DNA of 41,142 bases from a virus. Positions within the stretch are counted from its first letter, which is position 1. Every line of letters starts with the position of its first letter. Under the pieces are notes generated by a model. It made no database searches, had not been told where the DNA came from, and worked only from the letters and a program-made list of their open reading frames with translations. The stretch lies in IMG/VR virus record IMGVR_UViG_3300023181_000017, positions 1 to 41,142 of that record; one strand, written 5' to 3'. Shown here piece after piece: positions 1-41,142 of this stretch. Both the position numbers and the translations under genes were made by a program.

Positions 1-127
1 CCAACGAAATAGTTAAAGCATCCGTTACGTTATCTACATCTAATGTTCCAATCCTTAGGTTAGTTCCATTATTCATGTAAACTGCGGCCGCGGTTGTTCC
101 TGCGTCTCGTCTGTAAATAAGATGTTC
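1..127. repeat. Left copy of 127-bp terminal overlap (circle junction)
   Basis: Bases 1-127 are identical to 41016-41142. The fibre gene reads through the junction without a frame change when the ends are joined at 41015/1, which supports a circular or circularly permuted molecule. A length of exactly 127 equals a common maximum k-mer size of short-read assemblers, so the repeat is more likely an assembly overlap than a packaged terminal repeat. Confidence 0.95.
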
Positions 128-2590
128 AATATTGATTCCGCTATCTAATCCAGAGGACCCTTCAAAGTCCAAAGCAAACGTTAGCATATTTTTAATAATT
201 GCACTCCCTATGTTTACGTTTTTAACCGTACCCGATCCCGTTCTCCCTATACCTACATCGCCGTCGCTACAATATAAAGAGTTTATTTGTACGTTTTCTA
301 TGTTTACATCAGAAGTTAGAGGCTTTAAATGAAGTGGTATTGTCGCGTATTTTATACTTAAAGAGCCTATACTTATGTTTTTTAAATCTATCTGAGCATC
401 TAAAAAACACCCCATAGCCGCCTTAGGTATGTTAAAAAAGCTATTAGTTACATTTGGAGGTAGTCTATCCCCAACAAAGTCGGATATATAAATATTCCCT
501 GTATTTGTTGTTAATTCCCCCGCTTTAATTATTAAGTTCTCAGATGATTGTCCATATCCTCCGCATCCTATAGCAACAACATCCCTACTTTTAATTGTTA
601 TTCCGTGCTGACCAAAAGCTCCATAAACATTTTCGATGTAAACCCCTTTAACCCTTTCAATTAAAAATGTGTGTTTGGCGCCATAAGGAGATCTTACGCC
701 TGTTATAATATTTTTAGCGTAAAAGTTTCTACCCCAAGGCTCTGTAGTGCCAGATGGATATGATATAACAAAACCTTCAGTTTCTGCGCTTCCGTAATAA
801 GCATCAGAAACATTTTTCATAGCATCAAAGCCTATGTTTTCAATATGGAAATCGTTTACGGTTTGTACAACAAGGAAGCAGCCCTGAATTATGCTCCCAC
901 CCGTCATTTCTACCATTCCATCTTTAAAGCTAGGCATCTTGTTTCCAATTAACTTAACATTACTTAAGCCATCAAAGTAAGCCGAATCAACCATAACGGG
1001 CTTAAACGGATACGCGTCGCCAATCAAAGCCGTAAAGTTTTTAAATTCAAATATCCTAAAAGCTTTGTAGACTGCGCTACCTTCATTAAATCCATCCGCA
1101 TTAAACCCAGAGAAAGTGTCTTTAAACTCAGATAAATCAACCGTTCCATTAGGAAGGTTATTGTTTTTCACTACAAGATTTTTGAATTTGTTTTTTAACG
1201 ACCCGTCTTCCGTTATTATCCTCAATTCAACGTCAATCAATTCTAAATATTTATCATTGCTCGTGTCGCTATTAAGAAGTTGAACTGAAACATAAGCTTT
1301 ATCAGTGTTTGATGGAAAACTAACAACCCCTCTAACTAAGGCGTAATTAAAGCCGCCTTTTTGCTCTAATTGAAAACTTAACCTATCCGTATGGTTAGTA
1401 GTTACGATGCCGCCTATAGTTTGCTCGCTATTGAAAGACAACGTTAAATATGAAATAGGAATGTTTTTCGTCGCTATTTTGAAAGAAATCTCTACTTTTT
1501 GACTAGAAAAATTATCTATATAAGATGGAATTATTCTTTGTAAATCAACAATGAATTTAGATCCTGATCCTGTCTGCCCTGAAGCAATGTTTATTATTTT
1601 ATCTCCATTCAAAGTGGCTCCGTTTAACGCCAAAGGAAATATGTTAGTTTTAGTAGATATAAGACTATCTTGATAATTAGAAACATCTAAAGGCGAATAT
1701 AATACTCCGTCTATAAAGAATTTAACGGATTTGGTTTTGAAGTAGCTATCCGATGGGGCTACCGCATTACTATAAATTCTCCAGAAAGCCTCGAAGCTTT
1801 TATCTGTAACAGATATAGTTCTTTCGTAATAAAACCTTGTAGATGTTGGACTTAAAATCGTTGTAGATGTTGGGTTTATGTTTATCGTGGTATTATCTTG
1901 TTTTGTTACAACGAGAATGCTATCCATTACTCCGCCAGAAAACCAACTAGGCGTATCGTTTATTATTTCAATGGTAATTTTTTTTCCTGCTAGCGAAGGT
2001 ATATCTAAATTAGATCCTAAATAAGTTAAAACAAATATTGCGGCGTTACCAGGAAATTGTTCTCCAGAGTTTAATAAAAAAGCTTCTCCTTTTGAGTAAG
2101 GGTAGTTTTCAACGGTATGCAATCCAGAGTTTTGCGCTACAGGATAAAATCCTACCGCATCACCATCAATCATCACGTTAGAGTTGACTGTATTTTTTAA
2201 AGAATTAAAATCTGTCGTAGTTACATATCCGCTTAAATCTAAATTAATAGCCTTTGTTAAAGTCCAGGTTGTACCATTCCAATAGATAATATTAAAAGTA
2301 CCTGTAGCCACTAAGTCCGGTTCGCCTGTTTGTGAGTAAGTTCCTGCAGAAACAAAACTAAAACTATTTGTACCTGCAGGATTAGGAAGAGTATTTGAGG
2401 CTACATTAACATAACCGCTTGAACCAATAGCAGCAACATAAGGCGCAATAAAAGCAGCAAAATCCGCTTGCGTGCCTTTCGTCATTAATCCAGATGGATT
2501 GCTCTGAGCGATTAAGTTTAGTAAATCGAAAGCCCCCGATGGAAGTTCGTTTAACTTAACTAAGTCTATTAATTCTGGATTTATTGCCAT
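1..2590 (-). CDS. Receptor-binding tail fibre with beta-helix region (first 863 codons; continues at 40801-41142)
   Basis: The minus-strand frame is open from the ATG at 2590 to the window edge and continues in frame from 41015 to a stop at 40801, giving a protein of 934 residues. The ATG overlaps the stop of the preceding gene as TAATG. The N-terminus (MAINPELIDLVKLNELPSG) resembles the head-proximal end of Bacteroidetes phage fibres. The middle has Gly/Ser/Thr-rich beta-sandwich-like sequence. The C-terminal part, from about residue 500, has irregular beta-helix-like repeats rich in N, G, V and I (for example NVKLIGNKMPSF, GVYIENVYGAFGQHGITIK), as in pectate-lyase-fold fibres and depolymerases. 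It follows the tail-tip genes and precedes other fibre genes, which fits a host-recognition or glycan-cleaving fibre. The enzymatic activity is inference. Confidence 0.85.
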   Translation of the reverse strand, partial: MAINPELIDLVKLNELPSGAFDLLNLIAQSNPSGLMTKGTQADFAAFIAPYVAAIGSSGYVNVASNTLPNPAGTNSFSFVSAGTYSQTGEPDLVATGTFNIIYWNGTTWTLTKAINLDLSGYVTTTDFNSLKNTVNSNVMIDGDAVGFYPVAQNSGLHTVENYPYSKGEAFLLNSGEQFPGNAAIFVLTYLGSNLDIPSLAGKKITIEIINDTPSWFSGGVMDSILVVTKQDNTTININPTSTTILSPTSTRFYYERTISVTDKSFEAFWRIYSNAVAPSDSYFKTKSVKFFIDGVLYSPLDVSNYQDSLISTKTNIFPLALNGATLNGDKIINIASGQTGSGSKFIVDLQRIIPSYIDNFSSQKVEISFKIATKNIPISYLTLSFNSEQTIGGIVTTNHTDRLSFQLEQKGGFNYALVRGVVSFPSNTDKAYVSVQLLNSDTSNDKYLELIDVELRIITEDGSLKNKFKNLVVKNNNLPNGTVDLSEFKDTFSGFNADGFNEGSAVYKAFRIFEFKNFTALIGDAYPFKPVMVDSAYFDGLSNVKLIGNKMPSFKDGMVEMTGGSIIQGCFLVVQTVNDFHIENIGFDAMKNVSDAYYGSAETEGFVISYPSGTTEPWGRNFYAKNIITGVRSPYGAKHTFLIERVKGVYIENVYGAFGQHGITIKSRDVVAIGCGGYGQSSENLIIKAGELTTNTGNIYISDFVGDRLPPNVTNSFFNIPKAAMGCFLDAQIDLKNISIGSLSIKYATIPLHLKPLTSDVNIENVQINSLYCSDGDVGIGRTGSGTVKNVNIGSAIIKNMLTFALDFEGSSGLDSGINIEHLIYRRDAGTTAAAVYMNNGTNLRIGTLDVDNVTDALTISL

Positions 2591-3126
2591 TATGCTGTTT
2601 GAATAAGTTTATTTGTTCCTGATTGAAGTATTGTATTTCCCGTTGGGGTTGTTGCTAAAACTGTTTTATAAATGCTTTCTGATAAAAATGGTTCACCTAC
2701 CCCAATAAAATTAGCTGTAAACGAGTAAGGCGTTTCATGTCCTGCGGTTTCTCTAAATGAAGAAATCCAAGCTTTACCCTCTCTGGTTACGCTGGTATTT
2801 ACATCTTCCCATTTAAGCCAGAAAATCTTTTTACTTTTCATTATATCAGCAAGCTCGCTAAAGTTTGCTTTTAATATCTTTTCAGAGTTTCTAAGCCCTA
2901 CCGCAAAGCCGTCTATATCCATCCCCCAAGAAATATAGCCAGGTCTTGAATTGTCAAAGCCATTATCACATTTATTTCTTAACGAAATCGCCTCGCTATC
3001 CATATTAAAGCCGTTTGATGTTCCGCAAGCTATCGGCCTATAATTAGCCAATGTACCCCTTGAACTCGTTAATGGAGTTAATAAGTCTACGTAAAGCAAA
3101 TAATCTGTTCCGTTTAAGAAGTTCAT
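2590..3126 (-). CDS. Second tail-tube-like protein (paralogue of the major tail protein)
   Basis: This 178-residue protein is clearly related to the major tail protein at 8151-8618. Both share SNG near residue 35, NKCD, a PG..SW motif, DG.AV.L, a K.IF.L block, VxREGK, ETA and a C-terminal FT..F.GVG..F motif in the same order and spacing. It lies downstream of the tail-tip gene and upstream of the fibre, far from the normal tail-tube position. It may form a distal tube ring, decorate the tip or act as a fibre adaptor. A TATATTTG element sits 4 nt before its ATG. The relationship is seen directly in the sequence; the role is inference. Confidence 0.85.
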   Translation of the reverse strand: MNFLNGTDYLLYVDLLTPLTSSRGTLANYRPIACGTSNGFNMDSEAISLRNKCDNGFDNSRPGYISWGMDIDGFAVGLRNSEKILKANFSELADIMKSKKIFWLKWEDVNTSVTREGKAWISSFRETAGHETPYSFTANFIGVGEPFLSESIYKTVLATTPTGNTILQSGTNKLIQTA

Positions 3127-3130
3127 TATC

Positions 3131-3138
3131 CAAATATA
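3131..3138 (-). promoter_or_regulatory. TAnnTTTG promoter element 4 nt before the start codon
   Basis: The minus strand reads TATATTTG, then GATA, then the ATG at 3126. This matches the -7 element of Bacteroidetes promoters. The nearest upstream TTG is only 13 nt away, shorter than usual, so the -33 box is weak. If used, the transcript would be nearly leaderless. Confidence 0.45.
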
Positions 3139-3162
3139 TGAAATATTGTAACAAAAATATTA

Positions 3163-5529
3163 CTAAGGAATCATTTTATAAATATCAACCCCATTAGATT
3201 TGTATCTTGCCGATGAATAAGTTAACGGTAATAAATCATCTGGCGAACCGTTGATGGTGCCAATAACGTTTACGGGGTTTGAAGTAGAATCTATTTTTAT
3301 TACCTCAACGGTTCTGTTCATAAGATTTGCTACACTCGGCAAAGTAATATTTACAGCTCCTGCGCTCGCATCTACATAAACCGTAACCATCCCGTTGCTA
3401 CCGAAATTAGCTGGCAAAACCGTATAATTTGCAGATTTATTTAAACTGTTTTCTAATGCGCTTAAATTGGCTTGCGTTAAAACATTTGAGCCATTCTGTT
3501 TGAGTGTTCCTGTAAAATTCCAATCTCCGCTAATTGTTGCATCTTCATCTTTTTGCGGGTAATTACCTAATGTTATTGCTGAACTTCCCGAACCAGGAGC
3601 ATTAACACCCGATGGAACACCAACCGAAAGCCCTGTTTTATCCTTTTCAGTTCCGTAATCTTCTTTTACTTCTGTTGTATGGGAAATATCAGCGGTTAAT
3701 GTTTCGGCAAATCTAAGAGTAGGAATTGATCGTTTTAAATCGAAGCTACCAGATAAGAAAATGTAATTACCAGGAAGTAAATCAATCGTTAATAAAGTAT
3801 TTATGTCAACGCTACCAAATCCAATAAAATCAGCTTCAAATATTCTGTAAGGCTTGCCGTGCAATCTTAATTCTGTATTCGCTACTATTTCAAGTAAAGA
3901 GGATGTTTCTGTAATTCCTGCCCTAGCCCAACTAAATGATGCAGTAAAAGGCGGAACAGCTCCGATACTTATTTGAGAAGTTCTCTTGTCATTCGTATCA
4001 TCCCCATGCAAAAGCAATATCGGATCTGGCGAAAATGTTTGAGCGGCTAAAGATTTTTGTCTATTAAATAATCCAACAGGCGGTTTTGTCTGATCTGAAT
4101 TTACAGCTGGAACAATGTTTACATTATTTATAGATGTTGGATAATCGGCTGGCCCTGCTTCCTGTAAGGATTGAACACCAAAATATAAGTCGTAATCAGA
4201 ATTTCTGGCATTAACTTTAAAATTAACACCAACCTGATTTGGACCAAAATCTCCGCTTCTATATCTAATAACATAAAATTGAAATCCTGGTTGCCATCCA
4301 TTGTTATTGGTAAAGTAATTCCCCGCTCCATCGGTAATTAAAACGCCTAAATATAAAAACACTAAAGCGGCACCACCTGGCGCGCTAGGTACAAGTACAT
4401 CAAAACTAACTGTTGTTGTTTCTTGCGCCCTAACTAAAACAGGTGCCGAATTATATAAATACCCACTTGCTCCAGATGAATCAATAATTACATAATGGTC
4501 GTTTGTTGGATTGCCGTTTTGATCTAGCCTAGTTGCTGTATGTGCTGTTGCCCCATTTTGAACAGACCAATTGTCGGGAAGCCCAACGGGATTAGTCGTC
4601 CATACGTCCATGTTGGCGTTGTCCAAAGCATTTGCCCCATAGCCATACTGATAATATGCCGTAGATGATGAAAAGGCCTTAGCAAATGAATTATTCCCTA
4701 CAGGAGATAAAACCCTGTTTGTTCCGCCAACAGTTAACGCGCTTCCTATTGTTGTTGTGCCTACTAATATCGCACCTTGATCGTACTCGAAAGCAGGAAC
4801 AACACCTGTTGAAAGCTCTAAAACATTTATGATTTGCCAGTAACCGTTAAATTGGTGTATTCTGCTTGAATATCTAGCTAATACCGACCTTATTACTTCA
4901 TGGCAACTAAAAGCATTACCATCGTTATCTATGAACCTATCGCAGTTAATAAAAGATTGCCTTAAAGGCGAATCAGTCGTTACCATTTGCGCTTCAAAAG
5001 TATTTACACCAACTATGAAAGGCAAACTTAACCCTGTTTTTAACAAAGCCTGTCTTAATACTTCTAAATCAGAAATAAAGCCTTTATACTTAGTTCCGTC
5101 TGCTTGTAAAAATGGAATATCTTTAAGCGTTCCTAAAGCATCGGTTGCCGAAATTGATACATCGTATGGCTTGGACTTATAAGGCTCGCTACACGCATCG
5201 GGAATTAACCAACCTTGCCAAACCCAGCCGCCCGACAAAACCACCATCCATTCACGTTCATCGGCTGTATATAAAGAAGATAATTCAAAAGTTCCTATTG
5301 CTTTTATATTTACATCGCAACTCGAACCGTTTACTCCCTCTAGTTTATATTCGCCTTTATTGGCGTAAGTCACGACAACAGGTGCATCGTTTTCCCCAGC
5401 AAATTGAATCGGGATAATAGCAGGAACAGGCAACGAACTATCCATTCGCTGTTTAAACTCAATAAAAATATCATTCCCTTGCTTATCGCAGAAATCCCCT
5501 TTATATATAGTATTGTAAACGTTTGCCAT
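3163..5529 (-). CDS. Tail-tip / distal tail structural protein, 788 aa
   Basis: It starts immediately after the tape measure stop (5530), the usual place of distal tail and tip proteins in siphophages. The N-terminal 250 residues (FIEFKQRMDSS, GGWVWQGWLIPDACSEPY, DVSISATDALGTLKDIPF) resemble proteins found after the tape measure in Bacteroidetes phages. The middle (about 290-480) looks like a carbohydrate-binding-type beta sandwich (MDVWTTNPVGLPDNWSVQNG; TVSFDVLVPSAPGGAALVFL). The last 80 residues (NITLPSVANLMNRTVEVIKI) resemble a small beta-rich trimer-forming segment common at fibre ends. It probably joins tube to fibres at the tip. No hydrolase motif was seen. The structural role follows from position; domain identities are tentative. 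Confidence 0.75.
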   Translation of the reverse strand: MANVYNTIYKGDFCDKQGNDIFIEFKQRMDSSLPVPAIIPIQFAGENDAPVVVTYANKGEYKLEGVNGSSCDVNIKAIGTFELSSLYTADEREWMVVLSGGWVWQGWLIPDACSEPYKSKPYDVSISATDALGTLKDIPFLQADGTKYKGFISDLEVLRQALLKTGLSLPFIVGVNTFEAQMVTTDSPLRQSFINCDRFIDNDGNAFSCHEVIRSVLARYSSRIHQFNGYWQIINVLELSTGVVPAFEYDQGAILVGTTTIGSALTVGGTNRVLSPVGNNSFAKAFSSSTAYYQYGYGANALDNANMDVWTTNPVGLPDNWSVQNGATAHTATRLDQNGNPTNDHYVIIDSSGASGYLYNSAPVLVRAQETTTVSFDVLVPSAPGGAALVFLYLGVLITDGAGNYFTNNNGWQPGFQFYVIRYRSGDFGPNQVGVNFKVNARNSDYDLYFGVQSLQEAGPADYPTSINNVNIVPAVNSDQTKPPVGLFNRQKSLAAQTFSPDPILLLHGDDTNDKRTSQISIGAVPPFTASFSWARAGITETSSLLEIVANTELRLHGKPYRIFEADFIGFGSVDINTLLTIDLLPGNYIFLSGSFDLKRSIPTLRFAETLTADISHTTEVKEDYGTEKDKTGLSVGVPSGVNAPGSGSSAITLGNYPQKDEDATISGDWNFTGTLKQNGSNVLTQANLSALENSLNKSANYTVLPANFGSNGMVTVYVDASAGAVNITLPSVANLMNRTVEVIKIDSTSNPVNVIGTINGSPDDLLPLTYSSARYKSNGVDIYKMIP

Positions 5530-7446
5530 TTATCCTTTTCTATCGGCTATTTTTTGAGCCTGTTTAGTGATAACTAAAATATCATTTCCGCTTATACGTG
5601 TTTCGCTTTCTAAAACAATGGTATTCATCATTGGAGATTGAGCTATTGCATTTCCGTTTGCATCCTGTTGACCTAACATCTTTTTAAGTTTAGATAATGG
5701 CGCAACTACTTCGGGATCTGATTTAGCTCCCGCATATTCACCCATTAAACCTAAAGTCGGGCCAGATATAACACCTCCATTTGCAAAGGCTGTAACGCCT
5801 CCGCTACTTTTACCTTTTCCTGCTCCTTTTACTAATCCGCCACCTAAACTAAGCCCAGCACCCAAAGCAATCAATCCCGCTCCATCAGCTATTAATTTAC
5901 CTCCAAATGGAGTTGCTAAAATACCCGCAGCAACTTTAGCGGCTCCCATTGTAATAAACTGTTGACCTAAAGCAGAAAGTAAATCAGCAAAAGCACTTTG
6001 TAATACTTGACCAGCGGCTAAAACTACATCGCCACCTTGCGCCAAAGCTTCGCCCATCGCTTCAAATGACTTTCCTAACGTAGATGAAGTTAAATTAACA
6101 ATTCCAGGTAAGGAAACTATTTTATCAATTGCCGCCTCTGCATTATTGGCTATCTCGGTTAATTCGTTTAAACCCGTTACTAAAGGCTTTATTTTAAGTC
6201 TTGGTTGTATTAAAAAAGGTTTACTTAAATCGCCAAATCCTAATAATTCAGGTAAATTACCCAAAGTATTATTATTTGTTCGTTCTAATTTCGGTTTAAC
6301 TTTAACCGCTTTTTCGATTGCCGAACCAAAACTACCCTGAAGTTTGGCCCCTTTTTCTAATTGCTCATTTGTGTACTGAACTAAATTTAAATTCCTTTCG
6401 GTTAAAATGTTAGTATCAGTCTTTAAATTCCTTATTTGTTCCGCTATTACGGCTGTTCTTTCTTCTGCTTTAGCCGCTCTATCAGCCAAACCAATTGCTG
6501 CAGCCGCTAATTTTGGATCTTTTAATTGGTTTAAGGCTTTAGCTGATATCGCTCTTTCCCTATCGTAACCAACTAATAAATCATTTATCTTTTGTTCGTT
6601 TTCTAACTGTCTATTTGAGTTTTTGGTAATTATATCAGCCGCAGCTCTAGCTTTTGCAGTTGCTAAAATAGATGTAGTTAGTTTATCGTATGATTCCCTT
6701 GTTTTTTCAGATACTTGTTGTTCGAACTTTAAGTTGCCGAAATATTGAGGGTAAGCCTCCTGTAATTGCTTATAAGCCGATTGCCTTGTTGTTAATGATA
6801 AATTAGCATTCGTATAAGCTCCGTACAAAAGTTTTAAATCAGTTAACTCCTTTGTAGCCCCTTGCGAACCTTTTAATCTTGCTTGCGTAACTTGATCTAA
6901 AGTTGAAATATAATCTTCTGTTACCTTTTTAGCGTTCGAAGTTTCTTTATTGGCTCGTTGTTGGTATTGTTGGTAAATTACAATAGCTGAACCTACTAAA
7001 GATAAAGCAAACCCAAACCCAGCAGGGCCTAATAATTGAGAAGTTAAAGCTTTAAAAGCTAATGAACTACTGCCTGTTTCTTTTTGTAATCTTTGAAAGC
7101 TTTCTAATAATGGATTTAAGTTGTTTTGAATACCTACAAAACCAAATGGTGCATCCTGAGCTACACGACCTAAATTTGTTAAAGCGAATGCAGCTTGGTC
7201 GCTACCCTTAACTATTGCCTTTCCGCTTGTTGCGGATGCCACAGCGGCTTTTGCTAGAGATTTGGAAACCGTATTAGATGAACGCTCAACATCGTTAGCT
7301 AATTTTTCAAAACCTTTATCTACATCGTTTAAAGCTTTTTGAGTTGCGGAATCCCATTTTCCAGCCTCTTTTACAGCTTGGTTAAATCCATCACGTAAGG
7401 CATCAATCTTTGCCGTTAATTCTACCGATAGTTGAGCATCTGCCAT
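5530..7446 (-). CDS. Tape measure protein, 638 aa
   Basis: The long helical N-terminal half is rich in A, K, E and Q (KIDALRDGFNQAVKEAGKW; residues 1-110 and 220-350). It is followed by a Gly/Ala-rich hydrophobic stretch (about 480-570) that may cross the host membrane, the usual tape-measure arrangement. It comes right after the tail assembly chaperones, and its ATG overlaps their stop as TAATG at 7446. At 638 residues it is short for a tape measure, which suggests a fairly short tail if the usual 1.5 angstrom per residue applies. It sets tail length and is ejected before DNA. Confidence 0.9.
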   Translation of the reverse strand: MADAQLSVELTAKIDALRDGFNQAVKEAGKWDSATQKALNDVDKGFEKLANDVERSSNTVSKSLAKAAVASATSGKAIVKGSDQAAFALTNLGRVAQDAPFGFVGIQNNLNPLLESFQRLQKETGSSSLAFKALTSQLLGPAGFGFALSLVGSAIVIYQQYQQRANKETSNAKKVTEDYISTLDQVTQARLKGSQGATKELTDLKLLYGAYTNANLSLTTRQSAYKQLQEAYPQYFGNLKFEQQVSEKTRESYDKLTTSILATAKARAAADIITKNSNRQLENEQKINDLLVGYDRERAISAKALNQLKDPKLAAAAIGLADRAAKAEERTAVIAEQIRNLKTDTNILTERNLNLVQYTNEQLEKGAKLQGSFGSAIEKAVKVKPKLERTNNNTLGNLPELLGFGDLSKPFLIQPRLKIKPLVTGLNELTEIANNAEAAIDKIVSLPGIVNLTSSTLGKSFEAMGEALAQGGDVVLAAGQVLQSAFADLLSALGQQFITMGAAKVAAGILATPFGGKLIADGAGLIALGAGLSLGGGLVKGAGKGKSSGGVTAFANGGVISGPTLGLMGEYAGAKSDPEVVAPLSKLKKMLGQQDANGNAIAQSPMMNTIVLESETRISGNDILVITKQAQKIADRKG

Positions 7447-7724
7447 TACGTTATTCCTCTTTGTTTTTTAAACGCTTCTAAGGTTTTTTGAACTTTAGAT
7501 TTAGTAATTGTATTTCTTTGAACAGCTTTTTTTACTGTATCTGCATTAGGCCATATATCTTCAATATCAATTTTACTATTAGGCGGTGTATTGATTACGT
7601 ATAAATGAAATGCAAGCTTCCTAAAGTAGTTTTCTGTATTTATATTCTTCCTTGCAAATCCTTTAGCTTTTATTTCAAACTGAAATGGGGTTAACTCCGC
7701 TAATTCTCTCGGTGATAACCCCAT
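7446..7724 (-). CDS. Tail assembly chaperone, downstream (T-like) part made by -1 frameshift
   Basis: This frame is open well upstream of its first ATG (7724), back past the A9 run at 7808-7816, and the upstream part is protein-like (VDPEIGHLKILEFAYGQMGL). It lies in the -1 frame relative to the gene at 7772-8149. A slip gives a 234-residue fusion spanning 7446-8149, the normal G/GT arrangement of siphophage tail chaperones. The segment LTPFQFEIKAKGF matches the T-domain style of these proteins. The chaperone coats the tape measure during tail assembly. Independent start at 7724 is possible but less likely. Confidence 0.8.
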   Translation of the reverse strand: MGLSPRELAELTPFQFEIKAKGFARKNINTENYFRKLAFHLYVINTPPNSKIDIEDIWPNADTVKKAVQRNTITKSKVQKTLEAFKKQRGIT

Positions 7725-7771
7725 CTGCCCGTAAGCGAACTCTAATATTTTTAAATGACCAATTTCAGGGT

Positions 7772-8149
7772 CTACTTCTTTTTGGTTTTTACTTCTGGTG
7801 TTTCTGCTTTTTTTTTCTGCTCTAAAGCAAATTCAACAGCTCTTTTTTGAAAGTCTTTACCCCATTTAGATTGGTTATAAGTATCCCAAATCTGCAAAGA
7901 AACTTCATCGAAATTATCTTGATCTGCCATTTCTGAAACTAACATAACAGCCTCTTGATAAGTTGGCATTTGAGTATAGCTAAGCATAGCCTCGCCATAC
8001 ATACCCGAATAAACCAAATCGGTAAATATCTTAGCGTTATTGCCTGTTGTATTCTTAAAAAATGCCTGCTCAAATTCCATCGTAGCGTAATAGTTCATCA
8101 CTAAACGTTTTTTGCCAGATGGAACAGTAATTTCAATTATTCCGTTCAT
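7772..8149 (-). CDS. Tail assembly chaperone, upstream (G-like) protein
   Basis: This 125-residue protein lies between the major tail protein and the tape measure. It has a beta-rich N-terminus (IIEITVPSGKKRLVMNYYAT), a helical middle and a lysine-rich end (KKKAETPEVKTKKK) encoded by A-rich sequence. The end contains an A9 run and a later AAAAAG, both possible -1 slip sites into the T-like frame. Its stop is at 7772. Size, position and downstream frame all fit lambda gpG-type chaperones, although sequence identity to known families is not obvious by eye. Confidence 0.8.
   Translation of the reverse strand: MNGIIEITVPSGKKRLVMNYYATMEFEQAFFKNTTGNNAKIFTDLVYSGMYGEAMLSYTQMPTYQEAVMLVSEMADQDNFDEVSLQIWDTYNQSKWGKDFQKRAVEFALEQKKKAETPEVKTKKK
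7808..7816 (-). promoter_or_regulatory. Candidate -1 ribosomal frameshift site (A9 run)
   Basis: On the minus strand nine A residues follow CAG in the frame of the upstream chaperone, so A AAA AAA is in register for a tandem -1 slip. The -1 frame then stays open to the stop at 7446. A second, weaker possibility is the AAAAAG further downstream, just before the stop. The fusion would be 234 residues. Confidence 0.65.
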
Positions 8150-8150
8150 A

Positions 8151-8618
8151 CTATGGTGTTGCTGGAGTAATAAACAATTGACCTACGCCTTTGAATGATA
8201 CTGTAAAAGTGTAAGCATCAGCATTTGGAGCAGTTTCCGAGTAAGAAGTAATAAATACTTTTCCCTCTCTTACAACTGTATTTGTAGGATCGGTTAAACG
8301 TAAAAAGAAGATTTCCTTAGTTGTAGCTAATTCGATAATCTTTTGGTAATTAATACGTGTTGTTGCTTCTCCTGTTTCGAGCGTAACGGCTTGACCATCG
8401 CCCGACATAGTCCAAGATGATAAACCTGGAATAGATGTAGCATTACCGCCATCGCACTTATTCGAAGTGTCCTGCTCTGCTACAGTAAATTCTACACCGT
8501 TAGAAGTTAAGCACGCCAACAGTTTATAGTTAGCATCTGTACCTCTGGTATTTGTCGCTACAGCTGTGGTATCATCCACCTCCAGAGCATAAGTTGTACC
8601 TAATAAAGTTGTTGACAT
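8151..8618 (-). CDS. Major tail protein (tail tube), 155 aa
   Basis: The gene lies between the tail terminator region and the tail chaperones, as expected for the tube protein. The protein starts MSTTLLGTTYALEVDDTT; the frame extends further 5' only through a TTG start that runs into promoter sequence, so the ATG at 8618 was chosen. It shares an ordered set of motifs (SNG, NKCD, PG..SW, DG.AV.L, VREGK, ETA, F.GVG) with the second copy at 2590-3126. It forms the hexameric rings of a non-contractile tail. Confidence 0.85.
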   Translation of the reverse strand: MSTTLLGTTYALEVDDTTAVATNTRGTDANYKLLACLTSNGVEFTVAEQDTSNKCDGGNATSIPGLSSWTMSGDGQAVTLETGEATTRINYQKIIELATTKEIFFLRLTDPTNTVVREGKVFITSYSETAPNADAYTFTVSFKGVGQLFITPATP

Positions 8619-8660
8619 TTCTTTTGGTTTTATTTTATCGTAAATGTAACACTTTCGATA

Positions 8661-8668
8661 CAAATCTA
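8661..8668 (-). promoter_or_regulatory. Possible promoter of the major tail protein gene
   Basis: The minus strand reads TAGATTTG 42 nt upstream of the ATG at 8618, matching TAnnTTTG. No TTG is seen at the proper -33 distance, so this is a weak call. Confidence 0.35.
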
Positions 8669-8688
8669 CAAATATTTAATTTTTGGTT

Positions 8689-8696
8689 TACATTTG
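8689..8696 (+). promoter_or_regulatory. Promoter element of the plus-strand cassette
   Basis: TACATTTG, followed by AGGT and then ATG at 8701. It matches the Bacteroidetes -7 consensus but has no clear -33 TTG. It is placed to drive the four-gene plus-strand cassette, divergent from the major tail protein gene. Confidence 0.45.
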
Positions 8697-8700
8697 AGGT

Positions 8701-8787
8701 ATGAACAACTACGAACTACTATTAACATCAACTGTTTGCCTAATTGCATTCTACAAATTTGGCATGAACGTAATTAAAAGGTTTTAA
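8701..8787 (+). CDS. Very small hydrophobic peptide, 28 aa
   Basis: The peptide (MNNYELLLTSTVCLIAFYKF...) has one short hydrophobic segment. It begins 4 nt after a TACATTTG element and is followed 2 nt after its stop by the next small ORF. It may be translated or may be the 5' leader of the cassette. Function is unknown. Confidence 0.4.
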   Translation: MNNYELLLTSTVCLIAFYKFGMNVIKRF

Positions 8788-8789
8788 CA

Positions 8790-8930
8790 ATGGAAACGTT
8801 GAAAACAATATTCGCTTTCATTGGTGTATTATGTGCCTTTTCGGCATTCTTAGTACTTGGGTATGCAGCCGTTCAGTCGAAACCAAAAAGTAAAAACCCG
8901 ATACATTTTAATAAGCCAGATAATGATTAA
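8790..8930 (+). CDS. Small single-pass membrane protein, 46 aa
   Basis: Residues 6-27 (TIFAFIGVLCAFSAFLVLGY) form a clear membrane segment, followed by a lysine-rich tail (SKPKSKNP). Its stop overlaps the next start in TAATGATTAA, indicating translational coupling. It belongs to a plus-strand cassette inserted between major tail protein and tail terminator genes, so it is a moron-type gene rather than a virion part. It could alter the host envelope; that is inference. Confidence 0.6.
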   Translation: METLKTIFAFIGVLCAFSAFLVLGYAAVQSKPKSKNPIHFNKPDND

Positions 8931-9132
8931 AGTTACTTTTAAAAATCCACAAAGCTTATTTTATGGAGGCAAATATCAAAGCATATCCGAAATAGAATTA
9001 AAAGAAATAACATATTCAGATACTGATAAATTTAATATTGTATTGGTTAATAATGCTTTTTTGCATATATCTAAATCTTACTCTAAATTAACCATCAAAT
9101 CAATCGAACACGTTAAACCAACTGAGCTATGA
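8923..9132 (+). CDS. Hypothetical protein, 69 aa (plus-strand cassette)
   Basis: The start at 8923 (MIKVTFKNPQSLFYGGKYQS) was preferred over an in-frame ATG at 8857, because 8857 lies inside the preceding gene and 8923 overlaps its stop. The protein looks compact and beta-rich. No family is recognised. It overlaps the next gene by 4 nt (ATGA). Confidence 0.65.
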   Translation: MIKVTFKNPQSLFYGGKYQSISEIELKEITYSDTDKFNIVLVNNAFLHISKSYSKLTIKSIEHVKPTEL

Positions 9133-9407
9133 GATACGGATCAGATGCATGGGATTTAGCTTTTTATAGTACTACAGAACACGAATTTATGTCAGATTTT
9201 AAATCAATTAAACAATGTGTGTTCTATAATTTGAAAAGAATTGAAGAAATTATAAATCAATTGGAATTAGATAAAATAGAATATAGACAAATAACTTTCG
9301 GAACGCCTTATTCAAACAACATAAATTATGATGCAGAAATTAGCGCAAGTAAAGAAGCTTTCGACTTTCTGCTTTCAAGATATAACATGGTTAGTTTGTA
9401 TACTTAG
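9129..9407 (+). CDS. Hypothetical protein, 92 aa (plus-strand cassette)
   Basis: This is the last gene of the cassette, overlapping its upstream neighbour by 4 nt. The protein is mixed helical with no recognised motif (ITFGTPYSNNINYDAEISAS). Downstream it converges with the minus-strand gene ending at 9442; no strong terminator hairpin was found between them. Confidence 0.65.
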   Translation: MRYGSDAWDLAFYSTTEHEFMSDFKSIKQCVFYNLKRIEEIINQLELDKIEYRQITFGTPYSNNINYDAEISASKEAFDFLLSRYNMVSLYT

Positions 9408-9441
9408 CTTGTAGATGATTAATATTTTTTTTATAGGGTGT

Positions 9442-9579
9442 TTATACTGGCTTGTTATCGGATGATGCAAGCCTTTCTTGTATCCAGATGCCGCGTAAGT
9501 AAAGTATCTTTTTCTTAGTCCATACACAAGGGTTGAAAGGCATGGGATAGATTAACTCTGCTTGCTGTTCTAGGGTCAT
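9442..9579 (-). CDS. Small protein, 45 aa, translationally coupled to the tail terminator
   Basis: It begins MTLEQQAELIYPMPFNPCVW. Its ATG overlaps the TGA stop of the 9576-10034 gene by 4 nt (ATGA), which supports real expression in the late operon. Positively charged middle (WTKKKILYLRG). No family recognised. It sits at the edge of the plus-strand cassette. Confidence 0.6.
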   Translation of the reverse strand: MTLEQQAELIYPMPFNPCVWTKKKILYLRGIWIQERLASSDNKPV

Positions 9580-10034
9580 TGGCTTATATTCGAAACAAGT
9601 ATTAGCTGATTGATCCAAATTCTCGATTCGTTCTCGTTAAAGTTTAGATTTCGAGTGCCGATTAATTCAGATTTCCAAACATCCATATTAGGGATAGTTA
9701 GGTTTGATTTATAAAATTCATTAGGGAATAAAATACCTAAAACTACGTTGGCTATTTCTTCGGCAACTTTACTTCCGCCTTTGCCAGCTGGATAAACCGT
9801 TGTTATTTGTATCTGAATACTATCTTCGTTGTTTCGGTGGCACTTAGGGCTATTGTCATTACTTGTTTGATTAAGCAGAATTATATAAGCCTCAAAAGTA
9901 GGAAATACCGCTTTCTTGTTCGTACTCGTTTCTTGCAAATATTCTTCAAACACACCAATACGTTTATATTGATACTGAACGTTATTTAAAGCGTTTACAA
10001 TTGCGGTTCGATATGGAAGTGTGGTAATTTGCAT
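9576..10034 (-). CDS. Tail terminator / tail completion protein, 152 aa
   Basis: It lies after the HK97 gp10-like gene (separated from it by an HNH gene) and before the major tail protein, the canonical place of the tail terminator that caps the tube at the head end. The size (152) and layout fit: an N-terminal helix, a strand carrying EAYIILLNQTSND, a QIQITTVYPAGKGG region, then helix VAEEIANVVLGILFP. Assignment is by position and fold-like pattern more than by motif. Confidence 0.7.
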   Translation of the reverse strand: MQITTLPYRTAIVNALNNVQYQYKRIGVFEEYLQETSTNKKAVFPTFEAYIILLNQTSNDNSPKCHRNNEDSIQIQITTVYPAGKGGSKVAEEIANVVLGILFPNEFYKSNLTIPNMDVWKSELIGTRNLNFNENESRIWINQLILVSNISQ

Positions 10035-10035
10035 T

Positions 10036-10683
10036 TTATTTTCTTAAAGGTGTTTCTATAGCTTTTTCAATACTCCATCCGCAATAATCTATCCTGCTCC
10101 TGAATGTAGCCCATTTAATATTAAATCTATCACTAATTTCAGCAATACACATTTTTTCTCCTTTGTATAAAAAAACTCTATTATTCCTTTTATTTCTTGA
10201 GTTTGTTTTTCTGTTCACAAACCTACAATTTTTAGGCTCATAATTGCCGTTATTATCTATCCTGTCAATTTGCAAGCCTTTTTCATGCCCATTTTCAATA
10301 CACCATTCAACAAAGCAGCCTATGTCTTTAAGCCATGCATCACACATTATAATTCCCCTACCTCCATAATCTACATATCTTTGCTGCATTTCATCATAAC
10401 ACCTTCTTTTTATGTTTATATATAGATTATAAATAACTCTATTATTTTTGGAATAACTATGTTTTGTGTTTCTTTGAGCTATACTATTTGACCTTGTTTC
10501 TGAATTTAAACATCCGCATGATTTACAATGATTAGATTTAACTGCATTGTAGCTTTTTTCAACCTCATTTCCGCAATCGCATTTAAATACACAAAATCTC
10601 CTTTTATTTTTAGATTTTGCATCCCTCAAATATCTTAAACGATTAAATTTTGTTCCTACTTCAATATTTATTAACTTTCCCAT
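10036..10683 (-). CDS. HNH-type homing endonuclease-like protein inserted in the late operon
   Basis: The 215-residue protein has an N-terminal zinc-binding-like part (KCDCGNEVE ... CKSCGC, residues about 34-59), then a basic segment and a block typical of phage HNH/AP2 homing proteins (CYDEMQQRYVDYGGRGIIMC, QIDRIDNNGNYEPKNCRFVN). The C-terminus (MCIAEISDRFNIKWATFRSR) looks like a helix-turn-helix of the NUMOD kind. It interrupts the head-tail joining genes and lies just after a terminator, so it is a selfish insertion or has its own promoter. Confidence 0.8.
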   Translation of the reverse strand: MGKLINIEVGTKFNRLRYLRDAKSKNKRRFCVFKCDCGNEVEKSYNAVKSNHCKSCGCLNSETRSNSIAQRNTKHSYSKNNRVIYNLYINIKRRCYDEMQQRYVDYGGRGIIMCDAWLKDIGCFVEWCIENGHEKGLQIDRIDNNGNYEPKNCRFVNRKTNSRNKRNNRVFLYKGEKMCIAEISDRFNIKWATFRSRIDYCGWSIEKAIETPLRK

Positions 10684-10714
10684 ATCTTAATTATTTAGCA
10701 ATACTAAGATACAA

Positions 10715-10748
10715 AAAAGCCCTGCTATTTAAAAAATACAGGGCTTTT
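10715..10748 (-). terminator. Rho-independent terminator after the gp10-like gene
   Basis: The arms AAAAGCCCTG (10715-10724) and CAGGGCTTTT (10739-10748) are a perfect 10-bp inverted repeat. On the minus strand the hairpin is followed by a T run. It overlaps the stop region of the gene ending at 10747. Confidence 0.8.
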
Positions 10749-11247
10749 ATATTTTCAATTTTTCCAATGCCTTTTTTAGGTCTTTTACGTATTCTATTTT
10801 TCCTTTTAAAAATGCAGGCAACAAGTATGGCTTACCTATAATCCTCCCTTCGCCATTGACGAAAAATTTGCGGGCCTGGGCAGCCCATTCAGCAGGAACT
10901 GTCGCTAAATAACGAGCGGCATCTTGTCCTGTAGAAAACTCTACGTATGCTGCTATATCTCCTGCGGATCTTTCTACGAAAACAGATCCACTATATTTGG
11001 TTTTCATTTCGTAGCCTATAGCTCCAGATATTGATGAACTACCCCTGCGTTTAGGGCTAATTTTAGACTGACTTATAGGCCCGTCAAGTGTGTTTATAAG
11101 CGAACCACCATCGGGTGCGTTTCTTATTGCATCTAGTTCTATTTCTCCTAAATGGTATTCTGTCAACTCCGTTACCTCCTGTTGAAAGTCTTTACTGAGC
11201 TTATTAAGCTTATCGGCAAACTGCTTAAATCCATCAATATTTGACAT
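10747..11247 (-). CDS. HK97 gp10-like neck / tail-joining protein, 166 aa
   Basis: The N-terminal helix (GFKQFADKLNKLSKDFQQEV) and the following pattern (IELDAIRNAPDGGSL, AAYVEFSTGQDAA, FFVNGEGRIIGKPYLLPAF) are typical of the HK97 gp10 family. It follows the head-closure gene with a 1-nt TAATG overlap. It takes part in head-tail joining. Confidence 0.85.
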   Translation of the reverse strand: MSNIDGFKQFADKLNKLSKDFQQEVTELTEYHLGEIELDAIRNAPDGGSLINTLDGPISQSKISPKRRGSSSISGAIGYEMKTKYSGSVFVERSAGDIAAYVEFSTGQDAARYLATVPAEWAAQARKFFVNGEGRIIGKPYLLPAFLKGKIEYVKDLKKALEKLKI

Positions 11248-11582
11248 TATCTAGTTGGTAAAGTGGTTGCAATCGCTAATATTTCAAGAAATTCTTTGTA
11301 AATGAAATCTGGTATTGCTTGATTTACACGAAACACTTCTCCGCGCCATTTAATAATCATATCCTCAACAACAAACTTATCATCCCGATAACGAACCTTA
11401 AATTTAACAACAGGCTTTAAACGCTCTTGATTAGCTTCTAAATTACGTGAGGCTTTTAATTGTCTAACTTCTGCAGATGTTGACCAATATAAAACCTCTT
11501 GCGGCGTCACACCCCCTGCTCCATCTGAAACATCTTCGTACTTGAATATTTCTATACGCTGATTTAAAAAGCCGCTTTCCAT
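11247..11582 (-). CDS. Head closure / head-tail adaptor protein, 111 aa
   Basis: MESGFLNQRIEIFKYEDVSDG with GVTPQEVLYWSTSAEVRQL and a WRGEVFRVNQ segment is the standard pattern of the SPP1 gp16 / phage head-tail adaptor family. Length is normal. It starts and ends with 1-nt overlaps with its neighbours, so the connector genes form a tightly coupled string. Confidence 0.88.
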   Translation of the reverse strand: MESGFLNQRIEIFKYEDVSDGAGGVTPQEVLYWSTSAEVRQLKASRNLEANQERLKPVVKFKVRYRDDKFVVEDMIIKWRGEVFRVNQAIPDFIYKEFLEILAIATTLPTR

Positions 11583-12172
11583 TATAATACTAAGTTTTTA
11601 GAAAACCCTTTAGCCATCATTGCTGCATAAGGTGCAATTGTTTTTGTTTCTGGCAATCCTTTGTTTTTATACATAAAATCTACCTGAGCAAGTAAAGCAA
11701 GTTTTAGCCCTTTTGGAAGCGAATCATAACCTGTATTATAAATAGCCGTATAAACACTTTCGCAATCAGCAGCAGTAAACGACCAAGGCTCTGCGTATGA
11801 TCTATCAATTGAATAAAACCACTCAATACCTCCAGTATTTAATGAGTTAATGTAAATAAGTTTATTTGCTCCATTGCTCAAAGTATATTCATCTGTTGAT
11901 ACAGCAACGTTATCTTTATCAACAATACTCACTAAAGCTCCATTAGGCGTTAAAGGTAATTTTAAAGGATTTCCATTCCATTCTAATTTAACGTCACGAT
12001 TAGCAAGCCCAACATTCAGGTATTGTTCCAATCGTTCCCTTGCGGCTGATATAAACGTTTGCAGCTCGAAATCTTCCGACGAGTAATCAGCATCAATACG
12101 CATATAAGCCTTAACCTCCTCTAAAGTTACCGCTTCGGAATAATCAGAATCAACATCTTGAATGTTATACAT
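11582..12172 (-). CDS. Head-tail connector (gp6-like / DNA packaging adaptor), 196 aa
   Basis: The N-terminus (DYSEAVTLEEVKAYMRID followed by FELQTFISAARERLEQYLN) matches the HK97 gp6/SPP1 gp15-like connector family, with its usual LEEVK.ylRid motif. It then has a beta insertion and C-terminal helices (LKLALLAQVDFMYKNKG). It forms the ring under the portal. The gene starts with a TAATG overlap at 12172. Confidence 0.88.
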   Translation of the reverse strand: MYNIQDVDSDYSEAVTLEEVKAYMRIDADYSSEDFELQTFISAARERLEQYLNVGLANRDVKLEWNGNPLKLPLTPNGALVSIVDKDNVAVSTDEYTLSNGANKLIYINSLNTGGIEWFYSIDRSYAEPWSFTAADCESVYTAIYNTGYDSLPKGLKLALLAQVDFMYKNKGLPETKTIAPYAAMMAKGFSKNLVL

Positions 12173-12486
12173 TATTTCTTAGATTTAGCTTTTTTAGCTG
12201 GTTTTTCTTCTACTTCTTCGCCTTCTTGCAGCTTATTTATTTCCGCTATAGCTTCTAATTTTTTGCCCTCAGTATCTAAACCTGCCGCAATACGTTCGGC
12301 TTTATCTTGCTCAGTTTCAGTAATCTCCGCATCCTTAGGGGCCTTATTAACCAACTTATGCAAAGTAAGATAATCAAAATCAGCTTGCGAGCCAGCATCA
12401 AACACGTCGCCTGGATCGTAAATTCTTGAAGTCTTAGCGAATAAGAAACGCATGTTTGATTTTACTAAGAATTGTTCTTTTTCCAT
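12172..12486 (-). CDS. Small late protein with charged tail, 104 aa
   Basis: A folded N-terminal part (residues 1-55, FLVKSNMRFLFAKTSRIYDP) is followed by an acidic then lysine-rich C-terminal tail (EEKPAKKAKSKK). It lies between capsid and connector genes, downstream of the capsid terminator. Proteins of this type and place occur in many Bacteroidetes phages; decoration or assembly roles are possible, none shown here. Confidence 0.75.
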   Translation of the reverse strand: MEKEQFLVKSNMRFLFAKTSRIYDPGDVFDAGSQADFDYLTLHKLVNKAPKDAEITETEQDKAERIAAGLDTEGKKLEAIAEINKLQEGEEVEEKPAKKAKSKK

Positions 12487-12534
12487 TTTATTGAAATTAG
12501 TTTATGTAAATGTAAGTAAAGTTTGATTAAATAA

Positions 12535-12563
12535 AAAACCCCTGCCATAAAGACAAGGGTTTT
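12535..12563 (-). terminator. Rho-independent terminator after the capsid gene
   Basis: Arms AAAACCCCTG (12535-12544) and CAAGGGTTTT (12554-12563) pair over 10 bp with one wobble; on the minus strand the hairpin is followed by TTTTTTA. It would let capsid mRNA accumulate separately from the connector genes. Confidence 0.8.
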
Positions 12564-12587
12564 TATTACTTATAGTTATTTTACTAA

Positions 12588-13892
12588 CTATGGTTTAGTT
12601 ATCGCTGTAATCGCAGTTGCGAACGATCCTTTAACGAAAGCGTTAACCCAATTCGATTTAACGAATAGAACCGCTCTCATTTCAGCTAAGATAGTTACTA
12701 AGTTTTTAATAAAATCATCATTAACATAACCGATTTGGATATTTACATCCTCACGAATAGCTAATGTAGCTTTTTTGAAATCTCCAACTAAGAATGTGCC
12801 AACTGTAACACCGTTATTTGCAACAACACGTAAGCCAGCAACAGTCATACCGTCAGCAGAACTAAATGGAGGCATTAAATACATTCCGTTAGCATCTTTG
12901 GTTAACTGCATTGCATAGTAATCAGCAGGATTAATAACAACCGCATCAGCTGTAAAATTAGCGGCTGAAATTTGAGCTACAGCAGCCATTAAAACGTCAA
13001 AACGATTTGGAGTTGCTACCAATAATGCTAATGTCGAAACAGCAGCAAAATTAGGCGCAACAGTTAAAATACCTTTTAAGTTTGGAGAAACACCATCGCC
13101 AGATAAAATTTGCTCATCTAATTTCAAAGCAACTAACTCACGAAGCTCGGTGTTGATCTCGCCTTGTAAGAATTTAATATCTGCTAAAGCTTCTTTCGAC
13201 ACTTTAATCCAAACAGCGATTTTTTCTACTTTTGCAGTAGCCTCAACGATATCGAAATCTGTTTGAGGTTTAGTTGCACCCTCTGCAACGGTTCCAGCAA
13301 CACCTGGATCAGCATTCTTTTGCTCAGCCCAAGCAATATACATGTTATCAGTCGTAATAATACGAACCAATTCACGCATAAATGGCTGACGTCTTTGAAT
13401 ACGTGCAAATTCAGAATCCCAATTGGTTAAACCAATTGTACCTGTATAGTTAGTGCTGATTTGCATTGTACCAGCAGCCTTCATTGTGAAGTTTACAGAG
13501 CCTTTTGCGTTATCCTGTAATCCTTTTAACTGCTCTTTGTTGGTTTCAACGTAATCTTTCAATTCAGCTTCAAAAGATTTTACTGTAGCGGCATCGCCGT
13601 TTTGCAATCCTTTAACAACCTTAGCAACGCTATCGTGTTGTTTTTGCATTTCTTCAAGAATAGTCTCTAAAGCTTTTTCTTGATTGTCTGCCGAATCTTT
13701 TAATTTAAGAGATTTGAAAGCTTCTTTTGCGATTTCCTCGATTAAAGCTTTTGCCTCGTCCGTTCCAACTTCAACCTTAAGCAATTTTGCTAGGTTGTGG
13801 GCCACGTATTTTTGAGCTGCATCTTCAGCAGACTCTTTAACTACTTTTAAAGCAGCTTCTTTTTCTTGTTCTGGGGTTAAGTTATCCGCCAT
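12588..13892 (-). CDS. Major capsid protein with N-terminal scaffold domain (HK97 fold)
   Basis: In this 434-residue protein, residues 1-125 are charged and helical, rich in E, K and A (KAFKSLKLKDSADNQEKALE), like the HK97 delta domain that serves as an internal scaffold. The HK97-fold part starts about residue 145 (TGTIGLTNWDSEFARIQRRQ) and contains IKVSKEALADI, VINPADYYAMQL and GLRVVANNGVTVGTFLVGDF, typical of the Phage_capsid family. The protease gene lies directly upstream and likely removes the N-terminal part. A terminator follows. Confidence 0.93.
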   Translation of the reverse strand: MADNLTPEQEKEAALKVVKESAEDAAQKYVAHNLAKLLKVEVGTDEAKALIEEIAKEAFKSLKLKDSADNQEKALETILEEMQKQHDSVAKVVKGLQNGDAATVKSFEAELKDYVETNKEQLKGLQDNAKGSVNFTMKAAGTMQISTNYTGTIGLTNWDSEFARIQRRQPFMRELVRIITTDNMYIAWAEQKNADPGVAGTVAEGATKPQTDFDIVEATAKVEKIAVWIKVSKEALADIKFLQGEINTELRELVALKLDEQILSGDGVSPNLKGILTVAPNFAAVSTLALLVATPNRFDVLMAAVAQISAANFTADAVVINPADYYAMQLTKDANGMYLMPPFSSADGMTVAGLRVVANNGVTVGTFLVGDFKKATLAIREDVNIQIGYVNDDFIKNLVTILAEMRAVLFVKSNWVNAFVKGSFATAITAITKP

Positions 13893-13900
13893 GATTTCTT

Positions 13901-14731
13901 TTAATTAAATAATGAATAAAATGATTTAACTTCTTGACTGCTCTTTGGCGGGTCTATTTCCTGAGTGACTTTAGTCGGCTCAATATTGTAAATATTTCCA
14001 GTAACAGGATTGCTGCCGAAAATAACTAAACTACTTTCTCTGACATTTTTCGCCTCTTTAATAACAAAGAAATAAGGAATATAATCAAAGTCATCTTTGT
14101 TGGCTATGATAGGCAAATATTCATCATAACGCTCTTTCGCTTTAATATCTTCTGGCGCATTTGAATCCATTGCAAATTCAATAACAACATACTGCATTCT
14201 TACGCTTGCCTCAATACTATCGCCGCTTTCAAGCCATTGTTTAACTTTATCGTGTATGATTTTATCTTTTGGTATTTGATAGATTAAAGCCTCTGTATCT
14301 CCTGAGTACTCATACCCAAGCATTGAAAAAGGTAACTTCGCAGTAAACATTTTTATATGCTCCTTGCGAACAATTACACTATCAATACATAACTCATGGT
14401 CAGCAACCAAATAAACATTTCCTTGTTGTTCTTTTACAGATTTACCCCATAATCCATTTACGTGCAAATCTTCATGACTATCTAAAACTAAAGTTGTGTT
14501 TACCGCTATATAATAATAGCCATCCTCAATTTTTATAGCTTTAATCTGATTTGCGAACTTTGATAAATCCAAAGACTTACAATTAACAGTCAATCCTTTT
14601 TCGCATGATTTTTGAATATCAGCCTTTTTTAAGTCGATTATTCCGTCAATGTTTTTTCTGAAGTCTGCAAATAAGTTATCCAAACTTGCATATTCTTTTT
14701 TAGGAAAATAACTGCTTTTGATTACGCTCAC
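13901..14731 (-). CDS. Prohead protease-like protein (S78-type), 276 aa
   Basis: The gene lies directly upstream of the capsid gene. VYLVADHELCIDSVIVRKEH (about 107-126) places a histidine as in the catalytic His of HK97-type proteases, SGDSIEASVRMQ (about 172-183) matches the Ser region, and VRESSLVIFGSNP resembles the EvSlV..paNp motif near the end. It starts with GTG at 14731, overlapping the previous stop as GTGA. The family call rests on motif order and position; the protein is more divergent than usual. Confidence 0.7.
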   Translation of the reverse strand: MSVIKSSYFPKKEYASLDNLFADFRKNIDGIIDLKKADIQKSCEKGLTVNCKSLDLSKFANQIKAIKIEDGYYYIAVNTTLVLDSHEDLHVNGLWGKSVKEQQGNVYLVADHELCIDSVIVRKEHIKMFTAKLPFSMLGYEYSGDTEALIYQIPKDKIIHDKVKQWLESGDSIEASVRMQYVVIEFAMDSNAPEDIKAKERYDEYLPIIANKDDFDYIPYFFVIKEAKNVRESSLVIFGSNPVTGNIYNIEPTKVTQEIDPPKSSQEVKSFYSLFN

Positions 14732-14859
14732 TTTTTTAGTGGTTTATTAATGTAAGTCAATTTTTTATCAACAACTTCTTTTAGCTTTTGGTCATTGGTA
14801 CATGATTTAACATCCTCTAAATGTTTAATCGATTCTTTTTCCTTTGATTTATCGCTCAT
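14728..14859 (-). CDS. Small charged protein, 43 aa, upstream of the protease
   Basis: MSDKSKEKESIKHLEDVKSC... is very lysine-rich. It overlaps the protease start by 4 nt (GTGA), and a near-consensus promoter lies 4 nt before its ATG. It may mainly couple translation to the protease gene. No family recognised. Confidence 0.6.
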   Translation of the reverse strand: MSDKSKEKESIKHLEDVKSCTNDQKLKEVVDKKLTYINKPLKK

Positions 14860-14863
14860 AAAA

Positions 14864-14892
14864 CAAATGTAACAAATATTTTACAATTACAA
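14864..14892 (-). promoter_or_regulatory. Late promoter TTG-N18-TACATTTG before the protease-capsid genes
   Basis: The minus strand has TTG (14892-14890), 18 nt, then TACATTTG (14871-14864), followed by TTTT and ATG at 14859. Both boxes and spacing fit the Bacteroidetes consensus. It would drive protease and capsid, ending at the 12535 terminator. Confidence 0.65.
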
Positions 14893-14902
14893 ATTTATTA
14901 TT

Positions 14903-15745
14903 TCATGATGCTCCTGATAACTTGCCGTCGATTATACGCCCTCGTTTAACATAGGCGTTATACCTATTTTGGCTCATTAATGACTGAGTACAACGACATC
15001 TAATCCTGTTTTTGGCAGACAATTTTATATCGCCTGGCCTTAGACATTCTTCATCAGATTGCCCTTGCGCCGATAAAACGTATTTATCATCAATAGGAAT
15101 TATAGTGTCGTTTTCGTGTATATGTGAGGGCCTTTCTTTAATATCGTTACGGCCTAACCAAACTTTATATCCTCCTCCGCCTTGCTCATCAATCCACGAT
15201 CTTGCGCCAACTTCTTTTCCTAAATTACTTAAGGTCGTTGCCTCTGTTCTACTAATTGTGTTTGTTCTTAATTTTAGCTTACCATTCAATAGTTTTTCAA
15301 ACAACCTAATCGAACCGTCACGATCGATACCTAAAGCATTTGCATCACCTAAAGCCTGGGTAATTATATCGACAGTAGTTTGATTTAATTCTCTTTGAAT
15401 CCCGTAGACATAGTTAAGTGCATAATCACGAAATGTGGTTTGCCATATATCGACTAAAAACTCTATTGCAGATGCTTTGTTAGCTTCTAAACCTCTTTGA
15501 CGATAATACTCTTGCTTGGCTATTTTCAAAGGCAATTCCGAATAAGCTTTTTGATAGGCTATATTCCAGACGTTTTCGTTTATTAATGCAGATGGATTGC
15601 TTTCAGTTCCGTATTTGCGTACGTGATCTAAAACGGGCGCAACAGAATCGTTTAAGGCTTTACGTAATATTGGCACTAAAGATTTTTCAGCGATTCTTTG
15701 CTGTCTTTCCCATAGCTTCCGCTCTATTCTAAACTCCTTCAGCAT
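14903..15745 (-). CDS. Phage Mu gpF-like head morphogenesis protein, 280 aa
   Basis: The C-terminal half carries the gpF pattern: TNTISRTEATTLSNLGKEV, KERPSHIHENDTIIPI, EECLRPGDIKLSAKN and a final IRCRCTQSL. This family follows the portal gene in many phages and is a minor head protein of the SPP1 gp7 type. The N-terminal half is helical. The gene overlaps the preceding 47-aa gene by 17 nt. Confidence 0.87.
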   Translation of the reverse strand: MLKEFRIERKLWERQQRIAEKSLVPILRKALNDSVAPVLDHVRKYGTESNPSALINENVWNIAYQKAYSELPLKIAKQEYYRQRGLEANKASAIEFLVDIWQTTFRDYALNYVYGIQRELNQTTVDIITQALGDANALGIDRDGSIRLFEKLLNGKLKLRTNTISRTEATTLSNLGKEVGARSWIDEQGGGGYKVWLGRNDIKERPSHIHENDTIIPIDDKYVLSAQGQSDEECLRPGDIKLSAKNRIRCRCTQSLMSQNRYNAYVKRGRIIDGKLSGAS

Positions 15746-15872
15746 CGTCGATATTGTTTTTATTTAATTCAGAATCTAATTCACTTGTATCGGCTGCTAA
15801 GATAAAGCCAGCTTCTAATCCAGCGTTAAAAGCTTTAATCAACAAAGTCGCATCAAATTCTAATATAGCCAT
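15729..15872 (-). CDS. Small protein between portal and gpF-like genes, 47 aa
   Basis: MAILEFDATLLIKAFNAGLE... Its ATG overlaps the portal stop as TAATG (15872) and its stop lies inside the next gene, so it is translationally coupled on both sides. It has one hydrophobic helix and an acidic end. Function unknown; likely a real head gene too short for most gene finders. Confidence 0.65.
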   Translation of the reverse strand: MAILEFDATLLIKAFNAGLEAGFILAADTSELDSELNKNNIDDAEGV

Positions 15873-17230
15873 TATAAAGATGTTGCGTTTGGATCTACTT
15901 GCAATTCTCCACCAATCAGATCATCTAAATTCATTAACCCAGTAGGAGCTAAAATAACAGATCCATTATCTCCGTCGATATCATCCCATCCGAATACCGA
16001 ACGAGTTTCATTGATGGTTAATAAAGGCGTTCCATAAACCTCTTTCATTAATTTCAAATCTGGAGCAAGCTCACTAAATTCGGTTATATCGGTACAGGCA
16101 ATAATATCAGGCCACCATTGTTTAACGGTTTGATTTAATTTCTGATCAAATTTCCTTATTTCTGGAATTGCAGTGTTTGTAACTAAAGATTTATAGCCAA
16201 CAATAATCGAGTTTTCTGACACGCTTGACGCAGCAGGGGATAAAGCCCATGGTACGCCAACTGTAGCGTAAATATTTTTCCAGCTTGAATCTTCTGATTT
16301 AACTAATTCTAATTCAGCTAAAGTATCTCCATAGTTTTGAGGATTAACATATCCATTAGTCCAGTATTGCCTACGATTATTTTGAGAACCAGACATTAAT
16401 CTTTCCTGACTATCCCTAACTGCTGTCATTTGCTCAGCCGTCATTTTCTCGACTACTTCCCCCTGATTGTCTACGGCGATATCAGAACTAAACATAGTTC
16501 CTCTGCCACCATTAACGAACGCAGCGCCCTGAGCTAAGGTATTTTGATTACTTAGGTTAATATCTGCTTTTGCAACCTCATCTATTCCGAAACCTTTTAA
16601 GCTCGATATATTAGGATTCCAATGTTTAAGATGCAGCATTCTGTCTTTTGAAATTGGCACCTGAGTACCGTCCCATGCGGTATAAATGTAACTCTCAATA
16701 TTGTCGAATTTGTCTTTTGACTGTACCGCCTCTACTCGGTTACGATTAAGTGAATGTACTGCGATAGGCTGCTGATTACGGCTTAAGTCCCCTAATCCCT
16801 CGAAAAACAAATATCCATCGCCAAAGGTATAGTTGTGCCAGAAATCCTGCGTTAATTCAATGCCTGATTGATAGCTATTAGGATTATCAAATAAAGCGTT
16901 TAGCGGATGGTTTTCAACTTCTTCTAATGATTGCGCTTTTATTAAAGCCCTTTGCTCATTGCTAATCGTTTTACTGTAAAACTTATTAAACTTCCTTTCC
17001 GAACCTGTTGCTTTCTTTTTGCTAAACATTATCGGAGCTTCAGTAAGCTTATTAACCAAAATGTTTGTAGCAGAATAAAAAATCTTATTGTTATAAGCAC
17101 TCATGCCATCTAAGCCAATTTGAAAGCGACTACCCATTACAAACGGTAATATCGGATAGTTAGGCAAAGACTTGCTTAATTTTTCTGTTGACTTGCTTAA
17201 TAGCGTTTGCCAGGCTTTTTTGATTTGCAT
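15872..17230 (-). CDS. Portal protein, 452 aa
   Basis: HK97-type portal pattern: SATNILVNKLTEAP, a SYQSGIELTQDFWHNYTFGDGYLFFEG segment, MLHLKHWNPN, the C-terminal GVPWALSPAASSVSENSIIVG and ETRSVFGWDDIDG. It follows the large terminase and precedes head genes. The start at 17230 (MQIKKAWQTLL) was preferred to the ATG at 17272, because a full TTG-N20-TACATTTG promoter lies between them. It forms the dodecameric DNA channel. Confidence 0.9.
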   Translation of the reverse strand: MQIKKAWQTLLSKSTEKLSKSLPNYPILPFVMGSRFQIGLDGMSAYNNKIFYSATNILVNKLTEAPIMFSKKKATGSERKFNKFYSKTISNEQRALIKAQSLEEVENHPLNALFDNPNSYQSGIELTQDFWHNYTFGDGYLFFEGLGDLSRNQQPIAVHSLNRNRVEAVQSKDKFDNIESYIYTAWDGTQVPISKDRMLHLKHWNPNISSLKGFGIDEVAKADINLSNQNTLAQGAAFVNGGRGTMFSSDIAVDNQGEVVEKMTAEQMTAVRDSQERLMSGSQNNRRQYWTNGYVNPQNYGDTLAELELVKSEDSSWKNIYATVGVPWALSPAASSVSENSIIVGYKSLVTNTAIPEIRKFDQKLNQTVKQWWPDIIACTDITEFSELAPDLKLMKEVYGTPLLTINETRSVFGWDDIDGDNGSVILAPTGLMNLDDLIGGELQVDPNATSL

Positions 17231-17233
17231 CCC

Positions 17234-17264
17234 CAAATGTAAATATTTAGTTACATTAATGCAA
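17234..17264 (-). promoter_or_regulatory. Late promoter TTG-N20-TACATTTG before the portal gene
   Basis: The minus strand has TTG (17264-17262), 20 nt, then TACATTTG (17241-17234), GGG and ATG at 17230. Both boxes match the Bacteroidetes consensus. The start site would fall at or next to the ATG, so the portal mRNA may be leaderless. Confidence 0.65.
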
Positions 17265-17273
17265 TATAGCAAA

Positions 17274-18575
17274 TTATGAACTCATTACGGTTCTTTCTTT
17301 CTTTTCTGGAGCAATTTCTGGTAACATCCTCATCATAACCATATCGGATATATCAGGTGAACGTCCTAATAACTCTTTTACTTTGTCTTTTGGAACAACT
17401 TGTTTTTTACCATCCTTATCCATATCCTTTTGCTTAACCTGTTCAAATTCTTCAATTAAACGAGCTATAAACTCTGGCTCATCTGAATGAACGTATAATA
17501 GATTTGAACGCACTATATCAGCTAATTTAAAGTAGCATTGAGATTTTAGATTATTGAAGTTCTCTCCGTATAAAGGCGATGAATTGTTTACAAAACCTTT
17601 GCATTTTAACTGATCCACTACACCGCCACCTACGCCATCTTCATCAACTATAATTTGAGATAACGGTATTTCGTATTGTTGTGACAACTCTAAAATTACA
17701 GATGTAACCCATGTTGTCGGCTTTTTGGTAAGCTCAACATATTTAATTAATCGTAATCCATCCCATACGCCAATCATAGTGCTATCATCCCCAAAACGGG
17801 CAATATCAGCGGTTATATATCTTTTACCACCTTTAACGAACTTGTTGGTAAAAACATTATTAATATCGTCTATTGACATTAAAGCTGCAGGATCATCGTC
17901 ATACTCCCAATCTCCATAATATAGCCTTTGCTTGCTGTTTTTATCAAGCCTAAGCAATGATTGCAAATAAGATGGGTGTAAGTGTGGGTTATCGGTCGGT
18001 AAAGCTTGTATGAACTTTCTATAATCTTGTAAAGTCTTTTCTTTTGATGGTTTGTAGAAATTAGTATAAGTCCAGTTTTTTGATGGATTGCAAGTGCCTA
18101 ACATTTTAGGCATTAAATCAAAGTCTTTTAATTTATAACGAATACGGGATTTAACTATTTGCCATGCTTTGTAAACAATCTGGTTACACTCATCGACTAC
18201 CGCCCCTGTTATCTCTAATGAACCTAAGGCATCAAAATTTGGGTCTGCTGGGTAAAGGAATAAATCTTTTAATAAAATGTCGCTTCCATTTTTCCAATGA
18301 ATGATATTTTCCTGAGCATTAAACTTGTATTGGCTTGATAATTTAAGTTTAGATGATAATTCAAAGAAAGTATTTAGGGTGGTTTCTTTTAGCGTTTTAA
18401 GCTTTGATCGGCCCATAAGCCAACGGCTACCTGGGTAATTCTGTGATTGCTCAATTAGATATAAACAATCTAAAGCTGATTTTCCGCCGCCAGCGGCCCC
18501 GCCATAAAGTATTTCCTCGGTAACTTTATCTTTTAAGTAAAATACAGCGTGTTGCTGTTTAAGAAGTAGCTGCAT
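17274..18575 (-). CDS. terL: Terminase large subunit (ATPase-nuclease), 433 aa
   Basis: Walker A GGAAGGGKS lies at residues 25-33 and Walker B GAVVDE at 124-129, followed by a coupling-type motif (MLGTCNPSKNW). The nuclease part has YITADIARFGDDST (first acidic residues, about 253-266) and QIIVDEDGVGGG (second Asp). This is the terminase 6-type motor that packages DNA into proheads at the portal. Its ATG lies 17 nt inside the small subunit gene. Length is normal. Confidence 0.95.
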   Translation of the reverse strand: MQLLLKQQHAVFYLKDKVTEEILYGGAAGGGKSALDCLYLIEQSQNYPGSRWLMGRSKLKTLKETTLNTFFELSSKLKLSSQYKFNAQENIIHWKNGSDILLKDLFLYPADPNFDALGSLEITGAVVDECNQIVYKAWQIVKSRIRYKLKDFDLMPKMLGTCNPSKNWTYTNFYKPSKEKTLQDYRKFIQALPTDNPHLHPSYLQSLLRLDKNSKQRLYYGDWEYDDDPAALMSIDDINNVFTNKFVKGGKRYITADIARFGDDSTMIGVWDGLRLIKYVELTKKPTTWVTSVILELSQQYEIPLSQIIVDEDGVGGGVVDQLKCKGFVNNSSPLYGENFNNLKSQCYFKLADIVRSNLLYVHSDEPEFIARLIEEFEQVKQKDMDKDGKKQVVPKDKVKELLGRSPDISDMVMMRMLPEIAPEKKERTVMSS

Positions 18576-19077
18576 TTGGGTCTATGCCTCCCCCTAAATT
18601 TATAATGTTTGTTGTTTCAGCTTTTGATTGGTCGTTATCCTTTTCGAACCATCCGAAGTGGCGGCCGATTTTATCTAAGGCATTAAGCTTATCGTTTAAC
18701 TTAAACTCAACAGTTGTTTTACTGCCTCCCTCAAATTCGGTAACAGTTTTTTTAACTGAGTTTAAGGACCGTGCTTTTGATCTATCGATTTGCGAAAGGT
18801 CTTTTATTGAGTTATCCTCAGATATGAAATCCTGAACATTACTAAAAGCATTTTCTTCCAATTCAGATAGCCATCGATCTTTTGTAATTGAATGATTTTC
18901 TGCAGCTTTTACTCTTAATGACTGGATATACTCTTGAACTTCTGGTTCTTGAAGTAAATTATAAGCAATTTGATCTGCTGTTTTTTTTGAATAACCAGAG
19001 TAAACCGCTGATTCTCCGCCTTTTAACGTTTCAAACCACCTATCAGCAAACTTTTTCTTTTTCTCGGTTAACGCCAT
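18559..19077 (-). CDS. terS: Terminase small subunit, 172 aa
   Basis: The N-terminus (KKFADRWFETLKGGESAVYSGYSKKTADQIAYNLLQ, read in parts) matches the Terminase_2 family helix-turn-helix. The middle is charged and helical for oligomerisation, and the C-terminus is Gly-rich. It recognises the packaging start site and hands DNA to the large subunit. First gene of the late operon, behind a consensus promoter. Confidence 0.9.
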   Translation of the reverse strand: MALTEKKKKFADRWFETLKGGESAVYSGYSKKTADQIAYNLLQEPEVQEYIQSLRVKAAENHSITKDRWLSELEENAFSNVQDFISEDNSIKDLSQIDRSKARSLNSVKKTVTEFEGGSKTTVEFKLNDKLNALDKIGRHFGWFEKDNDQSKAETTNIINLGGGIDPNAATS

Positions 19078-19111
19078 TTAATTCTAAATATTTCTAAACC
19101 ACATCTAAACC

Positions 19112-19140
19112 CAAATATACGAATTAAAACTACTTTTCAA
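19112..19140 (-). promoter_or_regulatory. Late operon promoter TTG-N18-TATATTTG
   Basis: The minus strand has TTG (19140-19138), 18 nt, then TATATTTG (19119-19112), 34 nt before the terminase small subunit ATG. It lies partly inside the end of the DUF1064 gene. Both boxes match the Bacteroidetes consensus. Confidence 0.7.
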
Positions 19141-19486
19141 TAATTTTGATATTATACATTGCCTCGACAATTTTCTTCTTTAAATTATAGACTGTTGTTT
19201 TAATTCCCTTGACATCTTCTAAATCAATTCTACCATCTGAATAGTAAACCTTAAAATCTGCCTTGTAAAAGCCGCAAAACTTTGAGTTGATTATTATGTC
19301 GTATCTCGGTTGTAATTCGATTTTAATAACACTTCCTGCCTTTTGAAGTATCATCAATTGCTTATACCTAGCACACTCTTTTAAAGAATCAAACTTAATT
19401 CCATCGAATACAACTTTTTTGGCTTTGTATTTTGATTTTTTAGGTTTTAGCTTTTTAAATTCGGCTACGGTTATTACCTCATTCAT
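19130..19486 (-). CDS. DUF1064-type nuclease (Holliday junction resolvase-like), 118 aa
   Basis: YKAKKVVFDGIKFDSLKECA, ELQPRYDIII, YKADFKVYYSDGRIDLEDVKG and TTVYNLKKKIVE follow the DUF1064 family from end to end. The E, D and E-x-K residues are placed like a PD-(D/E)XK nuclease core. Such genes sit near terminases and likely clean branched DNA before packaging. Length is typical. Confidence 0.85.
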   Translation of the reverse strand: MNEVITVAEFKKLKPKKSKYKAKKVVFDGIKFDSLKECARYKQLMILQKAGSVIKIELQPRYDIIINSKFCGFYKADFKVYYSDGRIDLEDVKGIKTTVYNLKKKIVEAMYNIKIIEK

Positions 19487-19503
19487 CGGTTCCCTTTTCT
19501 GTT

Positions 19504-19779
19504 TTATGTTCTACTTGCAAACTCAGGGCTATCGATATAATTTTTAAATTCGCTCCAATATTTTTCAACAATATCTTTACATGATAGGGCTGGTAATGAA
19601 ACTGATTTACTAAAATTTCTTATTGCTAAAGTCATTAATTGTAAATCGTCGTCATATCCTCTGTCCAAGAGAAAGCATCTAACCTGTCTCTTTTGACCTC
19701 CGTGCTTTTTAGTATTGCTATTCCAACCTAAAGTATTTGACTTCATTGGATCTGCTGAATTTTTATGTGTTGCTCCCAT
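19504..19779 (-). CDS. Hypothetical protein, 91 aa
   Basis: Basic, polar N-terminus (HKNSADPMKSNTLGWNSNTK) and a helical C-terminal half (CKDIVEKYWSEFKNYIDSPE). No family recognised. It follows the 19781 gene with a single base between them. Confidence 0.65.
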   Translation of the reverse strand: MGATHKNSADPMKSNTLGWNSNTKKHGGQKRQVRCFLLDRGYDDDLQLMTLAIRNFSKSVSLPALSCKDIVEKYWSEFKNYIDSPEFASRT

Positions 19780-19780
19780 C

Positions 19781-20068
19781 TTACTTTAAATTGTTTATAA
19801 ATCTGTTAGGATATACTTTTTTTAATACATCAAATTGTTCAATAGCATGGTCTAAGCAATTCCAACCTCCGTTTTCCCAATTTACTATTGCTGTCCCGCA
19901 TTTAAAGTCGTAGTTTGTTATTGTAGCCGTATGCTTAGGATTTAATCTATCTACAAGCTCTAAGCCTATTAACTCATTAGAATTTACTCTCCAAAACTTA
20001 TTAAGGTTATGATTAATGTTAAACTTCTTGTCAAAACCTTCTCCTGTATATTCTACTCGCTTTTCCAT
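19781..20068 (-). CDS. Hypothetical protein, 95 aa
   Basis: MEKRVEYTGEGFDKKFNINH... contains a beta-rich core (TATITNYDFKCGTAIVNWEN) with several aromatic residues. No family recognised. Part of the tight minus-strand early/middle operon. Confidence 0.65.
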   Translation of the reverse strand: MEKRVEYTGEGFDKKFNINHNLNKFWRVNSNELIGLELVDRLNPKHTATITNYDFKCGTAIVNWENGGWNCLDHAIEQFDVLKKVYPNRFINNLK

Positions 20069-20089
20069 CTTCTTTATTCCTTTAATAAA

Positions 20090-20308
20090 TTAAACTTTGT
20101 CTTTTAGAGTTGTTAGTACTGCTTTTACTCCGTCCAAATAAAGAACATCCCTAAGCGATTCAGAGGGTTTCAATCTATGAAATTCTGCAACTGCCTCATC
20201 AAGCTTTGCGTTGGCGTATAGCTTCATGGCTTTTAAGCATAACTTCACATTTATATAATCAGGATTATTTCCTGTTATGTCTGATAATATTTCTTCTGGT
20301 TTTTTCAT
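20090..20308 (-). CDS. Hypothetical protein, 72 aa
   Basis: Mostly helical and acidic (MKKPEEILSDITGNNPDYIN, ANAKLDEAVAEFHRLKPSES). It overlaps the upstream gene by 4 nt. No family recognised. Confidence 0.6.
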   Translation of the reverse strand: MKKPEEILSDITGNNPDYINVKLCLKAMKLYANAKLDEAVAEFHRLKPSESLRDVLYLDGVKAVLTTLKDKV

Positions 20309-20661
20309 AATCCCGATGTGTTAAATTCTTCGCCTGTTAAACTGTAATAAAGATTTTGAAGCTGGTGGAGGTGTTTCATTTCGATATTTTGCCACTCAAA
20401 CTCAAATATCCCTGTCCAAGATGAAAAATTAATGGTTATATCGCCTTTTGTGAACCACCAATGATTGCCATCGTCTGAACCGCTTTCAAACCCACACTTC
20501 AATAGTATTTCTTCTGATAATAGAATTGGTGATTTAATAATTTCATCAATCGAAATAGCTACATCTGGTTCAATAAAAGAAAACTCTTTTAAACCCCAAA
20601 CAAAAGGCTTATCATCATATCCAATGAATATGTTGCCTACTCGAATTTCATTTGCTTTCAT
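20305..20661 (-). CDS. Phage accessory protein of the LHQLQN family, 118 aa (paralogue of 23853-24227)
   Basis: It begins MKANEIRVGNIF and ends with HLHQLQNLYYSLTGEEFNTS, a pattern seen in many small proteins of Bacteroidetes phages. The gene at 23853-24227 has the same start (ELRCGNII), the same EEILLK.GF block and the same LHQLQN.Y..LTG.E end. Function unknown. Confidence 0.8.
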   Translation of the reverse strand: MKANEIRVGNIFIGYDDKPFVWGLKEFSFIEPDVAISIDEIIKSPILLSEEILLKCGFESGSDDGNHWWFTKGDITINFSSWTGIFEFEWQNIEMKHLHQLQNLYYSLTGEEFNTSGL

Positions 20662-20708
20662 ACCTGTAAATTTACCTTTTAATTCAATGCGGTTTTGTAA
20701 CTTTATTG

Positions 20709-21050
20709 TTAGAAAGGACAGTCGTCAGAAAATGCACTATTAGCTTCAATTAATCTAACAAAATTTGAAACTTTTACTTCTTTATTTTTAACTGGCAAAT
20801 TCTGAATAAATAAAATCTCTTTTCTAATTCTTCTTGCGTTAATAATCTTTTTATGATTCCCAATCGGGTCGAAATACTCCAAACATAATGCGAATATTTC
20901 CAAGCTAAAGTTTGATTTTTGCATATTACAATTCTTACAACAAAGCATCGTTAAATTACCTCCTTTGCTCTTTGCAATTAAGTGATCTCTTGATCTGCTT
21001 TTTTCGGTTAGCTCAATTTCGCAATAACAACACCTCTCAATCATAATCAC
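20709..21050 (-). CDS. HNH endonuclease family protein, 113 aa
   Basis: CCYCEIELTEKSRSRDHLIA then GGNLTMLCCKNCNMQKSN shows two CxxC metal sites flanking a DH catalytic pair, the HNH fold. The rest is helical and basic. It lies directly after another HNH-like gene and may be a recombination nuclease or a selfish endonuclease. Confidence 0.8.
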   Translation of the reverse strand: MIMIERCCYCEIELTEKSRSRDHLIAKSKGGNLTMLCCKNCNMQKSNFSLEIFALCLEYFDPIGNHKKIINARRIRKEILFIQNLPVKNKEVKVSNFVRLIEANSAFSDDCPF

Positions 21051-21056
21051 TTCGTG

Positions 21057-21473
21057 TTACTTGGTTTCAAAATAAAATATTCCGTTAAATGGTTTATCTG
21101 GAGTTATACCAAATAAATCTGCAACGGTATTCATGTAAACTATTCTTTTCTTAGTCGATTCTACAGTTGTTTTTTTAGGTAGATTAGATAATCGGATATG
21201 AAATGTCTTCATATAATTACGGAATCCTTCAAGGTCATTACATCGCTTGTAGTGGTTAACTATTCTTATTGCAGGCATAAGGTTTTCAATACAATCTACC
21301 TCTTTTAATCTTTTCACGTACTCATCTCTGTCTTTACATTCTTTCATTATTGAATATCCAAAACGCTGCTTTGATAACATATGGTCAACTTGCCATTTAT
21401 CATCTAAAGGCTTGCCAGTGTAAGCGCATTTGCCATCAAATTTATTAAATACCGCCTGTCTATCTATTTTCAT
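21057..21473 (-). CDS. HNH endonuclease-like protein, 138 aa
   Basis: FDGKCAYTGKPLDDKWQVDH and IENLMPAIRIVNHYKRCNDL give the H, N and H positions of an HNH motif. The second zinc pair is absent, so it is a variant. It starts at the stop of the upstream gene (shared base 21473). Similar genes lie beside replication modules in Bacteroidetes phages. Confidence 0.75.
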   Translation of the reverse strand: MKIDRQAVFNKFDGKCAYTGKPLDDKWQVDHMLSKQRFGYSIMKECKDRDEYVKRLKEVDCIENLMPAIRIVNHYKRCNDLEGFRNYMKTFHIRLSNLPKKTTVESTKKRIVYMNTVADLFGITPDKPFNGIFYFETK

Positions 21474-22201
21474 TACTTGGTTTCTTTTGGTTGATTAACT
21501 CTTGCTTCGATATATTCGTTTACATCTAACATCTTGCCATCGTATTTAACGAACTTTTTACCTGGTTCATCGCCTTGCAATTCATGAAGATTATTAAAAT
21601 CGTTAATAAGCCCATTAAAATACTTTTGCTCCTCAGATATTTCGATTTGTTTAAAAACAGTTTCTTTTTTACCTAAATCAGTAATTAAAGCTTTTACATT
21701 TTCTGGCATTGGTACGCCTTTTTGATTTGATAAAATATCTTTTTCAATTCGTTTTGCCTCGTTTCTTCTTTCTGTTTCAACATCTGCAGAAAACTCTAAA
21801 TCGAATTGCTCTAGCCAAGAGAAAATAACCTGACCATCTATCCTGTCGTATTGCTTGCCGAAATACCCTTTTTTAGCCCGATTAAAGCACAAAACAAAAT
21901 GATCTATCTTATAGTGCCAGTAATCTTCTAAAATCAAATTAACGGTTTGCATTACCTGATTGTTGCTCATAGATTTTCCAACACTTAAAAAGTCTGCCGT
22001 ATCAATTATTAGCAAAGTCAATAACGCTTTTACGTATGATTCTCCTTTTTCAACTTTCAGCTTTGCCATCGATGAATTTTTCGAATTCAGTAGCTCGATT
22101 GAATTTTTAGGTTTAACTGTTTCTAATAATTTCGAAAGCTGCTGCTCTAAGTTCTGCCCGTTCTGATTTGAGGTCGTTGTGATTTCTTGATTTGGTTGCA
22201 T
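21473..22201 (-). CDS. Conserved replication-module protein, 242 aa
   Basis: KPKNSIELLNSKNSSMAKLK, LLIIDTADFLSVGKSMSNNQ and YDRIDGQVIFSWLEQF recur in a family next to replication initiators in Bacteroidetes phages and prophages. Its role is not known; helicase loading has been a reasonable guess for this slot. The start at 22201 overlaps the upstream gene by 89 nt; the KPKNSIELLN part belongs to the family pattern, so the long overlap is likely real. Confidence 0.7.
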   Translation of the reverse strand: MQPNQEITTTSNQNGQNLEQQLSKLLETVKPKNSIELLNSKNSSMAKLKVEKGESYVKALLTLLIIDTADFLSVGKSMSNNQVMQTVNLILEDYWHYKIDHFVLCFNRAKKGYFGKQYDRIDGQVIFSWLEQFDLEFSADVETERRNEAKRIEKDILSNQKGVPMPENVKALITDLGKKETVFKQIEISEEQKYFNGLINDFNNLHELQGDEPGKKFVKYDGKMLDVNEYIEARVNQPKETK

Positions 22202-22877
22202 TTTTTTCTTTTAAATATTTTTGATATGATTCGTTTGTGTTTGGAAATACAACTCCTTTGTAACTTCCAGCTATCGCACTTTCGATTAAAGCAATAGAAA
22301 AGACTTCATCGAATTTCATTAATCTTTTTAAATTGTAATCGTATGCATTTTGATCTTTCTTTTTCCAATTTTCAGATTGAATAAGTATAAACCATTCTTT
22401 TTTAAAATCATTACCAAAAACACACTTACAATTTTCAAAAGATTTTCTGGCAATTTCTTGAAATTGCTCAATAGTTCTTTTAGTATTACTCTTTTTTTCT
22501 TTAACAATTACATTATCACTAACACTATCTTTAACACTATCACTTACAATAACACTATCAGGTTTTCTGGGTTCTAAAATAACCTGATGGGTTTCTTTGG
22601 GTTCTTGTGGGTTTGTGTTTAATGGAGGTCTTCCGCCTTTAAGTCCGTTTAAACGGCTTCTTTCTGCTCTTTCCTCCCATTTAACTAAATCTCTTTTTAA
22701 AGTATTTTGAATATCTAAAAATGAAACTTTAGTTATTTTATCTGGAAATTCAGGATTTAAATCGTTTATATACCTAAAGAAATGTTTTATTAATCGTCCA
22801 GCTTCATCATCTTCTAAGGCTTCGAATTTGTCTATCCAATCAGCATAAACAAGTACACCGTTTTTGTTTTCGGCCAT
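22113..22877 (-). CDS. DUF6291-type replication initiation protein, 254 aa
   Basis: The N-terminus (VLVYADWIDKFEALEDDEAG, LIKHFFRYINDLNPEFPD) is the DUF6291 pattern. A linker rich in S, D and V (about 100-130) follows, then a helical C-terminal domain (IEQFQEIARKSFENCKCVFG), as in initiator proteins with a DnaD-like plan. No polymerase or helicase is encoded, so it may recruit the host replisome. It starts one base after its neighbour's stop frame at 22877. Confidence 0.7.
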   Translation of the reverse strand: MAENKNGVLVYADWIDKFEALEDDEAGRLIKHFFRYINDLNPEFPDKITKVSFLDIQNTLKRDLVKWEERAERSRLNGLKGGRPPLNTNPQEPKETHQVILEPRKPDSVIVSDSVKDSVSDNVIVKEKKSNTKRTIEQFQEIARKSFENCKCVFGNDFKKEWFILIQSENWKKKDQNAYDYNLKRLMKFDEVFSIALIESAIAGSYKGVVFPNTNESYQKYLKEKNATKSRNHNDLKSERAELRAAAFEIIRNS

Positions 22878-23209
22878 TACGCAAACCCTAAATTTTCAGA
22901 AATAAGATACCAGTTACCATCTAAATGCCTTTGCCACTCTCCGCCACGCAAAGGAAGAAATAAAATTACTCGGTAATCGCTTTCATGATCTTCACAAACC
23001 TCTTTTTCAATGTCTAGTAATGTTTTAGCTCCATGAAATTCATCGATTTGTTTCGCTTCATAATAAACATATCCGTTTTTGGTAACGGTATAACCGCCAA
23101 AACCATTGTATAAACGAGTTTCATAACTCAAAACTTTGTTGTTGCCAGGACAGCACAAACAACCTACATGAGTAGATTTAATTGGCTCTAAATAGATTAT
23201 TTTTTTCAT
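22877..23209 (-). CDS. Hypothetical protein, 110 aa
   Basis: The start at 23209 (MKKIIYLEPIKSTHVGCLCC) was chosen because the longer frame from 23266 would translate a structured RNA element. There is a CLCCPGN motif near the start, a beta-rich middle (NGFGGYTVTKNGYVYYEAK) and a WQRHLDGNWYLI end. No family recognised. The structured leader may control it. Confidence 0.65.
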   Translation of the reverse strand: MKKIIYLEPIKSTHVGCLCCPGNNKVLSYETRLYNGFGGYTVTKNGYVYYEAKQIDEFHGAKTLLDIEKEVCEDHESDYRVILFLPLRGGEWQRHLDGNWYLISENLGFA

Positions 23210-23219
23210 AAAATAAAAA

Positions 23220-23307
23220 TGCCTTGTTAGCCTTTCCCGTCTTCGAACTCGGTAATCAGCCAACAAGGCAATAAATGTCTTTGGTTTGCCGCTTTAAATT
23301 CGAAGAC
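23220..23307 (-). promoter_or_regulatory. Structured 5' leader with pseudoknot-like crossed inverted repeats
   Basis: Two perfect 9-bp inverted repeats are interlocked: TGCCTTGTT (23220-23228) with AACAAGGCA (23262-23270), and GTCTTCGAA (23239-23247) with TTCGAAGAC (23299-23307). On the minus strand the first hairpin is followed by TTTTTATTTT and the start codon, like an attenuator, and its loop can pair with upstream sequence. No known riboswitch class recognised. Confidence 0.6.
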
Positions 23308-23343
23308 TGCGACCGTTTATTTTACCCCACTAATATACGAAAA

Positions 23344-23559
23344 TTATTCCTGATCGTCAATATCTAATTTAATATTTTCTACTATGTTAAGTTTTAACCA
23401 TTCATCAGGGATGTTTCTGTTTAGAGAATTGCCTCCTACTTCTTTCCAGTAACATCCTTTCCAAAATAAAAATGACCAGTTAACTTTTATGTATAATAAA
23501 AAATACCATTTACTAAAAAATCCGCTATACTTTTCGACAATTTTATACTCCTTTTTCAT
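23344..23559 (-). CDS. Hypothetical protein, 71 aa
   Basis: Aromatic-rich N-terminal half (YSGFFSKWYFLLYIKVNWSF) that could touch the membrane, acidic C-terminus. It overlaps the HTH gene by 4 nt. No family recognised. Confidence 0.6.
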   Translation of the reverse strand: MKKEYKIVEKYSGFFSKWYFLLYIKVNWSFLFWKGCYWKEVGGNSLNRNIPDEWLKLNIVENIKLDIDDQE

Positions 23560-23774
23560 TTTGGCTGCTTTAAATAATAAGTATTAAATCTTTTCTTGTT
23601 TGCGTTAAAAGTTGGCTCTGAAATAATATCCAATCCTTCACGTTTAAGCATCGAAATGTATTTTCTTAAATCTACGGTTCGACAATATTTAATTGCCGTT
23701 AGAGCCGTTAATTTTGCGCCTCCCATCAAGCAAAGTCTTACCCTCGATAGGTTTGTTTCGATTTGATCGTTCAT
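23556..23774 (-). CDS. Helix-turn-helix protein, 72 aa
   Basis: GGAKLTALTAIKYCRTVDLR followed by KYISMLKREGLDIISEP and NKKRFNTYYL is the small winged helix-turn-helix pattern common in Bacteroidetes phages (start of recognition, ISMLKREG turn, wing ending in YYL). It is a likely DNA-binding regulator of early genes. Confidence 0.75.
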   Translation of the reverse strand: MNDQIETNLSRVRLCLMGGAKLTALTAIKYCRTVDLRKYISMLKREGLDIISEPTFNANKKRFNTYYLKQPK

Positions 23775-23852
23775 ATCTAATTTTTTTAAGTTTCAAATAT
23801 TCTTGCCAACTGTACTCAGTCACAAGCAAGTTTCCTATGTAGTAGCGGAGCA

Positions 23853-24227
23853 TTAGAATAGTTTCGATACGTTTAATTCTTGGCCTGTTAATGCGAAGTA
23901 AATGTTTTGAAGTTGGTGTAGGTGTTGCAATCTAACATCATCATAAAAAACACAATAAAAACCGCTTTTTGTAACATAGTCAAATCTTAAATCTTCATGG
24001 TCTATACCAACATAAAAATCAAATCCTTTAATTGAAAACGCTTTTGAATCTCCACTATCTTCGGCTACATCAAACCCAACCTTCAAAAGTATTTCTTCCG
24101 AAATTTCAAGTGGTGAGTATGGTATCGGGTTTCTCGCTATTGTAAGAATATTATTTTGGTCAATAACGAAAATGCCGTCCCGCTTACGAATAATATTACC
24201 ACATCTTAACTCTCTAAAATTTATCAT
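23853..24227 (-). CDS. Phage accessory protein of the LHQLQN family, 124 aa (paralogue of 20305-20661)
   Basis: Same plan as the 20305 gene: an N-terminal RELRCGNII strand, SEEILLKVGF in the middle and LQHLHQLQNIYFALTGQELN at the end, with a divergent beta-rich middle. The gap to the HTH gene (23775-23852) shows no gene. Confidence 0.8.
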   Translation of the reverse strand: MINFRELRCGNIIRKRDGIFVIDQNNILTIARNPIPYSPLEISEEILLKVGFDVAEDSGDSKAFSIKGFDFYVGIDHEDLRFDYVTKSGFYCVFYDDVRLQHLHQLQNIYFALTGQELNVSKLF

Positions 24228-24256
24228 ATATAAAATTTAATTTTTAATAAGCGTAT

Positions 24257-24868
24257 TTAATTAAACCATTTTAATTCTGTTGTTCCTTTAAAGCCTTTTT
24301 TCCAAACATACCAAGCATAAGCTACAGCGGAACCACCGCTTGTTCGCAAGCCTTCAAAATTCCCGTTTTTAGCGCAGTTAATACGACTTGATGATATCCA
24401 TATAGTTTTTGGTGGATAATCTGAAAACATTTGTTTTCTCCCTTTGCCTTCCATGAATTGAACCTTCAAAAACATTGCAACTTTAAATCCATCGGGAATG
24501 ATGTTTAATGAGTGCATTATAAATTCTTTAGCTAAAGAATATGGGGGATTAGTTATTATACTTCCGTAAAACCTATTTTCTTTATGTATTTCAAGGAAAT
24601 CAACACCAGTTATTCCATAACCCCTATCAATTAAATCATAAGCTATTACTTTAAATCCTTTATGAGAAATAACTTTTGCCATATGCCCTTCTCCGCAAGA
24701 TGGCTCCATTATTGGAAAATCTTTATTAAAAGCTTCTAATTCCATAAGCATTTCAACTGCTTTAGGGTCTGTTGCGTAATAATCATTAACCTCTCTATCG
24801 TCTTCAGTATGATGACTACTTCCTAAATTTTTAAATACACTATTCGCATTTCCTTTCCAATCTTTCAT
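24257..24868 (-). CDS. DNA methyltransferase-like protein, 203 aa
   Basis: PIMEPSCGEGHMAKVI (about 52-67) is a SAM-binding motif I in the N6-adenine style, and NPPY at 107-110 is the catalytic motif IV. No clear target recognition domain is present, so specificity is unknown and the protein is short. It may protect phage DNA. Start overlaps the upstream gene as ATGA. Confidence 0.8.
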   Translation of the reverse strand: MKDWKGNANSVFKNLGSSHHTEDDREVNDYYATDPKAVEMLMELEAFNKDFPIMEPSCGEGHMAKVISHKGFKVIAYDLIDRGYGITGVDFLEIHKENRFYGSIITNPPYSLAKEFIMHSLNIIPDGFKVAMFLKVQFMEGKGRKQMFSDYPPKTIWISSSRINCAKNGNFEGLRTSGGSAVAYAWYVWKKGFKGTTELKWFN

Positions 24869-25005
24869 AACTCCAAACTCAACTGCCCTGGTTTATAATT
24901 AATTAATTTCCATCTTTCTTTCAAAGCTTCTGTAGATAATATTCGGCTTACGTAATACTCTCGCTGATGTATTTGAGGCCTTGCACCGTTTTTAAAGTTT
25001 TCCAT
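24865..25005 (-). CDS. Small protein, 46 aa
   Basis: MENFKNGARPQIHQREYYVS... Its TGA overlaps the methyltransferase start (ATGA) and its ATG follows the upstream stop directly. Unknown family; coupling supports expression. Confidence 0.6.
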   Translation of the reverse strand: MENFKNGARPQIHQREYYVSRILSTEALKERWKLINYKPGQLSLEL

Positions 25006-25167
25006 TTATTCTTTTAACTTAATAAGTGATTTAATTATTTTTGGTTGCTTCTCTAGAGGCGATATGTTGCCAGTGTATCTGCCTAAATAATACACTGGAA
25101 TCCACCACTTTTCTTCCTGATAATAAAGCTTTCTTTTGTTATTTATTAAATAAAGTCCGTTTTCCAT
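25006..25167 (-). CDS. Small protein, 53 aa
   Basis: MENGLYLINNKRKLYYQEEK... has a WWIPVYYLGRYTG aromatic block, basic end. It overlaps the upstream gene by 22 nt and abuts the next ATG. Unknown family. Confidence 0.6.
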   Translation of the reverse strand: MENGLYLINNKRKLYYQEEKWWIPVYYLGRYTGNISPLEKQPKIIKSLIKLKE

Positions 25168-25574
25168 TTAGTTTTAGTTCTTTTATAAAGATTTAATTTA
25201 TCTAGTTTTAATAATTCTGCCTTTAGTTTATCTCGTTTAAAAGATTCTTGTTCAAGAGAAATCATTATCAAAATTGCTTTCATATCTTGAACAGCATAGA
25301 ATGTAGCTCGCATTATTTCAGCTTCTCTATATGCGTATTTAAGTATCATTTTAAAGCATAATCTTTCCCTTAACAACCTCAACCTAATTCTCCGATTTGT
25401 AACGCTTATAGCTGATCTATTAATCAATAATCCAATCTTTTCGTCAGATAGCTTGGTCCAATTATTTTTTATAACTTCATCCTCGTTTTGTTGATATGAA
25501 TTATACTTTTCTTTGGTTGTCATTTGCCAATTCAAGCTGTCTTTGGGAGGTCGACCTATTCTAAGCTGCTTCAT
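25146..25574 (-). CDS. Myb/SANT-like DNA-binding protein, 142 aa
   Basis: QNEDEVIKNNWTKLSDEKIG followed by NRSAISVTNRRIRLRLLRER resembles a Myb/SANT-type helix-turn-helix (N-E-D..I..N...L....I...L.R....V.NRR..L). The C-terminal half is helical and basic. Likely DNA-binding; target unknown. Confidence 0.6.
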   Translation of the reverse strand: MKQLRIGRPPKDSLNWQMTTKEKYNSYQQNEDEVIKNNWTKLSDEKIGLLINRSAISVTNRRIRLRLLRERLCFKMILKYAYREAEIMRATFYAVQDMKAILIMISLEQESFKRDKLKAELLKLDKLNLYKRTKTKWKTDFI

Positions 25575-25780
25575 TACTCCGATTCTATAAATTGAATGAT
25601 TTGACTTGCTGTAGCCTTTGGATTAGCTTTAATGAAGGCTCTAATATCATCCCTAAGAAGTTCTTTAGCGTCATTCATTAAATAGTCTAAATTCAAAAAA
25701 TGACTATCTTTGCTGTAAATGAAATTTCCAAAATGATTAGGTATAAAACCATTTTCCTTTAAGTATTCGTTGTTTGTCAT
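25574..25780 (-). CDS. Hypothetical protein, 68 aa
   Basis: MTNNEYLKENGFIPNHFGNF... with a helical C-terminus (IKANPKATASQIIQFIESE). It shares single bases with the genes on both sides (TAATG overlaps). No family recognised. Confidence 0.6.
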   Translation of the reverse strand: MTNNEYLKENGFIPNHFGNFIYSKDSHFLNLDYLMNDAKELLRDDIRAFIKANPKATASQIIQFIESE

Positions 25781-25959
25781 TACGATGTTCTTTTAACTGT
25801 TACTTTTCCGTTGCCCAATTTAATTTGCCAGTTCCAGTCTTGATACTCTAACTGGCGTTTTATCCTTGTTCTTGTGCTTTGCAAGGTTTGATAATCTGAA
25901 GGAGAAAATAGATTGCAATTTTCATCAACCTTCATATTTTTAAGTGTTTTTGCTATCAT
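25780..25959 (-). CDS. Small protein, 59 aa
   Basis: MIAKTLKNMKVDENCNLFSP ... the C-terminal strand-rich part (WNWQIKLGNGKVTVKRTS) looks folded. A TATATTTG box lies 4 nt before the ATG, so either the mRNA is leaderless or translation starts at the inner Met at 25935. Unknown family. Confidence 0.6.
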   Translation of the reverse strand: MIAKTLKNMKVDENCNLFSPSDYQTLQSTRTRIKRQLEYQDWNWQIKLGNGKVTVKRTS

Positions 25960-25963
25960 GATT

Positions 25964-25971
25964 CAAATATA
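25964..25971 (-). promoter_or_regulatory. Promoter element TATATTTG before 25959
   Basis: On the minus strand TATATTTG is followed by AATC and ATG. The -33 TTG is not clear. It lies after a terminator and a tandem 10-bp repeat, so it probably starts a new transcription unit. Confidence 0.5.
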
Positions 25972-26010
25972 TAAACATTAATTAATTTATTAAACGTTTT
26001 TAGGTAAAAT

Positions 26011-26030
26011 ATCCGTTACAATCCGTTACA
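26011..26030. repeat. Tandem 10-bp repeat, possible operator
   Basis: ATCCGTTACA occurs twice head to tail. It lies about 40 bp upstream of the TATATTTG promoter element at 25964-25971, a typical place for a regulator or activator site. Confidence 0.45.
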
Positions 26031-26039
26031 AAACAAAAA

Positions 26040-26057
26040 CGCCCCGATAACGAGGCG
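26040..26057 (-). terminator. Terminator hairpin after the NUMOD4-HNH gene
   Basis: On the minus strand CGCCTCG, TTAT, CGGGGCG forms a GC-rich hairpin followed by TTTTTG. Two more small hairpins (26062-26077 and 26085-26109) lie between it and the upstream gene. Confidence 0.7.
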
Positions 26058-26124
26058 AGATTGTAGAGTACAATGTTTATTAAATGCTCTAAAACCAAGC
26101 GGTAGAGCAATCCACTTTTATTGC

Positions 26125-26673
26125 TTATTTAAGTATTTCAAACTTTTTTAATACTTTGTAATTAAACTTGTAAGCTTTGCTAATCGTACTTATGTCTACT
26201 TCGGCATATCTTGCGAAATCTCCAAATGAATTAAAATTTAAAACTTCCATACTTTTTATGTTTTTAACAGATATTTTTATTGAATGCTTTTGATAAGTTT
26301 CAATTTTTCTATTATTACCATCTTTAAAAGCATGAATCATATTTTCTTTTGCCGTAACCCATTCTAGATTAGATAAGGTTGAATTAGTTAAAACCTTATC
26401 CTTATGGTTAACTTGTGGTTTATTTTCTGGATTAGGTATGAACGCTAAAGCAACTAGTCTATGTACAAATAAACTTTTTCTTTCGCCACAAGGAAAAGTA
26501 AGACAAACTTTAGGATAACCAGATTTACTTAGCCAAGGATTTAAAATTTTTCCTTTTCTTAAATAAGAATTTCCATTTTTGTGTTTGATTAATTTATTTA
26601 AAGATTTAATCCTACCCATATTGGAAGCCATATTAAATTTAAATCCAGGTATGATTTTCCAAATTTCTTCCAT
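26125..26673 (-). CDS. NUMOD4-HNH homing endonuclease, 182 aa
   Basis: EEIWKIIPGFKFNMASNMGR is a NUMOD4 start, VHRLVALAFIPNPENKPQVN then HKD and LSNLEWVTAKENMIHA form the HNH domain, and EVLNFNSFGDFARYAEVDIS is a NUMOD1-type DNA-binding end. A complete free-standing homing endonuclease, 2 nt after another HNH gene. It likely spreads itself between phage genomes. Confidence 0.92.
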   Translation of the reverse strand: MEEIWKIIPGFKFNMASNMGRIKSLNKLIKHKNGNSYLRKGKILNPWLSKSGYPKVCLTFPCGERKSLFVHRLVALAFIPNPENKPQVNHKDKVLTNSTLSNLEWVTAKENMIHAFKDGNNRKIETYQKHSIKISVKNIKSMEVLNFNSFGDFARYAEVDISTISKAYKFNYKVLKKFEILK

Positions 26674-26675
26674 GT

Positions 26676-26948
26676 TTATTTTTCTAATCGACTTAATGAA
26701 AATCCTTCTTCTTTTGCTTCAATAGGATTAAGTTCTATATAATGGTGGCAATTTCTGCATACAGATAGGAAATAACTATCATCCTGTAATAAATTACCAA
26801 TACGGCCTTTTTTGTGATGTATTTCTGTTGATTCAAAATTGCATCCATATAATTTAGCTTCGCAGTTTGGATTGCTTTCCAAATATGCCTCACGAACTTT
26901 TTTATATTGCCTTAGATTGGCTGATTGTTTTTTAGATACTTTTCTCAT
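26676..26948 (-). CDS. Phage HNH endonuclease, 90 aa
   Basis: CEAKLYGCNFESTEIHHKKG, LLQDDSYFLSVCRNCHHYIE contains two cysteine pairs around an HH catalytic core, typical of the small HNH proteins of the phage recombination region. Length is normal. Coupled to its neighbour at 26948. Confidence 0.85.
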   Translation of the reverse strand: MRKVSKKQSANLRQYKKVREAYLESNPNCEAKLYGCNFESTEIHHKKGRIGNLLQDDSYFLSVCRNCHHYIELNPIEAKEEGFSLSRLEK

Positions 26949-27319
26949 TATACACCATGATTACGTCTTTGTTCTTTTAAATCGCTTAGAATTGACCTAT
27001 AGCCATCTATGCCATGAGATATTGAACGACTTAACCTTTCGGTTAGTGAAACATAATAAATCTCTTTAGATGCTCGGCCTTGAATAATAGCCTTTTTGTC
27101 GGTAGCCGTTAGTTTAGAATACTTTTCATCTTCATAAAGTAAAGCCATCTTTTCAGCGTAAACCATGCTCGCTAAACTCATCGCCTCTGCCGCAGTATCT
27201 TGAATCAGGATAAATTCTTGCAAAATCCCCGAGACTTCATCGCCATTATCCCGATCAACTCTTAATGATAAGCATTTACTTATTTCATCCGTTAACTTTT
27301 TTATTATTTCTAAGCTCAT
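26948..27319 (-). CDS. Hypothetical helical protein in the recombination module, 123 aa
   Basis: Nearly all helical (LEIIKKLTDEISKCLSLRVD; LTERLSRSISHGIDGYRSIL). It recurs beside annealing proteins in such phages by position, but no family name can be given. Lies 3 nt downstream of the next gene. Confidence 0.65.
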   Translation of the reverse strand: MSLEIIKKLTDEISKCLSLRVDRDNGDEVSGILQEFILIQDTAAEAMSLASMVYAEKMALLYEDEKYSKLTATDKKAIIQGRASKEIYYVSLTERLSRSISHGIDGYRSILSDLKEQRRNHGV

Positions 27320-27322
27320 GGT

Positions 27323-27778
27323 TTAAAATTTAATGGTTACACTTGATTTATCGAACGATATACTGACCTTTGGCACTTCTATACCATCGCTATCAAAAAT
27401 TGTATCTGATGAAGCGTTTGCGGTTTTTAATAAAGATTCTCTATCTTTTACTTTTTTAACTAAATCGTTGTAAATTGGATCTTCATCGTAATTATATTTT
27501 TTACTACCAGCTTTAGGAATAAACTCAACACCGTTTACTATTTCAGAGCCAACGAAATTAGTCCGTTCTCTTAAAGTTTTATCAGCTGAATTTATTACCT
27601 CTTTTAGCCTAGCAATATTACTAAATACTTTTTTTTCATCAACTTCGCCTTTTTCAAAAATATCATCAACTAATTTTTTACCTACAGCGACCGCTTTTGA
27701 TTTAGTAAAATCTTCAGAATACATGACGGACAAATCCTCTGCCCTCATTTGTAAAAACATTTCTTTTGATGAGCCCAT
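27323..27778 (-). CDS. Hypothetical protein in the recombination module, 151 aa
   Basis: Helical N-terminal two thirds with a YNYDEDPIYNDLVKKVKDRE segment and a beta-rich end (VPKVSISFDKSSVTIKF), a plan often found next to annealing proteins. Its role may be to help the annealing protein or nuclease. It shares a base with the Rad52-like gene stop (27778). Confidence 0.65.
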   Translation of the reverse strand: MGSSKEMFLQMRAEDLSVMYSEDFTKSKAVAVGKKLVDDIFEKGEVDEKKVFSNIARLKEVINSADKTLRERTNFVGSEIVNGVEFIPKAGSKKYNYDEDPIYNDLVKKVKDRESLLKTANASSDTIFDSDGIEVPKVSISFDKSSVTIKF

Positions 27779-28446
27779 TATGATTTTGGTGTTAATTTTT
27801 CTTTACGAATATCTTTGCTTGCTAATAATTTAGGTTTTAAATCGGTTGGCACTAATGCCCATTCCGCAGCTAATTGAGATAAATCTTTTGCCTCATTTAA
27901 TTTTTTCAAGTAATCAATCGGAGGTTCTTCTTTTAGGGCTTCTGGTATAACCCCTTTCCCTTGTTTATTTAACCTATCGTTAACATACTTGTCTAAATCC
28001 CAAATTTGTTTTTTATTTTCGTCAATACAGTACGGATAATTAGATTGTGTTTTAACTTCACTTGAAGTAACGTACTCTACACCCATTTCATAAAGAAACC
28101 TACCAATTCCCCAATTAACCGCAGCTCTTTTAGCGGCATCAGAGGCTTGGCCTTTTTCTTTATCAGCTTGGCTTTCTACGCCGCAATCACTTCTCCAATG
28201 AATGGTTCCGTCAGGCATATTAATTCCTATGTAACAAAATAAATTTCCAGAAATTTCCTCATACTTTTTCTGCCAACCATATTCGCAATGAGCATCTAAA
28301 ACATCCATCACATCACGTTGGTCAATATAAGCCATAACCGTTGCGATAGCTTTTTTCTTTGAAAATGACTGCACTCTCCATTGGCTGGGTATCTGCTTTT
28401 TTAATAGTGGCAGAAGTTTTGCTAAATATTCTTTATTTGTTTCCAT
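27778..28446 (-). CDS. Rad52-family single-strand annealing protein (Sak-like), 222 aa
   Basis: AYIDQRDVMDVLDAHCEYGW, CYIGINMPDGTIHWRSDCG, and DKEKGQASDAAKRAAVNWGI then GRFLYEMGVEY is the Rad52/Rad22 signature. The C-terminal tail is variable and lysine-rich. It anneals complementary single strands during phage recombination and replication. Confidence 0.92.
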   Translation of the reverse strand: METNKEYLAKLLPLLKKQIPSQWRVQSFSKKKAIATVMAYIDQRDVMDVLDAHCEYGWQKKYEEISGNLFCYIGINMPDGTIHWRSDCGVESQADKEKGQASDAAKRAAVNWGIGRFLYEMGVEYVTSSEVKTQSNYPYCIDENKKQIWDLDKYVNDRLNKQGKGVIPEALKEEPPIDYLKKLNEAKDLSQLAAEWALVPTDLKPKLLASKDIRKEKLTPKS

Positions 28447-28450
28447 GTCT

Positions 28451-28672
28451 TTATTGATCGTTTGTGTGAGTTAAAAATGTATGAATTGATGTTTCTATCA
28501 TTGACATAGCATGATTAAAACCATCTTCAAAAGTTAGGACCGAATCTTCATTTTGTTTCATTAACTTAATCCGATTGAATGAATTTTTGAATAGCTCGAT
28601 GTGTTTTTTCAAATCATAGTTTTCAAACTTGGTTTTTATAATATCTTCCATAACATTAAAAAAGCCCTTCAT
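28451..28672 (-). CDS. Hypothetical protein, 73 aa
   Basis: Helical protein (MKGFFNVMEDIIKTKFENYD ... FEDGFNHAMSMIETSIHTFL). Its stop lies 4 nt before the Rad52-like gene. The stretch 28673-28809 holds no gene that I can support. Confidence 0.6.
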   Translation of the reverse strand: MKGFFNVMEDIIKTKFENYDLKKHIELFKNSFNRIKLMKQNEDSVLTFEDGFNHAMSMIETSIHTFLTHTNDQ

Positions 28673-28809
28673 AAAATCGGAATCTGCAACGTTTCCAATA
28701 TTAATCCAGGCTGTTTAAATTTCTTAATCGCTGTTGCAGTAGCGTTATGTAAAAGTACCGTTAAAGATTTGTAGGCTAAAGGTTTTAATGTAAAACGGTT
28801 GTTACAATT

Positions 28810-28971
28810 CTATTTTCTCTCTAATTCCTTAATTCTATCTTCTAACTCTTTAAGTCTGGTATTTTCTTTACAGCACCTATTACACCTCAATTGAGGAAAA
28901 GGAAAAGAATAACCTGTTCTTACTGTTTCTGTTCCGCAATGCGGACATTTTGGATTACTAAACCATCCCAT
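28810..28971 (-). CDS. Small zinc-ribbon protein, 53 aa
   Basis: CPHC at residues 9-12 and CNRCC at 30-34 form a zinc-ribbon-like knuckle pair, followed by a charged helix (RLKELEDRIKELERK). Nucleic-acid or protein contact is likely. Role unknown. Confidence 0.65.
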   Translation of the reverse strand: MGWFSNPKCPHCGTETVRTGYSFPFPQLRCNRCCKENTRLKELEDRIKELERK

Positions 28972-28973
28972 AA

Positions 28974-29108
28974 TTACCCAAATTTTAAAATTAAAGCTAT
29001 TGTTAAAATAAACAAAGCCATGTAAACTATCTTATCTGCTTTTGTGTTTGGCTCCCAGAATGATTTAGGGCTTTGCCTGTCTGTTTTGTGTTCGTTGTTG
29101 GTTAGCAT
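28974..29108 (-). CDS. Small single-pass membrane protein, 44 aa
   Basis: Polar N-terminus with a C-terminal membrane helix (IVYMALFILTIALILKF). It lies 2 nt from both neighbours. Unknown role; perhaps acts on the host envelope early in infection. Confidence 0.6.
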   Translation of the reverse strand: MLTNNEHKTDRQSPKSFWEPNTKADKIVYMALFILTIALILKFG

Positions 29109-29109
29109 T

Positions 29110-29331
29110 TTATAGAGTAATTGATTTGCAAAAATTATAAATATTTAAACACGCCTGGCAATCCACTTTTTTATTCGTTCTTTCAAGATATGCGCCAGAT
29201 ACAGCCCCGCTACCTTCGCTACCTAGTCCGCAAAGTGTACTATACCCAAATTCATTATGCTCAATGTGAACTTCAACACCTTCATGTTCAGCGCTTTTCT
29301 TATCCCATTTTAATTTTAAAGCTTTATTCAT
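29110..29331 (-). CDS. Hypothetical protein with paired cysteines, 73 aa
   Basis: Contains HNEFGYSTLCGLGSEGSG and a CQAC motif near the end (residues about 59-62). Its ATG overlaps the upstream stop as ATGA. No family recognised. Confidence 0.6.
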   Translation of the reverse strand: MNKALKLKWDKKSAEHEGVEVHIEHNEFGYSTLCGLGSEGSGAVSGAYLERTNKKVDCQACLNIYNFCKSITL

Positions 29332-29414
29332 AATATTTTAATTTTTTCGATTTGCGAAATGAACATGCCTACAAGCAAGGATATTGCAAGGAGTTTTAGG
29401 ATGAATGTTTTCAT
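29328..29414 (-). CDS. Very small hydrophobic peptide, 28 aa
   Basis: MKTFILKLLAISLLVGMFIS is a single membrane segment with a short basic end. Its TGA overlaps the next ATG (ATGA). Possibly a membrane peptide or a translational coupler. Confidence 0.45.
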   Translation of the reverse strand: MKTFILKLLAISLLVGMFISQIEKIKIL

Positions 29415-29415
29415 A

Positions 29416-29649
29416 TTACTCACCTTTGTTTAAAGCCTCAATTAATGCATCAGCCATGCCTACAGCCCATTTTGCTAAATCTTCGTGAGGAGTACCGCTA
29501 TTTGCGGTAAAATCTGCCGATATATAACCTTGCATTGCTAAGGACGCAAAATGTTCTCGCTTTGTTAAGCTATTTTCATTTACATGACTTTCTCCATTAG
29601 CTGTAGTGAATCCATATCCCGTTGCTGATTCGTTTGGTTCTGTTTTCAT
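29416..29649 (-). CDS. Phage accessory protein, 77 aa
   Basis: The start at 29649 (MKTEPNESATGYGFTTANGE) was chosen because it directly follows the stop of the upstream gene. LTKREHFASLAMQGYISADF and LAKWAVGMADALIEALNK are a pattern found in many small phage proteins of unknown function. Confidence 0.7.
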   Translation of the reverse strand: MKTEPNESATGYGFTTANGESHVNENSLTKREHFASLAMQGYISADFTANSGTPHEDLAKWAVGMADALIEALNKGE

Positions 29650-29650
29650 C

Positions 29651-29971
29651 TTATATCCCCCTGTTTTGTTGTGGTAAATTTTCAGATTTAAATTCACTCG
29701 GATTCATTGCGTTGTAGAAATCCTGGGTTACTTTAAGCCAATTCTGATCTATATAAGCTTCAGTTCCCATATCCATTTCCTTTTCGATGATATTAGGATC
29801 AATTCCTATTTTACCATTAGCCGATACAGAATAAATACTTAATGCGTTTTTCTCAACATATTTATCTAATTCAGAAATATGATAAGTTTTAACTACTTCG
29901 CCTTTATCGTTAAAATATTCGATAAGGTCTTTTGAGTTTTGAGCCGTAGCAGTAAAATCGATTGTTGCCAT
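29651..29971 (-). CDS. First leftward early protein, 106 aa
   Basis: MATIDFTATAQNSKDLIEYF... soluble, acidic, no family recognised. It is the first gene behind the leftward early promoter and so should be made very early. Confidence 0.65.
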   Translation of the reverse strand: MATIDFTATAQNSKDLIEYFNDKGEVVKTYHISELDKYVEKNALSIYSVSANGKIGIDPNIIEKEMDMGTEAYIDQNWLKVTQDFYNAMNPSEFKSENLPQQNRGI

Positions 29972-29994
29972 TTTTGTTTGTTTTAAATGTTAAG

Positions 29995-30024
29995 CAAATA
30001 TACAGGTTGTTTTCGTAATTGCAA
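29995..30024 (-). promoter_or_regulatory. Leftward early promoter TTG-N19-TATATTTG
   Basis: The minus strand has TTG (30024-30022), 19 nt, then TATATTTG (30002-29995), 23 nt before the ATG at 29971. It mirrors the rightward promoter at 30060-30089 exactly in boxes and spacing. Confidence 0.8.
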
Positions 30025-30059
30025 ATTAAAAATACAAAATAATTATTTTTATTTATTTA

Positions 30060-30089
30060 TTGTTATATTAAATATATGTTGTATATTTG
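30060..30089 (+). promoter_or_regulatory. Rightward early promoter TTG-N19-TATATTTG
   Basis: TTG at 30060-30062, 19 nt, then TATATTTG at 30082-30089, with a 21-nt gap to the ATG at 30111. The 35 bp between the two divergent early promoters is extremely AT-rich and is a good place for shared control. Confidence 0.8.
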
Positions 30090-30110
30090 CGTTAACAAAA
30101 AGGAAACAAA

Positions 30111-30311
30111 ATGAGAACTCAACCAATAGGACAATTAAAATCAAAGAAAACAGTTTGCTGCACAATCTGTTCACAATCATTAACAAGAAAAGCTACTGTT
30201 TTAGTTTACTCGAAAGATGAAGTTGAAAACGCTAAGAAAGAATTAGCCCTAAAATTAAATAAAGAATACACTTGCAAGGTTTGTGTATCAATAGTTAAAT
30301 CAGTATGTTAA
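30111..30311 (+). CDS. Zinc-ribbon-like early protein, 66 aa
   Basis: CCTICSQ near residue 17 and CKVCVS near residue 56 form two cysteine knuckles around a helical middle rich in K and E. First gene of the rightward early array, so likely strongly expressed. Possible host-factor binder; that is inference. Confidence 0.65.
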   Translation: MRTQPIGQLKSKKTVCCTICSQSLTRKATVLVYSKDEVENAKKELALKLNKEYTCKVCVSIVKSVC

Positions 30312-30625
30312 ACGATAATATAAAAAATAAGATACATTCAGCAGATCAAAAGCTGAATGTATTAGTTGGCTATAACGCTAACAATCTTACAACAAGTTTT
30401 AACATTCTTTTTAAGTATGGCTCTGTAGAATTAGGATATAGAAGCCAATGCGGTGCAACTCATTCGACAATGAAAACTTATAGAGAGTTTTGTAAAATAT
30501 TAAAACTTCTTAAAAAAGATGGTTTTAATTTTGAAGAAGAAAACGTAAAACATGGCAATGCATACGCTACAAATAATGGCGGGTTTTGGAATAGCACAAT
30601 TTTTAAATTAATAAAAGATGAATAA
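30305..30625 (+). CDS. Hypothetical early protein, 106 aa
   Basis: MLNDNIKNKIHSADQKLNVL... with GYRSQCGATHSTMKTYREFC and a FEEENVKHGNAYATNNGGFW segment. Overlaps neighbours on both sides by 7 and 8 nt. No family recognised. Confidence 0.65.
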   Translation: MLNDNIKNKIHSADQKLNVLVGYNANNLTTSFNILFKYGSVELGYRSQCGATHSTMKTYREFCKILKLLKKDGFNFEEENVKHGNAYATNNGGFWNSTIFKLIKDE

Positions 30626-30797
30626 AGAAAAAAATACAGTCGGCAGACCGACAATTGAAAAAGATCCAAAACGTAAACAAATGAACGTTATGATTTCGGG
30701 CGTTACTCAGGAAAATGAAAAATTTAAAGAGCGCGTTAAATACATGAGCTTTAGCGCATACGTTAACAGTTTAATAGATGCAGATTTATGCGTTTAA
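30618..30797 (+). CDS. Ribbon-helix-helix-like DNA-binding protein, 59 aa
   Basis: GRPTIEKDPKRKQMNVMISG followed by FKERVKYMSFSAYVNSLIDA matches the Arc/CopG plan: basic arm, strand (KQMNVMIS), then helices with S.S.YV..LI.A. Likely early transcription regulator. Confidence 0.65.
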   Translation: MNKEKNTVGRPTIEKDPKRKQMNVMISGVTQENEKFKERVKYMSFSAYVNSLIDADLCV

Positions 30798-30952
30798 CAT
30801 TAAATCAGAGACAGAACATCCTTAATGGCGAAATAAAAATTAAGGAGCAAGCTAATTACGCCTTTCATGAATTGCTTTACTCATGCAGCGAGATAGGCAC
30901 GTATTTTAGCAAAAGAGGAATAAGATTTAACCGAGGTAAACAAATTAATTAA
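30788..30952 (+). CDS. Small early protein, 54 aa
   Basis: MRLTLNQRQNILNGEIKIKE... basic, helical start and a SKRGIRFNRGKQIN end. Overlaps the previous gene by 10 nt. No family recognised. Confidence 0.55.
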   Translation: MRLTLNQRQNILNGEIKIKEQANYAFHELLYSCSEIGTYFSKRGIRFNRGKQIN

Positions 30953-30955
30953 ATT

Positions 30956-31105
30956 ATGAAAACATTTGAAATAGATTTTGGCGGAAATGTGCTTGCTAAA
31001 ATTGTAATTGAAGATAATGAGCCTAAAGTCGTTGCATGTATTAATGGATGGGGTCATGCTGTGGATATTGAAAAAATTGTAGTTAAAGTAATAGATAATG
31101 ACTAA
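30956..31105 (+). CDS. Small early protein, 49 aa
   Basis: MKTFEIDFGGNVLAKIVIED... compact beta-rich sequence with a C-terminal IEKIVVKVIDND strand or helix. Overlaps the next gene by 8 nt. No family recognised. Confidence 0.55.
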   Translation: MKTFEIDFGGNVLAKIVIEDNEPKVVACINGWGHAVDIEKIVVKVIDND

Positions 31106-31223
31106 ATCACACGCCACGCACCGCCTCGAGCAAGTAAGACTTATTTTAGGGCGCAAAATTCCAACTAAACGATTTAACAGGTTTAGTTTATTATTCACGT
31201 ATTATAGAAATTTTGGAAGATGA
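31098..31223 (+). CDS. Small basic early protein, 41 aa
   Basis: MTKSHATHRLEQVRLILGRK... very basic (Arg/Lys/His-rich), which suggests nucleic-acid contact. Overlaps the next start as ATGA. Confidence 0.5.
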   Translation: MTKSHATHRLEQVRLILGRKIPTKRFNRFSLLFTYYRNFGR

Positions 31224-31402
31224 AATCAGAAAAATTAGAAAATTCAAGCCAAGCAGATGTTTTGGCAGTTTTAAAAGAAACAGAGCAAAAATTATTGCAA
31301 GCAACGCAAAACTTTGGTCATCCTGCGTATGGATTAAGTTCGTCTACTACCATAGCAATAGACGAACTTAGAAGCGAATTATTTGATTACCTTGAAAAAT
31401 AA
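31220..31402 (+). CDS. Small helical early protein, 60 aa
   Basis: MKSEKLENSSQADVLAVLKE ... LSSSTTIAIDELRSELFDYL. Two helices with an acidic surface; a small protein-binding fold is plausible. No family recognised. Confidence 0.6.
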   Translation: MKSEKLENSSQADVLAVLKETEQKLLQATQNFGHPAYGLSSSTTIAIDELRSELFDYLEK

Positions 31403-31407
31403 ACAGA

Positions 31408-31509
31408 ATGAACAACTTAATTTTATTCATCATCCATCTATTTTATAAGCCTAATTACAGGCATTACGGTAAATGGATTTTTACAGTTAAAAACGATAAA
31501 CTTAAATAA
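31408..31509 (+). CDS. Very small early peptide, 33 aa
   Basis: MNNLILFIIHLFYKPNYRHY... short hydrophobic N-terminus and basic C-terminus. It lies 5 nt after the previous stop and 1 nt before the next ATG. Expression is uncertain. Confidence 0.4.
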   Translation: MNNLILFIIHLFYKPNYRHYGKWIFTVKNDKLK

Positions 31510-31510
31510 C

Positions 31511-31687
31511 ATGAAAACAATTTTAGTAAACGCTTCAAATTTTGGCAGGATCAAAATCGGCTCAACAGTAACAAACGGCAAAATAACTGGCGTAGTTAAG
31601 TTAAAAGAAAAAATTAAATCATTTGGATTTACTCTTTTTACAATGAAACTCGAATGTGGCGGAGTAATTCAATTTAGCAAAACTTAA
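31511..31687 (+). CDS. Small early protein, 58 aa
   Basis: MKTILVNASNFGRIKIGSTV ... beta-rich (GKITGVVKLKEK, KLECGGVIQFSKT), looks like a small barrel. No family recognised. Confidence 0.55.
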   Translation: MKTILVNASNFGRIKIGSTVTNGKITGVVKLKEKIKSFGFTLFTMKLECGGVIQFSKT

Positions 31688-31699
31688 ACTATAAGGAAA

Positions 31700-31900
31700 A
31701 TGGCAAAAGACAAATTAACGATTAGCCTCAAAGAAGTGGGCTACTGGTCAAAAAAATTAAACTGCAAGCCTGATGCGATAAGAATTGCAAAGGCAATTGT
31801 AGGCAACAAAACAGCCGATGTAAAGGACTTTATCGAATCGCATCGAGGTAAGGATGTAACGATTAATTCTGAAGTGTTGTGGAATGGAAAGGAGGGGTAA
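31700..31900 (+). CDS. DUF3606-like protein, 66 aa
   Basis: ISLKEVGYWSKKLNCKPDAI followed by RIAKAIVGNKTADVKDFIES matches the small DUF3606 family (helix with YW.K.L......L..A....G......V..Y/FI). An AAGGAAA site precedes the ATG. Overlaps the next start as TAATG. Confidence 0.65.
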   Translation: MAKDKLTISLKEVGYWSKKLNCKPDAIRIAKAIVGNKTADVKDFIESHRGKDVTINSEVLWNGKEG

Positions 31901-32181
31901 TGAAAAATGTAATTTATAAATTTAATATTGATATATCTGATTTGCAAACTATAAACGTAAATGAGGGCGCAAGAGTTATATCTGCAAAAGAACAATCTGC
32001 TAATTTAATAACAATTTGGGTGTTAACTGATTTAGATTCAAAACAAAGGCCTAAAAATATTCAGGTTATCGGAACTGGTAATCTAATAGAATATAATGTT
32101 TCATCGAATGATTGGGATTTTGTAGATACTGTTATTATGTCTAATGGTTTAGTTTGGCATATTTTCGCTGACAAGATGTAA
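31900..32181 (+). CDS. DUF7352-like phage protein, 93 aa
   Basis: The start at 31900 (MKNVIYKFNIDISDLQTINV) overlaps the previous stop. IYKFNI, NEGARVISAKEQSANLITIW, VLTDLD, IQVIGTGN and LVWHIFADKM follow this family from end to end. It is common in phages of many hosts; function unknown. Last gene before the bidirectional terminator. Confidence 0.7.
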   Translation: MKNVIYKFNIDISDLQTINVNEGARVISAKEQSANLITIWVLTDLDSKQRPKNIQVIGTGNLIEYNVSSNDWDFVDTVIMSNGLVWHIFADKM

Positions 32182-32185
32182 CAAA

Positions 32186-32213
32186 AAAACGCCAGGCAAT
32201 CGCTTGGCGTTTT
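32186..32213. terminator. Bidirectional terminator between early and lysis transcripts
   Basis: AAAACGCCA (32186-32194) pairs with TGGCGTTTT (32205-32213). Plus strand is followed by TTTTAG, minus strand by a seven-T run. It ends both the rightward early array and the leftward lysis operon, which converge here. Confidence 0.85.
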
Positions 32214-32238
32214 AGATTAAAATAAGTTCCCAGGCTTA

Positions 32239-32421
32239 TTATGCATTAATATCCCAATCATCAGTAATATCTACCCATTGCTTTTTCAACAAAGCCTGAA
32301 TAATAATTTCAACAATTTTGGATAAGAACAATTTAATTATTGTTCCAAAAAACCCTTTAGCTTCTGATTTTAAAGAATCCTTTAAATCATCTGTAAGTAA
32401 ATCAATTTTCCTACGTCTCAT
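32239..32421 (-). CDS. Small amphipathic protein at the end of the lysis operon, 60 aa
   Basis: Basic start (MRRRKIDLLTDDLKDSLKSE), then a hydrophobic helix (FFGTIIKLFLSKIVEIIIQA) and an acidic end. It could bind the membrane, perhaps as a lysis regulator. It lies 4 nt after the 26-aa peptide gene. Confidence 0.6.
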   Translation of the reverse strand: MRRRKIDLLTDDLKDSLKSEAKGFFGTIIKLFLSKIVEIIIQALLKKQWVDITDDWDINA

Positions 32422-32425
32422 ATAT

Positions 32426-32506
32426 TTATTTTGATATTAAAATCACAAACAAGTAAAATAGGAGTATCGCAATAAAGCAAAGTCCTATGAATTTTTTAGC
32501 ATCCAT
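32426..32506 (-). CDS. Membrane peptide, 26 aa
   Basis: MDAKKFIGLCFIAILLFYLF... is a single membrane helix with a short lysine start. It overlaps the 35-aa gene by 21 nt. Could be an antiholin or spanin-like accessory peptide; small size keeps confidence low. Confidence 0.45.
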   Translation of the reverse strand: MDAKKFIGLCFIAILLFYLFVILISK

Positions 32507-32592
32507 GATACAAATTTAAAGAAATAGTAACCCATTACACCTAATTCTATTGTAACAATAACGCCGACTATTTTCCAAAATCTGGCTTTCAT
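32485..32592 (-). CDS. Membrane peptide, 35 aa
   Basis: MKARFWKIVGVIVTIELGVM... one membrane helix with a basic N-terminus. Start overlaps the holin candidate stop as ATGA, which supports translation. Confidence 0.5.
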   Translation of the reverse strand: MKARFWKIVGVIVTIELGVMGYYFFKFVSWMLKNS

Positions 32593-32858
32593 TTTGAATC
32601 AGAATTTATATTTGTTGTTTCTGAATTTGTAATAATTGGGTTGCTCGATAAGTTTGCTATCGTTTCATCCTTTTTAGTCGTTCCAGTTGTTGATCCATAA
32701 TAATAGCCAGTTGCTGCAGAACTCATTGCTACAATCGCTATAATAACCTGCGGATCTACTTTCTTTTCAATAATCAATATCGCAAAGAAATAAACATAAG
32801 CACAAATTACAATAAGTAACGCCAGTATTGGTTTTATGTTATCTGATAAAGCTTTCAT
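32589..32858 (-). CDS. Holin candidate with two membrane segments, 89 aa
   Basis: Hydrophobic segments at about 10-31 (ILALLIVICAYVYFFAILII) and 37-55 (PQVIIAIVAMSSAATGYYYG), then a polar Ser/Thr/Asn tail. Two-pass proteins of this size beside a lysozyme are usually holins, which open the inner membrane for the enzyme. Start overlaps the lysozyme stop by 4 nt. Confidence 0.75.
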   Translation of the reverse strand: MKALSDNIKPILALLIVICAYVYFFAILIIEKKVDPQVIIAIVAMSSAATGYYYGSTTGTTKKDETIANLSSNPIITNSETTNINSDSK

Positions 32859-33316
32859 GATAAGAATAATTTAGCCTCTCTTGCTCTACGCAAAGTTAAG
32901 CCTTTTAGTTCAACCTTTTTGCCTTTAATAGTTCCTTTGTTCCAAACACCAAACCAATACTCAATCGTTGCTTTATCTTTTATGCCAGCATTTATCTTCT
33001 TGAATAAAGTTGATGAAGTTCCGCCTGGTCCGACATTGTAAATAAACGACGTAAGCGCATCAAATTGATTTTGCGTAACATTTACCTTTAATCCAGATTT
33101 AACGGCAGGAACGTAACGAGATTGCAGTTTATGATTAAGTAGCTCGGTTGCTCTTGCTTCAGTAATTGGCTTATCAGTCATTTTAACAGCTACACCGTTT
33201 TCATAAACAGTTGAACCATACCCAATCGTAGGAACTCCAACCGAATCTAAATACGGCTTGCTCATAAACTTTTCTTCATTCTTAATGAAGTTAATTCCAT
33301 TTGTCGAAATGTTCAT
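32855..33316 (-). CDS. GH24 lysozyme (endolysin), 153 aa
   Basis: The catalytic triad E15-D24-T30 has exactly the E-8-D-5-T spacing of T4 lysozyme (NEEKF, YLDSVG, VPTIGYG). NQFDALTSFIYNVGPG and LTLRRAREAKLFL are later family motifs. No signal peptide, so it depends on the holin. It cleaves the peptidoglycan sugar chain at lysis. Confidence 0.95.
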   Translation of the reverse strand: MNISTNGINFIKNEEKFMSKPYLDSVGVPTIGYGSTVYENGVAVKMTDKPITEARATELLNHKLQSRYVPAVKSGLKVNVTQNQFDALTSFIYNVGPGGTSSTLFKKINAGIKDKATIEYWFGVWNKGTIKGKKVELKGLTLRRAREAKLFLS

Positions 33317-33405
33317 TTAATAAAGTTAAACAAAACTATCGTAAAAGCAAAAAAGCACAAATCAAATCAATGACTGCGCTTTAATCGTTAAGAATAACGA
33401 CAAAC

Positions 33406-33789
33406 TTAACGAGTATCTTTGTTTTTTAAAAGCTCTTTAATTGCGTTTTCAAAAGTTTCGCTATCTGCTACTATTTTTAGCGTGTCTTTAAAATCTCCTA
33501 TTGTTTTAATTAAATGTTTTACTTTTTCCTCTGCCTCCAGTAAACTTTTTCGCCTATCTTCAAGCTGATTGCATATATGAGCTTTTAGTAATTCAAAATC
33601 TGAATTATCTGTTCCCTTAAAAATATCATGTATTTTAATTAAAATAGCTTCGTCAATATCTCCATGAAAATAAGTAGGCATTTTGCTATTTTTTGATTGA
33701 AGAAAATTTTTATCTCCTTGAAAGAAATAGTAAAACTTTTTATCTAAAAAAACTAAATATTCCGTTTCTAAAATCTGTATTGTTTTCAT
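33406..33789 (-). CDS. Hypothetical coiled-coil protein, 127 aa
   Basis: N-terminal folded part (IQILETEYLVFLDKKFYYFF, PTYFHGDIDEAILIKIHDIF) and a coiled-coil-like C-terminus (RRKSLLEAEEKVKHLIKTIG). No family recognised. It sits between the tmRNA/tRNA array and the lysozyme. A TAAGTTTG element lies at 33807-33814 just upstream. Confidence 0.65.
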   Translation of the reverse strand: MKTIQILETEYLVFLDKKFYYFFQGDKNFLQSKNSKMPTYFHGDIDEAILIKIHDIFKGTDNSDFELLKAHICNQLEDRRKSLLEAEEKVKHLIKTIGDFKDTLKIVADSETFENAIKELLKNKDTR

Positions 33790-33833
33790 TGTTCGTTATT
33801 TTTAACCAAACTTAATTGATTGGCACCTAGAAA

Positions 33834-33857
33834 GTCGCTACCCATCCGAATAGCGAC
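33834..33857 (-). terminator. Possible weak terminator/processing hairpin downstream of tRNA-Leu-like gene
   Basis: GTCGCTA (33834-33840) and TAGCGAC (33851-33857) form a perfect 7-bp stem; on the minus strand only TTT follows. A second hairpin, ATTATCTA/TAGATAAT (33874-33898), lies directly after the tRNA-Leu-like gene. They may trim or end the RNA array transcript. Confidence 0.4.
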
Positions 33858-33902
33858 CATTCCAAACAAACAAATTATCTACCTCTATAATAGATAATGA
33901 AA

Positions 33903-33999
33903 TGGTATCAAGGAAAGGAATCGAACCTTTATAAACCATGCAGTAATACTGTCTAAACGGCTTTAATTTCTTTAGCGTCTACCATTCCGCCACCTTGAT
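33903..33999 (-). tRNA. tRNA-Leu-like gene (UAA), anticodon stem degenerate
   Basis: The acceptor stem ATCAAGG/CCTTGAT is perfect, with A73 and an encoded CCA. The D arm GCG..GGTAGA..CGC is typical for leucine, and the T arm AAAGG TTCGATT CCTTT is perfect. A TAA anticodon fits the loop ATTAAAG, but only about 2 of 5 anticodon-stem pairs form, and about 10 extra bases follow the variable arm. It may be a pseudo-tRNA or serve mainly as a processing signal for the tmRNA coding piece just upstream. Confidence 0.65.
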
Positions 34000-34005
34000 A
34001 AATTT

Positions 34006-34143
34006 GCAGGGATATAGTTCCCTGCTGACTGTTTAAGCTACCGCTCTAAGCGATGGATTATACATTTGTACAACTTTGCCAGTTGAATTTAAAACAATAC
34101 TCTGAATAACCTAATACGTAGCCTGTCAAAACCATGCTACCCC
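34006..34143 (-). ncRNA. ssrA: tmRNA coding piece (5' half of a permuted two-piece tmRNA)
   Basis: The minus strand begins GGGGTAGCATGGTTTTGACA, the tmRNA 5' consensus (GGGG acceptor strand, then GG.UUUGACAGG). A tag frame runs from GGC at 34080 to TAA at 34033: GKVVQMYNPSLRAVA, ending in hydrophobic AVA like known degradation tags. An A sits 4 nt before the resume codon, as in the conserved A86 of E. coli. After the stop comes a perfect 7-bp hairpin (34006-34025). Its 5' strand GGGGTAG pairs fully with the 3' strand of the piece at 34193-34257. SmpB must come from the host. Extent of the 3' end is approximate. Confidence 0.8.
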
Positions 34144-34192
34144 AGCAGAAAGGCGATCATTAATCAATCCTTTCTTATTTTAGTTGGTAATG

Positions 34193-34257
34193 TGGAGTAG
34201 GAGGGATTCGAACCCTCGTCCAAACTAATTTCAATTAAACGTCAATGTAGTGTTTTG
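34193..34257 (-). ncRNA. ssrA: tmRNA acceptor piece (3' half of a permuted two-piece tmRNA)
   Basis: The minus strand holds GGACGAGGGTTCGAATCCCTC then CTACTCC and A73, the tmRNA 3' consensus (GGACG before the T arm). The T stem GAGGG/CCCTC is perfect. No 5' acceptor strand lies upstream; instead CTACTCC pairs with GGGGTAG at 34143-34137, 49 nt downstream, with the G3-U70 wobble that AlaRS requires. CCA is not encoded. The 5' end lies between the tRNA-Tyr 3' end (34258) and about 34235. This order (3' half first) is that of circularly permuted tmRNA genes. Confidence 0.8.
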
Positions 34258-34328
34258 TGGGAAAAATAGGAATCGAACCTATGCAGTTATGATTTACAGT
34301 CATTCTGAGTAACCCTGACCATTTTCCC
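34258..34328 (-). tRNA. tRNA-Tyr-like gene (GUA)
   Basis: Acceptor GGGAAAA/TTTTCCC perfect, A73; T arm ATAGG TTCGATT CCTAT perfect; anticodon loop CTGTAAA with anticodon GTA and a 4-bp stem ATGA/TCAT. The variable loop is short (bacterial tRNA-Tyr normally has a long arm) and no good D stem forms. CCA is not encoded. It lies directly upstream of the tmRNA acceptor piece. Confidence 0.65.
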
Positions 34329-34337
34329 TTTTAAAAA

Positions 34338-34363
34338 GCGATTCTATCTCTCGACAGTATCGC
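34338..34363 (-). terminator. Terminator-like hairpin upstream of the tRNA/tmRNA array
   Basis: On the minus strand GCGAT...ATCGC with an extended inner stem (CT..TC gaga GA..AG) is followed by TTTTT. It would end the mRNA of the 34513-34743 gene, at least partly, before the tRNA-Tyr-like gene. Confidence 0.6.
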
Positions 34364-34512
34364 TCACCTTCCAAATTTACGCCATCCCTCATGCGTATTT
34401 TAAATCTCTTGTCGGGCTTCGTAATTCAACGTTTCGAACCGAATCATTATTCCGCCCTAAAAAGTCCTATGATTCTAACCTCGCGGCATAGGCACCTTCC
34501 TTTTAGTGTACT
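34364..34512. other. Intergenic stretch with inverted repeats, no gene seen
   Basis: The stretch holds a GGGC..GCCC and TAAT..ATTA imperfect inverted repeat around TTCGAA (about 34413-34456), and on the minus strand CCTATG...CATAGG. It looks like a structured RNA or a decayed tRNA, but no tRNA fold could be made. Confidence 0.4.
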
Positions 34513-34743
34513 TTATTTTACGAACTTCATAAACTTTCCGTTCGCGCCTGTTACCATTCCGTCGAATGCGTAACCTAATTTTTTATTTTTCTCGATTAAA
34601 GCCTTGCGAAATTGAACTTCTTTTGATTGATCTATTCTTGTTCCGTATTTCTCGTTACGGTAGCTTACACGCTCTAATTTAATCTCTAAAGCTGAAGCAG
34701 ATAAACCGCCTAATAATAAGACTGATAATAATAACTTTTTCAT
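34513..34743 (-). CDS. Small secreted protein with signal peptide, 76 aa
   Basis: MKKLLLSVLLLGGLSASA is a clear Sec signal with a likely cut after SASA. The mature 58 residues are basic (VSYRNEKYGTRIDQSKEVQF). It has its own strong promoter. Phages rarely export small proteins; it may block superinfection or change the envelope. No family recognised. Confidence 0.75.
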   Translation of the reverse strand: MKKLLLSVLLLGGLSASALEIKLERVSYRNEKYGTRIDQSKEVQFRKALIEKNKKLGYAFDGMVTGANGKFMKFVK

Positions 34744-34763
34744 TTTCTTTTCATTTGTTGAAT

Positions 34764-34793
34764 CAAAGATAATGAGTTTTAGAAAATTGTCAA
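34764..34793 (-). promoter_or_regulatory. Promoter TTG-N19-TATCTTTG
   Basis: The minus strand has TTG (34793-34791), 19 nt, then TATCTTTG (34771-34764), 20 nt before the ATG at 34743. Both boxes and spacing fit the consensus. It drives the secreted protein and perhaps the tRNA/tmRNA array. Confidence 0.65.
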
Positions 34794-34814
34794 GTCACAA
34801 TGTTGTTACGTTTG

Positions 34815-36044
34815 TTAAAAAGCTCCAACACCTTTAAATTTGCTTGATAAATCTGAGTTAACGACTTCTTCCTTTGTATTCTTATATATATTCTGTCCGC
34901 TAACAATAAGCTTAGTGACATTCTTATCAAACTGTCCAAAAACCATATTATTGCGGTTGATAACATTGTAATCTCTTGTGGATTTTCCTCCATCATAACC
35001 TACCAATGTGGCCCCCAAGTTATTGTAAAACTCTACCTGCCCAAAAGTGTTATATAAAGTTAGTAATTCCCCAGCCCAATCCGTTGTTTTATTTAGGTTT
35101 AAGGCTGTATTATTGTACACTTTTGCATCTGCTGGCTCTGCGCCTCTACCTATAAAGTCATTAGGAAACTGCAATTCAATCAGGCCGTATTTATCTCCAT
35201 CGAACCCGATGTTATTATAGACCTCGACCGTTCTTCTTTCCCCTATACTATGAGGCCAAATACGGGCTAGATAACCCTGGTAATTCGATGCTTTATTATA
35301 GTGAATCTTACCTGTTGCTTTAAGGTAAAACATTCCGTTATCTTCATTATTCTGCTTATTAATGTTTTCAAAAGTATTGCCGAAAATATCAAAGTCAAAA
35401 CCATTACCTAGGTAAACCATGAACTTAGAGCCGAGATTATTTTTAATTGTGTTATTAGAGAAAACAAACCCTTTTAAAACACCATCATGCACCCCTTTTG
35501 ATCTTACATTCCCGTCTGAATGAAAAGGTCTACCGCCACCATCAAAAGTAAATCCGTTAATTTTAAGTTTATCGATAAACGTTCCCTCGACACCATTATA
35601 AACTACTTTATCTGCTCCAACACAATTAACCTGATAACCACTAATGTTCTTTGTGCTTAAACCATTATAAGAAACATTTACAGACTTGTCATGAATATTT
35701 ATAGCATAACCTGCATTCGCAACCTGAATACCACTTAAATCGACGCTAACGTTCTTTAAATTTGAATGGTCAGCGCCTTTACCATAAATGCCCGACTTAA
35801 CCTTAAAACTCTGTCCTTCTACGTCAGATAATTTACAGAAGTCATCATAACTAATCTCTTTAACTCCATTAGTAGGAGGGACAATGATTATGGGAGGTTT
35901 AATGGAATTTACTAAATCATGAGCCTTTTGGTAGGCTAGTTGTCTTGTAGCAACAGTATCCGAACCTACTATATCTATTTCTATTCCGTCAACATATTTG
36001 TAGTGAACTGTTTTGCTTGCAATTGCAGGTGCTTTGTTTGCCAT
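34815..36044 (-). CDS. Right-handed beta-helix protein (pectate-lyase-like, candidate depolymerase), 409 aa
   Basis: After a short N-terminal arm (residues 1-60) there are many turns of a parallel beta-helix: FTFDGGGRPFHSDGN, VFSNNTIKNNLGSKFMVY, FDIFGNTFENINKQNNEDN, VEVYNNIGFDGDKYGLIELQ, VYNNTALNLNKTTDW. This fold is used by phage tailspikes and polysaccharide lyases. No signal peptide. It may degrade host surface glycan or be a tail side fibre. Transcribed after a terminator, so it has its own promoter or is read through. Confidence 0.8.
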   Translation of the reverse strand: MANKAPAIASKTVHYKYVDGIEIDIVGSDTVATRQLAYQKAHDLVNSIKPPIIIVPPTNGVKEISYDDFCKLSDVEGQSFKVKSGIYGKGADHSNLKNVSVDLSGIQVANAGYAINIHDKSVNVSYNGLSTKNISGYQVNCVGADKVVYNGVEGTFIDKLKINGFTFDGGGRPFHSDGNVRSKGVHDGVLKGFVFSNNTIKNNLGSKFMVYLGNGFDFDIFGNTFENINKQNNEDNGMFYLKATGKIHYNKASNYQGYLARIWPHSIGERRTVEVYNNIGFDGDKYGLIELQFPNDFIGRGAEPADAKVYNNTALNLNKTTDWAGELLTLYNTFGQVEFYNNLGATLVGYDGGKSTRDYNVINRNNMVFGQFDKNVTKLIVSGQNIYKNTKEEVVNSDLSSKFKGVGAF

Positions 36045-36098
36045 GATTAATTGATTTATTTATGTAAATGTATAACTATATTCTCATAAAAAAATAAA

Positions 36099-36121
36099 GG
36101 GCTAATCTTAACGAATAGCCC
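36099..36121 (-). terminator. Rho-independent terminator after 36176-36460
   Basis: GGGCTA/TAGCCC stem (36099-36104 with 36116-36121); on the minus strand it is followed by TTTATTTTTTT. It closes the fibre operon and separates the beta-helix gene. Confidence 0.75.
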
Positions 36122-36175
36122 CTAACCCTATGAAAACAAAAACATTATATATATAACGAAAAATTGACATAAATA

Positions 36176-36460
36176 TTATCTACCGCTTCGAACCTCTAAA
36201 GCTTTTATCCTTTGTTCAAGTAATGACTGATTCATTTTTAGTGCATTTATTTCAAGCCCTATAGCCTCCCATCGCAAGTCATTTTTCTTTGTGTTCTCGA
36301 CTTGCGTATCTCTTATTTCTTGTACCCTATCGGTTAAGAAACCTAAATTGCTCTGAAGTGTAATAGCGAATATTACAATAGTAACCAAGCCAACGCATAG
36401 CTTAATGACGTCAGATAATTTAAAAGTAGCGTCGTTCCAGTTCATCTTTATTGCGGTCAT
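36176..36460 (-). CDS. Membrane protein with coiled coil, 94 aa
   Basis: One membrane helix (KLCVGLVTIVIFAITLQS, about 21-38) then a long coiled-coil-like part (RVQEIRDTQVENTKKNDLRW; INALKMNQSLLEQRIKALEV). The N-in, C-out coiled-coil plan resembles an inner-membrane spanin or a small holin-like protein. Not near the lysozyme, so the role is open. Confidence 0.6.
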   Translation of the reverse strand: MTAIKMNWNDATFKLSDVIKLCVGLVTIVIFAITLQSNLGFLTDRVQEIRDTQVENTKKNDLRWEAIGLEINALKMNQSLLEQRIKALEVRSGR

Positions 36461-36530
36461 TGGATTTTAAATTTTTGGTTATTAATACATATCAACAACA
36501 GTGCCCAATAGTAAATGTTTTTTCTATAGA

Positions 36531-36902
36531 CTAATATTTAAAGTAATCATTCTCAATTCTTTTAAAGTGTTTTTCTATAAGGGCATATATTGCTATACAA
36601 AACACATTTATACTTAAAACTAATATGTGATCTGTGATTCCTATGAATGCAGCACACCAAATTATACTTCTTATTATAGCCGACCATAGACATAAATTTA
36701 AATATTTAGGGTCGCTTTTGTGAGGTTTAATAGTATGAGGATATATTAATGCGAATAAAGGGGCAACACATACAAAAACATAGCTTAACATGGTACAGGC
36801 CAATAATGATTTAGAAACCCAAATAGGACATGTATCTATGTTGCTGATTATTAGTATTACTGCGGTAAACCAAAGCCAATAAATGATAAATATATTCCTC
36901 AT
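36531..36902 (-). CDS. Membrane protein with four predicted helices, 123 aa
   Basis: The start at 36902 (MRNIFIIYWLWFTAVILIIS) avoids overlap with the upstream gene. Hydrophobic segments lie at about 3-21, 32-54, 72-90 and 92-112. No family recognised. A multi-pass membrane protein among fibre genes suggests a superinfection-exclusion or host-modifying role; inference only. Confidence 0.65.
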   Translation of the reverse strand: MRNIFIIYWLWFTAVILIISNIDTCPIWVSKSLLACTMLSYVFVCVAPLFALIYPHTIKPHKSDPKYLNLCLWSAIIRSIIWCAAFIGITDHILVLSINVFCIAIYALIEKHFKRIENDYFKY

Positions 36903-36913
36903 ACTGTTAGCGG

Positions 36914-37141
36914 CTAGATAAAAGGAACAAATATACAATTCTTGCCAACACATTCATACCTTCCTTGAGGTGTATCATCAGGGCAATTGCACCCATCCCC
37001 TTCTTTAGCCACATATCCTGTCTTTAGGCTTAACGCCTTATTGCTAGGGTGACATGCAATCTTCTTAGTAATCTTAATGTGCGTTACCTTAAATTCGTTA
37101 CCCTCAAAATAACCTTTTGTTTCTAGTATTGCTTTTTTCAT
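36914..37141 (-). CDS. Cysteine-containing small protein, 75 aa
   Basis: MKKAILETKGYFEGNEFKVT ... the C-terminal half has CNCPDDTPQGRYECVGKNC, four cysteines that could form disulfides or bind metal. A TATATTTG element lies at 37170-37177 upstream. No family recognised. Confidence 0.6.
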   Translation of the reverse strand: MKKAILETKGYFEGNEFKVTHIKITKKIACHPSNKALSLKTGYVAKEGDGCNCPDDTPQGRYECVGKNCIFVPFI

Positions 37142-37169
37142 ACTCTAATTTTTAATGTATAAGTTTATC

Positions 37170-37177
37170 CAAATATA
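37170..37177 (-). promoter_or_regulatory. Possible promoter element TATATTTG
   Basis: A match to the -7 box 28 nt before the ATG at 37141, without a clear -33 TTG. Confidence 0.35.
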
Positions 37178-37190
37178 AAATTTTAAATTG

Positions 37191-37691
37191 TTATTTCTCG
37201 GTAACTATGATATCTAAGTTAGCGCCAGTTACGTTTGTGTAAGTAGGAAGTAAGCCTAAAACCTCATTTCTGTTGGTTACATTAACTGTAAATCCAGTCG
37301 CAGATATTGTTGTTATCTTAACTGTTTGGGTATTTGAGCCGTTAATAATGTTCGCCTGAATGTTTGGAGTAGCTGAGAAAGCAGGACTAAAAGTACCAAC
37401 TAAATTGCCACTAGCATTTGTTGTTCCAGAAACAGTTATTTGTCTTTTACCGTTAGAAACAGGGAAATTAAATAATCTTATCCATCTTCCGTTTCCTGTT
37501 TGTAAGTCTGGCTTAATTACCCCAGCCGCTTCGTCGTGAGCCGCTGTAGAACTGGCATCATATTGCCATAACATCATTGTTCCGACGCCTTTTACGGTAT
37601 CTCCCATCATTCCCATGAACTCCCCATCCCCAGGAATCCTGTCGTAGAGATCCTGCTTGACCTCTACCGCATTGTAAACCCTTGCTGACAT
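37191..37691 (-). CDS. Fibre-associated structural protein, 166 aa
   Basis: N-terminal part (AVEVKQDLYDRIPGDGEFMG, GNGRWIRLFNFPVSNGKRQI) resembles short fibre or tail-collar-like proteins, and the C-terminal 80 residues are a beta-sandwich-like repeat of T/N/V (GTFSPAFSATPNIQANIING; ISATGFTVNVTNRNEVLG) like small H-type lectin domains at fibre tips. Lies after the large fibre gene. Confidence 0.7.
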   Translation of the reverse strand: MSARVYNAVEVKQDLYDRIPGDGEFMGMMGDTVKGVGTMMLWQYDASSTAAHDEAAGVIKPDLQTGNGRWIRLFNFPVSNGKRQITVSGTTNASGNLVGTFSPAFSATPNIQANIINGSNTQTVKITTISATGFTVNVTNRNEVLGLLPTYTNVTGANLDIIVTEK

Positions 37692-37727
37692 TGTTTAAAA
37701 TTTAAATTGTGAATATTAATTGATTAT

Positions 37728-40115
37728 TTATTTAAATACTTTTACTTTAAATGTAGCTGCCGCTGGATCTAAAGTTGTTACAGGGTTGTTGTTGTCGAAT
37801 TTAACAGTAACCGTGTTTGTTGCGCTAACATAAGCCATGAACGAGTAGTTGCCCGTAACGGCTAATGTAGCGGCATCAATTCCTAAACTTACAACATCCC
37901 CTACCGCTGCGCCTGTAACGGTTATTGTTAATGAATTTGTTGTATTTGAAGTGGTACTTGGGAAATTTAAAGATGCGGATCCTGTTAATTGATATCCTAG
38001 TGCGCCAGAACCCGTAGGAAACGTAGCATTTGTAGCTGCTGTGGTTGTAAGTGTTAATGCGTTTGCTCCAGATGTAATCAACGAGCTACCCTGAACTAGA
38101 GTTAAGGTAGCTGAAGTAGTAGGAGCTGTTATAGTTACTTTATTTATACTTGATGCTGTAGCTACTCCTAAAGTTGGCGTAACCAATGTTGGACTTGTTG
38201 CCAAAACATTACTTCCTGTCCCTGTATTAGCTACGCTAACCAAGTTTTTAGAAGCATCCGTTTGAATTGATTGAGAAGCGGTTAAATTAGGGATGTTGAT
38301 CGACTGTCCTGTTTCTCCAATAAACCATTTACCATTTTGGTCTACATCTAAAACATACTTTCCGTTTGTTTCATTGTAAATGTAATAATGACCGTCTAAG
38401 TCAGACCCAAAATTATACTCCTTGCCATTTGTGGCTGTGTTTTTTATTCTTATCCCTGCAGCATTAGAGGATGTTAATCGAGCAACGCCATTTGATGCGC
38501 CACCATCAATATCTAAAGGGTAAGTTGGCGAACCAGTACCTATACCTAAATTTGTTCCGTCGTCAAAAATTCTGCTATTTGCTATTGATGTTGATGATGA
38601 TGCTTTTGGTAGATAATTGGTTGTTAATCCTGATATTCCGCCGCCTGATATAACAATATTTCCGCCTAACAATAAATTATTACCGTTTACAGTTGCTATA
38701 TTAGTTCCGCTTACTAAAGTAGCTTGTTTAGTGTTAAAAGTAGTTTGTAGTTGAGCCAAATTCCTTGTATTGGCCTTTGTTGCTAAAATAGATGTATCAG
38801 CGGTTAAGGTTAAGTTAGAAGATAAGGAACCCCCACCACTTAAGCCATTTCCAGTTGATACGGTTCGTGTTAAAGGCACGTATGTAGCCGTTGCGCTTGA
38901 AGTAGTTAAGTAAGCGTTAAATTTGGTTTGTAAAGCAGATAAAGTATAGCTATTCGCTACTGTTCTTATGGTTGTTGTATCTACTGCAATAGTGTGATTT
39001 GGTGTAGTTGTTGGATTTGAAACAATTGAAACAATGCCCACTCCGTCTGTTTTACTAAAATTAGTAACCGTACCAGTATTGCTAGTATATCCGTTTGGAT
39101 TTGTTGAATTATAAGGGGTATATCCTAAAGCAGCCGTAATCTCTCCGCTTGACGGAGTGTAGCCTATTGCTTTATATAAAGGGTCTGTACTTGATTTAAT
39201 TACGCTAAACGCTGTTAACGTTTTTGCGTAAGCAGGAACTAGAGGGTCGGTTTCAGTATAACTACTTATATAACCATTAGGATTTGAAGCTAAATAATAA
39301 GGCGTTAGAGCTGTTGTTATTTGGCTATTTGTTTGAGCTTTTGTAAAAGAATTAGATACAGTACGGTAAACCGTAGTATCTGGCGACGGTCCCGTTACTG
39401 GAGTAGGAACATTTAAAACTCCTGTACTTGAGTTATAACTTGCCGCCCCTGTGCCTGTAGTCGTTAGCGATATTGAACCTCTAGCCCTTGTATTTGTGTA
39501 GTATTGATTTATTCCCTCAGTTAGATTTGTTGTTGTTTTAGCCGAAAATTTAGTATCAAATAAAGGGTCTGTTTCGGTATATGAGTTAAGGAAGTTTGAT
39601 GGATTTCCAGTTAACGGATAATACAATTCATCGTTTTGCGTTTTGGTTCGGTAAGTTGATGAAACCCCCGACCAAATAGGATCACTTTCTGTATAACTTG
39701 AAATATACCCATTTGGGTTACTATTTGAATAAGGCGTAAAACCCAAAGCGTTAGTAACCATTAGGGCTGTTATTCCAGAAATATAACCGCTTGGATTTGT
39801 AGATAAATAGTAATTGTTAAACTTATTATTTAAGTCTGTTTGATTTGCCAACGTCCCCGTGATGGAACCCCAAACTGTTTGTGATGTCGCAAATTGACTT
39901 CTCGGAACCTTTTTAATATCAGAACCGTTTATCACTAAAACGCTATCTGTTAATGTCCCCAAACCGATATACGGAAAACGCAAAGAACCCCTAAAAGAAG
40001 TTGTACTGTTTGCATCTTTTCCTATACGAACATTATCGTAATTTAATTGATAGGTTGTTTGAGCCTTTGCAATTACAGAGGTAAGCAAAAGCAATATGAA
40101 TATTTTTAATTTCAT
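37728..40115 (-). CDS. Large tail-fibre-like protein with N-terminal signal peptide, 795 aa
   Basis: Residues 1-19 (MKLKIFILLLLTSVIAKAQ) are a textbook Sec signal with an AKA-Q cut site, unusual for a virion protein. The rest is a fibre: repeats of NPNGYISSYTETDPL (four variants, about 105-285), LGFTPY/LGYTPY repeats, TIRTVANSYT repeats, and a DGTNLGIGTGSPTYPLDIDG block as in other fibre shafts. It may be a fibre that gained a host secretory N-terminus, or a secreted decoy. Overlaps the next gene by 1 nt. Confidence 0.8.
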   Translation of the reverse strand: MKLKIFILLLLTSVIAKAQTTYQLNYDNVRIGKDANSTTSFRGSLRFPYIGLGTLTDSVLVINGSDIKKVPRSQFATSQTVWGSITGTLANQTDLNNKFNNYYLSTNPSGYISGITALMVTNALGFTPYSNSNPNGYISSYTESDPIWSGVSSTYRTKTQNDELYYPLTGNPSNFLNSYTETDPLFDTKFSAKTTTNLTEGINQYYTNTRARGSISLTTTGTGAASYNSSTGVLNVPTPVTGPSPDTTVYRTVSNSFTKAQTNSQITTALTPYYLASNPNGYISSYTETDPLVPAYAKTLTAFSVIKSSTDPLYKAIGYTPSSGEITAALGYTPYNSTNPNGYTSNTGTVTNFSKTDGVGIVSIVSNPTTTPNHTIAVDTTTIRTVANSYTLSALQTKFNAYLTTSSATATYVPLTRTVSTGNGLSGGGSLSSNLTLTADTSILATKANTRNLAQLQTTFNTKQATLVSGTNIATVNGNNLLLGGNIVISGGGISGLTTNYLPKASSSTSIANSRIFDDGTNLGIGTGSPTYPLDIDGGASNGVARLTSSNAAGIRIKNTATNGKEYNFGSDLDGHYYIYNETNGKYVLDVDQNGKWFIGETGQSINIPNLTASQSIQTDASKNLVSVANTGTGSNVLATSPTLVTPTLGVATASSINKVTITAPTTSATLTLVQGSSLITSGANALTLTTTAATNATFPTGSGALGYQLTGSASLNFPSTTSNTTNSLTITVTGAAVGDVVSLGIDAATLAVTGNYSFMAYVSATNTVTVKFDNNNPVTTLDPAAATFKVKVFK

Positions 40116-40417
40116 TAGTAAGTTATTACGAATTTTAAAATATCAGAATTTATAGTATCTGGAAGATTATCAATAACCTTAGTATTATCATTGTAAGTAG
40201 GCGAAAACCAGCCAGTAACTCCATTTATGTAAACTTGGATTAGGCAATCATCTGGGATGTTATCAGAAGCTAAAGAAACTGAATTGCCAACAACATTAGC
40301 TCCCGTTTTATATTTTCGCATAATGTTTGCGTTACCTCCACTTCCGCCTGCACTATTCTCTAATACAAGGTAAATTTCAGTTACTTGCGGTTCAATTACT
40401 AAGTAGATATCATCCAT
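40115..40417 (-). CDS. Fibre or baseplate accessory protein, 100 aa
   Basis: MDDIYLVIEPQVTEIYLVLE has a repeated strand, then Gly-rich GGSGGNANIMRKYKTG and a beta-rich rest (DDCLIQVYINGVTGWFSPTY). Overlaps the 40410 gene by 8 nt and the large fibre gene by 1 nt. Likely connects fibres to the tail tip. Confidence 0.65.
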   Translation of the reverse strand: MDDIYLVIEPQVTEIYLVLENSAGGSGGNANIMRKYKTGANVVGNSVSLASDNIPDDCLIQVYINGVTGWFSPTYNDNTKVIDNLPDTINSDILKFVITY

Positions 40418-40778
40418 TATCGCTCACATCTTGCTCCATTGGAATTTGGCCCTTAATAAAGGTTCTCACAAATCCGTCTGGATAGGTTATTTGTAAATCA
40501 TAAGCATAATTAAATGCAGGAATACGCCAATGTAATATTTCAGTAAATCTAATCTCGTTATCAGTAATTACAATCGGTGCGCTTATTGCTGTTAGGGTGC
40601 TTTCTGTTGAATAAGTAAACACAACCTTGCCTCCGTTCTTTAACTGCATTAAAGCGGTACATCCCGATAAATCAACAGGCACCGTATGTTGTTCATCTGC
40701 ATAGCAAAGAATACGGAACGCTTTTACGCCATCCCCTTTGTAGAAGTCCGAAAAGTTATATGTTTTTGGCGTGTTCAT
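40410..40778 (-). CDS. Fibre adaptor-like protein (BppU N-terminus-like), 122 aa
   Basis: NFSDFYKGDGVKAFRILCYA, VPVDLSGCTALMQLKNGGKV and YAYDLQITYPDGFVRTFIKG look like the small adaptor domain at the N-terminus of phage baseplate upper proteins (BppU type: D.S.CT..m....g). It lies 22 nt after the stop of the first fibre, so it starts the second fibre set. Confidence 0.65.
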   Translation of the reverse strand: MNTPKTYNFSDFYKGDGVKAFRILCYADEQHTVPVDLSGCTALMQLKNGGKVVFTYSTESTLTAISAPIVITDNEIRFTEILHWRIPAFNYAYDLQITYPDGFVRTFIKGQIPMEQDVSDNG

Positions 40779-40800
40779 TTTTAAATAAATTTCAATATTT

Positions 40801-41142
40801 TTAAATAACTGTCTTCACAAAATCTCCAGAATTATCTATAGTTATTCGATACTTAGTGCCATTATCGGATACATAGTCTATGCCCTTTATTAAACTATCA
40901 ATAATATCATTTTGGTTTATCACAGGCGACTTAGTGATAGGATTACTCGTTAATGCTGTCTTGTAATTAGTTACAGAATTTCCTTTTATGTAATTATCTA
41001 AAATTAAATGGCATCCCAACGAAATAGTTAAAGCATCCGTTACGTTATCTACATCTAATGTTCCAATCCTTAGGTTAGTTCCATTATTCATGTAAACTGC
41101 GGCCGCGGTTGTTCCTGCGTCTCGTCTGTAAATAAGATGTTC
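40801..41142 (-). CDS. C-terminal end of the receptor-binding fibre that begins at 2590
   Basis: The stretch codes for the last 114 codons, of which 41016-41142 duplicate 1-127. The codon at the junction is a glycine split between base 1 and bases 41015-41014. An inner Met at 41091 should not be taken as a separate start. The end of the protein (IDSLIKGIDYVSDNGTKYRI, ending FVKTVI) is a short beta-rich cap. Confidence 0.85.
   Translation of the reverse strand, partial: EHLIYRRDAGTTAAAVYMNNGTNLRIGTLDVDNVTDALTISLGCHLILDNYIKGNSVTNYKTALTSNPITKSPVINQNDIIDSLIKGIDYVSDNGTKYRITIDNSGDFVKTVI
41016..41142. repeat. Right copy of the 127-bp terminal overlap
   Basis: Identical to 1-127. Non-redundant genome is 1-41015. 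Confidence 0.95.

Follow-up and report, generated by a model that had tools for sequence, protein, structure and literature searches.

Can a phage whose probable hosts make a one-piece tmRNA carry a working tmRNA of its own in two circularly permuted pieces, and where would such a gene have come from? The question is raised by a 41,142-base IMG/VR virus record, analysed over its whole length (hereafter the window), for which an earlier note had proposed a gene of this kind at 34006–34257. Some 135 bases at positions 1–135 of the window recur as a direct repeat at ~41008–41142, which gives it the look of a complete phage genome, either circular or terminally redundant. Its genes include those for terminase, portal, head and tail proteins and a lysozyme. 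The TerL shares 60% identity with its counterpart in Flavobacterium phage 11b and 59% with the one in Cellulophaga phage phi10:1, and the major capsid protein is nearest to those of Flavobacterium phages. On this kinship the host is likely to belong to the Bacteroidota, and is probably flavobacterial, in keeping with the phylum first suggested for it and with the presence of the same RNA type in cultured Bacteroidota phages (below). When the flanking 3.3 kb was compared with named phages at the nucleotide level, nothing matched.

The gene occupies the minus strand from 34254 to 34033, with an acceptor half, a 49-nt spacer and a coding half in that order, the 3′ strand of the acceptor stem lying upstream of the 5′ strand (Table 1). 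Everything that had been read from the letters—GGAC, the T arm, CTACTCC-A, the 49 nt and GGGGTAG, together with a 7-bp acceptor stem containing G3-U70 and a 15-codon tag with its stop and an A at −4—is present, and the proposed ends fit an RNA that includes the post-stop hairpin. The Rfam family tmRNA_permuted (RF04321) matches the locus end to end at a modest 55.0 bits against a gathering cut-off of 47 (E = 3.6e-8 when the full window is searched). The Rfam models that the earlier note had advised stayed below threshold: RF01849, RF01850 and RF01851 gave nothing above their gathering thresholds in the window (the best among the matches listed was RF01850, at 35.3 against 84 bits), and RF00023, which describes one-piece tmRNA in unpermuted order, also stayed below its cut-off there. 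ARAGORN called the neighbouring tRNAs in the window but not the tmRNA. In two-strand folding, also advised, the pieces cofolded at −55.1 kcal/mol, with z = −2.8 relative to 100 shuffled versions; folded alone, the acceptor piece shows no excess stability (z = 0.11), as expected of a piece that pairs with a partner.

Table 1. Features of the tmRNA cassette in the window
Feature	Position	Strand	Basis or remark
tRNA-Tyr (GTA)	34257–34328	minus	ARAGORN; Rfam RF00005, 41.7 bits; directly upstream of tmRNA, same cassette
Acceptor (3′) piece: P2 strands, GGAC, T arm, acceptor 3′ strand, discriminator A	34193–34256	minus	5′ end predicted
GGAC; T arm GAGGG-TTCGAAT-CCCTC	34221–34218; 34217–34201	minus	sequence
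Acceptor 3′ strand CTACTCC; discriminator A	34200–34194; 34193	minus	7/7 pairs with 34143–34137; CCA not encoded
Intervening sequence, 49 nt	34144–34192	minus	contains GAAAGG...CCTTTC; presumably cut out by tRNA-processing enzymes
Coding (5′) piece: acceptor 5′ strand, D-loop region, P2 strands, tag frame, post-stop hairpin	34006–34143	minus	3′ end predicted
Acceptor 5′ strand GGGGTAG	34137–34143	minus	covaries with 34200–34194 at positions 4–7 across family
D-loop TGGTTTTGAC	34125–34134	minus	sequence; preceded by GGGGTAG-CA
Hairpin CAACT-GGCAA-AGTTG, resume codon GGC in loop	34071–34085	minus	present in part of family
Tag frame, 15 codons, GKVVQMYNPSLRAVA; stop TAA	34080–34036; 34035–34033	minus	A at −4 and −3
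Hairpin CGCT-TAG-AGCG in 3′ part of tag	34041–34053	minus	family covariation
Post-stop hairpin GCAGGGA...TCCCTGC	34006–34025	minus	similar hairpins in most relatives
Leu-like tRNA, odd anticodon loop	33903–33999	minus	ARAGORN, anticodon (taaa); RF00005, 38.3 bits; last cassette gene

Public collections were scanned with a DNA pattern of the permuted order in which the D-loop was fixed as TGGTTTTGAC, which matched 23 viral contigs against a single contig among 84,980 species genomes. That lone contig belongs to a Bacteroidales metagenome-assembled genome that also has a normal one-piece tmRNA, and its tape-measure, capsid and prohead-protease-like genes, judged from their translations, mark it as phage; RF04321 passes its cut-off in 22 of the 23 first-scan records as well. 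Two looser patterns raised the viral set to 55 loci, and with the metagenomic contig added and duplicates removed 47 distinct permuted genes remained. These include a few of alphaproteobacterial type (L124 and the types represented by L132 and L139); L124, L132/L135 and L139/L153 were set apart as such by their tags and stand outside the 43-member tag set. Run blind on those 43, ARAGORN called a permuted tmRNA in 29, with the identical tag in 22, leaving an annotation gap of 14 missed members, the window's included. The permuted order, itself part of the search pattern, is common to all 47 genes. Their acceptor strands pair at 7/7 positions in every case, G3-U70 is kept in 47/47 with positions 3 and 70 both free in the search patterns, and the T stem is fully paired (5/5) in 46. 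Spacers range from 32 to 96 nt, and in L143, L158, L160 and L370/cr114_1 the spacer itself houses a tRNA gene (Ala; His in the crAss-like cr114_1); a 2025 database paper reported a nested tRNA-Ala of this kind from a single sequence, nominally archaeal, and took it to be unique.

Whether the halves have evolved as partners was judged against re-dealt controls, in which one half of each sequence was swapped among the other members and pairing recomputed; such controls preserve column composition, not relatedness, and near-identical sequences were removed for the test of acceptor, T stem and tag hairpin. In none of 10,000 re-dealings was the observed pairing reached for acceptor positions 4–7, where true covariation occurs, for the T stem or for the hairpin inside the tag, of which relatives show compensatory versions (CCATT-TAG-AATGG, CCAGT-TAG-ACTGG). 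The three helices that unite coding and acceptor pieces, P2a, P2b and P2c, were each matched in 0 of 20,000, and close relatives again compensate in P2a, from AGGCTA/TAGTTT in the window to AAATTAA/TTAGTTT in L110 and GGATTAA/TTAGTCC in L138. Some members also have a predicted hairpin with the resume codon in its loop, for which support is moderate (133 of 10,000 re-dealings in fixed register, 3 of 2,000 for the best helix). Most relatives also have hairpins after the stop, with a mean score of 17.2 against 12.1 for shuffles, and runs of T often follow there. RNAalifold, applied to the spliced alignment, recovered the T arm and acceptor stem and nothing else; P2 escapes it because its register shifts between members. 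A helix like PK1, sought between the pre-tag region and the middle of the tag, was not found, the sequences' own pairing falling below that of re-dealt ones. That the window's copy is a chance arrangement or a decayed pseudogene might be argued from ARAGORN's silence; an E value of 3.6e-8, helices that are all intact and compensatory changes in close relatives speak against it, and covariation across the family refutes it in practice. The window gene is real and probably functional, and the central proposal of a phage-encoded, permuted, two-piece tmRNA is strongly supported by the Rfam match, the conservation over 47 members and the covariation.

The tag frame, too, has features that fit translation. 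A comparable frame with a stop is found in 43 members, and its opening codon is mostly GGC or GGA. An A precedes this codon at −4 in 43/43 members and at −3 in 41, and the tags share the pattern G-K-[VT]-I-x-[ML]-F...-P-[LV]-R-[AL]-[AV]-A. The last residue is A in 40 of the 43, a count to be read with the fact that the choice of frame was partly guided by the expected ending, under a rule that agrees with ARAGORN's independent call in 22 relatives. The last codon is GCN in 40/41, with A (17), G (12), T (6) and C (6) in third position; alanine codons ending in all four bases fit translation, not RNA structure. A second type of tag, comprising DYTNVA, DYTRIAA and DYTAIGA, occurs in crAss-like phages and relatives (L147, L162, L369, L370, L374, L375).

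Taken together, we assign a probability of about 0.83 to the reading that the locus gives rise to a working phage-encoded permuted tmRNA, processed by the host, charged by AlaRS, delivered by SmpB and appending GKVVQMYNPSLRAVA. Known two-piece tmRNAs mature through cleavage of their transcript by RNase P and 3′-end enzymes. By analogy, tRNA-Tyr, tmRNA and the following tRNA would form a single transcript that host RNase P and tRNA 3′-end enzymes cut and to which CCA is added; just 8 of the 47 genes encode CCA, so completion of the RNA is expected to fall to the CCA-adding enzyme of the host. The predicted products, an acceptor piece of ~65 nt and a coding piece of ~140 nt, would stay joined through the acceptor stem and the long P2 helix. 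Host AlaRS would then recognize G3-U70, and host SmpB would bring the charged RNA to stalled ribosomes, where translation would restart at GGC and the nascent chain gain GKVVQMYNPSLRAVA. Most likely this would free ribosomes and mark nascent chains for proteolysis by the host at a time when the mRNA pool is disturbed by infection. No SmpB gene was found in 37 phage records (the window and 36 others), so the host would have to supply the protein; the Pfam SmpB model does match in a Bacteroides control genome, so a host could do this.

Two other uses of the same RNA can be considered. At ~205 nt it is far shorter than the 350–400 nt of host tmRNA and has no detectable first pseudoknot, and the tmRNA of mycobacteriophage DS6A, which consists of the TLD only, has been discussed as an inhibitor (PMC4131195, PMC11915505); the phage RNA could on this model be a decoy that competes for SmpB or AlaRS and dampens host trans-translation. 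We consider this improbable, since a pure decoy needs neither tag frame nor stop, neither terminal alanine codon nor −4 A, all of which are conserved in diverse members. Somewhat more credible, though still unlikely, is that ribosomes are rescued with a tag that is not a degradation signal and instead alters the fate of the tagged proteins or spares them. Phage tags end in RAVA, RLAA, RMVA, KAAA or DYTRIAA where host tags end in YALAA or YAMAA, and most are longer; with RAVA at the end of the window's tag, against ALAA or AMAA in hosts, degradation is uncertain. Nearly all nonetheless finish on a small hydrophobic residue and alanine, which is compatible with recognition of the ClpXP type, and the 'PLRA' motif is in part accounted for by the covarying RNA hairpin and not by a function of the peptide.

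Across 393 Bacteroidota genomes RF04321 exceeds its cut-off in two, the phage contig of the Bacteroidales genome and G293, where the match adjoins what read, from translations, as phage replication genes (DnaB-like, DNA polymerase, helicase). A standard one-piece tmRNA is present in 96 of 99 Bacteroidota genomes, as the earlier note had stated to be normal for these hosts. Named carriers of the permuted type are Chryseobacterium phage MA9V-3 and Maribacter phage Panino, both cultured phages of Bacteroidota, and the crAss-like cr50_1, cr60_1, cr114_1 and cr125_1, whose genes are likewise of the window's kind and, in the crAss members, have tags of the DYTRIAA type; in GenBank, 'tmRNA' features are already annotated for several phages of the type, both crAss-like and flavobacterial. 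The Panino paper takes that phage's tmRNA for a copy that spares the host gene after integration (PMC11590407). Extended to the window, this would make the gene a copy of host ssrA kept for the sake of an attachment site, and tmRNA genes are indeed described as common integration sites in the same paper. Such a by-product is very improbable here: nearly all of the 99 genomes have the host gene in one piece, whereas the phage copy is complete, permuted and part of a tRNA cassette next to a lysozyme gene, and among the 393 genomes no permuted host gene above the cut-off lies outside phage-like DNA.

The cassette of tRNA-Tyr, tmRNA and Leu-like tRNA (33903–34328, ~426 bp) recurs with the same tmRNA in the sister phage L084/L123, and is cleanly missing as a whole from the near-identical phages L082 (site ~3413–3415) and L083, which shows that it is not essential. 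Only one of 36 related records of the window's phage group carries it; within that group the cassette is an accessory trait. In L084/L123 the Leu-like tRNA begins identically and differs in its middle, which is longer (~110 nt). The cassette-free site of L082 and L083 is bordered by a terminator-like hairpin on one side and a second inverted repeat on the other. Upstream of the cassette in the window is a non-coding stretch (34330–34512, minus strand) that terminates in a terminator-like hairpin, GCGATAC...GAATCGCTTTTT, and whose last part is conserved in both of these phages.

How does this RNA relate to tmRNAs already described? Permuted bacterial tmRNA is known from three main lineages. With RF04321, a merger of the alpha, beta and cyano permuted tmRNAs (PMC11915505), the window shares gene order, acceptor, T arm, D-loop, P2 and tag frame, yet its group scores 44–75 bits where the alphaproteobacterial-type L124 scores 153; RF01850 gives 33–52 bits in the group's scanned copies against a cut-off of 84. 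The tag starts 38–47 nt past the D-loop GAC in the window's group and ~63–68 nt after the D-loop in most alphaproteobacterial-type phage copies. Most classical permuted phage tmRNAs (matches to a TTCGAC pattern) have TGTTCT-GGAC, GAC-AGGGC and tags of the AND... type, whereas the window's group has mostly TGTTT-GGAC and GAC-AGC, with tags that mostly start with G. Phage-encoded permuted tmRNA as such is already known: it was reported for the methylophage Melnitz and, by ARAGORN, for ~53 deposited phages, mostly aquatic (PMC9004378). The two-piece RNA of Melnitz and pelagiphages is, like the window's, permuted and accessory in its phage group (PMC9004378), but its kinship is alphaproteobacterial, whereas the window's type has flanks like those of Bacteroidota.

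Those flanks bear on ancestry. The one-piece Bacteroidota tmRNAs (RF00023) L163, L242 and L244 have flanks, TGGTTTTGACAGC and GTTT before GGAC, identical to the consensus flanks of the window's group, and some one-piece tmRNAs, in part of the phylum, share AACT before the resume codon GGN. The D-loop TGGTTTTGAC of L163, L242 and L244 is identical too, which is no evidence of kinship because that loop was in the search pattern. Otherwise the host RNA differs in being unpermuted, with a longer pre-tag region and tags such as GESNYALAA and GNTQYAMAA. The tmRNA of Cellulophaga phage Calle_1 has CATTGACG-TTAA before GGAC and TGGTTTTGACAGG in common with the window, and is itself in one piece and unpermuted (5′ half at 42950, 3′ half next), with the tag GNNTNAVNAQIEANMEAVNAILNLEVAVGV. 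The Panino (PMC11590407) and Calle papers mention a tmRNA, and no passage located in them remarks on its form. An apparent split gene in Calle_1 (MT732432; L368/L377/L378) was rejected as a one-piece tmRNA with mis-annotated ends, running from 42950 to 43307 where the GenBank feature gives 43002–43361.

The flanks and the Calle_1 stretch suggest that the ancestor was of Bacteroidota type and the permutation a separate one, and an independent origin of permutation in Bacteroidota phages is plausible. The same flanks could, without common ancestry, result from adaptation to host SmpB, and a tree of the 53-column tRNA-like domain, with too few sites, mixed the groups and gave no firm placement. 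We hold at even odds the fuller proposal of a phage lineage of its own, derived from a one-piece Bacteroidota-type ancestor, permuted apart from alphaproteobacteria, betaproteobacteria and cyanobacteria, stripped of the first pseudoknot and confined to phages whose hosts keep the one-piece form.

The suggestion that the window represents a new lineage holds in part. A single widespread, compact, phage-restricted permuted type in Bacteroidota viruses appears to be undescribed so far, no account of it having been found in a search of open-access papers; permuted tmRNA in phages is no novelty, and members of this type are annotated in GenBank. If the further phage-restricted lineage is real, permutation arises repeatedly and can last outside the host chromosome, beside an unpermuted host gene. 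A natural minimal tmRNA with no detectable first pseudoknot would help to find out which of its parts are required for trans-translation. It also becomes a testable question why Bacteroidota phages, the crAss-like ones among them, carry a rescue RNA without SmpB. Beyond this phylum, a putative unannotated permuted tmRNA was seen in Alcaligenes phage vB_Af_QDWS595 (L376, ~55,250–55,300), a phage of a betaproteobacterium, as TGGACGCGGGTTCGACTCCC...GGGGGTGACATGGCTTTCGAC with a frame that ends NVYAAAA.
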